IMG/VR virus record: IMGVR_UViG_3300037041_000373
Span: 1-37,748 of that record
Origin: a virus
Length of the DNA: 37,748 nucleotides
Direction: 5' to 3' (one strand)
A program made the position numbers and the translations under genes. Below are positions 1 through 37,748 of this stretch, piece after piece; within the stretch, counting starts at the first letter, position 1, and every line of letters begins with the position of its first letter. The notes under the pieces are model-generated. The model ran no database searches and was not told the origin of the DNA. It was given only the letters and a program-made list of their open reading frames with translations.

Positions 1-127
1 AACTCACCATAGTAAATTTGCTGCTCAATAGTTGGCCGGACAAAGATAACGCCAGCAGTAGCGTCAACTTGCAACACAGCGGCAATCGGCACCACGTTGT
101 TGGGTGCTGTTGGCTTGACATTGGTAA
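1..127. repeat. Terminal direct repeat, left copy (assembly overlap)
   Basis: Identical over 127 bases to the last 127 bases of the window. A minus-strand tail gene stays in frame across the join, which supports a circular or circularly permuted molecule. The length 127 is a common maximal k-mer in short-read assemblers, so this is probably a graph overlap and not a packaged terminal repeat. Confidence 0.95.
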
Positions 128-791
128 GCCCGCCCGCCACGGTGGGGCTGGCGTACAAGATGTCGCCCAGCGTAAATGCGCTGGTGTCAACATCACGCAC
201 AAAACCCCAAACGGTGCAGTAGCCTTTTTGCCCTGTGTCGGGCAAATCGTGCGTCATTACGCCAACAACGTACAGCGTGTTTGTTGCGCCGTCGGCTAGG
301 TAGGGTGCCACTGACAGTGCGCTGTCAGGCACAGCCCCCGTAAAGCCCACCACGGTGCCATTGGGAATGGTAACGCCAGTAAAGTTAGCGACTCGGGCGT
401 AAGTTTCCAGCCCGACTTGCTGCACCACGTCGTATTCCATGCCAAGGTCAAGCGTTTGATCTGTCGAATTCCAGCCCATCCGGCCCATCTGGTTGGTGTG
501 TGGCGCGTCAACCTCAAAGGTCAAATAGTTGGTGTTCAGCGTATTGCTGTTAAGCAGCGGCGGCGTGGTGGTCAACGCCTCAATCTGCTTTTGCAACTCA
601 ACAATTTGCGACTCTTGCGTGGGCGGGCCGACCTGCAAATCCAGCAGTGACGTGTCGTTGCGGCCCGAGCCAGTCAGCACAAACAGGTTCAAAAAGAACC
701 TGTACCACTCACGCGAAATCAGTTTGGTGCGCTCGTCGATAAGCGGCACCCGAGGCGCAATGATGTTTGTTTCGTTTAGCGGATTAGGCAT
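1..791 (-). CDS. Tail fiber-like protein spanning the contig join, N-terminal part
   Basis: This is the 5' part of a gene that continues at 37621 down to 37186. Joined, it is 1227 nt (408 aa) with no stop across the seam. The start is ATG at 791, in an 8-base overlap (ATGCCTAA) with the stop of the upstream gp10-like gene. The N-terminus (MPNPLNETNI) is followed by ISREWYRFFLNLF, a motif often seen at the start of small phage tail proteins. Then comes a short coiled-coil-like stretch (ESQIVELQKQIEAL) and a beta-rich region with repeated GDILYAS-type turns. Position right after the tail hub gene suggests a distal tail or fiber component. The tail assignment is inference from position and motif. 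Confidence 0.8.
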   Translation of the reverse strand, partial: MPNPLNETNIIAPRVPLIDERTKLISREWYRFFLNLFVLTGSGRNDTSLLDLQVGPPTQESQIVELQKQIEALTTTPPLLNSNTLNTNYLTFEVDAPHTNQMGRMGWNSTDQTLDLGMEYDVVQQVGLETYARVANFTGVTIPNGTVVGFTGAVPDSALSVAPYLADGATNTLYVVGVMTHDLPDTGQKGYCTVWGFVRDVDTSAFTLGDILYASPTVAGGLTNVKPTAPNNVVPIAAVLQVDATAGVIFVRPTIEQQIYYGE

Positions 792-2223
792 TGGTCGGCG
801 ACAGCAAAAGTTCAGCGCCCACAATGACCGTCTTCACGGGGTCAGTGCCTGAGATTTCATACACGCGGTCGCGCAGCTTGAGCGTCATGCCCAGCCGACG
901 CCAGAACACGCGGCGGTAGTATTCGCCGATCTTGCCAACTTGCGCCCAATGCTCGTTTGACCAAGTGTGGCCGCCGTCATCCGACCAGCGCAGCATGACC
1001 TCGGGGTCGCTGCCTTGGCCGACATTCAGGCCAACGCCCGACTCGCAATCGAGTTGCAGCGAGTGCTGCGCCGTGCGCTTGAGGTTGTTCTGGCCGGTGG
1101 GCAGCGCCCGCCACGACCGCAGCCATTTCTGGATCTGGCCGTTGTCGGCGTAGGTGTCAAGGTCAAAGGCGTAGATGTTGCCAGTCTCAAAGTCGCCCAC
1201 AATGATTTCATTGCTGAACGCCATTTGGCAGTTGCTGCGGTGGCGGGTAAACACACCCTCGGCAAAACCGGCACGCTCATGCCACACGCCAGCAGCCACA
1301 TCGTAGACCCAAGTCGTGTTGGCCGTAGGAAAGATCAGCACGTAGAAGGCGTGGCCGTCCTGCTGGTATGTGTACGCAATTGCGTCCGACATATCGGTGT
1401 ACTGCTGAATCTGCCACTCAACGGCGTGCGTAGAGACGCGAACGCCCGTATAGCCGTTGGCCCGATAGACAATGCCCTGACCACGGGCATCCGCGCCCAG
1501 CCAGAACAGGCCGTTGTCGAGTTTGGCGACAGAGTAGGGGGCTATGCAGCCAATTTCGTTGTAAGCGCCTTGGATGCGCTGTAGCGGGAAGTCAGCGTTG
1601 CCTGCGTCATACCAGACCTCAACCGAATTAGTGCCGAACAGCCAAGCCTCGCGGTGGTCAACAATCAGAGCCACCAAGCCGTCTGGAGCGCCTTCAGCGC
1701 TGGCGAAATCCAGCGGGTCAACTGACAGGCCGTCAAGCAAGCTAGTCACCCAGACGCGCTGGCTACCTGGCTCGTTAAAAACAAAGTAGCCGTCAAGATA
1801 GCTGACCGTCACCGCGCCTGGAAAGTCAGGGTCACTGATCAGCGCAAAAGCATTGGTGACGTTGTTGTAAATGAAGCTAGGGCCGTTGCAAGCAATAAAC
1901 AATTGCGTGCCATTGTCAGCCATGCTGACTGGCCCCGTACCGCTGACGTTGCCGATCAGCGTAGCTGTGTAAGACTGATTGATCTTGTAAAGCTGAGTGC
2001 CGGATACGACAAACGCGGTGGTGCTGAGAGACGAAAACGACCACACGCCGCGAATCGGCCCCGTGCCGATAGTGGCTAAAAAGCGCAAGCCAGGCGCACG
2101 GTTTAGGAACGCTGGCTCTTTGCCGCCCTCGGGCACAACTTCGGGGAACAAGTTGACCATGCGGCTATCCGCAGCATTGACGCTGCGGGCCACATAGCTG
2201 GAGCCTAAGATCGGCGTCTTCAT
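784..2223 (-). CDS. P22 gp10-like tail hub / packaged-DNA stabilisation protein
   Basis: The 479-aa protein has the features of the P22 gp10 family (Phage_stabilise). This protein joins the tail below the gp4 ring and helps keep packaged DNA in the head. The N-terminus has ADSRMVNLFPE and APGLR, the family's opening signature, followed by repeated beta-strand blades, including WLGADARGQGIVYRANGY and AYTYQQDGHAFYVL. Length matches the family (about 470 aa). It lies directly downstream of the gp4-like gene (17 bp gap) and overlaps the next tail gene by 8 bases, so translation is probably coupled. Family assignment is strong; the exact role is known only from P22. Confidence 0.85.
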   Translation of the reverse strand: MKTPILGSSYVARSVNAADSRMVNLFPEVVPEGGKEPAFLNRAPGLRFLATIGTGPIRGVWSFSSLSTTAFVVSGTQLYKINQSYTATLIGNVSGTGPVSMADNGTQLFIACNGPSFIYNNVTNAFALISDPDFPGAVTVSYLDGYFVFNEPGSQRVWVTSLLDGLSVDPLDFASAEGAPDGLVALIVDHREAWLFGTNSVEVWYDAGNADFPLQRIQGAYNEIGCIAPYSVAKLDNGLFWLGADARGQGIVYRANGYTGVRVSTHAVEWQIQQYTDMSDAIAYTYQQDGHAFYVLIFPTANTTWVYDVAAGVWHERAGFAEGVFTRHRSNCQMAFSNEIIVGDFETGNIYAFDLDTYADNGQIQKWLRSWRALPTGQNNLKRTAQHSLQLDCESGVGLNVGQGSDPEVMLRWSDDGGHTWSNEHWAQVGKIGEYYRRVFWRRLGMTLKLRDRVYEISGTDPVKTVIVGAELLLSPTNA

Positions 2224-2239
2224 GCTTGCACCTTAGTAA

Positions 2240-2956
2240 TTAAAAATTCCCGGCGTACACATTGAAGCGCTGGCGCGTCGCCACAATGGCGTACGGCATC
2301 GACATCACATCGTCAGGGTTGTTGATGCGCTTCAGGTTGCGCTTGCTGGTCATGGCGATGCGCTGCACCTGTGGGCTTGGCTCAACGCCAAACTCTGGAG
2401 CAATTTCCATCGCCAAGTTGTAGGTAAACGCCCGCAAGTAGCCAGGTGGAAAGAACAGGTCAGTTGTCAAGGTGGCAGGGTTGCTCAACTCTTGCACCGA
2501 CACAAAGTGCCATTCCAAATCCCGCGTTGGGCGCGGATAGATAGTCAGCGTAATGTCAGGAAAGCCCATGTTCACAAAGCAAACCTGCGGGTAGGTCGAG
2601 GTCACGGTTTTGACCGCAATACCGTTGTATTGTTGCTGGTTGATGAACTTGATGCCAAACGACACATTGGTGCTTGGGTCGCGGAAGTACGTGGCCTCGT
2701 CCAACAGCACGGGGCGCAGGCCGATAAAGTTGCCCGAGGGGCCAAGCGTGCGGATGTACTCGCCGGCGGGCCAAGTAAAGACTTGATCTTGGGTGCAGAA
2801 GACAGACAGGCGCTCAGTGTTCCATGAGTCGATCATTTGCTGCATCGCCATCAAGCTGTCTTGCATGACGGAGGGCGAAGAAAGTTCACCTTCGGCCAAC
2901 ACGCCAAGCAAACGAAGCGCCCGATTGATTTGATCGCCAGCGTTGTAAACAGCCAT
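2240..2956 (-). CDS. P22 gp4-like head-to-tail joining protein
   Basis: 238 aa. It opens with GDQINRALRLLGVLAEGE and then MQQMIDSWNTERLSVF, the helical start typical of P22 gp4-like tail accessory factors, which form the ring between portal and tail hub. Later segments (LDEATYFRDPSTNVSF, LTIYPRPTRDLEWHF, FFPPGYLRAFTYNLAMEIAPEFG) are also usual for this family in environmental podoviruses. It follows the 62-aa head gene by one base and precedes the gp10-like gene, the same order as in P22-type tail modules. P22 gp4 also has muramidase activity; nothing in the sequence lets me confirm that here. Confidence 0.8.
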   Translation of the reverse strand: MAVYNAGDQINRALRLLGVLAEGELSSPSVMQDSLMAMQQMIDSWNTERLSVFCTQDQVFTWPAGEYIRTLGPSGNFIGLRPVLLDEATYFRDPSTNVSFGIKFINQQQYNGIAVKTVTSTYPQVCFVNMGFPDITLTIYPRPTRDLEWHFVSVQELSNPATLTTDLFFPPGYLRAFTYNLAMEIAPEFGVEPSPQVQRIAMTSKRNLKRINNPDDVMSMPYAIVATRQRFNVYAGNF

Positions 2957-2957
2957 G

Positions 2958-3146
2958 TCAGACTCCTTCGGCCACAGCCTTGCGTGTGTATTTGCGCTTG
3001 ACTTCCAGCGCGTTGACTGCTACTTCAGGTTCTGAAGGCATGTCTGGATTGTAGCGCGTCCAACCGTTTTTCTCATCGTATTCGGCTTCTAAATCCGAAA
3101 TTGCGATTTTAGGGCCAAAGATGGGGTGTTTTAGGTAAATGTGCAT
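2958..3146 (-). CDS. Small conserved head-region protein
   Basis: 62 aa, starting MHIYLKHPIFGPKIAISD and ending in a basic stretch (EVKRKYTRKA). Proteins of this shape often sit between coat and gp4-like genes in related phages; no function is known to me. The ATG at 3146 has no Shine-Dalgarno sequence. It lies only 4 bases after the U-run side of a strong UUCG hairpin, so the hairpin probably controls its expression or is read through. The stop is separated by one base from the start of the gp4-like gene. Confidence 0.65.
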   Translation of the reverse strand: MHIYLKHPIFGPKIAISDLEAEYDEKNGWTRYNPDMPSEPEVAVNALEVKRKYTRKAVAEGV

Positions 3147-3149
3147 GTG

Positions 3150-3171
3150 AAAACGGGGGCCGAAGCCCCCG
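3150..3171 (-). terminator. UUCG-loop hairpin between two small head genes
   Basis: On the minus strand: CGGGGGC, TTCG loop, GCCCCCG, then TTTTCAC and the ATG of the next gene. A perfect 7-bp stem with a stable tetraloop and a short U run looks like an intrinsic terminator or attenuator. It belongs to a set of three similar hairpins, one before each small head gene. Confidence 0.7.
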
Positions 3172-3176
3172 ATACA

Positions 3177-3395
3177 TTAGGCAGTGATGCCGATGTTTTT
3201 CAACGCGGTACGAAGCGCGTTGATAGCAGTTGCCAACTCAGTACCGCTGGCGGTATTGGTGACAGCCGTGATGGCCGCAGCTTGGACGATTGGGGTGGTG
3301 CCGTAGAAGCCTGCGGTGCCGCCCGATTTGCCCATGATTGCGCCGTCAAGTTGTGCGTCTTCAAACGCAACGCCTACAGCTTTAGTATTTGGCAT
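3177..3395 (-). CDS. Small head protein with fiber-type trimerisation motif
   Basis: 72 aa from the ATG at 3395, chosen because AAAGGAAAAATC precedes it; a longer frame to 3431 would begin inside a hairpin. The C-terminal half has GFYGTTPIVQ, followed by a helix (ATAINALRTALKNIGI). This is the pattern of phage head-fiber and fiber tips (Phage_fiber_2-like). The same motif ends the 544-aa tailspike of this genome. Position two genes after coat suggests a capsid-surface decoration or fiber. Role is inferred from motif and place. Confidence 0.7.
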   Translation of the reverse strand: MPNTKAVGVAFEDAQLDGAIMGKSGGTAGFYGTTPIVQAAAITAVTNTASGTELATAINALRTALKNIGITA

Positions 3396-3414
3396 GATTT
3401 TTCCTTTGAAAAGA

Positions 3415-3430
3415 TGGGGCCGAAGCCCCA
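3415..3430 (-). terminator. UUCG-loop hairpin after the 136-aa head gene
   Basis: On the minus strand: TGGGGC, TTCG, GCCCCA, then TCTTTTC. The stem is perfect and the U run is weak, so partial termination or RNA 3'-end protection is more likely than full termination. Confidence 0.6.
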
Positions 3431-3436
3431 CCAGAT

Positions 3437-3847
3437 TTAGCCAATGCGATAGCAGGTGTAAGTGCCGTCACCCGTTTTGCGGGCGCGGAAAATAGCACCG
3501 AAGCCAGATGCAGTGGTCAGGCCAGAGCCAACCAAAGTCCAGCCGGTATTGACCGTCAGCGTGCCCACACCAGTGCTGGTGGACATGACAACAAAGTCAA
3601 AAGTGCTGCCAACTTTGGCGCTGCTGATTTCTGCGTCCACGCCACCCACGCCGGCCACCAGCGGAAGCTGGAGGTTGTTGGCATTGGTTTGCGTGTACAG
3701 AATGATGCCGCCTTCCAGGTCGGCAACCGTCAAAGCGGCGGTTGCGTTAGCTGTGTAGGTCGCGGGGGCTGGAGCGTAGCCCAGTACGATTTCGTTCAGG
3801 TTGCCGTCACCAAGTTGGTAACCGCCGCCGCCGTTTGGAAGTGCCAT
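3437..3847 (-). CDS. Putative capsid decoration protein
   Basis: 136 aa. The N-terminus (MALPNGGGGYQLGDGN) is glycine-rich. The rest is beta-rich and hydrophobic with little charge (ATAALTVADLEGGIILYTQ, GVGTLTVNTGWTLVGSG). It directly follows the coat gene in the late direction and has a good ribosome binding site (AAGGAAATTATC before ATG). Small beta-rich proteins at this place are commonly decoration proteins stabilising the capsid. UUCG hairpins bracket the gene, suggesting separately tuned expression. I do not recognise a characterised homologue. Confidence 0.6.
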   Translation of the reverse strand: MALPNGGGGYQLGDGNLNEIVLGYAPAPATYTANATAALTVADLEGGIILYTQTNANNLQLPLVAGVGGVDAEISSAKVGSTFDFVVMSTSTGVGTLTVNTGWTLVGSGLTTASGFGAIFRARKTGDGTYTCYRIG

Positions 3848-3870
3848 GATAATTTCCTTAAAAAAGATTT

Positions 3871-3891
3871 AAAAAACGCCCCCGAAGGGGC
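3871..3891 (-). terminator. Intrinsic terminator after the coat gene
   Basis: On the minus strand: GCCCC, TTCG, GGGGC, G, then TTTTTT, starting 8 bases after the coat stop. This is the best of the three head-region hairpins. If partly efficient, it would make coat mRNA more abundant than downstream late mRNA. Confidence 0.8.
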
Positions 3892-3898
3892 ATTAGGT

Positions 3899-5110
3899 TT
3901 AGCCCCAGATACGAGCAGCCATCTGTGGACGGATGGTGCTGTAACCGTACAGAACGTCAATACGGCAAGGCATACGGTCGTTGTTGATGTCGTACTGACG
4001 AACAACGCGCAGGCTGATACCGTTGTGAACGGCACGCGCAGCCATGTCAACGCCTTGTGGCAGCAACAGGTCAGCAGTGGCGAACGTGATGGCGTCCTTG
4101 TGATAAACCAAGTTCTGAGCGAACTGGCTGGAAGCAGCGCCGAGGAACGTGACGGTCTTGCCGGTAACAGGCAGGACGTTCACAGTAGCCAGAGCGTGGT
4201 TGGCCGAGTACATGGGGTACACGGTCACAGTCCAAGTGCCAGACGATGCAGTGGCGTCGGCCAGAGCAACGAACTGATACAGCGAACCAGTGGATTCGCG
4301 GGTCTGTGGGTTGACGGCGTAGCAATCAGCCACGGTGAACACGTCACCGGCTTTGATTGTGGTCGTCACAGAACCTTGTTCCAGCAGGATGGTCGAAGCG
4401 CCTTCGCTGGTCACGCCTGGTGTTTTTACCAGTGTGGAAGCGGAAGCATCACGCGAGCCAGTGGTGTGCTGCTTGATCGACTGAGACATATTGATCTCGT
4501 CGAAGCCCAGCACGCCGGTGCCCATCATGCCGTTGCGGAACTGCTTGGAGATAGTGTCGGTCGGATTGAACAGACCTTTCATACCTTCAACCAGACCAGC
4601 GTTGGCGGCTGGGTTTACGGTGGCGTAACGTGGCGACATCACAGCAGCGTTTTCGTTCAGCTTCTGTTGTGCAGCAAGCAGCACGGCAGAGGTAGAAGGA
4701 ACGGTACCAGGGGTGCCGACGCTGTTACCGATGTATTTGTACGCATTGGCAACGTCAGCATCAATGCTGGAGGCCAGTTGAGAAATACGCGGCTTCAGAA
4801 CACGTTCTGCGAAGTCGTCCAATTGCATGGTCAGTTCAGCAGATGTGAAGTTGACGCCGATGTGCTTTTGGTTGGCGACCGACAGGGTGGTGAACTGCTC
4901 GTTGTCATCCTGAACTTGCAGGGCGGCACCGTCAGTGACCAGAGCGCGGTCAGGCAGGCGGATACGCAGGGTGGAACCAATCTTGGCACCTTCAACAGCG
5001 AAGCTGTCATCGTACTGGCGATTGACGTTGCGGGTAAGGACAAGGTTGTTTTCGAGAATCTCAAGCGCTTTGCGCGTGATCATGTCGATTGTGAGGATCG
5101 AGTTTGACAT
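3899..5110 (-). CDS. Major capsid (coat) protein, P22 coat family
   Basis: 403 aa, close to the 430 aa of P22 coat. The N-terminus (SILTIDMITRKALEILENNL, then VNRQYDDSFA) and IGSTLRIRLPDRA match P22-type HK97-fold coat proteins of environmental podoviruses. The C-terminus (CRIDVLYGYSTIRPQMAARIWG) parallels the P22 coat ending with its GV.ATRPE segment. It lies after the scaffold gene by 19 bases, with AGGAAATTTAA before the ATG. A strong UUCG terminator follows it. An antisense open frame of 472 codons runs across the gene and is a codon-bias shadow. Confidence 0.88.
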   Translation of the reverse strand: MSNSILTIDMITRKALEILENNLVLTRNVNRQYDDSFAVEGAKIGSTLRIRLPDRALVTDGAALQVQDDNEQFTTLSVANQKHIGVNFTSAELTMQLDDFAERVLKPRISQLASSIDADVANAYKYIGNSVGTPGTVPSTSAVLLAAQQKLNENAAVMSPRYATVNPAANAGLVEGMKGLFNPTDTISKQFRNGMMGTGVLGFDEINMSQSIKQHTTGSRDASASTLVKTPGVTSEGASTILLEQGSVTTTIKAGDVFTVADCYAVNPQTRESTGSLYQFVALADATASSGTWTVTVYPMYSANHALATVNVLPVTGKTVTFLGAASSQFAQNLVYHKDAITFATADLLLPQGVDMAARAVHNGISLRVVRQYDINNDRMPCRIDVLYGYSTIRPQMAARIWG

Positions 5111-5129
5111 TTAAATTTCCTAAAAAAAG

Positions 5130-5900
5130 TTAGCGGATACGTTGCGCTTCGAGCTTCTTCATCTGGCGTGCCCGATCAGCTTCAATCCACTGGCTGGCCG
5201 TCATGGTCTTGATAGACCGTGGGTCAGTAGTGTCAAGGGCTGGAGAACCGGAGTTCCGAGCAGTTACAGGTGAAATCGGCGCTGGCGCTGACGTTGTTCG
5301 TTTGACCGGAGGTTCTGCGGCCAATTTGGCCTCAATCTTTCCGATCTCTTTTGCCTGACCGAGTGGCGTCATGCGTGAGATGCGTTCCGCGTCTTTGGGG
5401 TTGGAGCCGAGGTAGTAAGCCAACTCTGCGCCAATGTCCGAAGACTGGATCGTTTCGGCCATCACATTTGTAATCGGCAGCTCGGGGTTGTATGCGACTT
5501 GTTCAAAGTCATCATATTTAACCCGCGCTTCTTCTTCCAAATCTTGATAGCTTTCGAGAATAGCAGAGTGCTGCTTGGCGGCTTCACGCTTGGCGATCAG
5601 TTCTTCAGCCTTCTGATATGCCAATGCGTCTGCATAGGCTTCAGTAGACTCAAACTGGTCAGCGGTGGCTGTCGGTGCGGCCCTCAACGTCCGTTGTTCA
5701 GACTGACGTTGTGCTTGATCTCGTTCCCACTTACGTTGCTCTCTTGCGAGGCGTTTGCCAATAGCTGCGTCAAGTTCCTCTTGCGAAAATGATTTAACTG
5801 CTGCTTCTGGCGTTTCCGGCGTTTGAACTTCAGCTTCAGGTGCAGCCGTTGCTTCCTGTTCTGGCACGGGTAGTGACTCCGCTGGTACTTCTTCTAACAT
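5130..5900 (-). CDS. Capsid scaffolding protein
   Basis: 256 aa, charged and mostly helical, with a proline/glutamate-rich N-terminus. The SFSQEELDAAIGKRLAREQRKWERD segment class (residues about 38-62), usual in phage scaffolds, leads into a coiled coil. The C-terminus is basic (ADRARQMKKLEAQRIR), as expected for a scaffold tail that binds coat. It lies immediately upstream of coat in the transcribed direction. Start at 5900 is supported by AAAGG eight bases upstream. No protease gene was found nearby, consistent with P22-type scaffolds that exit intact. Confidence 0.8.
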   Translation of the reverse strand: MLEEVPAESLPVPEQEATAAPEAEVQTPETPEAAVKSFSQEELDAAIGKRLAREQRKWERDQAQRQSEQRTLRAAPTATADQFESTEAYADALAYQKAEELIAKREAAKQHSAILESYQDLEEEARVKYDDFEQVAYNPELPITNVMAETIQSSDIGAELAYYLGSNPKDAERISRMTPLGQAKEIGKIEAKLAAEPPVKRTTSAPAPISPVTARNSGSPALDTTDPRSIKTMTASQWIEADRARQMKKLEAQRIR

Positions 5901-5953
5901 TTAAATGAACCTTTCGATTCCTCGGTGTGCCGCGCCGATACGGTTTTGTAATC

Positions 5954-5970
5954 ATTATGCCCAAATTTGG
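5954..5970 (-). promoter_or_regulatory. Possible promoter and palindrome upstream of scaffold
   Basis: In the 89-bp gap before scaffold, the minus strand has the palindrome CCAAATTTGG, then GCATAAT, a good -10 match. No convincing -35 is present. It would give capsid genes a start independent of the receptor-binding cassette upstream. Confidence 0.25.
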
Positions 5971-5989
5971 CGGGATATGCTAGACACGG

Positions 5990-7027
5990 TTATCTTGTGA
6001 GCGCCTGTATTTCGGAATTAGCCAAGCGGCGGGGATAGTAGGAAATTCTAGAAATCCATCCGACCAAACGGTTAAAGCCTGAGTGGTCGCTTCCAATGTC
6101 AAGGCGAATCAAGCCAGCCGCCATTGCGCCAGATGTGTCGGGGGTAGACTGCACACCGTTTGCAGCAAACTGTGCGTTGTTGGCCGCAAAAGCAAAGGCT
6201 TGCCTTAACGGCGCACTAGACCGTGCTAGGTTAGCTGTTGGCTGAAGCGTCAGAGCGTTGTTAACAATCACTTGCCCGATTGACACGGTTGTTTGCCCAA
6301 CAAGGACGCGATTAAAGTAGGTGTTGTCGCTGGCTTGGAGCGCAAAGATGATTCCAGTTGTAGTCTTCGTTTGCGATTCAACGTAAAAACTCCCCTCAGT
6401 TGGGTTGTACCAACTGCTAAAGTTCGTCCCTGTCATCGCAGCATTATCAGCAGCGCGAGTTACTTGGCTTGCCACTGTGGGAATGTAGCTAGTGGCATAC
6501 GCGCCGGCTTCTAGTTGAGCCAATGTTACAGAACCCGTTACGGTAAGGGTTATAGCGCCCGCTGTCGGCGTAAAAGTTAATGTAGACCTAGTGGGGTAAG
6601 CACCCGTGCCCACTAACGAGCCAACGAATGTCCCAGAAATAGTTACCGTTCCGGTTCCGTAAAAACTTAACGTGTGTGCAACAGCCGCTACAACAACAAC
6701 TTGTGTTACCAGCGTTGCGCTGTTAAGAACCAAGTTTATTCTTTGCTCCTCAGTCAACAGCCCGTTAGGGGCCAAGGTCACTGGGTTGTAGTCAAAGCGG
6801 GGCGCGTCTATCGCTGCTGTCTGAATCAGCCCATCGCTACCCGTAAATGTAGCCGTAGTTGTTCGAGTAAACGTGATGCGCGAGTCAAGGGTTTCCGCGC
6901 CGGCAAACTGTAAATTTAGCGACGGAGCCAAACGGTAGCTTAGCGGCGTAGTAACCAATGATGGCGTATTGCCCAAACCAAGACCAAGACCATTCCGTAT
7001 GGAAATGCCAAAATAGCTCATGCTCAA
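5990..7027 (-). CDS. Lectin-like tail / receptor-binding protein
   Basis: 345 aa. The N-terminus (YFGISIRNGLGLGLG) is a short virion-attachment type peptide. Residues about 50-100 carry ITFTRTTTATFTGSDG and PRFDYNPVTLAPNGLLTEEQRINL, a signature of phage spike and fiber carbohydrate-binding modules. The middle has LEAGAYATSYIPT followed by VTRAAD, and the end has RLVGWISRISYYPRRLANSEIQAL, the last strand of a concanavalin A-like lectin fold. Probable role is host surface glycan binding. It is one of three different receptor-binding candidates between portal and scaffold. Confidence 0.75.
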   Translation of the reverse strand: MSMSYFGISIRNGLGLGLGNTPSLVTTPLSYRLAPSLNLQFAGAETLDSRITFTRTTTATFTGSDGLIQTAAIDAPRFDYNPVTLAPNGLLTEEQRINLVLNSATLVTQVVVVAAVAHTLSFYGTGTVTISGTFVGSLVGTGAYPTRSTLTFTPTAGAITLTVTGSVTLAQLEAGAYATSYIPTVASQVTRAADNAAMTGTNFSSWYNPTEGSFYVESQTKTTTGIIFALQASDNTYFNRVLVGQTTVSIGQVIVNNALTLQPTANLARSSAPLRQAFAFAANNAQFAANGVQSTPDTSGAMAAGLIRLDIGSDHSGFNRLVGWISRISYYPRRLANSEIQALTR

Positions 7028-7070
7028 CCCTTTGGTTTGACTGAAAACCCAAAATAAAAAGGTATCATTT

Positions 7071-7274
7071 TTATTCCCGTATTGTTGCGGTTTTAATTAT
7101 TTCTTTTACGCTAGACACAAATTCAACCATACGTCCTTGAAAACTTGCTTGGTCTATCAACTCAAGTAAAAATTTTTGCACATCTGGGTGAGGCAAAACA
7201 CAGTTTGGCAAAGATGATTTTGGATTTATTTGACGCTCTACCATTAAATCGGAAGCTGTTTGTGTATCTGACAT
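7071..7274 (-). CDS. Small protein in the receptor-binding cassette
   Basis: 67 aa, start ATG at 7274 with AAGGAT upstream, 11 bases after the stop of the Mtd-like spike gene. It ends in a predicted helix (EFVSSVKEIIKTATI). No family recognised. The DNA here is clearly more AT-rich than the neighbouring head genes, as is the spike gene before it, so the two probably arrived together. It could be a spike chaperone, but nothing shows this directly. Confidence 0.55.
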   Translation of the reverse strand: MSDTQTASDLMVERQINPKSSLPNCVLPHPDVQKFLLELIDQASFQGRMVEFVSSVKEIIKTATIRE

Positions 7275-7285
7275 TTTAATCCTTG

Positions 7286-8731
7286 TTATACGGCATACAA
7301 AGGTATTTTGTAGGAAGTACCGCTAATTTTTACGGCCATGTACCCAAACAAAGCACCCGCTGTTGCAGCCGTTTGCGTACCTAAATCAACAACGCCTGTG
7401 CCTTTTGCATTTAGCTTAATGTCAATGTTAGTATCTGAACCCGTAGCTATTAAACTTGGTGGTGCAGAAGCAATTGCACCCGAAGCCGTAACGTAATTTA
7501 CCGCACTTGCGGCTCTTGCAACTGCAAATTGCACAGTTGATTGTCCGAAAAATTGCGTTTGACCCGCAGATGAACTATAAGCGAGATATTCACCGCCGTA
7601 ATTGTTTGTCACCCAGTCAATACCCGACCCACCTGTAGGAGTTGCGGTATTGTTAAAATAAATACGCTGACTTGCTTTTAAACTTACCGCAGATTGGTTT
7701 GCCCCAAAATCTGCTTTTACCAAATCAAGCCCGTTATTAAAAAGTCCTGCCGCAGACAAAAAAGAATCGACAGGTTTACTTCCGATGCTTTGCGCCCTGT
7801 ACCCTATCCAAACTGTATTTAAAGCGCCAGTATTATTGTCTCTGTTAAAAGTATTTACAAGACCAATTCCAGAAACATCATATCCGTCATCTGTACAATT
7901 CCATTCAGCGGGATTGCAAAAAATACCGTTAGACCCTGCAATAACTTCACCCGTAAATAAAGCGCCTGCGGGATTTGCCAAAAAGCTAGTCGCGCCTGCT
8001 TTAGCCCCCAAAACAAAAACAGAGCCGTTATAGCACATGGCATCGCCCTGACCGTATTGCTTTACAAGCGTTCTATATACGGTGGCCGCAGTTCTTCCGA
8101 CGTTGCCGGATGTTTCTTGATTCCACCCAGAAGAATTTTCCAAAACGGTATAGTAAGGCGTTAATTCAGGGGTGTAAGAATATCCTGTTGTTGGCTGACC
8201 TAAAGTTGCCACTCCAGATATAAGCTGACCTACTGGTCTTTGGCAACGGCTCAGATCACCATTAAATGCCGTTGATAGATCATCTGGGTTTCCAAACGAT
8301 GTCGGCGCAGAAGTTGCAATAGAAAAGTTAGGTGCAGATTTATTATTGTCGGCTGTTTTAATTTGCCCGTACCCATATTGAGTTCCAGCCAAATTAAGTG
8401 GGGTTGCAATTGTCGTTAAGTAAGTGCCCGCCGGAGCATAAATTGGGCGATTCAACTCTGCATTTTGAACAGCAACCGTATCATTTGCTACGCCGTTTCC
8501 GACAGCGCCAAAGTCTTTAAGACTTACAGACTCTTGCAATTTGCCTTTAACATTGCGAACAGTCGCGCCTGGGGCGTACAAGTACCCGCCACCAGGATAG
8601 CCCCCTGCCGTAACGCCGTTGTGGGATATAAGGCTGCCGTCATCGGTGTTGTAGGTTAGCTCACCAACAGCACCAGTAAAGGCGTTGTTTTGTGCAGTGG
8701 TTCCCCTGCGAAGTTGTAGTTGTCCACTCAT
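7286..8731 (-). CDS. Tailspike with Mtd-like N-terminus and pectate-lyase-like module
   Basis: 481 aa. The first 45 residues (GQLQLRRGTTAQNNAFTGA, GELTYNTDDGSLISHNG) match the N-terminal segment found in major tropism determinant and many phage fiber proteins. Next, SVSLKDFGAVGNGVANDTVA (about 70-90) is the conserved entry to a pectate-lyase-type right-handed beta-helix. Near the C-terminus, DTNIDIKLNAKGTGVVDLG is common in phage fibers. It likely binds or cuts host polysaccharide; catalytic residues cannot be assigned. The base composition is AT-richer than the flanking genes. The start overlaps the 56-aa ORF stop (ATGA). Confidence 0.75.
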   Translation of the reverse strand: MSGQLQLRRGTTAQNNAFTGAVGELTYNTDDGSLISHNGVTAGGYPGGGYLYAPGATVRNVKGKLQESVSLKDFGAVGNGVANDTVAVQNAELNRPIYAPAGTYLTTIATPLNLAGTQYGYGQIKTADNNKSAPNFSIATSAPTSFGNPDDLSTAFNGDLSRCQRPVGQLISGVATLGQPTTGYSYTPELTPYYTVLENSSGWNQETSGNVGRTAATVYRTLVKQYGQGDAMCYNGSVFVLGAKAGATSFLANPAGALFTGEVIAGSNGIFCNPAEWNCTDDGYDVSGIGLVNTFNRDNNTGALNTVWIGYRAQSIGSKPVDSFLSAAGLFNNGLDLVKADFGANQSAVSLKASQRIYFNNTATPTGGSGIDWVTNNYGGEYLAYSSSAGQTQFFGQSTVQFAVARAASAVNYVTASGAIASAPPSLIATGSDTNIDIKLNAKGTGVVDLGTQTAATAGALFGYMAVKISGTSYKIPLYAV

Positions 8732-8898
8732 ACCAGTACCCCTAAGTCGTATGCAAAAGTTATGTTTGGATCGCTTACCAATCCAAAATCTATGGGAAAC
8801 GTAAATATCTCTGGCGTAACCGTAGCGCCTTCAGACATGCCAGCATCAGGGTAGATAACTACCCGCCCCCACACTTGAGTCATGTTACTTAGCATCAT
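8728..8898 (-). CDS. 56-aa ORF coupled between two spike genes
   Basis: Starts with two consecutive ATG codons at 8898 and encodes a protein beginning MMLSNMTQVWGRVVIYP and ending FAYDLGVLV. Its start overlaps the stop of the 544-aa tailspike (ATGA), and its stop overlaps the start of the 481-aa spike (ATGA). Overlap on both sides strongly suggests a real, translationally coupled gene. No family recognised; beta-rich. Possible roles are spike adaptor or chaperone. Confidence 0.65.
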   Translation of the reverse strand: MMLSNMTQVWGRVVIYPDAGMSEGATVTPEIFTFPIDFGLVSDPNITFAYDLGVLV

Positions 8899-10529
8899 GC
8901 TGCAATCAAACCCAAATTGACTAGCGCAGCATGGATAGCCGCAGCGGTTACAGCAACACCTGTTTGTTTAACAATCGGGGGTGTTCCGTAAAAGCCAACC
9001 CGATTAAAACCAGAGTTGCCAAAAATAATCGAGTTTGAATCAGCGGCGGCGTCACGAATACCAGCAGTCACGTTACCCGTAACATCTACGCCAATGATTC
9101 GGTACTCTACAGCGCCGGCTTCAATGTCTACGCCGTAATTTTGCAAGTTGGGCGCATATCCAGACCAAACGCCAGAAGTGCCGCCAATAACGGATACGCC
9201 AACGGCTGTAGACCTGATAAGAATGCCAGGTGAATTTGCCGACCCAGATTTGCTGTTGTTTGAAATCTGTGCTTTAACGTCTACATACCGGCCAGCGATA
9301 CTTACGCCAGCATCCTGACAGTCATCAATTTTTCCACCAGAAATAGTGACATGCTGAACAGTAGAGTCGATATAAAAGCCATCGGCACCTGCTGCGTGAA
9401 TGTAAGTGTCCGTAAACAAGGCAGTGCGAAGACTACCGCCAAGGCTAATACCAGCGAGCAATGGGAAGTCTACTTGAAAATCCAAAGCGGAAATAAATTC
9501 AGGCGCAGGGCCGCCGCTTCCGTTGTTGACAACAAGTCCTTGTCCCATTGTGGTGCAAGCTACATGCCGCATATCAAGTGTGTTGACGTTTCCATCCATG
9601 ACAACGCCGACTGTCCCTACAGTGTTAGCGGTACAAGAAAGCTGCACATTTTCAATGTCAAACACATCGCTACGGTTAGTTGCATTGCCGTACCAATAAA
9701 TACCGGCTTCGCCTCGAAGGGCATTAACCCATGTGTCGCTTAAATAAGTGGCGTTTGCTTTTACAACAAAAATAAAATTCCAAGGGTCTAGGCCAATCAG
9801 TCTGCGAAAACAAGTTCGATCAGCCGTATCAACTCTAATGCAATAGCCGCCAGTCATTCCGACCGCATCAAAGCACAGGTCTTGCATTCCCGCGCCTTGA
9901 TTACCACCCGTAAATGTAAACACATTGAAATTGCCGACAGGCTCAATGATCGTAGCGCCTGGCCCATCGCCAGCAATTACGATGCCGTAAGATACCGTTA
10001 GGCCGCTTGTAATCCTATATGTCCCTGTGGGTACATACAGTGTTCCACCGCCGGTCATTGAGGCCAAAGCCGCAGCAAATGAAGCGGAGTCATTTGTAAT
10101 GCCGTTACCAACAGCACCAAAATCTTTGACGCTAACGCTTTCCCGCAATTTTGTTTGTACGGTAGTTGCAACGGATGTGGAACCTACGGGTTGGTACCCA
10201 ACAAGAGACGACCCGCTAGGCGCGGCTAACGCGCTTTCCAATGCGTCAATTTGACTTGATGGTGAGGTAAGGTTGTCTACTGTGTAGACCAGCACATCCC
10301 CCGAGTTCTTAACGGCAAATTTGTACGCATTCTCACCCAGCCAGATAGACGCTTCGCCGTTTGTATCAAGAATTACGGGATTTGTGTTTGGGGTCGTTCC
10401 AGCCGAAGATGTGTACGTGACCTGTGGAAGCGTAGTGCCGGCTTCATAAGTAAAGACTTTTCCGCCAATCAACGGCCCCCCTGCACTATCGAGGAATTGC
10501 TGTTTAGCATTTGGTGAAAAAGAAGGCAT
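8895..10529 (-). CDS. Beta-helix tailspike with head-binding-like domain
   Basis: 544 aa. Residues about 8-95 (FLDSAGGPLIGGKVFTYEAG, ILDTNGEASIWLGE, YKFAVKNSGDVLVYTVDNL) resemble the head-binding domain of P22-like tailspikes. SVSVKDFGAVGNGITNDSASF (about 130-150) opens a pectate-lyase-3-type parallel beta-helix with many short G/D-rich rungs (ISGGKIDDCQDAGVSIAGRYV). The C-terminus (VGFYGTPPIVKQTG, then AAIHAALVNLGLI) is the fiber-type trimerisation motif also found in the 72-aa head protein. It probably binds and may cleave surface polysaccharide. It shares the beta-helix entry motif with the 481-aa spike. Confidence 0.82.
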   Translation of the reverse strand: MPSFSPNAKQQFLDSAGGPLIGGKVFTYEAGTTLPQVTYTSSAGTTPNTNPVILDTNGEASIWLGENAYKFAVKNSGDVLVYTVDNLTSPSSQIDALESALAAPSGSSLVGYQPVGSTSVATTVQTKLRESVSVKDFGAVGNGITNDSASFAAALASMTGGGTLYVPTGTYRITSGLTVSYGIVIAGDGPGATIIEPVGNFNVFTFTGGNQGAGMQDLCFDAVGMTGGYCIRVDTADRTCFRRLIGLDPWNFIFVVKANATYLSDTWVNALRGEAGIYWYGNATNRSDVFDIENVQLSCTANTVGTVGVVMDGNVNTLDMRHVACTTMGQGLVVNNGSGGPAPEFISALDFQVDFPLLAGISLGGSLRTALFTDTYIHAAGADGFYIDSTVQHVTISGGKIDDCQDAGVSIAGRYVDVKAQISNNSKSGSANSPGILIRSTAVGVSVIGGTSGVWSGYAPNLQNYGVDIEAGAVEYRIIGVDVTGNVTAGIRDAAADSNSIIFGNSGFNRVGFYGTPPIVKQTGVAVTAAAIHAALVNLGLIAA

Positions 10530-10596
10530 TTTTACTCCAGCAGAATTAGACCGCCGTCCTCTTGAACGAGGCTGTCGCCGATCTCAGTTAAGTAGC

Positions 10597-10899
10597 TTAT
10601 TGCGAGTTGATAGGCTTGCAGTAGATCGTGCCGCCCGTGGACACTTGAATCGCACTGACGCGCCACTGACCGCCTGCGCCAGCGGGCACTTTGAACGGGA
10701 TAGGCGTGAACGGAGGTATTGGCGTGCTGGCAGTTGTTGCCACTGCGCCTTCACCGACTTCAATGTAGCAGGGCTGGTCAGACCAGACGACCACACCCTG
10801 CGGGCCTGCTGCCCAAGTGCTTGTGCTACCAGCAGTGCCTGTGTAGGCGACGGTCCTGGCTGGGAAGTCAGTTTTGGACAGGGGGTTGAGTAGTTCCAT
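10597..10899 (-). CDS. Small beta-rich virion-associated protein
   Basis: 100 aa, start at 10899 with AAGGAG upstream. Contains RTVAYTGTAGST, WSDQPCYIEVGEGA and a C-terminal QVSTGGTIYCKPINSQ. Small proteins with this pattern occur between portal and tail genes in many podoviruses and are probably structural. After its stop, the -1 frame reads on as YLTEIGDSLVQEDGGLILLE to a stop just before the tailspike ATG, so the 67-bp gap is not empty of coding character (see findings). Confidence 0.6.
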   Translation of the reverse strand: MELLNPLSKTDFPARTVAYTGTAGSTSTWAAGPQGVVVWSDQPCYIEVGEGAVATTASTPIPPFTPIPFKVPAGAGGQWRVSAIQVSTGGTIYCKPINSQ

Positions 10900-10909
10900 G
10901 ATCGGCTCC

Positions 10910-11272
10910 TTAAGCGAGGAATTTTAACTTGTAAAGCGTGCTGAGATACAGCCCAATGATTTCATCAATGATATTTTGAATCGGGGTATCGGTCTTGTCG
11001 CACACTTCATACCGGCAACCTTCAAGCTCAGACATGGAATCCTGCAAGAACTCAATGATGTTGTTGGTTTTCTTGGCGCTCATCAAACCGATTGGCCCAA
11101 TTAGACCATGCCTGCCTTGGTAAGCCTCGGCAAATTTATCGGCCAGTTCTACGATTTCATCGTAAAACGACTGCAAGGCAGAGTGCTTGGCAAAGCTGCG
11201 GGTGTTTAGATGCACCGAATGGGCCACATCACGGGCCAAAAACAGGGTGCCTACAAATTCAGCGGGTTTCAT
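10910..11272 (-). CDS. Helical small protein following portal
   Basis: 120 aa, all-helical by pattern: FVGTLFLARDVAHSVHLNT, then YDEIVELADKFAEAYQGRHG, ending IIDEIIGLYLSTLYKLKFL. The conserved His and acidic residues and the four-helix spacing recall small phage proteins of the DUF5856 type; I am not certain of this name. Start overlaps the portal stop (ATGA), so its amount is probably tied to portal. Function unknown. Confidence 0.65.
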   Translation of the reverse strand: MKPAEFVGTLFLARDVAHSVHLNTRSFAKHSALQSFYDEIVELADKFAEAYQGRHGLIGPIGLMSAKKTNNIIEFLQDSMSELEGCRYEVCDKTDTPIQNIIDEIIGLYLSTLYKLKFLA

Positions 11273-13446
11273 TGTGCCATTCCTTCCATTGGGGGCTGTT
11301 CAGCTTCCAAGCCTTGCGCTTCACGCATCTCAGGGATGCCGCCGATCTGGTCATTAGATTCCATCGCAGCCGCAACCACACCCATAGCGATGTCCTGAAT
11401 CTGCTGCTCGGTCATGCCAGCCTGCACCGCGCTAATGCGCTGTGTTTCAGCCTGATACGCCTTGATTTCGGCCTCGTAGTCCTTGCGGTGCATGTCCTGC
11501 ATTTCGATGGACTTGCCCACGTTTTGAATCATCTGGTGCATCTGCTCCATCTCTTGGCCCATCGCTTGCATCTGTTGCTGCGCGGCTTGCAGTTCTGGGT
11601 TTTCGTCAGAATCGGACATGAGCTTGGGGTCAATCGTCTTTTTGAAGCGTTTTGCCATTTCCTGAGCGCCAGGCCAGTCCATGTTCTTGACAAACAAGTC
11701 ACCGGCCACCGCCCACAGTTGTGGGTTGCCTTGCAGCAACTGAGCCATAGCTTCCAGCGCCTCTTGACGCTTGGTCGCGTAGCCTGGGCCGGTGGTAGCC
11801 ACCACATCGTACTTGCCGACGCTAGGGTTGTAGATTTTTTCAATCACAATGCCCTGCTCGTTCATGATCTTGTTAACCGGCTGCTCTTGATCAGGGTTGA
11901 TCTTGATCATCTCAGTCTCACCGTCTTCGCCAATGATGCGGGCAATACGCTGAGTGTCATAAATCTTCGGGATCAGGTCTACCAACTGACGGGCCACATG
12001 ACGCACGCCACGGGCCAAGTTGTCACCGTAGTGGTATGTGCCCACATCACCCTCGCGCTGACGCGCAAGAATGGCTTTTCCTGAGCGCTCGTTGGAACCC
12101 ATGCCCAAAGATGCGTTGTATTGGCCTGTGGTGCTCTTAATGTCCTCAGAAGCACCCGCCTTGGCTTGCAGGAGGCCGCTGGAGGCCATCGGAGGCTGTG
12201 CCCGCTGGGGTAGTGGCAGGGCAGAGCCTTGGCCGTCTGTAACGTCTGGATTGACCTCCAGATACGGCCAGTTGGTCGTGTTGGCGGTCTTCCACTTGTC
12301 TTCGTAGCCCTCAAACTGGCCGCCGTAGCCGATGAACGGTGCTTTCGGGGCCAAGGCCAGCATTTCGGCCTCTTGCGAGACCCAGTAGTTGTACATGCGC
12401 TGGGCATCCTTGGCGTTACGCACCAAGCCCGACACGTACAAGCGACCGTCAACTTCGTACTCATTGCCAACGATGCGGATCACGGGGATGTACTTGCCCG
12501 CCCAATCGCGTTCCTCAAGGATTTCGTAACCGTTGATTTTGCAGTATTTGACCTTCTGGCGGTCAGACTCGCGGCTGCGCTTGGGCTTGCCGTAGATGGC
12601 TTTTAACTGCTTGTCTTCAGGGCTGCCGTCAAACGCCGTAATGTTGCCTGGGTACAGGTTTAGCGTTGCGCGGTCGTAGTCGATGTAGTAGTAGTCGGCC
12701 ACACGAATCGTGTCTTCGTTTAGCCAGTTGCTGATTGACTGGTCGCCCACGCCGAGCGACTGCAATGTCGTAATCGGCGCAGCGTTGGGGTACTGGCGCT
12801 CGTAGTCTGCGCGGGTCAGGTCTTCAGTGATAAAACAATACTTGGCGTCTGCACCAGTAGGGTCTTGGATCATCGGATCCATGTAGACCGAAAACGAGTT
12901 GCGGATACGCCCGATCTTGATGTCTTGATCAAACGAGTTATCGTCGCAGTACTCGGTCAGCAGGCGCAGGTAGCCTTCGCCGTAAGACACTTGGTTTTCG
13001 CAGGCCGTGTCGTAGGCCACGTCAGCGTCCGACAGGTACTCGATGTGCCGAATCATGCCGTTGAAGATTTCGGCGACTTGCACGTCAGCCTTGTCGTCCA
13101 CGGGGATGACCTTGGCACCTGGCCGGTTCTGACGCTGGTCGTTGGTGACCTGACGCACATGCTGCGGCAGCTTGTTGATCGTCAGGCACGGGCGGGCGTT
13201 GATCGTTTGGCCCTGCACCGCACCGCGAGTCGCCAGCACATCAGCAGGCCACTGCCAGTGGTTGTCGGGCGAACCGGCGTAGAACTTCAGGTCATCAATC
13301 TCGTCTTCACGCGACTCAGACAGGGCTGACATTGCCATGTCCAGACGGGCGCGGGCGGTAGCCAGCACGCTGGCGTCGGTTTTGTCTTTGGCCGAACCAC
13401 CAACAGCCACGGCTGCGGCGGCGACTATGCCTGTTGGGTCTGCCAT
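11269..13446 (-). CDS. Portal protein, P22 type
   Basis: 725 aa, the same size as P22 gp1. Segments usual for the P22 portal family are seen: ALSESREDEIDDLKFYAGS, then PCLTINKLPQHVRQVTNDQRQNRP at about residue 85-110, SYGEGYLRLLTEY, and FSVYMDPMIQDPTGADAKYC. The C-terminal part is glutamine- and methionine-rich and helical (QQQMQAMGQEMEQMHQMIQ), like the barrel helix of P22-type portals. It forms the dodecameric DNA channel at one capsid vertex. The gene starts 10 bases after AAAAGG and lies just downstream of the inserted HNH gene. Confidence 0.9.
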   Translation of the reverse strand: MADPTGIVAAAAVAVGGSAKDKTDASVLATARARLDMAMSALSESREDEIDDLKFYAGSPDNHWQWPADVLATRGAVQGQTINARPCLTINKLPQHVRQVTNDQRQNRPGAKVIPVDDKADVQVAEIFNGMIRHIEYLSDADVAYDTACENQVSYGEGYLRLLTEYCDDNSFDQDIKIGRIRNSFSVYMDPMIQDPTGADAKYCFITEDLTRADYERQYPNAAPITTLQSLGVGDQSISNWLNEDTIRVADYYYIDYDRATLNLYPGNITAFDGSPEDKQLKAIYGKPKRSRESDRQKVKYCKINGYEILEERDWAGKYIPVIRIVGNEYEVDGRLYVSGLVRNAKDAQRMYNYWVSQEAEMLALAPKAPFIGYGGQFEGYEDKWKTANTTNWPYLEVNPDVTDGQGSALPLPQRAQPPMASSGLLQAKAGASEDIKSTTGQYNASLGMGSNERSGKAILARQREGDVGTYHYGDNLARGVRHVARQLVDLIPKIYDTQRIARIIGEDGETEMIKINPDQEQPVNKIMNEQGIVIEKIYNPSVGKYDVVATTGPGYATKRQEALEAMAQLLQGNPQLWAVAGDLFVKNMDWPGAQEMAKRFKKTIDPKLMSDSDENPELQAAQQQMQAMGQEMEQMHQMIQNVGKSIEMQDMHRKDYEAEIKAYQAETQRISAVQAGMTEQQIQDIAMGVVAAAMESNDQIGGIPEMREAQGLEAEQPPMEGMAQ

Positions 13447-13462
13447 TATTTTATGCCTTTTG

Positions 13463-13472
13463 GTGCTACACT
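13463..13472 (+). promoter_or_regulatory. Possible extended -10 promoter for the HNH gene
   Basis: TGCTACACT (TGn plus TACACT) lies about 30 bases before the HNH ATG, on the strand opposite to late transcription. The same TGCTACACT occurs in the minus-strand promoter near 25.91 kb. No good -35 is present, as is allowed for extended -10 promoters. Confidence 0.4.
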
Positions 13473-13502
13473 ACGCAATAACAACATGCATTGGAGTAGC
13501 GT

Positions 13503-13904
13503 ATGCCTAATTATGGACACCCCACCGGCGTCAACAAAATTTGCGATTGCTGTGGGGCTAGCTATTACGTCCCGCCGTACAGGGCTAAAAAAGCAAAATA
13601 TTGTTCCCGATCGTGCTTGGCAAAAGTACATCTTGAACAATTTTCGCATCTTCGTTTTCAGCCCACTAATAAGCCTAAACACACTTACAAGACTGTCACT
13701 ATAGACGGAAAACAAGTGCGCGTCCACCGGCATTTGATGTCGCAACATTTGGGCCGAAAGTTGGAGTCTTGGGAACATGTTCACCACATCAACGGTGATT
13801 CGCATGACAATCGGCTAGAAAATTTAGCCGTATTGTCAAATGCAGACCACCAAAAAATTGAACTTGAAGAACGCATGAGAATTATTTGGAACGACGCAAA
13901 GTAG
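13503..13904 (+). CDS. HNH endonuclease (free-standing homing type)
   Basis: 133 aa on the plus strand inside the minus-strand late operon. The N-terminus has a Cys4 zinc finger (CDCC at 14-17, CSRSC at 34-38). The HNH core follows: VRVHRHLMSQHLGR, then EHVHHINGDSHDNRLENL (H94-H95, N98-D99, N103, N107). This layout is that of phage free-standing homing endonucleases. A site GGAGTAGCGT lies before the ATG and a possible extended -10 further upstream. Its last 23 bases overlap the end of the convergent DUF6496-like gene. Insertion between portal and terminase with opposite strand suggests a mobile gene. Confidence 0.88.
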   Translation: MPNYGHPTGVNKICDCCGASYYVPPYRAKKAKYCSRSCLAKVHLEQFSHLRFQPTNKPKHTYKTVTIDGKQVRVHRHLMSQHLGRKLESWEHVHHINGDSHDNRLENLAVLSNADHQKIELEERMRIIWNDAK

Positions 13905-14034
13905 ATTTTTTTTCCGCTTCGCGTTTTACAGCATAACTTATTGCAACGGCCTGCTTCACAGGCTTACCCGCCGCGACTTCAGCTTTCACATTTTTGCGAA
14001 AAGCCTCGGGTGATTTTGACTTAACGAGTGGCAT
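13882..14034 (-). CDS. DUF6496-like small basic protein
   Basis: 50 aa from the ATG at 14034, just one base after the TerL stop; a longer frame to 14136 would sit inside TerL. Sequence features: SPEAFRKNVKAEVAAGKPVKQAVAISYAVKREA, a highly regular basic helical pattern seen in many phage proteins of the DUF6496 type. Function unknown; the charge suggests nucleic acid contact. Its end overlaps the HNH gene tail-to-tail. Confidence 0.65.
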   Translation of the reverse strand: MPLVKSKSPEAFRKNVKAEVAAGKPVKQAVAISYAVKREAEKKSTLRRSK

Positions 14035-14035
14035 G

Positions 14036-15565
14036 TCAGCTTCCCATCCAAGATGTATTGGCCGAAGTGTCTGAATACGTCCGGCGGGTGGTTGTTCGCG
14101 CATTGTACTCGCCCCGATGCGCCACGGGAAACGCAAAAGTCACCGCAATCGCGTCAGCAGCGTCCGGTGAGGCCAAACCACGCGATTTCATGTCTTTTTT
14201 CGACTCCAAAAAGATCGTTCCGCGAGAATCTGGCTTCATCATAGGCGAAATAAGGTCGCTTTTCAAGAACCGATCGTTCGGAATACTGGCCGTTTTCAGC
14301 CATTCCCGCATATCGCCCCACATTTGCGCCCTCATGTTGCCATACATAATCGGGTTTTTGGACTTGTTGCCGAAGTTCACGCCCTTGATCTTGTACCGCT
14401 GCTCCTTGAGCCTGTCCACGATGCCGGCCCCCAGCCCGCCCTCGTCGATCACCACCAAAGTCGGCTTGTATTCCTCAATCGCTTCGATCACATACCCGAC
14501 CACCGTCATGGTGTCGTCGCCCCGATGCCGGATGATCTTCACGATGTCCCGCCCTTGCCGCACGGCGATGACCGTAGCGTCAGCCCCGAACCGTGCGGGG
14601 TCCACCCCGATCACGATCGGTGCCGACTGGTCTTGGTACTTGACCCGTTTCATAGCCTCATCGACCGTATTGGCCCCGATGAACTGGTCATCGCCCGCGC
14701 TTGGGAACTGGCCGTACACCTCGACGTGCGCCTGGCTTGAGTCCGGCCCGTACTCGTCAATGATCTGCTGATAGACCGCCTTGTCCGTTCCCTCGACCGT
14801 GCGAGCGTCCACCACCTTGGTGTTCCAAAAGTCGCGTTTGCTGTTAAACGTCTCGTAGAAGTACCCCGTGTTGCGCCGAGGGTTAGAAAACGCAAACCAG
14901 AACCTGTTCGGCGTGTTCTCTGTGAAGAAACCCGCCGTCACCGCCCAGATGGCGTCGTCGATGCCGCTGGCCTCGTCGAAGATGACCAGCACGCCGTCCA
15001 TGTTGTGAACGCCCGCAAAGGCGTCAGGATTCTCAGCCGACCACAGCCGGCCTTCAACGCCCCAGTACCTGGTGCCCTTACGCAGGTCGCGCTCGACCAA
15101 CTCAGTTAGCCACTTGGCCGGCTGCAAGCTGGTGGCTGATACTTCAAACCAGTGGCTGTTCAACCCCATCGCCAGCCACTTGGTGATCTCGGCCCAAGTC
15201 ACCTTACGCAACTGCGATTCGCTGTTGGCCGACACGATGGTTGTGGAACCAATGCGCGTGGACAGCATCCAGATGACTAACCAACTGACGAGGGCCGACT
15301 TGCCGATACCCCGACCGGACGCGACCGCTTCCCGCAAGGTGTCGAAGTCGATCTTGCCGTTGTTCTGCTTGATGTGCGCTGCGATGTCTTGCAGCACCTC
15401 GCGCTGCCATTTGCGCGGCCCACTAAAGTGTTCCAGCGGCGTGCCCTTGACGCCCCACGGGAACAGCAGCATGACAAACGCTAGCGGGTTGTCCTTGATG
15501 GCCGGACTCCACAGCCGCGCCATCAACTCTTGTTCGTCTTCAGCGCTGTACTTGGTGGTTTGCAT
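14036..15565 (-). CDS. Terminase large subunit
   Basis: 509 aa. The motor domain has Walker A SGRGIGKS (83-90) and Walker B VLVIFDEAS (192-200). The RNase H-like nuclease domain has VDPARFGADA (first Asp about 322), VVIDEGGLGAG (about 371-381) and SPDAADAIAVTF near 468-478. It cuts and pumps phage DNA through the portal. Context with P22-type head genes suggests headful packaging. Its 5' end overlaps the TerS gene by 26 bases. Size is normal for the family. Confidence 0.93.
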   Translation of the reverse strand: MQTTKYSAEDEQELMARLWSPAIKDNPLAFVMLLFPWGVKGTPLEHFSGPRKWQREVLQDIAAHIKQNNGKIDFDTLREAVASGRGIGKSALVSWLVIWMLSTRIGSTTIVSANSESQLRKVTWAEITKWLAMGLNSHWFEVSATSLQPAKWLTELVERDLRKGTRYWGVEGRLWSAENPDAFAGVHNMDGVLVIFDEASGIDDAIWAVTAGFFTENTPNRFWFAFSNPRRNTGYFYETFNSKRDFWNTKVVDARTVEGTDKAVYQQIIDEYGPDSSQAHVEVYGQFPSAGDDQFIGANTVDEAMKRVKYQDQSAPIVIGVDPARFGADATVIAVRQGRDIVKIIRHRGDDTMTVVGYVIEAIEEYKPTLVVIDEGGLGAGIVDRLKEQRYKIKGVNFGNKSKNPIMYGNMRAQMWGDMREWLKTASIPNDRFLKSDLISPMMKPDSRGTIFLESKKDMKSRGLASPDAADAIAVTFAFPVAHRGEYNARTTTRRTYSDTSANTSWMGS

Positions 15566-15989
15566 TGATGTTCATGTTAAGGCTGCGCTCGGATACGTCG
15601 TGCGCTATCACGTCTATGACGCGGCGCTCGGCTTCGGCCAAGGCGGCGGTGATGCTGATGCGCTGGTCTACGTCGATGGTGATGGCCTGCTTGGCGACCC
15701 AGCCGTGAACGTGCTGCAAGATCGCCAGACTGGCTTTGGCGTCGCCTTCTCGGGCGGCGGCGTGCAGTTGCTGTGACGCCTCTAGCTCGCCGTCAGCGCG
15801 GCCTTTCATCGCCGCCATCTCTGCGATGGGGTCGAGTTGGCACAGTTGGCGGTACTCGGTAGGCAACATGCCGGCGGCCAATGCGAGGGTGTCACCCTTG
15901 AGGCCCAGCTTGGCGGCGTCGTATATGGCGTTGAGGCGCGCCTCAGTCGCTTTGACTTCGCGGGGTGCGTAAGGCAGTGAGTGAAACAT
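15540..15989 (-). CDS. Terminase small subunit
   Basis: 149 aa from the ATG at 15989, which has GGAG six bases upstream; a GTG at 16004 is less likely. LKGDTLALAAGMLPTEYRQLCQLDP (about residues 30-55) forms a helix-turn-helix, followed by helices (LEASQQLHAAAREGDAKASLAILQH) and VHGWVAKQ, a pattern common in environmental phage small terminases. It recognises the packaging start site and recruits TerL. First gene of the late operon, directly next to the control region. Confidence 0.8.
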   Translation of the reverse strand: MFHSLPYAPREVKATEARLNAIYDAAKLGLKGDTLALAAGMLPTEYRQLCQLDPIAEMAAMKGRADGELEASQQLHAAAREGDAKASLAILQHVHGWVAKQAITIDVDQRISITAALAEAERRVIDVIAHDVSERSLNMNINANHQVQR

Positions 15990-16020
15990 GGATTCTCCAG
16001 CCACGGTGTCGTGTGCTTTG

Positions 16021-16060
16021 AGTATATGCGTTTTGCCTGTAACAAGTTGCTTTACAAGTT
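16021..16060 (-). promoter_or_regulatory. Candidate late promoter with paired upstream sites
   Basis: On the minus strand, TATACT (16026-16021) is a good -10 placed about 32 bases before the TerS ATG. No -35 consensus is present. Instead two copies of ACAAGTT (plus-strand 16042-16048 and 16054-16060, 12 bp apart) cover the -35 area. This layout would suit a promoter that needs an activator. Inferred from sequence only. Confidence 0.45.
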
Positions 16061-16118
16061 TGCATTAAAAAAAATTTTGTTTGCAGCCCCTTCGTAGCCG
16101 CGACCCCTTGGCTGCCGG

Positions 16119-16135
16119 CCCTACCCGGGGTAGGG
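16119..16135. promoter_or_regulatory. 17-bp palindrome, operator-like
   Basis: CCCTACCC, central G, GGGTAGGG: perfect 8-bp inverted repeat. It could bind a dimeric regulator. It is not followed by a T run on either strand, so it is not a terminator. Confidence 0.5.
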
Positions 16136-16193
16136 TTATTACATGCATATATAAGCATGCAGGCATGTATTTAGGCGGCCAGGCGGCCAGGCA

Positions 16194-16597
16194 TTGGGTC
16201 AATTGGGTCAATTGGGTTGACCTAAACATGTCGCCGGCCTGCATCATTGGGTCAGTTGGGTCAGGCTCGAGCCGTTGACCTATTTGACCCATAGGCACCA
16301 GGCGCGCGCGCATGCATTGGGTCAGTTAGGTCATAGGCTAGCGGTTGACCCAATTGACCCATTTGACGTGGTGGCGCGGCTATGGGGCGCGGCGGGTTAT
16401 GGGTCAAATAGGTCAAATTGTCACGCCGGAAAAATTGGCCGGCTATAACACTGTATACACGTATTGTATACACTTTTACTTTTTAAACTTATATCTAAAC
16501 CATGACCCAATTGACCCAAAAACCTAGATTCCCCTATAGCCGCGCATAGGTCAATCACGCCAAATCACGCGCCCAACTAATCGCCCAATTGACCCAA
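16194..16597. repeat. Array of about 18 copies of a 9-bp repeat (TTGGGTCAA / TTGACCCAA)
   Basis: Forward (F) copies start at 16194, 16203, 16247, 16256, 16317, 16326, 16399, 16408 and 16546; 16212 is degenerate. Reverse (R) copies start at 16217, 16275, 16284, 16345, 16354, 16502, 16511 and 16589; 16363 is degenerate. Most come as tandem pairs at exactly 9-bp period. Two units share the layout FF, 10-bp spacer, RR (16247-16292 and 16317-16362), offset by exactly 70 bp. Both spacers are centred on a small palindrome (GCTCGAGC, GCTAGC). Likely binding sites for a phage protein. Confidence 0.85.
16452..16473. repeat. Direct repeat pair TGTATACAC in AT-rich stretch
   Basis: Two exact copies of TGTATACAC (16452-16460 and 16465-16473), 13 bp start to start, each containing the palindrome GTATAC. 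They sit in the AT-rich part of the control region, about 160 bp upstream of the early promoter. Operator or unwinding-element role is possible. Confidence 0.5.
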
Positions 16598-16632
16598 AAA
16601 CATCTAAGGGTAAACACCTAGTAAAATAATGC

Positions 16633-16660
16633 TTGACAACGTAAATAAATCCCTTACAAT
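16633..16660 (+). promoter_or_regulatory. Early promoter, sigma70-like
   Basis: TTGACA (16633-16638, perfect -35), 16-bp spacer, TACAAT (16655-16660, 5 of 6). Transcription would begin near 16667, at the foot of a small TTGC-TTCG-GCAA hairpin (16666-16677), 44 bases before the first early ATG. It should work with unmodified host RNA polymerase, as expected for first-expressed phage genes. Confidence 0.8.
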
Positions 16661-16710
16661 CTAGATTGCTTCGGCAACGGGGCAAACAACCAACCAAAGG
16701 GACCCACAAA

Positions 16711-16869
16711 ATGTACGCTTCAATCTTCAATGCATTAGGCAAGCGCTTCACTCTCATCATGCATAGCGCGCCATGCATCACCAGCGAAGTGATGCAACTC
16801 ACGTTCACCAGCAAAGCCGAAGCAAAAGCCGAAGCCAAAAAACGCGGCCTGAAAGCTTGGAACTACTAA
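16711..16869 (+). CDS. First early gene, 52-aa protein of unknown function
   Basis: Start ATG at 16711 follows CCAAAGGGACCCACAAA; an in-frame upstream Met at 16666 would lie at the transcription start and is rejected. The protein is basic, with a C-terminal alanine/lysine/glutamate helix (KAEAKAEAKKRGLKAWNY). Being first after the strong early promoter, it may act in host takeover. No family recognised. Confidence 0.65.
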   Translation: MYASIFNALGKRFTLIMHSAPCITSEVMQLTFTSKAEAKAEAKKRGLKAWNY

Positions 16870-16877
16870 AAACCAAA

Positions 16878-16895
16878 GGCCGGCGAAAGCCGGCC
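16878..16895 (+). other. Perfect GAAA-tetraloop hairpin between early genes
   Basis: GGCCGGC, GAAA, GCCGGCC: perfect 7-bp stem closed by a GNRA tetraloop, 22 bases before the next ATG and 9 bases after the previous stop. No T run follows, so termination is unlikely. An mRNA processing or stability element is the better guess. Confidence 0.6.
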
Positions 16896-16916
16896 ACTCA
16901 ACCAAAGGAAAACGAC

Positions 16917-17117
16917 ATGACCGATACAGAAACCCTCGAAGCTTACGCCCTGGACAACTACGAAGCCGGCGGTCATTGGATCGTCGAGACGTTCGGACCG
17001 GCCGATTACCAGGCCATTGTCGACGCGGCCGGCGGAAACATGGCCAAAGCCAAAACAGCGCTTAAAAAAGAGTGGCTGTTCATGAACATGCGCGAGTCCG
17101 AAGCCGGCGACTATTAA
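16917..17117 (+). CDS. Early acidic 66-aa protein
   Basis: Start ATG at 16917 after AAAGGAAAACGAC. Sequence pattern: TLEAYALDNYEAGGHWIVETFG, then DYQAIVDAAGGNMAKAKTALKKEW. It is acidic at the start and helical. Resembles small early phage proteins that I cannot name. A longer in-frame open frame begins at 16773 but would overlap the previous gene. Confidence 0.65.
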   Translation: MTDTETLEAYALDNYEAGGHWIVETFGPADYQAIVDAAGGNMAKAKTALKKEWLFMNMRESEAGDY

Positions 17118-17137
17118 ACCAACCAAAGGAAAACAAC

Positions 17138-17278
17138 ATGACAAGCAAAAAAACACTAGAAAATTCCATTCACTGGCAAATGCAAGTGATCAAGCAAAGC
17201 CGCGATCCGGTGCAAATCAAACGGTGTCAAGCCGCGATCGAACGTCTATTCGCCCAACTATTGAAAGCCGCAGCATGA
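17138..17278 (+). CDS. Early 46-aa helical protein
   Basis: ATG at 17138 after AAAGGAAAACAAC. Contains LENSIHWQMQVIKQSRDPVQIKRC and then AIERLFAQLLKAA: two short amphipathic helices. Its stop overlaps the next start (ATGA). Function unknown. Support comes from the ribosome binding site shared with its neighbours and the coupling. Confidence 0.6.
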   Translation: MTSKKTLENSIHWQMQVIKQSRDPVQIKRCQAAIERLFAQLLKAAA

Positions 17279-17382
17279 AACGCAATACCCGCGAAGCCCT
17301 GGCGAACACGGCCGGCGCGCTGGTGCTTATCGGCACCAGTGTCGCGCTGCTATTGGCCTACTTCGACGTTTTAGTTAAATAA
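17275..17382 (+). CDS. Early single-pass membrane peptide, 35 aa
   Basis: ATG at 17275 overlaps the previous stop (ATGA). After a basic start (MKRNTREALAN), residues about 13-30 (GALVLIGTSVALLLAYF) form one hydrophobic segment, with a C-terminal lysine. Small early membrane proteins of phages can affect the host envelope or block superinfection, but no specific function can be read here. Confidence 0.6.
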   Translation: MKRNTREALANTAGALVLIGTSVALLLAYFDVLVK

Positions 17383-17393
17383 AGGAAAACATC

Positions 17394-17606
17394 ATGCGTT
17401 TTTACATTCGCGACTGTAACAGTCAAATTGTCGGCAACCCCAAAGGCTACGAAACCCATCGCGGCGCGCAGGCCCAGGCAACAAACCCGCGCTCGCCGGC
17501 CGGCCGTGCCATTTGGGCGGCCGTTGACGCGCGCGAAGCCGCGCAAATCGCGGCGCGCATACCGACAAGTTGCCGCGCCACTGGTGTATATAGCATCCAA
17601 TTTTAA
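17394..17606 (+). CDS. Early 70-aa protein of unknown function
   Basis: ATG at 17394 after AAAGGAAAACATC. The start MRFYIRDCNSQIVGNPKGYETHRGA and end TGVYSIQF suggest a small beta-alpha-beta fold with an alanine-rich middle (AVDAREAAQIAARI). No family recognised. High GC with many GCGC and GGCC steps. Confidence 0.65.
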   Translation: MRFYIRDCNSQIVGNPKGYETHRGAQAQATNPRSPAGRAIWAAVDAREAAQIAARIPTSCRATGVYSIQF

Positions 17607-17616
17607 GGAAAACGAC

Positions 17617-18372
17617 ATGAAAAACTTTTTAGGCTATATCGCGTATGAGGGGCCGTCTGAAATTGACGGCGCGCCGATTGTCGTGATCGTCAACAAAATT
17701 GACAGCGACAGCGAAAACGAAAAGACCGGCGCGCTGGTGCAAACGTTTATTCTCCGGTCCGACGTCGCGCCCACCGACGCGCTGAAAACCGGCGACGATG
17801 CGAGCATATGCGGGGATTGCGTGCACCGGCCATATTTAATCGCTACCGGCGAAAGCGACGCGCCCCCATGTTATGTCAACGTCGGCCGTTCGGTCCGGTC
17901 AGTGTACGAAGCATACAAACGCGGCCGGTACACCCGCGCCGATGCGGCCACCATAGCGCGCGCGCTGGCCGGTAAGATCGTCAGGCTTGGCACGTATGGA
18001 GATCCAGCGGCCGCGCCAGTCCGGACGTGGGAACAAATCACACGCTACGCGGCCGGCCGGCGCGGCTACACCCACCAATGGAACCGGCCAGGCTTCGACG
18101 CTAGCGCCTGGGCGCGCTTGGTAATGGCCAGCGCTGACACAATCGACGAGGCCGCGCATGCCAACCTTTTGGGTATGCGGGTTTTCCGCGTGAGCATCGG
18201 CGTGGATAAACAGCCAGGCGAAACAATTTGCCCGGCCAGTGCTGAAGGCGGCAAAAAATCGACGTGCGCCAAATGCACGCTATGCGCCGGCACGTCGATC
18301 CAGGCGCGTGATGTCGTCATCGCGGACCATGCCACCGGCCATGCCAGGCGCGTTATTAAGATAGCGGCCTGA
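17617..18372 (+). CDS. Conserved early protein with cysteine clusters, 251 aa
   Basis: ATG at 17617 after AAGGAAAACGAC; a longer frame from 17428 overlaps the previous gene and is rejected. It has two likely metal-binding clusters: SICGDCVHRP (about residue 64-73) with CYVNVG after it, and STCAKCTLCAG near residue 220. Between them are SVYEAYKRGRY, IVRLGTYGDPAAAP and GRRGYTHQWN. Similar cysteine-rich proteins are carried by many phages, but I know no proven function. It is the largest early gene. Confidence 0.75.
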   Translation: MKNFLGYIAYEGPSEIDGAPIVVIVNKIDSDSENEKTGALVQTFILRSDVAPTDALKTGDDASICGDCVHRPYLIATGESDAPPCYVNVGRSVRSVYEAYKRGRYTRADAATIARALAGKIVRLGTYGDPAAAPVRTWEQITRYAAGRRGYTHQWNRPGFDASAWARLVMASADTIDEAAHANLLGMRVFRVSIGVDKQPGETICPASAEGGKKSTCAKCTLCAGTSIQARDVVIADHATGHARRVIKIAA

Positions 18373-18380
18373 TTTTCAGT

Positions 18381-18422
18381 GTATGCGGCCTTTAGCGGCC
18401 GTATACGCGGACAATCCGTCCG
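18381..18422. other. Two adjacent hairpins in an early intergenic gap
   Basis: First: GTATGCGGCC, loop TTTAGC, GGCCGTATAC (18381-18406; one G-T pair position). Second: CGGAC, loop AATCC, GTCCG (18408-18422). No T run follows, so a processing or stability role is more likely than termination. They fill the gap between the 251-aa and 111-aa genes. Confidence 0.5.
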
Positions 18423-18438
18423 GCATAAGGGGTAACCT

Positions 18439-18774
18439 ATGATCACAATTGAGCGCGGCCGCGCGCGGCTAACCGTACGGCTAGAGAATGCAGAATCGAC
18501 GCGGGAGCTACTGGCCAAAATTGACCGGTCCAAAGGCCGGCGCGGGGCCAAGCCGGCCAGAGAAAAGGGCGAAGCCAAGCACGATAGCGGCAAGCGCGAT
18601 TACCCGCGTTTTAACCCTGAGTGCATGCTAACGTCCGATTACATCACGGCCTATACGGCCCTGAACCGCGCGCGCCTACATTTGGTCCCGTGCGCCTTTG
18701 AACCCGCGGTCAACCGCACGCCGGCCGGCCTGGACCCTGCTATTCCTGAAGCCTTTGAGGAGACAATGGAATGA
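18439..18774 (+). CDS. Early basic 111-aa protein
   Basis: ATG at 18439 after AAGGGGTAACCT. The middle is strongly basic (SKGRRGAKPAREKGEAKHDSGKR) and probably disordered, followed by YPRFNPECMLTSDYITAY and an acidic end (EAFEETME). Nucleic acid binding is possible. Its stop overlaps the next ATG (ATGA). No family recognised. Confidence 0.6.
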   Translation: MITIERGRARLTVRLENAESTRELLAKIDRSKGRRGAKPAREKGEAKHDSGKRDYPRFNPECMLTSDYITAYTALNRARLHLVPCAFEPAVNRTPAGLDPAIPEAFEETME

Positions 18775-19010
18775 CAAATAACGAAAACGAACGAGCCGCG
18801 TACATAACCGGCGACACGGTAACGGCCGGCCTGTATCACCGGCTTGATCAAGCGCACCAGGCGCTAGGCCAAGCGCTGGCCGAGCTTGAAGAGTTAAAAG
18901 AAAAGCATACCGACGCGCTGGCCGAAGTTGAGGGGCTAACCGATGCGCTGGCCGAAGCGAACGATTACGCGGCCGCGTTAAGGCGCGAACTAGATCGGGC
19001 CGCATCATGA
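18771..19010 (+). CDS. Early coiled-coil protein, 79 aa
   Basis: Start overlaps the previous stop (ATGA). From about residue 20 to the end, a heptad pattern (LYHRLDQAHQALGQALAELEEL, EVEGLTDALAEANDYAAALRREL) predicts one long coiled coil. Function unknown. The end overlaps the next start (ATGA). Confidence 0.65.
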   Translation: MTNNENERAAYITGDTVTAGLYHRLDQAHQALGQALAELEELKEKHTDALAEVEGLTDALAEANDYAAALRRELDRAAS

Positions 19011-19192
19011 AAAGAACAAAAGCCGAAGTCCAAGCGGACTGGTACGGCAAATTTGCCGAAGCACTGGTAACGCATCACCCGGAACTATCCGGGCGCATCG
19101 ATTGGGATGCTGCCAAGTACTATTTCCTGTACAAAACCCCAGTACTTGAAGCCGTCGATCAATATTGCATCGCCCGGGGAATCGAACCATGA
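19007..19192 (+). CDS. Early 61-aa protein
   Basis: ATGA overlap at both ends. Sequence includes EVQADWYGKFAEALVTHHPEL and WDAAKYYFLYKTPVLEAVDQYC, a compact helical pattern. No family recognised. Kept as real because of unbroken coupling with its neighbours. Confidence 0.6.
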   Translation: MKRTKAEVQADWYGKFAEALVTHHPELSGRIDWDAAKYYFLYKTPVLEAVDQYCIARGIEP

Positions 19193-19347
19193 CACTCTAC
19201 ACGGTCCAACTATTCGCGCCAGACGCGCGCTATAGCCGCGCCATCGGGCGGCGGCTGCTGCCCAGGCACCGCGCCCAACGTGTAGCGGCTTGGCTGAAAC
19301 AACGGGGGCGTGATGCCTACATCGCGCCGGCCAGGGTGAACGTATGA
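19189..19347 (+). CDS. Early basic 52-aa protein
   Basis: ATG at 19189 overlaps the previous stop; its own stop overlaps the next ATG at 19344. The sequence (TLYTVQLFAPDARYSRAIGRR, then QRVAAWLKQRGRDAYIAPARV) resembles small early phage proteins with a beta strand, a helix and a final strand. Basic. Function unknown. Confidence 0.6.
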   Translation: MTLYTVQLFAPDARYSRAIGRRLLPRHRAQRVAAWLKQRGRDAYIAPARVNV

Positions 19348-19544
19348 AAGTGCCATACACCGCCCGAGGGTTAACCCTTGACTGCCATTTTGAGCTTGAA
19401 TCGGGCGAACCAAGCTCATGGGACGAGCCAGGCTGGCCGGACGTGTACCACTTGATTAGCGCATCGGTCCAAGGGGTAGACGTGACTGCAATCATCGATC
19501 CGGCGCTGGTGCATCAGCTTGAGGAGCGCGCCGGATGGTCTTAG
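19344..19544 (+). CDS. Early 66-aa acidic protein
   Basis: ATGA-coupled to the previous gene. It starts KVPYTARGLTLDCHFELESGEPSSWDEPG and ends VTAIIDPALVHQLEERAGW. The pattern of an N-terminal beta region followed by IIDPALVHQLEE is seen in small phage proteins of unknown role. A 19-codon frame overlaps its last bases. Confidence 0.6.
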   Translation: MKVPYTARGLTLDCHFELESGEPSSWDEPGWPDVYHLISASVQGVDVTAIIDPALVHQLEERAGWS

Positions 19545-19594
19545 TACTTGCCGCACTGGCGGCGGCGGTCATCGCTATTATTCTGAAACTGTAA
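19535..19594 (+). CDS. Tiny hydrophobic peptide, 19 aa
   Basis: ATG at 19535, in the +1 frame relative to the preceding gene, with GAGGAG 8-9 bases upstream inside that gene. The product MVLVLAALAAAVIAIILKL is a single transmembrane-like helix with a terminal lysine. It ends 8 bases before the convergent primase gene. The strong ribosome binding site makes translation plausible, but so short a frame can arise by chance. Confidence 0.35.
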   Translation: MVLVLAALAAAVIAIILKL

Positions 19595-19602
19595 GGCGCT
19601 CT

Positions 19603-21885
19603 CTATTTCACCCTGACAAGTCCGGACGGGGGCGATTCCTCAACCATGCGGCGCAAGTTGGACTTATTGCTATTCGCCAGGTCCGGCGCACAGAACAAAT
19701 GCTTTTTGCTTGGGTAGTCTGAGGAGGCGACGCGGCCCAGGTCAACCCAGCCGGCCTCTTTCAGGGCGTGCAATAGCGCCTGCTGGGGCACTTTAACGCC
19801 GGCCGGTGCTGACCCTGCCAGTCGGTCGCAAACAGCGTGGAACGGGCTGCCAATAACGCCTTTGGAGAACTCGCCGACTTTGAGGCGCATCGACTCGACC
19901 AGGTAAGACTCGGCCATTGACAGGCCATGCTCGATCAGGTTGAGTTTGAATTCTGTTGCCATCGGGGCCGCGCCAGGGTTAAAGGCCGAAACGTCACGGG
20001 CCTGCAACCATGCGCCGATGGCCTCAAAGCCGCCGGTCTTGTACCAGGCCCACATCTTGGCGGCGGCGTCTGGGGTCATGCGGGGGGCGTGTGACCAGAC
20101 GCAGAACCAGCGCCGATCTTGGCTGTCCAGTGTGATCGGCATAGGGTCATTGGAGAACGCCAGCACGAACACTCGGTTCACCATGTCGTATGGGTGTAAA
20201 CCCTTACGGTTGACGGACAGCATCTCAGGGGGCGCTGCGATAACGGGTTTCAGCTTGTTAGCAAGGGCGCGCCGTTCTTTGGCGTCGGGTTCTTTCAACT
20301 CATTCAGAATCAGGATCTCGGACTCAAGGGCATAGCCGAATTGGCTGCTCATGGTGTCGTTATCCAGCAGCCCTCGGTTCTTCAGGTGGGGGCCGCAGAC
20401 CGACCAGATAAAGGGTGCCCACATGGTGTCTTTGCCCGACCCTTGGTCACCACCGTGCAGGATTGCATGGTTGATCTTGACCTCGGGGTGTTGGAGCTTG
20501 TACGCCATCACGTTGAAAATGTGTTCTAACTCTTTAGACTCGGGGACTAGCGTGCGGCAGTGGTCGAGCCAGGGGGTGATGTTGCCGGCCTGCACTGGTG
20601 GGCGTGCGTTGCGCCAGCGGTTGCCGAAAATGTCGCCGTCACGGGCCACCAGCACGCTCTCGCCGGCGGCGTAGGTGATGCCGACCAGCGCCTTTGCGCC
20701 TTTAGCCTGGCGGTTCTCGTCAAAGCAAATTGACGCTTCGACCTTGCGCTGGGTGTGAATCGACTTGCAACTGATGTGCCGGAACAAAGCATTGAAGGTG
20801 TTGCGCGATACTTCGCGGCGGTCTTGCATGTCGAAGTAGGACTCGTCAACCTGTATATACGCGAAGCGCTCGTACCAGTCGGCCTTCTCAATGCGGCCCA
20901 ACTCTTTGCGCTCTGTTTCGGCCACCACAGCAGCGCCCACATCGGTGAACATATCGGTCGGGGTCAAGCGGGACAGCGCCCCCTCCATCGCTGCGGTGAA
21001 CAACTCCTCACGCAGCCCAGGCGTGTGCTTAGGGCCGCCGTTCTCGGCCACCCAGTCGAGGAACGTGCGAGAATCCAGATCAACGCAGTGGCCGTGAAGG
21101 CAGCAGTACGCCCGATTGGCAGGCATGTAGCGCCCCTCGGGGTTGCCGTCGCTATGCTCGGCACTGTTCGGGCAGATCACGCCGGCCCAGCCCTCTGGGT
21201 TCGGGTTGGACAGCAGCAGCCCTTGGCCGGACAGCCAAGCCAGCACATCATCGGCCCCGTCATCGCTGATGCGGATCGAACGCAGGGTCAGGGTGTCGGC
21301 AGCCGCTGGCGTCACGCCCAGAGCGGCGCATATCTCGGGCAGGCTGTAGTCGCGCTCGGGGTGGAACTCAGTCAGGACAGCGGCAAAGTTGTCGCGGCCA
21401 GGCTTCAAGTTAACCGAGCCAGGCAGACGGAAGTTGCGAACGGCGTTAATCGCGCCAGGGTCGGTGTAGCCGGCGTCTGCGATGGCCTTGATCGCTGCGC
21501 TGAACTCGGCCTTGGACGGCTGCTCATTGAAGGCGTAGCCCCACTGGAACGAGCCGGCGCTGGTCTCCATGATCCAAGTCGGGGGCAGGGGCGGGGTCTT
21601 GCTCTTGGTGCCGATGTCGTCCAGCATCATGACAAGAATGTATTCGCAGTTGGCGGCGCTGGCGCTGACATGGCCGTCCTTAAAGCGCTCGACGATAAAG
21701 CTGGCGGTGTTGCCGTACCACGACTCGCCGGCCTTGATCTTGTGCCCAGGCAGGAACGCCGGCCAGGTGGCCTTCACAGCCCCATCGGCGTGAAAATCCA
21801 ACGCCCCGTCTTTTAATTTAGGTTTTTGCTTGACTATCAGGGCTGTTTCGCCCTCTGGGGCCAAAGATGCTATAAACTCGATCAT
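19603..21885 (-). CDS. Primase-helicase: AEP-type primase plus SF3 helicase
   Basis: 760 aa. The N-terminal third looks like an archaeo-eukaryotic-type (RepB-like) primase: ILVMMLDDIG (about 83-92), FQWGYAF (113-119) and RNFRLPGSVNLKPG (150-163). A Cys/His cluster (CPNSAEH at 238-244, CCLHGHC at 261-267) follows. The C-terminal half is a superfamily 3 helicase: Walker A GGDQGSGKDT (478-487), Walker B ILILNELKE (524-532), sensor VFVLAFSND (572-580). It should prime and unwind at the phage origin. It is last in the minus-strand replication operon, converging on the early genes. Confidence 0.87.
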   Translation of the reverse strand: MIEFIASLAPEGETALIVKQKPKLKDGALDFHADGAVKATWPAFLPGHKIKAGESWYGNTASFIVERFKDGHVSASAANCEYILVMMLDDIGTKSKTPPLPPTWIMETSAGSFQWGYAFNEQPSKAEFSAAIKAIADAGYTDPGAINAVRNFRLPGSVNLKPGRDNFAAVLTEFHPERDYSLPEICAALGVTPAAADTLTLRSIRISDDGADDVLAWLSGQGLLLSNPNPEGWAGVICPNSAEHSDGNPEGRYMPANRAYCCLHGHCVDLDSRTFLDWVAENGGPKHTPGLREELFTAAMEGALSRLTPTDMFTDVGAAVVAETERKELGRIEKADWYERFAYIQVDESYFDMQDRREVSRNTFNALFRHISCKSIHTQRKVEASICFDENRQAKGAKALVGITYAAGESVLVARDGDIFGNRWRNARPPVQAGNITPWLDHCRTLVPESKELEHIFNVMAYKLQHPEVKINHAILHGGDQGSGKDTMWAPFIWSVCGPHLKNRGLLDNDTMSSQFGYALESEILILNELKEPDAKERRALANKLKPVIAAPPEMLSVNRKGLHPYDMVNRVFVLAFSNDPMPITLDSQDRRWFCVWSHAPRMTPDAAAKMWAWYKTGGFEAIGAWLQARDVSAFNPGAAPMATEFKLNLIEHGLSMAESYLVESMRLKVGEFSKGVIGSPFHAVCDRLAGSAPAGVKVPQQALLHALKEAGWVDLGRVASSDYPSKKHLFCAPDLANSNKSNLRRMVEESPPSGLVRVK

Positions 21886-21910
21886 GTTGTTCTCTCCTTG
21901 AAGTTGAGTT

Positions 21911-21940
21911 AGCCCCCGTCTAATCCACGGGGGCTTTTTT
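21911..21940 (+). terminator. Strong intrinsic terminator facing the plus strand
   Basis: AGCCCCCGT, loop CTAATCC, ACGGGGGCT, then TTTTT on the plus strand: a perfect 9-bp stem with T run. It lies between two minus-strand genes (polymerase and primase), so it would stop antisense transcripts coming from the early operon. The minus strand has no T run after the stem. Confidence 0.75.
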
Positions 21941-23918
21941 ACGAATAACGGGTAGTGGTGACACCTTCAGCCGCCAGCGGCAGGCCGGCGGCCCATGCTG
22001 GTGGTTCGCACATGACGCGGTGCATGGCTGCGCCGACTGCATCAGCTTCGGTAGCTGGGCACTCGACGACCAGTTCGTCGTGGACGTGTAAAACTATTCC
22101 GTCGATCTGACGCATAGAGTGGCGCAGGATGTCGTGGGCGGCGGCCTGGGTGACGTTCTCGCAGGCCAGCCCACGCCACAGACGGGCGCGAGGCCACTCT
22201 GTGGCGTCTGCTGCGGGTTTCCAAGCTGCCTTTGAATACGTCACATTGCCTTCATCGTCAAACTTGGCATTGGGATAGCACAGAACCCGACCAGAAGGAA
22301 GACTGTACCAGAGCATTTGCCCGTCGAACAGATAGGTTATACGCCCCGCGCTGACTTCGTGGCCTTTATTTCGCATGGCCCGAAGGTACGCGCCTTCCAG
22401 CGCAATGCCGTGCTGCATGGCCCAAGGGTTTGCCCTACGCCAACCCTCCACGGCACGCGCAACCTCACCGGCTGACAGGTGGATGCCGTAGGCCCGACCG
22501 AACACCTCGAACGCGCCAGCGCCGCCCAGAAAGCCCAGGGCCAGTTCTTGAACCTTGCCCACTTGGCGCATCTCGCTGCGGCCCTGCTCATGCTCTGCCG
22601 CGACATGATCGTAAGTCTGGCGAAAGGTGGCCGATGCGTTGACCATGTACGGGTCCAAGCCCGACCGGAACACATCCAGTTTGGCCTCGCCGGCTGGGCA
22701 GTTGGACAGCCACGGGTGAACACGGCCCTCAATGGCTGACCAGTCGTAGGCGATCAGGACGTTACCAGGCTTGGCGATCAGTGCGGGCCGGAGCATTCCC
22801 TTGAGAACATCTGTAATGCGCTTTCCAAATCTTGGGGTGATTGCGTGTCCGCGCACCATAGCGTTGCGTACTTCATCAGGTGCTTGGGCGCACTTGCGGG
22901 TAAAGTTGTGAACCTGCGCGCCATAGCTTGATGCACGTCCAGTGGCAGCCCCTCCAGCAAAAACGAAAGCGCCTCGGACTCGGTGATCCTCGACATCGGC
23001 GAGCTGTTCAAGGCGACTGAATTTCGCAACCGAAGACGCCCAGAGGTCGTCCGCGCATTGAATAACGTCCGCAACATGGGCCGGAATCTCATCGTGGTTC
23101 TCCATCGCAAGCAGGTTAGCCCGCACAGTCTTGTCAATCGAATACTTCTCGCCAGTCCACATCAGCTTCTTGGCCTCTGGCCCGACGCGCTCCAGCACCC
23201 ATTCGCGCATCTTAGGCGAGCGCACACTGGTGATAGCGCCGTCGGTGACTTCATGCACGATCTGCTGGATTTCTTCAGTCTCAGCAGCGGCGAAGCGCAC
23301 GGCAGCGGCGCACAGCGGGGCGTCCACCAGCACGCCTCGGTCGTTGATGCGCTCGTTGACGTGGTAGTCCTGTAGCTCGTCGGCTGACAGTGGCCGCATG
23401 GCTTGGCTGACGGCCCGCATGGCACGGACATCCTGCTCACAGTAACGGATCATCTCATCCATGAGCGCAGCGTCTTGCTTGAACTCGCCGTTAACCTGCG
23501 GGATCGACAGCAGCCGGATCAACTGGCTACCGCGATGGTCTTTCTTCATGGACGCGCCAGCAAACCGGCCAGCGTCTTCAAGGCTGCCAGGCGCACAGTT
23601 AGAGCGTGCCTGCGCTGCGGTGCAGTAGAACTGCTCTAGTCGGAAATTCTGCTGCAAAACATACCAGAAGATCAGGCGCTCAAAGGCGGCGTTGTGGGCG
23701 TAGATCAGGCCGGTGTGGTTACGCACAGCGTCGGGGAAGGGCTGGCCAGGCAGCCAAGTCTGCACATCCCCATCGCCAAAGGCGTAGGACATGCACAGCA
23801 CCTCTGTCGAGGCGTCTTGGGCGTAGTTGTATGCACCGTGCTTTTTAAGGTCACAGCGGCTGCGGGTTTCAAAGTCGAGATAGAGCATTTTCCAATGCCC
23901 ACTCTTGCGAATGGGCAT
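21939..23918 (-). CDS. Family A DNA polymerase with 3'-5' exonuclease domain
   Basis: 659 aa from the ATG at 23918, which follows the upstream stop by 10 bases; the ATG at 23888 is also possible, and no start has a clear ribosome binding site. The exonuclease domain shows LDFETR (14-19), HNAAFER (75-81) and YCEQDVRA (159-166). The polymerase domain shows TGR (about 325), motif A YDWSAIEGR (391-399), motif B RQVGKVQELALGFLGG (451-466) and motif C HVHDELVVE (611-619). All catalytic acids are in place. Replicative enzyme of the phage. An inverted repeat ATGCCCA/TGGGCAT spans the two start candidates. Confidence 0.92.
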   Translation of the reverse strand: MPIRKSGHWKMLYLDFETRSRCDLKKHGAYNYAQDASTEVLCMSYAFGDGDVQTWLPGQPFPDAVRNHTGLIYAHNAAFERLIFWYVLQQNFRLEQFYCTAAQARSNCAPGSLEDAGRFAGASMKKDHRGSQLIRLLSIPQVNGEFKQDAALMDEMIRYCEQDVRAMRAVSQAMRPLSADELQDYHVNERINDRGVLVDAPLCAAAVRFAAAETEEIQQIVHEVTDGAITSVRSPKMREWVLERVGPEAKKLMWTGEKYSIDKTVRANLLAMENHDEIPAHVADVIQCADDLWASSVAKFSRLEQLADVEDHRVRGAFVFAGGAATGRASSYGAQVHNFTRKCAQAPDEVRNAMVRGHAITPRFGKRITDVLKGMLRPALIAKPGNVLIAYDWSAIEGRVHPWLSNCPAGEAKLDVFRSGLDPYMVNASATFRQTYDHVAAEHEQGRSEMRQVGKVQELALGFLGGAGAFEVFGRAYGIHLSAGEVARAVEGWRRANPWAMQHGIALEGAYLRAMRNKGHEVSAGRITYLFDGQMLWYSLPSGRVLCYPNAKFDDEGNVTYSKAAWKPAADATEWPRARLWRGLACENVTQAAAHDILRHSMRQIDGIVLHVHDELVVECPATEADAVGAAMHRVMCEPPAWAAGLPLAAEGVTTTRYS

Positions 23919-23928
23919 CAGGAAAGGC

Positions 23929-24591
23929 TTACGCTGCGCGGCGGCGGCGACCTGCGGCTGGCGCAGGTGCTTCATCAGCAGCTACGCTAGCGGCCAACGC
24001 ACTTTCAGGCGTCGGTTCGGTTTCTTCTGCATCCATACCGACCCACTCGATCACTTGAAACACCGGCGTGTAAATCTTGCCGTAGCTCTTGTGTGCGTAG
24101 TGGTCTTTCTTCAGCTTGATTACCGGCACTGGCTTGGTCTGGTCTTTCTCGACCTGCTCGGCCAAGGCCACAGCCAAAGCCTGCACCGCACGCTTACCGC
24201 CCACGGATGTGGTGGTAAAGCGCGCTTCCATGCCCTTGTCTTCGCCGGTCAAGCACTTGAGCGACATACCGACTTGGGTTTCCCAGCCGCGCTTGGCAGC
24301 AGCGGGGGCCACTTCCAACTCAGGCAGGGGCTGGCTGACGCTCGCCATCTTCTCGCCCAACACTTCGCCGTCACCCCAGGCGATGAAGCCGTGGACAAAC
24401 GAGAAAGGATTGATGGCCCATGTTGCGTCATCTTCGACTTCGGTCTGGTCAGCGCCGAACACCCAGTGGCCGGTCTTGTCCATCTTGAGAATGACAACGC
24501 CAGCAGGGCCAACATCAGTGGCGATGGAACGAAGGGAAGTAGCGAGGGAAGCGACTGCTGGCAGACCAGCGGATTTAAAAACGGTCAACAT
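23929..24591 (-). CDS. Probable ssDNA-binding protein
   Basis: 220 aa. Central beta-rich segments include GHWVFGADQTEVEDDATWAI, FVHGFIAWGDGEVLGEKM and HKSYGKIYTPVFQVIEWV. The C-terminal tail holds many acids, alanines and prolines and ends in GRRRRAA, an unusual basic end for an SSB. Proteins of this kind recur between DUF2800 nucleases and family A polymerases in phages, where the Enc34-type ssDNA-binding protein (DUF2815) sits. The function is inferred mostly from this context and the beta-rich pattern. Confidence 0.65.
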   Translation of the reverse strand: MLTVFKSAGLPAVASLATSLRSIATDVGPAGVVILKMDKTGHWVFGADQTEVEDDATWAINPFSFVHGFIAWGDGEVLGEKMASVSQPLPELEVAPAAAKRGWETQVGMSLKCLTGEDKGMEARFTTTSVGGKRAVQALAVALAEQVEKDQTKPVPVIKLKKDHYAHKSYGKIYTPVFQVIEWVGMDAEETEPTPESALAASVAADEAPAPAAGRRRRAA

Positions 24592-24600
24592 AATTTACCT

Positions 24601-25725
24601 TTACACGATTTTAGAAAGGGCGGCGTTTAACTGCTGCCCGATGAGCACAACTGCTGGTCGGGGATCGCTCTCCGGTGCAATTGTGTTACCTGAACTGATC
24701 GCAACTGTCAGCCCGTCCGGCAGCTTGAGCTTCTGCGCTTTAAGCAGCTTCTCGGCAGCAGCCGGACTGACCAACTTCGTCTCGATCACTTCAGATTCTT
24801 TGAGGTGCTGGAGCAGCGCCGCCTTGGCGTCTGCCTCCTTCACCCACGATCTTGTCGCCCGCTTGGGCACCATCTTCCAGCCCGCAACGGGCTTGCCCTT
24901 CTTGAGCATTTCTTCAGCCAGTGAGCGCAGGTCTTTAATCCACGCTTCCAAGAGGTCTGCATTGTGAAGATACGCTCCCAGCTTGTCAACGTCTATCTTG
25001 TCCATCTTGATCTCAATGGCGCGGTCTACAGCGCCGGTCATGATCGGGCACACCGGCTTGGCGTTGCACCAGCGGCAGTGATCGCCGTGCTTCAGTGGCG
25101 CATCAGCCAAGCCGGCAGCGGTGACGGCCTTGACCAGATCGATCTCAAACTGTTCGATACGGGCGCGGGTGGTTGTCCAGCGCTTGATCTCTGGCGGCTG
25201 CACGATGATGAGTTCGATCTCTGTTGCGCCGTCGAACACCCACTGCGCCTTGGGGGTACGCATGGCGGCGGCTGCGTAGAACATCAACTGCTCGTTTTCT
25301 TCAGCCGACACGGCAACGCCAGAGCCAAACTTCCAGTCGAGGATGATGGCCTTGCCGCCGATGCGGCCCATCAGGTCGGTCGAGCCGAACACGCCAGGCA
25401 GCAGGTTAGCGAAACCAACACTTGTCTCGACTTCGTACAGCATGGTCTTGTCAGGGTCTACTTCATCAAGCAGCTTTAAGGCCGGCAGCAACTTGTCGTC
25501 CAGCAGGTCTTGCGTGAAGACTTCGCCTTCGTACTTGCGGCCAAGGAACGACTCGGGGGCCAAGTCTTTGTCCAGCACTTCGCTGATGATGTCGTGCAGC
25601 AGTGTGCCTTGATCGGCGTGGCTGTTGCTGGGCTTGGCGGGCATCTTCTGCACCAAGACCACAGAGCCTGGGCAGGCCATCACGCGCTTGGCTGACGAGC
25701 CACCGACGATATTACTGTGCTGCAT
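24601..25725 (-). CDS. DUF2800 nuclease, RecB/Cas4-like
   Basis: 374 aa. The PD-(D/E)XK nuclease pattern is complete: GTLLH (40-44), GSTDLMG with the catalytic Asp at 117, ILDWKFG (128-134, D130 and K132) and ENEQLMFYA (143-151). A cysteine set (CRWCNAKPVC, about 216-225, with C18 near the start) suggests an iron-sulfur cluster as in Cas4 and AddB-type enzymes. It probably processes DNA ends for recombination or replication. It lies 9 bases upstream of the ssDNA-binding-type gene. Confidence 0.85.
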   Translation of the reverse strand: MQHSNIVGGSSAKRVMACPGSVVLVQKMPAKPSNSHADQGTLLHDIISEVLDKDLAPESFLGRKYEGEVFTQDLLDDKLLPALKLLDEVDPDKTMLYEVETSVGFANLLPGVFGSTDLMGRIGGKAIILDWKFGSGVAVSAEENEQLMFYAAAAMRTPKAQWVFDGATEIELIIVQPPEIKRWTTTRARIEQFEIDLVKAVTAAGLADAPLKHGDHCRWCNAKPVCPIMTGAVDRAIEIKMDKIDVDKLGAYLHNADLLEAWIKDLRSLAEEMLKKGKPVAGWKMVPKRATRSWVKEADAKAALLQHLKESEVIETKLVSPAAAEKLLKAQKLKLPDGLTVAISSGNTIAPESDPRPAVVLIGQQLNAALSKIV

Positions 25726-25876
25726 CTTGTTCTTTCTCGACGCTGACTGTGAGGGTATCGGGCAAGCCGCGATAGCTAGAGCCTTCGACGGTGTTGAAGT
25801 GTTGTCCAGGGATAAGGCCGTTAACGTAGACCAAGATGATGCGCTCGACTTCAGCGCGGGTGAACTCTATCTTCAT
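25712..25876 (-). CDS. 54-aa protein heading the replication operon
   Basis: ATG at 25876 with GGAG nine bases upstream. Sequence: MKIEFTRAEVERIILVYVNG, then YRGLPDTLTVSVEKEQDAAQ. It overlaps the start of the DUF2800 gene by 14 bases. The beta-helix-beta pattern resembles short phage proteins of unknown role. First gene after the minus-strand promoter. Confidence 0.65.
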   Translation of the reverse strand: MKIEFTRAEVERIILVYVNGLIPGQHFNTVEGSSYRGLPDTLTVSVEKEQDAAQ

Positions 25877-25906
25877 GTGAACTCCAATTTAGTTGATGAG
25901 GCGTTC

Positions 25907-25936
25907 AGTGTAGCACAAAAAATAAAAGTGTGTTAA
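25907..25936 (-). promoter_or_regulatory. Promoter for the minus-strand replication operon
   Basis: Read on the minus strand: TTAACA (25936-25931), 18-bp spacer, TACACT (25912-25907), preceded by TGC to give an extended -10. Start would fall near 25900, leaving a leader of about 24 bases with GGAG before the ATG at 25876. Both boxes are 4-5 of 6 to sigma70 consensus. Confidence 0.6.
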
Positions 25937-25939
25937 ACT
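25931..25939 (+). promoter_or_regulatory. Extended -10 for the plus-strand operon, possibly leaderless
   Basis: TGTTAAACT (TGn plus TAAACT, 4 of 6). The VRR-NUC ATG at 25947 lies 8 bases after its last base, so transcription could start at or next to the ATG. No ribosome binding site precedes that ATG. The element overlaps the -35 of the minus-strand promoter. Confidence 0.4.
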
Positions 25940-25946
25940 TTTTTAC

Positions 25947-26225
25947 ATGCTTGAAAAACAAATCGAACGCTACCTTGTTGATCGCGTCAAAGCGCTCGGC
26001 GGTGTGGCTTACAAATTTACCAGTCCCGCGCACCGTGGTGTGGCTGACCGCATCGTGTGCTTACCTGACGGCCAGACATGGTTCGTTGAGGTCAAGACCG
26101 AAGGCGGTCGGCTCTCCGCGTTGCAGAAGGTCTTCATGTCGGACATGGCACGCATGAAGCAGAACTACGTTTGCCTGTGGAACAAAGAACAAATTGATGG
26201 GTGGCTCAATGAAAGGTCAGTTTAA
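25947..26225 (+). CDS. VRR-NUC domain nuclease
   Basis: 92 aa, the size of a minimal VRR-NUC domain. Visible core: LEKQIERYLVDRVKALGG (E3, helix), KFTSPAHRGVADRIVCLPDG with the catalytic Asp in ADRI, and FVEVKTEGGRLSALQ (EVK motif, then Q). Such stand-alone phage nucleases can cut branched DNA and often neighbour SNF2 helicases. The ATG has no ribosome binding site, so a leaderless start is possible. The next gene overlaps its end. Confidence 0.87.
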   Translation: MLEKQIERYLVDRVKALGGVAYKFTSPAHRGVADRIVCLPDGQTWFVEVKTEGGRLSALQKVFMSDMARMKQNYVCLWNKEQIDGWLNERSV

Positions 26226-26505
26226 ACAGAAAAAAGTAGCGTTTTCGTTGAACCGTGTAGCTAACCATTTGATCACCAGACCTGAGCTTGAGTCTGTAGC
26301 TAACGATTTTATGGCGGGCGCTACTGGCGACCCCATAGTTGACAAAGTTGTAGATGAATTTTTAGCGACAGGCAAGTTGGATTTGATTGCATTAAAGGTG
26401 TTTGTTAAACGTGTCTATTACTTAGGAATGATGGAAGGAACGCGCCGAATTAATTCTGACCCCCGCGTCAGGTACGTTAAGGTTAAAAAAGATGAAACTT
26501 CGTGA
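26209..26505 (+). CDS. 98-aa protein between nuclease and helicase
   Basis: ATG at 26209 chosen after GGGTGGCTCA; ATG at 26197 is the alternative. It overlaps the VRR-NUC end by 17 bases and the helicase start by 14. Pattern: ANHLITRPELESVANDFMAGATGDPIVDKVVDEFLATGKLD, then VFVKRVYYLGMMEGTRR; helical. No family recognised. Tight overlap on both sides suggests it works with the nuclease and helicase. Confidence 0.6.
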   Translation: MKGQFKQKKVAFSLNRVANHLITRPELESVANDFMAGATGDPIVDKVVDEFLATGKLDLIALKVFVKRVYYLGMMEGTRRINSDPRVRYVKVKKDETS

Positions 26506-27784
26506 CTATCAAGAGACAGCGGCTGACTTCCTGTACGAACACGACCGCGCCATGATCTTGGCACCCGTGGGCGCAGGCAAGACGGCCATCACGCTCACCG
26601 CCATGCAGGCCATGCTGGCTGACGGCGTGGTCGGGCGCTTCTTAGTGCTGGCCCCTAAGCGCGTCTGCACCGATGTGTGGCCGGTCGAGCAGCCGAAGTG
26701 GGCACCTGGCTGCACGCTGGCCGTGGCGGTCGGCACGCCAGCGCAGCGGGCGGCAGCGCTTGGTGGCGGCGCGCAGATCATCGTGACCAACTACGACAAC
26801 ATCCAGTGGCTGGCAACCCAGAACCTGTCGCACATCGACGGCATCGTCTACGACGAGTTGACCAAACTCAAGAACCCGTCCGGCGCTCGGTTCAAGGCGC
26901 TGAACAAGGTCATCGACAAGATCAATATCCGCTGGGGCTTGACCGGCTCGTTCACCAGCAACGGTCTTGAGGACGTGTTCGGCCAGTGCAAGATCGTTGA
27001 CCAGTCACTACTGGGCCGCAGCAAGGGCGCGTTCCAGCAGCAGTACTTCATCCTGATCAATAAAGAGTACGGCGACTGGGCACCGCGCACCGGCGCGCTG
27101 GAACAGGTGATGGAGCGCATCAAGCCGGCCACCTTTCTGCTGGAGCCTGGCGAGTACAAAGACAAGCTGCCGCCGCTGCACACGGTCGAGTTGCGCTGCG
27201 ACATGGACATGACGGACTACAACACACTCAAGAAAGAGTTCGTGCTGGAGTTCCCCGACGCCCGTGTCGTGGCGGTCAACGCGGCTGTTGTGACGCAGAA
27301 GTTGCAGCAGATGGCTAGCGGGTTCCTGTACACCGACAACGGCCCTGTCTGGTCGTCCGGCCACAAATTCGACCGGCTGGAAGATCTGTTGTCCGAAAAC
27401 CAACGGGCCAACACCATCGTCGTGTACCAGTACCAAGAAGAACTGGCAGAACTCAAGCGCCGGTTTCCGCGCGCGCAGACGCTGGATGACGCCTGTGCAA
27501 TTGAGCGCTGGAACGCCGGCCAGGTTGAGTTGTTGCTGGTGCATCCGAAGTCAGCCGGCCACGGCCTGAACTTGCAGCACGGCGGGCACCACATCGTGTT
27601 CCTGTCGCTGCCGTGGTCTTTGGAACTCTACGAGCAGACCATTGGCCGGCTGCACCGCAGCGGTCAGAAGAACGCGGTCTGGTGCTACATCCTGCTGACG
27701 CACAAGACGATTGACGGGAAGATTTGGGGCGCGCTACACGACAAGCGCGCATTGTCAGACATTGCATTGGAGGCTTTGAAATGA
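26492..27784 (+). CDS. SNF2-type superfamily 2 helicase
   Basis: 430 aa, a compact helicase. Motif I APVGAGKT (24-31), motif Ia FLVLAPKRV (50-58), motif II as YDELTK (120-125, DELT in place of DEAH), motif III region GLTGSFTSN, and motif VI QTIGRLHRSGQ (about 382-392). Phage helicases of this type sit beside VRR-NUC nucleases and may remodel replication or recombination intermediates. Its stop overlaps the next gene (ATGA). The DNA is GC-rich with even codon use, like the terminase gene. Confidence 0.9.
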   Translation: MKLRDYQETAADFLYEHDRAMILAPVGAGKTAITLTAMQAMLADGVVGRFLVLAPKRVCTDVWPVEQPKWAPGCTLAVAVGTPAQRAAALGGGAQIIVTNYDNIQWLATQNLSHIDGIVYDELTKLKNPSGARFKALNKVIDKINIRWGLTGSFTSNGLEDVFGQCKIVDQSLLGRSKGAFQQQYFILINKEYGDWAPRTGALEQVMERIKPATFLLEPGEYKDKLPPLHTVELRCDMDMTDYNTLKKEFVLEFPDARVVAVNAAVVTQKLQQMASGFLYTDNGPVWSSGHKFDRLEDLLSENQRANTIVVYQYQEELAELKRRFPRAQTLDDACAIERWNAGQVELLLVHPKSAGHGLNLQHGGHHIVFLSLPWSLELYEQTIGRLHRSGQKNAVWCYILLTHKTIDGKIWGALHDKRALSDIALEALK

Positions 27785-27942
27785 AACGAATTGATCTATG
27801 GAAGGCGCAGCTAAAGGCGGCGCGGGCTGAGTTAAGGATACGGGACAGGGAAGCAAACGCGGCGATACGGACTGTCGTCAGATTAACAAAAACCATCATT
27901 CAACTGGAGAACAAAATTGACAACTACATGGCGAAGTCTTAA
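27781..27942 (+). CDS. 53-aa coiled-coil protein
   Basis: ATG at 27781 overlaps the helicase stop (ATGA). The protein (KRIDLWKAQLKAARAELRIRD, then RTVVRLTKTIIQLENKID) is basic and helical with heptad leucines and isoleucines. Unknown function. First of the chain of small genes reaching 30712. Confidence 0.6.
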   Translation: MKRIDLWKAQLKAARAELRIRDREANAAIRTVVRLTKTIIQLENKIDNYMAKS

Positions 27943-28108
27943 CGCAGAACTGCGAACATTGGACGAGGTGCGGGTGCTGGAGATGCTGATGGAGGAGCGC
28001 AAGAGCCAGCGCCGCGTGTCGGTCTTGCAGCGCCTGCACCAGCGTTACAACACACTGCGGGTCAGCCGCGAACGGATAGAACTACTACAGGAGGCAAAGC
28101 AACCATGA
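27917..28108 (+). CDS. 63-aa helical protein with TTG start
   Basis: TTG at 27917 with GGAG eight bases upstream; the frame overlaps the previous gene by 26 bases. The next in-frame ATG would remove a third of the protein. Pattern: RSLNAELRTLDEVRVLEMLMEERKSQRRVSVLQRLHQRYNTLR. Short phage proteins with this pattern recur next to helicase genes, but the function is unknown. Stop overlaps the next ATG. Confidence 0.6.
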   Translation: MTTTWRSLNAELRTLDEVRVLEMLMEERKSQRRVSVLQRLHQRYNTLRVSRERIELLQEAKQP

Positions 28109-28293
28109 ACATCAAAGACATCTTCAAGACCATCAGCCCAGCGGAGGCCATTGCTGCCGAGTTGGCCGAGGCCGAACACGCGCTGCTGCGTTCCGAGACT
28201 GGCGTCGAGTACGCGCAGGCGCTGGTGACGTACAACAAGAACCGTGTGAAGCGCTTGAAAGCGTACCAGACGCCTGCCGAGGAGAAGACATGA
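28105..28293 (+). CDS. 62-aa helical protein
   Basis: ATGA-coupled at both ends. Starts NIKDIFKTISPAEAIAAELAEAEHALL and continues as a second helix (YAQALVTYNKNRVKRLKAY). A helical hairpin is likely. No named family; similar short helical proteins occur beside the previous gene type in other phages. Confidence 0.6.
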   Translation: MNIKDIFKTISPAEAIAAELAEAEHALLRSETGVEYAQALVTYNKNRVKRLKAYQTPAEEKT

Positions 28294-28499
28294 TCACGAT
28301 TGACAAAGACATCCCACCACCAAGCACTTGCAGGTACGAAGTCACGCTTGCTCAGATGGTGCCAGGCGACAGCTTTCTTATTGAAGGCACGTTGACTAAC
28401 TACGCACGCAACTCGCTCTACCGCGAGTTAAAGCGTGCCAAGGGAACTTTCACGACTCGCGTTGTTGACGGCGGTGTCCGTGTGTGGAGGCGGACATGA
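28290..28499 (+). CDS. 69-aa protein, possible small DNA-binding fold
   Basis: ATGA-coupled at both ends. MITIDKDIPPP is followed by YEVTLAQMVPGDSFLIEGTL, then NSLYRELKRAKGTFTTRVVDGGVRVWRR: two beta strands, a basic helix and a beta hairpin. This order is common in small phage proteins that precede membrane peptides, but no role is proven. Confidence 0.6.
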   Translation: MITIDKDIPPPSTCRYEVTLAQMVPGDSFLIEGTLTNYARNSLYRELKRAKGTFTTRVVDGGVRVWRRT

Positions 28500-28678
28500 T
28501 TAAAGATACCCGCAAGGTCAAGCCATATCCTGCGGTTGCGCCGGATGACATCGAGCCAGTGCCGGATACGTGGCACACGGTTGGTGCGGTGATGCTGACC
28601 GCCATCATGGGGGCGCTGGCCGTGGTCTGCATCCTGATTTTCTTTACTGGCTTTTGGGTTTGGAGCTTGCTGATATGA
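28496..28678 (+). CDS. 60-aa membrane protein, copy 1 of a duplicated gene
   Basis: ATG at 28496, coupled by ATGA to both neighbours. KVKPYPAVAPDDIEPVPDTWHT precedes one transmembrane helix (GAVMLTAIMGALAVVCILIFFTG) and WVWSLLI. The last 55 codons are 93% identical in DNA to those of the gene at 29254-29511. Function unknown; small inner-membrane protein by prediction. Confidence 0.65.
   Translation: MIKDTRKVKPYPAVAPDDIEPVPDTWHTVGAVMLTAIMGALAVVCILIFFTGFWVWSLLI
28514..28678 (+). repeat. 165-bp duplication, copy 1
   Basis: Matches 29347-29511 base for base except 11 differences, with no gap. Nine of the changes are silent or in silent positions; only Val/Leu and Trp/Tyr differ in the protein. 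Confidence 0.9.
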
Positions 28679-29040
28679 AAACAATCATTGAGATGGCGCT
28701 GCGTGATTTAGAAAATGCAGAAATTGCAACAAACAGCACATACGAAAGCACAATGCTAATCCGTGAAGCCTTGGCACAGCCAGAGATGCGGCCTGATGAG
28801 ATAAGCACAGACGAACTTATTTACATGAATGGCCTGTATGACGGCATGAAGCAAGAGCGTGCGCTGTGGACGCTGAGTAAGCTGGGGCAGGAGATTGAGG
28901 CACAGCCACAGCGCCCTTGGGCAGGGCTGACGGATGAGGAGAGGGCAAGTTTTGAGGCAACGCTCCCGAAGACTCAAAAAGAATGGGATGACTTATTTAA
29001 CGGCATCGAAGCCAAACTCAAGGAGAAGAATTTTGACTAA
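28675..29040 (+). CDS. 121-aa mosaic protein
   Basis: ATGA-coupled start at 28675. Modules: KTIIEMALRDLENA at the start, acidic LIREALAQPEMRPDEISTDELIY, RPWAGLTDEERASFEA near residue 80, and IEAKLKEKN at the end. The start recurs in the 67-aa gene at 29738; the LTDEE and LKEKN parts recur in the 69-aa gene at 30072. The final codons hold AAGGAG, the ribosome binding site for the next (TTG) start. Unknown function. Confidence 0.6.
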   Translation: MKTIIEMALRDLENAEIATNSTYESTMLIREALAQPEMRPDEISTDELIYMNGLYDGMKQERALWTLSKLGQEIEAQPQRPWAGLTDEERASFEATLPKTQKEWDDLFNGIEAKLKEKNFD

Positions 29041-29257
29041 AGAAACAGGTGGGCCAGCGTTTCCGTCCTATGAATACCACGGCGACTACCAGCAATTAAT
29101 GTTGGTTGGAGGCATGGCCCTGCGCGATTACTTTGCAGCCAAGGCGCTTGCCGCTTTGATTATTGCCAACACCACCCCTGGCGGCGGCTGGCCCCCGTTT
29201 GCAGAAAGAACAGCTTATCTTGTTGCAGACGCGATGCTGAAAGCGAGGACAAAATGA
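29033..29257 (+). CDS. 74-aa protein with TTG start
   Basis: TTG at 29033 lies 7 bases after AAGGAG and overlaps the previous stop; earlier in-frame starts would run through the previous gene. TKETGGPAFPSYEYHG, then GMALRDYFAAKALAALI and AERTAYLVADAMLKAR. The GMxLRDYFAAKAL pattern is widespread in small phage proteins of unknown function. Stop overlaps the next ATG. Confidence 0.7.
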   Translation: MTKETGGPAFPSYEYHGDYQQLMLVGGMALRDYFAAKALAALIIANTTPGGGWPPFAERTAYLVADAMLKARTK

Positions 29258-29511
29258 CGCGCCGGTACTGCGACACGGGCCGCATTGACTGCCCTCACTT
29301 GCCCGAGTGCATCTGGGACTGCGCCTACGACACGGCGACTGTCAGGAAGCTCAAGCCATATCCTGCGGTTGCGCCGGATGACATTGAGCCTGTGCCGGAC
29401 ACATGGCACACGGTTGGCGCGGTGATGCTCACCGCCATCATGGGGGCGCTGGCCGTGGTCTGCATCCTGATCTTCTTTACTGGCTTTTATGTTTGGAGTT
29501 TGCTGATATGA
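29254..29511 (+). CDS. 85-aa membrane protein, copy 2 of a duplicated gene
   Basis: ATGA-coupled. Unlike copy 1 it begins with a Cys-rich head (RRYCDTGRIDCPHLPECIWDC, five cysteines), which could bind metal or form disulfides. From residue 32 it follows copy 1 almost exactly: KLKPYPAVAPDDIEPVPDTW, transmembrane helix, YVWSLLI. So a new N-terminal domain was joined to the duplicated membrane anchor. Function unknown. Confidence 0.7.
   Translation: MTRRYCDTGRIDCPHLPECIWDCAYDTATVRKLKPYPAVAPDDIEPVPDTWHTVGAVMLTAIMGALAVVCILIFFTGFYVWSLLI
29347..29511 (+). repeat. 165-bp duplication, copy 2
   Basis: Second copy of 28514-28678, 833 bp downstream, 154 of 165 bases identical. Confidence 0.9.
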
Positions 29512-29741
29512 CCAACGAACTTGTTTACCGGCGCGACGACAACACGGGCGTTGTTCGCGGGGGGTTTGAAAATGCACTGTTGCTTTGCACAGTTGAAGAC
29601 ACGGGCAATGGCTTCATCGCTTACTTCCCTTCATGCAGCGCTACATATCAGGACTACTACGTCTGCCTTGACTACTCGCAAGCGCGTGATCTGGTCTTGG
29701 GGTTGAGCACGTTTAAAGAAGAACTGGGGTTTGCAGAATGA
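29508..29741 (+). CDS. 77-aa protein
   Basis: ATG at 29508, coupled by ATGA on both sides. Pattern: ELVYRRDDNTGVVRGGFENALLL, then FIAYFPSCSATYQDYYVCLDY; mixed beta. A longer frame from 29403 is a shadow of the membrane gene. No family recognised. Confidence 0.6.
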   Translation: MTNELVYRRDDNTGVVRGGFENALLLCTVEDTGNGFIAYFPSCSATYQDYYVCLDYSQARDLVLGLSTFKEELGFAE

Positions 29742-29941
29742 AAACAGTAATTGAGATGGCGCAAGAGGCTGGGTTGCCAGAAATTATTGACAACACAAAT
29801 ATTCCGTGGGCCGAGCTTTCTATTTTTGCCGTTTTTATCCGTGATGATGAGCGTGAGGCGAATGCAAAGATGGTTGACCACATCCTGAAAGAGGGCGGCG
29901 GCACATGGGGCGATGCCATCCGAGCAAGGGGGAACACATGA
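29738..29941 (+). CDS. 67-aa protein sharing its start with the 121-aa gene
   Basis: ATGA-coupled. The first 25 bases match the start of the gene at 28675 in 23 positions (KTVIEMAQ against KTIIEMAL). The rest (IPWAELSIFAVFIRDDEREAN, then VDHILKEGGGTWGDAIRAR) is different. Such N-terminal sharing suggests module exchange within the cluster. Function unknown. Confidence 0.6.
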   Translation: MKTVIEMAQEAGLPEIIDNTNIPWAELSIFAVFIRDDEREANAKMVDHILKEGGGTWGDAIRARGNT

Positions 29942-30075
29942 AAGTAAAGCAATGCCCAAGGTGTTCTAAGAACAGATTTAACAACAGCCCAGTGGCTTAT
30001 GTCTGGTGGACTGTTAAGAATCATGGCTATATGTGCTGGCACTGTTTTGACAAACTCAAGGAGAAGAACACATGA
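29938..30075 (+). CDS. 45-aa zinc-ribbon protein
   Basis: ATGA overlap at both ends. CPRCSKN near the start and CWHC near residue 34 give a four-cysteine zinc ribbon (CxxC...CxxC). The end DKLKEKNT carries AAGGAG, the ribosome binding site for the next gene. Likely binds nucleic acid or a protein partner; no family named. Confidence 0.6.
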   Translation: MKVKQCPRCSKNRFNNSPVAYVWWTVKNHGYMCWHCFDKLKEKNT

Positions 30076-30281
30076 CCACACACATTACAAAGACATGGTT
30101 TGACGGAAAGAACATCGTCACGCAGGAGATACCCGTGGAAGAAGTCTACAAGCGTGAGTGGGTAGGGCTGACGGATGAGGAGATCGAGGACGTTTTCTTT
30201 GACATGGGTCAGTACGCCAAGGTTGACCTCAAGGTCTTTGCAACTGCCATCGAAGCCTACCTCAAGGAGAAGAACACATGA
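30072..30281 (+). CDS. 69-aa acidic protein with LTDEE motif
   Basis: ATGA-coupled. HITKTWFDGKNIVTQEIPVEEVY is followed by WVGLTDEEIEDVFFDMG and ends IEAYLKEKNT. The LTDEE coding segment shares 19 identical bases with the 121-aa gene (28924-28942 and 30165-30183). The last codons contain the ribosome binding site of the next gene. Function unknown; such LTDEE proteins are frequent in phage genomes. Confidence 0.65.
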   Translation: MTTHITKTWFDGKNIVTQEIPVEEVYKREWVGLTDEEIEDVFFDMGQYAKVDLKVFATAIEAYLKEKNT

Positions 30282-30391
30282 CAATAGAGATTGCAGCCGA
30301 CAACGAGGGTTTTTACGGATTACCTCAAGAGTCGGTAAGTACGCCAAACGCGGGCGGCAAATGCGTGACAGTCGGAGAGACGACACCATGA
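30278..30391 (+). CDS. 37-aa ORF in the coupled chain
   Basis: ATG at 30278 after AAGGAGAAGAACAC; ATGA overlap with both neighbours. Product begins MTIEIAADNEGFYGLPQES. Too short to classify. Its position in an unbroken chain of overlaps, with a strong ribosome binding site, is the main support. Confidence 0.5.
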   Translation: MTIEIAADNEGFYGLPQESVSTPNAGGKCVTVGETTP

Positions 30392-30558
30392 CCACACACG
30401 GCGGTAAACGAGAAGGCGCAGGCAGGCCGCCTAAAGACATAGCCGCTGGCCGTGTCTACACACTGCACGCCGCTGGCGTCAGCATCAGAGAGATAGCGCG
30501 GCGGTTTGAGGTAAGCAAGACCGTAATCAACAGGCTGTTAAAAAATGTCAAACTTTAA
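30388..30558 (+). CDS. 56-aa helix-turn-helix protein
   Basis: ATG at 30388 overlaps the previous stop. GGKREGAGRPPKDIA is a basic N-terminal arm (with an AT-hook-like GRPP). VYTLHAAGVSIREIARRFEVSKTVINRLL is a typical resolvase/transposase-type helix-turn-helix. Probably a small DNA-binding regulator, and the only clear HTH protein outside the terminase. It is a candidate to bind the control-region repeats, but nothing shows that directly. Confidence 0.75.
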   Translation: MTTHGGKREGAGRPPKDIAAGRVYTLHAAGVSIREIARRFEVSKTVINRLLKNVKL

Positions 30559-30712
30559 AACTTGGACGCAAGAGAACCTGGCTCAGTTTGCCGAGGAAGC
30601 AAACGCAAGACTGATTCAGCAGAATGAACGTATCGAAATTCTTCAGCGAGATGTGAAGGACGCCATTGAGGCGTATCGGGCGCTTATGCGTTCGACAGCG
30701 CTTGGGAAGTAA
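30545..30712 (+). CDS. 55-aa helical protein ending the plus-strand operon
   Basis: ATG at 30545 overlaps the HTH gene by 14 bases. SNFKTWTQENLAQFAEEANARLIQQNERIEILQRDVKDAIEAYRALM is a nearly continuous helix with coiled-coil spacing. Its last 29 bases overlap the end of the convergent endolysin gene. No terminator is visible between them. Confidence 0.6.
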   Translation: MSNFKTWTQENLAQFAEEANARLIQQNERIEILQRDVKDAIEAYRALMRSTALGK

Positions 30713-31193
30713 CGCCGGCCACACGGGTAGACCAGCCGTTCTTGTAGACCGACCAGTGTGGCAGGCTTTTCAAGAACGTCAGTCTGGCTAGCCCGTAGAG
30801 TTCGATCACTTTCTTCACGTCACAGGCGGCGGCAGCGGCGAGCGTCTTGGGGCCGATCTGGCCGTCAGCCGTAACGCCAAGGCAGGACTGAAGCAGCTTG
30901 GCCGCACGCCCGACGCCGCTGTTGACGGCGAAGTCAAACACGCAGTGGTCAAGGCCATCGGGTAGTTCGTCGCCGTTGATGGCGTCCCAGTACTTGCGCT
31001 TGTACATGGGGGCGACTGTTTCGGCGGTAAGCTCAGTCATCTCTTTGACGCTGGCGGGCCTGCCCAGCCACGCAGACCAGACAGCGCGGGTGACGCCCTT
31101 GTTGGTCATGCCGCCTGGGTCTAGCGGGTCATCAGAAAAGCCGCCTTCGTAGGACAGCACTGACGCCAGCGCCGCCGTAAAATTGTCTTTCAC
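30684..31193 (-). CDS. Endolysin, glycoside hydrolase 108 family
   Basis: 169 aa. The catalytic region SVLSYEGGFSDDPLDPGGMTNKGVT (11-35) is typical of GH108 muramidases, with the Glu at residue 16 in EGG as the expected acid. C-terminal half (LLQSCLGVTADGQIGPKTLAAA) is the peptidoglycan-binding domain of the PG_binding_3 type. No signal peptide, so it depends on the holin encoded just upstream; start overlaps the holin stop (ATGA). Last gene of the late operon. Confidence 0.9.
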   Translation of the reverse strand: MKDNFTAALASVLSYEGGFSDDPLDPGGMTNKGVTRAVWSAWLGRPASVKEMTELTAETVAPMYKRKYWDAINGDELPDGLDHCVFDFAVNSGVGRAAKLLQSCLGVTADGQIGPKTLAAAAACDVKKVIELYGLARLTFLKSLPHWSVYKNGWSTRVAGVTSQALSNA

Positions 31194-31558
31194 TTCTTAA
31201 AGCCGGCCAGTATGCGGCTGCCAAACAGAAAACCAAAGGCGATGTTGGCGGCTTCTAAGGCAATGACCTTGATTTCCGCCTCGACCGGCACGTACAGCGT
31301 GCTGATGCCGACGCCAATGACCGCCAGAGCGCCTATATAGCGTGCAGAGGCACGCAAATCAACGACCCACTGGCTAGGCTGCCCGATGGGCTTATCAAGC
31401 TCTGCAAGGGCTTTAATCTTCTCGACTTCATTGTTGTCGAGTTTGATCTGGTCTTCAATACTGGTGGCCTTGACGCCGCCGAAAAATCGCGTCATGGCCT
31501 GCTTGATGCCTTCGATGCCGACCGGCACCAAAGCGCCGATGATGGACTCGACAATCAC
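31190..31558 (-). CDS. Holin-like membrane protein
   Basis: 122 aa. N-terminal hydrophobic segment (SIIGALVPVGIEGI), a charged middle (DQIKLDNNEVEKIKALAELD), then two hydrophobic segments (IGALAVIGVGISTLYVPV and VIALEAANIAFGFLFGS) and a basic end. This fits the three-segment holin family (GTA_holin_3TM-like). Place directly upstream of the endolysin supports it. It would form the membrane lesion that releases the endolysin. Confidence 0.75.
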   Translation of the reverse strand: MIVESIIGALVPVGIEGIKQAMTRFFGGVKATSIEDQIKLDNNEVEKIKALAELDKPIGQPSQWVVDLRASARYIGALAVIGVGISTLYVPVEAEIKVIALEAANIAFGFLFGSRILAGFKK

Positions 31559-31776
31559 TTGTCGGCCTTGGCTTCCAGCTTGTCAAAGATTTTAGCCAGC
31601 ATGTCTTTGATCTCGCGGGCGTCTTCGCGGTAGTCGTTGCGGGCCACATAGTTGCTGGGCAACGCCCGCACATCAGCGTCTAAGCGCTCCAGCGACTTCG
31701 TGATGTTGTTCAGCGTCCACCCACCAAAGAAAGACGCCAGCATGATTGCGCCGTTGAACAGAACTTGGTAATCCAT
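31555..31776 (-). CDS. Small membrane protein of the lysis cassette
   Basis: 73 aa, overlapping the holin start. One N-terminal transmembrane segment (YQVLFNGAIMLASFFGGWTL), then a charged helix (ITKSLERLDADVRAL, IKDMLAKIFDKLEAKADK). Could be a second holin, antiholin or spanin-like component; no lipobox or Rz1-like overlap is visible. Function inferred from place and topology. Confidence 0.6.
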   Translation of the reverse strand: MDYQVLFNGAIMLASFFGGWTLNNITKSLERLDADVRALPSNYVARNDYREDAREIKDMLAKIFDKLEAKADK

Positions 31777-34344
31777 TTAGCGCTCCGCTAGTGCGTTTTG
31801 GTTTTGTTGTGCCGGCATTTGTGCCAAGCCAGGCGTAATACGAGCGCCTACTTGTTGCCCTAGCAAGTTTACCGTCTGCTGCTCCGCCTGCTTTGCCATT
31901 GCATTTTTAATTGACTGCGCCGCGACAGCAGGGTTCGTCATTTCGCGGGCCAACTCCAGTGCCAACTTGTCGTCAACAACACCCAGCAATTTTTTAACGA
32001 CCGCGTTATAGACTGTAATCGGCAGCGACAAAATAGATGGCAGAGGCGCAACGCCGGCCTCTTTACCCATCGCTGTTGCAACGCCTTTAATGTCCTTGCC
32101 GCCTGCACGGCCAGCAGCCGCCAACGATTGAAATTCGGCCTCACGGGCCAAGTCATCACGCACGGCATTGACAGCCGTCAGTTGTTCAGGCGTTAGCTTG
32201 GATGTCAGATTGCTAATCCGCTGTTCTATCGCCAAAGCGTTTGCGCCAGGCGGCAGCGGCGGGCTAAGTTTGTTACCGCTGGCTTTTGCCGTGGCTTCAA
32301 TTTGCGCCAGTCGTTGCGCGTCGCCGCTAATGGCATCAAACCGCGCCCGCAAGTTCATGCCGGACTGGTCAAAAATGTCAATGGCGCGACCGTGATCGCG
32401 CATAAAGTTGGCCAGCTTAGTTTGGCTAACATCACCCGTTACTGCATCCACCACTTTTTTGCGGAACAGGTCTTCAATGCCTGCGCGCGCCACTACAAGC
32501 GCGTCAGGGTTGTTGCCAAACAGTTGGGTAAACTGCCGCGCCTCGGACTCACCGTTAGGCGTGAAGTATTTGCTGACCACATCTTCAGGCCGAATCTTGC
32601 CTTCAGCGCCGCTGGTGCGCTTAAACAGATCCGCGTTAACGCCTTCTTTAAATCGCGGCGCATATTGCGTGCGGTATGTGTTGACGGCGTTGGCGTAGGC
32701 AGACTTGGCGTCATCGGTCAGCGTAGTGCTTTTGCCGATTGCGTCATCTATGGCGGTGTGCAACGACCGCAGGTTTCGCAGCGTTGTGGCGGCCATAGGC
32801 GCGTTGCTGGCCGAAGCGGCGGCGATGTCTGCGTTGATGGCCTTGCGAACATCATCAAGCTGCGCCAAAGTTGCTTCAGGTGGGCCGGCAGGTGCGGCTA
32901 CAGGCTTTGCTGCTTTAAAGCCGGCTTTGCCAATTGTTGCCACTTCAGCTTCCGACACGGCAGGTGCAAAACTGCGAAGTTTGCGAACAGTGTCCGGTGC
33001 AGTTTCCGTAGCAAAATCAGACAGCTTACGGCCAAGAATAGTTTCAGCTTCCTGGACGACGTTTGACACATCAATCCGCGCATCGCCCGCAGCGTCAAAC
33101 GCGGCTTTGTACGCCGGTTCAACCACGCCTTTTTTAACCGACTGTCTTTCTGCGTTGGCTGCTGCGGATAGCGTATTGCCAACTTCAGTTGGGCTTACAT
33201 CAACCAATCCACGGTTAATCTGTGCTTTTACCTTTGCCGCTTGATCGGCAAAATTTTGTTGCACACGCGCTTCTTGCGCCAGCCTGGCTTGGTTTGATTG
33301 CGAAGCGGCACCAGCATATTCCGTAGCCACCTCAGGACGCTCGGCCAATGACTTTCCAAAAGCCGAAAACTTAGTGCTGCCTGCTGTCGCCGCAACTTCG
33401 GCGGCTGTCGGCGCGGAGCCAGGCGTAATGATTGCGCCTTTGTTTGTCAGCGCGTTAACGATGTCGTCGCCCTTACCTTCAACGGCGTCTAGGTATGTAG
33501 CCGATTTAAGGTCAGACAATTTGCGAACGTATTTGGCCGCGCCCTTGACAACGGCTTGACCAACTGTAGGCACCAGCGCGCCAATTGCAGCGCCCGTGGC
33601 TGCGTCTTCTGGGTTGACAAGCGCAGCAGACGCGCCGCCGGTAATAGCGCCGCCCAACGCCCGCGTACCTACGCTGGCCACGCCAGGCGTCATGCCGGTC
33701 TGAAAACCTGACGTTTTAATCGAAGTGGCCAGCGGCGTCAAAAACTTAGCCAGCGAAGGGGCCATGTTTGCAACCGCTTTAACAGGCGCGGCGATAGCGC
33801 CGCCCACTGGCATGGTAGCTAAAATTTCCCCGCCTAACTCACCAGTGCCAGTCGCGATAGGAAACTCTTGCTTAAACGGTGCGACGGTGGCCTGTGATTC
33901 TGCGCGGCGTTTAGCAGCATCTTCAATCAAAGCGGTGCCGGCTTGCTGAATAAGGTTAAGCGGGCGTCGCCCTGTAACCAAACTAGATAAAGTTTGATTT
34001 GGCTGGCCTGTATCGCCAATTGCACGAATTGCTTTGCCGACAAGTTGCTGGCCGCCAAACATGATGTTGCCGCCGGCGCTAATTACGCCTTGCGAAATTG
34101 CTTCAATAGGCGCGCCAATAGTGCTTAGAAAGCCGCGCTCTTGGCGGGGGCCAGGCACGCCGTCGGTAGGCGGCTGGACGGTCGGCGCAGGCGTAGGCGC
34201 GTCATCGGTAAGCCAATTGCCACCCACAAGATACGCTTTTGCGCCTTGCTTATTTGTGGCCGATTGCGTAATGGGTTGCCATTGATCGCCCACCAAAACG
34301 ACGCGTTCGCCAGTCGTAGGATTTGTCGCTGTTTGCAAAGGCAT
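31777..34344 (-). CDS. Large ejection / internal virion protein
   Basis: 855 aa. N-terminus (TATNPTTGERVVLVGDQWQPI, GAKAYLVGGNWL) has two short repeats of a beta motif seen in injected virion proteins. Then a glycine/alanine-rich, possibly membrane-active region (GGEILATMPVGGAIAAPVKAV, GGAITGGASAALVNPEDAATGAAIGALVP), and a long helical part to the end. Size, composition and place among late genes before lysis fit a P22 gp16/gp20-like ejection protein forming the DNA conduit. No enzyme domain is visible. Confidence 0.65.
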   Translation of the reverse strand: MPLQTATNPTTGERVVLVGDQWQPITQSATNKQGAKAYLVGGNWLTDDAPTPAPTVQPPTDGVPGPRQERGFLSTIGAPIEAISQGVISAGGNIMFGGQQLVGKAIRAIGDTGQPNQTLSSLVTGRRPLNLIQQAGTALIEDAAKRRAESQATVAPFKQEFPIATGTGELGGEILATMPVGGAIAAPVKAVANMAPSLAKFLTPLATSIKTSGFQTGMTPGVASVGTRALGGAITGGASAALVNPEDAATGAAIGALVPTVGQAVVKGAAKYVRKLSDLKSATYLDAVEGKGDDIVNALTNKGAIITPGSAPTAAEVAATAGSTKFSAFGKSLAERPEVATEYAGAASQSNQARLAQEARVQQNFADQAAKVKAQINRGLVDVSPTEVGNTLSAAANAERQSVKKGVVEPAYKAAFDAAGDARIDVSNVVQEAETILGRKLSDFATETAPDTVRKLRSFAPAVSEAEVATIGKAGFKAAKPVAAPAGPPEATLAQLDDVRKAINADIAAASASNAPMAATTLRNLRSLHTAIDDAIGKSTTLTDDAKSAYANAVNTYRTQYAPRFKEGVNADLFKRTSGAEGKIRPEDVVSKYFTPNGESEARQFTQLFGNNPDALVVARAGIEDLFRKKVVDAVTGDVSQTKLANFMRDHGRAIDIFDQSGMNLRARFDAISGDAQRLAQIEATAKASGNKLSPPLPPGANALAIEQRISNLTSKLTPEQLTAVNAVRDDLAREAEFQSLAAAGRAGGKDIKGVATAMGKEAGVAPLPSILSLPITVYNAVVKKLLGVVDDKLALELAREMTNPAVAAQSIKNAMAKQAEQQTVNLLGQQVGARITPGLAQMPAQQNQNALAER

Positions 34345-34353
34345 CTTGCGTCC

Positions 34354-35727
34354 TTAATCGGGGGTAAATCCGGCCGGCGGCGCGACGCGTGCAGCAGGCG
34401 CTGCGCCAGGCGAACGAGGTGTAGGCGCGCCGTCAGCTTTGTACGAATAGGTCATGTCGTAGGCTTCGCGCATCCGTGCGCGAGCGCCTTGAACATCGCC
34501 GATGGCTTGATCAAGCGCTGCTTTAACATCAGCCGCATCTTGCCGCCGATCAATTGCGCTAAACGAAGCAGTAAGCTGTTTGCCCTCTTGGTTCGATACG
34601 TTGCCCAGCGCGCCACCCGTTTTGGAAGCATCGCGCAAGTCTTGCAGCGCCTGAAAGCCGCCTTTGGCAACCACCTTGTCGTACAGCGCTTGTGCAGCGC
34701 GGCCTTCGGCGGTAATGCCTGGCAAGCGCCCTGCGGCAATGCCAGTAATTGAAGCCAAGCCAGGGTGATTGCGAAGCTCGGTAAGGTCTTTGATAAACGA
34801 ATCGGATTTCTTTTCAAAGCCGGTAACGGCCGTAGTGGCTTGCGGCAACGCCGCTTCACGCTTTTGAATCTCTTTTGGTGGCAGTGATTCTTGCGCGGCG
34901 GCGGGGGCCATCTTTCCGCTAATGGCCTGTTCACGACTGACATACACCGGCTTGCCGGTCACAGGGTCAACAACAGCAACTGGCGGTTGCTCTGGCCGAG
35001 GCGCGGCAGGAGCGCGGCTAGCAGCGGCGATACGCACGCGCTGCGCTTCTTCCAAAGGTGTCAGCATACGCTCTTGGCGTTGCGCGTCGCGGAAGGCTTG
35101 ATAACCGGCTTGAGTAAGCGGGTAACCCAACTGCCGCATCAGCACGGCGTCAGGCGCTTCTGAAGTCAGCGCCTTAAGTTGCTGCTCACCGGCAATCCGA
35201 ACACCTGGATTGGTAGACAACAACATCTGCTTGGCTTGCATGATCTGCGCGTCTTTACCGGCCATAGCGTTGACAGGCGCGGCGGCAGGGGCCATAGCGT
35301 TAACCGTTGGCATACCGATAGACTCGTTGTAACCTGGGTATGGTTCACTAACCGGCGCGGCCATAGCGTTGATTGGTGCAGCGCCGCCAGCAGGCGGCAA
35401 GCCCATAGCAGCACGGTCTTGCAACAGTTGCCGATGCGTTTGTTGCAGTTTGAGTCCGGCGTCCATGTACTGCGGAATGCGTGACTTAATCATCGCCTGC
35501 GCGGCTTCCATCGGGTCCGATGGACCGCCTTTGGATGTGATGGTGTCCATCATCGTACTGAGCGCGGCCTCATCGCGCTTCATTTTGTCAAGTTGCATCT
35601 GCGAGACTTCAGCCTGACGCTGACCGCTTTGAATCTGTTGGACGGCGGCGTAATCGGCCAGCGCGTTCTGTTGCGGCATTTCTATGCCGCGAAAACTCAT
35701 TGCAATGTTAGGGTTTACGAGTGCCAT
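34354..35727 (-). CDS. Ejection-type virion protein with NAMA repeats
   Basis: 457 aa from the ATG at 35727 (AAGGATTGATC upstream); a TTG at 35733 is less likely. N-terminal helix with many Gln (NALADYAAVQQIQSGQRQAEV), then a Pro/Ala-rich part with three NAMA units (APINAMA, PTVNAMA, APVNAMA) about residues 118-155. A helical C-terminal half (FEKKSDSFIKDLTELRNHPGL, ARARMREAYDMTYSY) follows. Together with its neighbours it looks like one of three ejection proteins. Function inferred. Confidence 0.6.
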   Translation of the reverse strand: MALVNPNIAMSFRGIEMPQQNALADYAAVQQIQSGQRQAEVSQMQLDKMKRDEAALSTMMDTITSKGGPSDPMEAAQAMIKSRIPQYMDAGLKLQQTHRQLLQDRAAMGLPPAGGAAPINAMAAPVSEPYPGYNESIGMPTVNAMAPAAAPVNAMAGKDAQIMQAKQMLLSTNPGVRIAGEQQLKALTSEAPDAVLMRQLGYPLTQAGYQAFRDAQRQERMLTPLEEAQRVRIAAASRAPAAPRPEQPPVAVVDPVTGKPVYVSREQAISGKMAPAAAQESLPPKEIQKREAALPQATTAVTGFEKKSDSFIKDLTELRNHPGLASITGIAAGRLPGITAEGRAAQALYDKVVAKGGFQALQDLRDASKTGGALGNVSNQEGKQLTASFSAIDRRQDAADVKAALDQAIGDVQGARARMREAYDMTYSYKADGAPTPRSPGAAPAARVAPPAGFTPD

Positions 35728-35736
35728 GATCAATCC

Positions 35737-36489
35737 TTACAAATATTGACCGTAATCTTGATTGCCATACCCGCCGCCTGTGCCAAAGCCGCCACTAGCA
35801 CCGCCGCTAAAATCTAACGCCCCACCACTAGGGGTTTGTCTGTCAATAGACCTTCGCAGCAACGCATTGCGTTCTTGGCCTTGGCTGTAGCCCATGTAGT
35901 CCCTCAAGCCCGACGACAGCGCGTTAGCACCGCCCATGTAGCCAGATGCTCGGGCTTGTGCGGCTTGGCCGCCAGCCTCACCAACATTGGTGGCATACGC
36001 TTGACCAGCTTGACCCAATTGGCCCGCAGAAGTTTGCGCCATACCGGCCAGAGATTGCAATGGGTTAAGGCGCGATTGATTCTCAATCTGGTAGCGGTTA
36101 AAGGCGTTGGTGTACTCTTGGCTGCCCATCTCTTGGCCGTAGCGTGCAGCCGCTTTTAGCGCACCACCGGAGATCAGACCGCCACGGGCGGCTGCTTGAC
36201 GATCTAGTGCCTTCTGGCCTTCAGACAACCGAAAACCGTAGCCTGGGTCTGCTTGAAACTGCTGCATGCCGAACGGCGTATACCTAGACGCCGCTTCCAG
36301 TTCTGGCAGCGCACGAACACCGGCTTCGCGGAACGGGGCTTGCAGTTCGACCTGACGGTTAAACTGTTCGCGTTGCAACTCGCCCGCACGGTCAGCAGCA
36401 CCCGCTTGCACATCTGCTGCGCTACCGGCAGCATCAGCGCCAATTAAAGCGCTACCCACCATTGCGGCGGCCATCCATCCCATAGGCAT
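35737..36489 (-). CDS. DNA transfer / ejection-type protein
   Basis: 250 aa. Hydrophobic Ala/Gly-rich start (GWMAAAMVGSALIGADAAGSAADV), then a long Gln/Glu helix (ELQREQFNRQVELQAPFREAG). DPGYGFRLSEGQKALDRQAAARGGLISGGALK is a very common signature in podovirus DNA-transfer proteins. The C-terminus is Gly-rich (DFSGGASGGFGTGGGYG). It probably leaves the head with the DNA and inserts in the envelope, as P22 gp7 does. Confidence 0.7.
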   Translation of the reverse strand: MPMGWMAAAMVGSALIGADAAGSAADVQAGAADRAGELQREQFNRQVELQAPFREAGVRALPELEAASRYTPFGMQQFQADPGYGFRLSEGQKALDRQAAARGGLISGGALKAAARYGQEMGSQEYTNAFNRYQIENQSRLNPLQSLAGMAQTSAGQLGQAGQAYATNVGEAGGQAAQARASGYMGGANALSSGLRDYMGYSQGQERNALLRRSIDRQTPSGGALDFSGGASGGFGTGGGYGNQDYGQYL

Positions 36490-36490
36490 A

Positions 36491-36841
36491 TCAGTTCCTT
36501 TCGATCAGTACCTGATCAATTTTTTCCGCATCTGTTTCATCAGTCGCATGGATACAAAACCATTCTGAATCTTCAAGTGCTTCTATTGTGTGATTTACGT
36601 GCGATTTTATTTCAATACAGGCGGGAGCGCGATATTCTTTTTGCGTGTTGTCGGTCTTAACGATAACGCGCCCTTTGGCCAAAATGCTCAAATGGCTGTA
36701 CTTATGTGCGTGCTGACCGGCTTCAAAGCCTTTGGGAATCACCATTCGCTTAGCGTAAAGGCCGTCAGAAAAATGATGCTCAACCTGCGGGTCTACGGCA
36801 AATTGACCCTCGCGTTCGCGCATAAGCTCAACTAGTTCCAT
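36491..36841 (-). CDS. Cupin-fold protein in the late operon
   Basis: 116 aa. The cupin motif is clear: GFEAGQHAHKYSHLSILAKGRVIV (H44, H46, H50 as likely metal ligands) and later NHTIEALEDSEWFCIHAT (H84). Between are TDNTQKEYRAPACIEI strands of a single beta barrel. Metal binding is likely; substrate unknown. Start overlaps the previous stop (TGATG). It lies among virion genes, so a structural or metabolic add-on role is possible. Confidence 0.8.
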   Translation of the reverse strand: MELVELMREREGQFAVDPQVEHHFSDGLYAKRMVIPKGFEAGQHAHKYSHLSILAKGRVIVKTDNTQKEYRAPACIEIKSHVNHTIEALEDSEWFCIHATDETDAEKIDQVLIERN

Positions 36842-37176
36842 CAGCTAACCTCGCGGCCCGACACGCGCATGTTGATGGCACTGGCGGTGCCGGCCAAGGT
36901 CGAGATAAAGTCGCCAGGGTTCAGCACTTGGCCGACCAGTTCAGGAAAGGTGTAGACCTCCGCTGGCTGAAGCGTCTTGGTCTTGGAGATCAAGTTAAGG
37001 TTGCCCGCCGCGCCTGCGACAGTGACCAAGTTGACGCTGATGGCCGCAGCAGTTGCGCTGTAGTTGGTGGCGGTGAACTTGTCAATGATCGTGGTCACAT
37101 TGCTGGCAGTGTACTGCGTGGTTTGTGCAGCCGCAACGATCTTGGCGGGTACAAGGACTTTTACTGTGACGGTCAC
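36841..37176 (-). CDS. Small beta-rich late protein
   Basis: 111 aa, low in charge, beta-rich: QTTQYTASNVTTIIDKFTATN, AAAISVNLVTVAGAAGN, FPELVGQVLNPGDFISTLAG. Ends MRVSGREVS. It starts 9 bases after the fiber-like gene. This pattern is common in small virion-associated proteins of environmental podoviruses, without proven role. Confidence 0.6.
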   Translation of the reverse strand: MTVTVKVLVPAKIVAAAQTTQYTASNVTTIIDKFTATNYSATAAAISVNLVTVAGAAGNLNLISKTKTLQPAEVYTFPELVGQVLNPGDFISTLAGTASAINMRVSGREVS

Positions 37177-37185
37177 GATTAACTC

Positions 37186-37748
37186 CTATTGTTCAGTTTG
37201 AGTTACGGCCAAAACAACCGCAGGCGCTGCTGGCGCAAAAGCTGTAGCCGCCACAGTGGCAATGCTGACGTTGGTGCTGTTGGCAGCGTACATGACCTCA
37301 ATAAAGTCACCGGCCAGCAAAGACGCAACTTCGTTAAGCGACACCACCAGATAGCCGTTGTTCAACGTGATGGACGCGACGCGGGCTGAGTTGGGGAAGT
37401 CTGTAGTGCCATTAAGCCGCAACCAAACCCAAACAGACTTTTGTGCGGCATTGTTTGACGTAATCTGCACCGAACAGGCGATATTGTATAGCCCCGCTTG
37501 CGCGACAAACACTTGCGAAGTTGTCGTGCCAATTGACACACCGTTGGCAATTAACGTGCTGTTAAGCGTTAGCGGGTAAGCTGTGTTTGCTGCAACAGGG
37601 CTTTGGCTATTGGTCTTGGCGAACTCACCATAGTAAATTTGCTGCTCAATAGTTGGCCGGACAAAGATAACGCCAGCAGTAGCGTCAACTTGCAACACAG
37701 CGGCAATCGGCACCACGTTGTTGGGTGCTGTTGGCTTGACATTGGTAA
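37186..37748 (-). CDS. Tail fiber-like protein spanning the contig join, C-terminal part
   Basis: C-terminal part of the 408-aa protein that starts at 791. Bases 37622-37748 duplicate 1-127, so the unique part here is 37186-37621. The last 135 or so residues (SPVAANTAYPLTLNS, then VFVAQAGLYNIACSVQ, SVWVWLRLNG, LAGDFIEVMYAA) have the alternating pattern of a C1q/TNF-like jelly-roll, a common trimeric receptor-binding fold at phage fiber tips. A gene caller that ignores circularity would start it wrongly at an internal Met (37716). Fold call is by pattern only. Confidence 0.75.
   Translation of the reverse strand, partial: TNVKPTAPNNVVPIAAVLQVDATAGVIFVRPTIEQQIYYGEFAKTNSQSPVAANTAYPLTLNSTLIANGVSIGTTTSQVFVAQAGLYNIACSVQITSNNAAQKSVWVWLRLNGTTDFPNSARVASITLNNGYLVVSLNEVASLLAGDFIEVMYAANSTNVSIATVAATAFAPAAPAVVLAVTQTEQ
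37622..37748. repeat. Terminal direct repeat, right copy (assembly overlap)
   Basis: Exact copy of bases 1-127. For analysis, one copy should be dropped and the sequence treated as a circle of 37,621 bp. Confidence 0.95.

Follow-up and report, generated by a model that had tools for sequence, protein, structure and literature searches.

A patterned repeat array between TerS and a small-gene operon

The window (the whole stretch of 37,748 nucleotides analyzed here) encodes P22-like head and connector genes, a PolA-type polymerase, an exonuclease, a helicase and a primase-helicase of 760 amino acids. Its ends carry a 127-bp terminal direct repeat (1-127 and 37622-37748), and the contig is therefore a closed circle of about 37.6 kb. 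The 127-bp terminal repeat is also found in three other contigs of the group; since its length does not vary, it looks like an assembly k-mer left where the circle was closed rather than a biological repeat. The right-hand small-gene operon contains a 165-bp duplication (28514-28678 and 29347-29511, 93% identical), near which ribosome-binding-site/start segments are repeated as well.

The subject of this study is a 404-bp array (16194-16597) that lies between TerS, on the minus strand, and a rightward small-gene operon. The features of the locus and of the gene that we propose to be its partner are the following:

14036-15565, minus strand: TerL, used as the anchor for finding relatives
15540-16004, minus strand: TerS, adjoining the array; its likely true start is the ATG at 15989
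16194-16225: outermost iteron cluster on the TerS side, with forward sites at 16194 and 16203, a degenerate one at 16212 and an overlapping reverse site at 16217
16247-16292: twin unit 1, in which a 10-bp spacer separates the forward pair (16247/16256) from the reverse pair (16275/16284)
16317-16362: twin unit 2, in which a 10-bp spacer separates the forward pair (16317/16326) from the reverse pair (16345/16354)
16399-16416, plus strand: forward iteron pair 16399/16408
16431-16500: AT-rich island, a candidate duplex-unwinding element (0.78 AT at 16450-16499)
16502-16597, minus strand: outer reverse sites, consisting of the pair 16502/16511 and a single site at 16589
16633-16660, plus strand: sigma-70-like promoter (TTGACA-16-TACAAT) of the rightward small-gene operon; such sites are found as often as expected by chance
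19603-21885, minus strand: primase-helicase, 760 aa, with a DUF5906/SF3-type helicase and a weak RepB_primase-like N-terminus; proposed initiator
19636-19923, minus strand: predicted C-terminal winged-helix domain of the primase-helicase
19672-19740, minus strand: stretch of the primase-helicase that tracks the repeat class (residues 716-738), comprising the wing hairpin with residues 730 and 738 just behind it

A preliminary description of this DNA had counted about 18 copies of a 9-bp repeat in the array, arranged in head-to-tail pairs with an exact 9-bp period. Our counts agree: 13 TTGGGTCAA-like sites have at most one mismatch and 18 have at most two, and there are eight head-to-tail pairs at exactly 9 bp (16194, 16203, 16247, 16275, 16317, 16345, 16399 and 16502). 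Elsewhere in the genome we found a single further pair of this kind (5219). When the 709-bp intergenic region (16005-16713) was simulated in 2000 first-order Markov runs, the number of sites averaged 2.8 with a maximum of 11, against 18 observed, and the number of 9-bp pairs averaged 0.009 with a maximum of 1, against eight observed. Shuffles of the whole window gave 8.8 sites with at most one mismatch, against 22 observed. The two twin units are likewise as first described, offset by 70 bp and 81% alike, and the type of unit found at 16247-16292 is also kept in relatives. The central palindrome reported in their spacers is present in the window (GGCTCGAGCC; GCTAGC) but is not a feature of the family, since 39 of 51 spacers in relatives lack a palindrome of at least 4 bp. 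A search of the window for a second array found none, and a search of Rfam returned no match.

Relatives keep the layout while the repeat changes

Searches with TerL and the primase yielded 240 loci from viral contigs, about 160 of which were usable with both genes. In most of these 160 or so contigs, de novo word counting revealed an array with a 9-bp period on the upstream side of TerS. The words that make up the arrays are TGACCCAAA (the window type), TTGTCCACA, TTGCCCACA, TAGCCAACA, TTGCCTACA, GCCGACA and ACYCACA, the last with a period of 10 bp; the motifs among which the bases vary include TTGACCCAA, TTGTCCACA, GCCAACA, GCCTACA and GCCGACA. The array had been suggested to bind a protein, in which case related contigs should preserve its layout beside the terminase genes while its bases vary, and this is what most of the 160 or so contigs display.

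Spacing is strongly conserved. Sites on the same strand lie 9 bp apart in 203 cases in the GACCCAA class and in 184 cases in the GTCCACA class, far above every other spacing. The spacer of inverted pairs, which usually contains an A- or T-tract, measures 9-10 bp in the GACCCAA class and 11-12 bp in the GTCCACA class. Once TGACCCAAA is aligned in register with TTGTCCACA, the spacers become equal in length, and the binding geometry is therefore probably common to both classes. In 66 of 81 genomes, the 50-mer with the highest AT content (median 80% AT) falls within the array, where chance would place it in 21%. The core of the AT island (about 16432-16478) is 92% identical in the relative L247, a genome with iterons of another class.

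An exact-pattern scan of viral contigs gave 103 stretches, with one match apiece among those listed, and was uninformative. Our literature search for the 9-mer retrieved only unrelated primers and sequences. In a bacterial MAG contig with a related primase (L397), no array of the listed words was found downstream. A 454-bp stretch common to L285 and L287 was set aside as being largely TerS.

The same region of some relatives carries further repeats. SOS (LexA)-box-like palindromes of the form CTGT-N8-ACAG, some of them perfect (CTGTATATATATACAG), occur in the array region of 21 of 160 genomes, among them L011, L016, L018, L020, L079, L085 and L304, while the window has none in its array region; there are 21 in 144 kb of array regions compared to 9 in 1.66 Mb elsewhere. 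A second word, AAGTTAGTG/CACTAACTT, forms an array of its own, in alternating orientation, upstream of TerS in a subset of relatives (L021, L025, L026, L029, L038, L041, L043, L046 and L054). Repeated TGACCCAC / CTGACCCACTGGGTCAG sites are found upstream of TerS in phage DSL-LC05 (OR003940; L192:3597-4127).

The repeat class follows the wing of the primase-helicase

We looked for the protein that reads the sites through co-variation, mainly in 69 genomes that belong to the two most frequent classes (36 GACCCAA and 33 GTCCACA). Seven residues of the primase-helicase (716, 719, 720, 722, 725, 730 and 738) predict the repeat class at 0.99-1.00 in these genomes, and the same columns do so at 0.98-1.00 in a set of 65 genomes. 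No primase column outside these seven predicts the class in the 69 genomes, and the variable wing neighbors 724, 731, 735 and 736 do not track it.

The terminase offered another candidate. The array could be a packaging-initiation (pac or cos) site bound by TerS, whose gene starts beside it, and such sites often contain repeats. However, in six groups of genomes the first 60 residues of TerS are identical while the repeat class differs. None of the 168 TerS columns tracks the class (the best reaches 0.73), and none of the 527 TerL columns does so either. With identical DNA-binding N-termini beside different classes and no tracking column, TerS was rejected as the reader of the array, and we regard a packaging site as highly improbable.

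A wider comparison covered 28 protein families in 21 longer genomes, every family having members in three or more genomes of either class. The primase alone is present in 21 of 21 genomes with separating columns that cluster at the wing. Two structural families, found in 13-14 of the 21 genomes, have six and two separating columns that are scattered, and one 138-aa family has a single one. A 70-aa protein encoded beside the 3' end of the primase gene has nine class-separating columns and occurs in 12 of the 21 genomes; because the window and eight other genomes lack it, we read it as a linked passenger.

One repeat class resembles a host signal: TTGTCCACA is a single base away from TTATCCACA, the DnaA box of E. 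coli. That the family carries arrays of host DnaA boxes is nevertheless barely credible. TGACCCAAA, GCCAACA and GCCTACA, the commonest of the remaining classes, do not match DnaA boxes. Phages as close as L011 and L247, whose primase residues 1-640 are 98% identical, differ in class, and the residues that track the class belong to a phage protein. DnaA domain IV (Bac_DnaA_C) is absent from 49 of 50 records, and a protein with this domain was accordingly rejected as a reader. It had first been seen in MW202483 (L193:7083-7379) as a stand-alone DnaA domain IV protein (Bac_DnaA_C, E 1e-17); in that genome the corresponding gap contains repeated TGTTTACGTAAACA palindromes in place of the 9-bp array.

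The primase-helicase was among the binders suggested in the preliminary description, and the co-variation of its wing points to it. This co-variation is strong, though indirect, evidence that the primase-helicase binds the array directly through its C-terminal wing, and it places the identity of the reader on firmer ground than origin activity.

Wing and array are exchanged together

Class switches were counted on a tree of primase residues 1-640, from which the C-terminal domain was left out. This tree requires six class changes, four of which are forced by well-supported branches, and a TerL tree requires 17. By this count, the repeat class has switched at least four supported times, each time with the wing. 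Residue K720 goes with the class in all independent pairs (4/4 and 6/6; sign test p 0.031 for 6/6). L011 and L247 have near-identical TerS as well, and differ in wing, small genes and array; judging from such genomes, the exchanged block runs from the tip of the primase to the end of the array.

Since the wing, the small genes and the array lie in one exchanged block, part of the association could be linkage. Another protein of the block might even read the array while the wing of the primase hitchhikes, an idea that draws on the joint movement of wing, small genes and array and on the nine class-separating columns of the 70-aa protein. We consider this very unlikely, given the patchy presence of the 70-aa protein and its absence from the window. 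The small-gene families of the block fare no better: none tracks the class, and with a best column of 0.83 they were rejected as readers.

Three observations favor function over linkage alone. First, the window and L247/L250 differ in both wing and array despite small genes that are 75-78% identical at the DNA level. Second, pairs of genomes of the same class often have none or almost none of these genes in common, 557 of 1158 within-class pairs having at most two small-gene matches. Third, only alternating residues in the wing and directly next to it carry the signal, interspersed with adjacent residues that do not track the class.

Wing strings and repeat motifs

The amino-acid string of the wing can be matched to the repeat motif. 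ASREYQ goes with GCCAACA in 20 of 24 cases, ASRAHS with GCCTACA in 6 of 6, SSREFQ with GCCGACA in 4 of 4, KSR[DE]xD with G[TC]CCACA and AS[SGA]D[YFC][PQ] with GACCCAA, where each of the smaller classes may be a single event. The string KSRDYD is found beside GTCCACA as well as GCCCACA. A one-to-one code also fails in an ASREYQ subclade ending in K[ST]NKSDLR, which has sparse, weak and mixed arrays; these genomes (L327, L328, L331, L332, L334, L340, L344 and L346) use the words ACCCACA, GCCCACA and GCCTACA. Exceptions to the code could reflect determinants outside the wing or the decay of those arrays.

We tentatively put forward a broader reading, at slightly less than even odds. The phages studied here may form a large natural family of origins whose iterons are read by the wing of the primase-helicase and not by its recognition helix, with a readable amino-acid-to-base code. 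The tip of the primase and the origin would be swapped as a replication-identity module, perhaps escaping interference from co-infecting relatives. In this reading, the variable base of GCC-N-ACA would be C with K..R..D, A with A.R.YQ, T with A.R.HS and G with S.R.FQ.

Predicted structure of the primase-helicase

An AF2 model of the C-terminal region, built with 38 homologs, predicts a winged helix at residues about 655-750, with a core pLDDT of mostly 83-94. The modeled order is helix, strand, helix, helix, two-stranded wing (about 719-728) and helix. According to this model, the tracking residues sit in or just behind the wing hairpin, outside the nearly invariant presumed recognition helix. 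VIA-align comparison of the model with winged-helix domains gave moderate scores (Z 4-6, up to 6.2), a support at the level of the fold. Foldseek found no match in the PDB at E below 0.001, and a profile search for solved homologs of the C-terminal domain found none. Modeling the full-length primase from a single sequence gave nothing usable (pLDDT 34). In the rest of the protein, the DUF5906 helicase match is above cut-off, the RepB_primase match is below it (21.6 vs 24.3 bits) and there is no TOPRIM match.

A proposed iteron origin and its putative initiator

We propose, with a probability of about 0.84, that the array is the iteron replication origin of this podovirus family and that the phage encodes the initiator itself: the primase-helicase would bind the 9-bp sites through its C-terminal winged-helix domain, with the wing setting sequence specificity. 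Two hallmarks of an iteron origin, multiple short direct repeats and an adjoining AT-rich region, are found at the locus. We infer origin activity from the nature of the proposed binder, a replicative primase-helicase, together with the iterons, the AT island and the likeness to the crr region of satellite phage P4. GC skew, the check first suggested for an origin here, is uninformative: in 16 long genomes no consistent extreme falls at the array, and the amplitude is under 1.2%.

Under this proposal, the head-to-tail pairs, mirrored around a 10-12 bp A-tract spacer, would seat several initiator molecules. Next, the helicase rings of the initiator would open the AT-rich island within the array, after which its primase portion would presumably prime DNA synthesis by the polymerase that the phage encodes.

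The array might instead be an operator or switch through which the primase-helicase or another regulator controls divergent promoters, or an accessory cis region like P4 crr. Its position between divergent operons, the SOS-box-like palindromes that some relatives have in this region and the promoter-like site at 16633 point to the former, and the separation of ori and crr in P4 to the latter. We judge this alternative unlikely: the number and spacing of the sites, the AT island and a replicative helicase as binder suit an origin better, and the window has one array, compared with two sites in P4. The origin may additionally help to control the divergent promoters. Among the three roles initially suggested for the array, the origin is the best supported, the TerS packaging site conflicts with the identical TerS N-termini found beside different classes, and the operator may be a secondary role.

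Comparison with known replication systems

No described phage element was initially thought to have this layout, but P4 crr does. Its type 1 repeats start 9 bp apart (4314/4323 and 4494/4503) and are followed by inverted copies, and its units are two 120-bp direct repeats next to AT-rich tracts. The window similarly has 9-bp-spaced repeats in inverted, duplicated units. The P4 alpha protein combines a TOPRIM-type primase, a helicase and a C-terminal winged helix that binds the origin repeats (PMC4234260). The primase-helicase of the window resembles it in its SF3-type helicase and predicted C-terminal winged helix, but its only primase match is the sub-threshold one to RepB_primase. The systems also differ in that P4 repeats are GGTGAACA-like, and that the window has a single array beside TerS and its own DNA polymerase, in a family with many natural iteron classes. 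An hhalign comparison of the C-terminal domain with the origin-binding domain of P4 alpha gave a probability of 0.1%, with no detectable sequence similarity. By analogy, the window system would work like P4 crr/alpha.

The helicase region is related to the structures of NrS-1 (PDB 6k9c/6k9e, E 2.8e-6), and the best viral fold match of the modeled C-terminal region is annotated as NrS-1 polymerase-like. Unlike the window with its iteron array, phage NrS-1 is reported to have only two copies of an 8-nt recognition sequence, and its description mentions no winged helix (PMC7102993).

The replication proteins of pRN1 and of Bordetella phage BPP-1 contain an archaeo-eukaryotic primase, an SF3 helicase and a winged helix, in a domain order similar to that of the window protein. 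BPP-1 also has its primase gene, an intergenic gap and TerS/TerL in the same order as the window. An hhalign comparison of the C-terminal domain with the BPP-1 primase gave no match. Initiators with these three domains have been proposed to assemble at a stem-loop, the iterons not being the origin, and the origin proposed for BPP-1 is a stem-loop at the 3' end of the primase gene (PMC4234260). In contrast to this proposal, the iterons of the window family co-vary with the winged helix. In the AT-rich gap between the TerS side and the primase of BPP-1, TTGCCTCGT occurs twice head to tail at 9 bp (L400:4608-4711; NC_005357 about 26607-26710), with an inverted TTGCCTCGT pair about 80 bp away, in a window-like layout. 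Given these two pairs, the proposed stem-loop origin of BPP-1 may deserve a second look.

A parallel is found in geminiviruses: according to PMC12548392, related viruses have different iterons, each suited to its own initiator, Rep. Rep is, however, an unrelated initiator that acts at the rolling-circle origin of single-stranded DNA viruses.

Implications

From sequence alone, our analysis gives a repeat array a proposed function and a probable reader protein, in a large and uncultured group of podoviruses known almost entirely from metagenomes. It suggests that iterons can serve initiators with a primase, an SF3 helicase and a winged helix, for which a stem-loop had been put forward. These phages provide a natural set of at least six paired initiator/origin specificities, whose switches narrow the code down to some seven residues. 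This brings the specificity of winged helices, and the incompatibility of origins when phages co-infect, within reach of direct tests.
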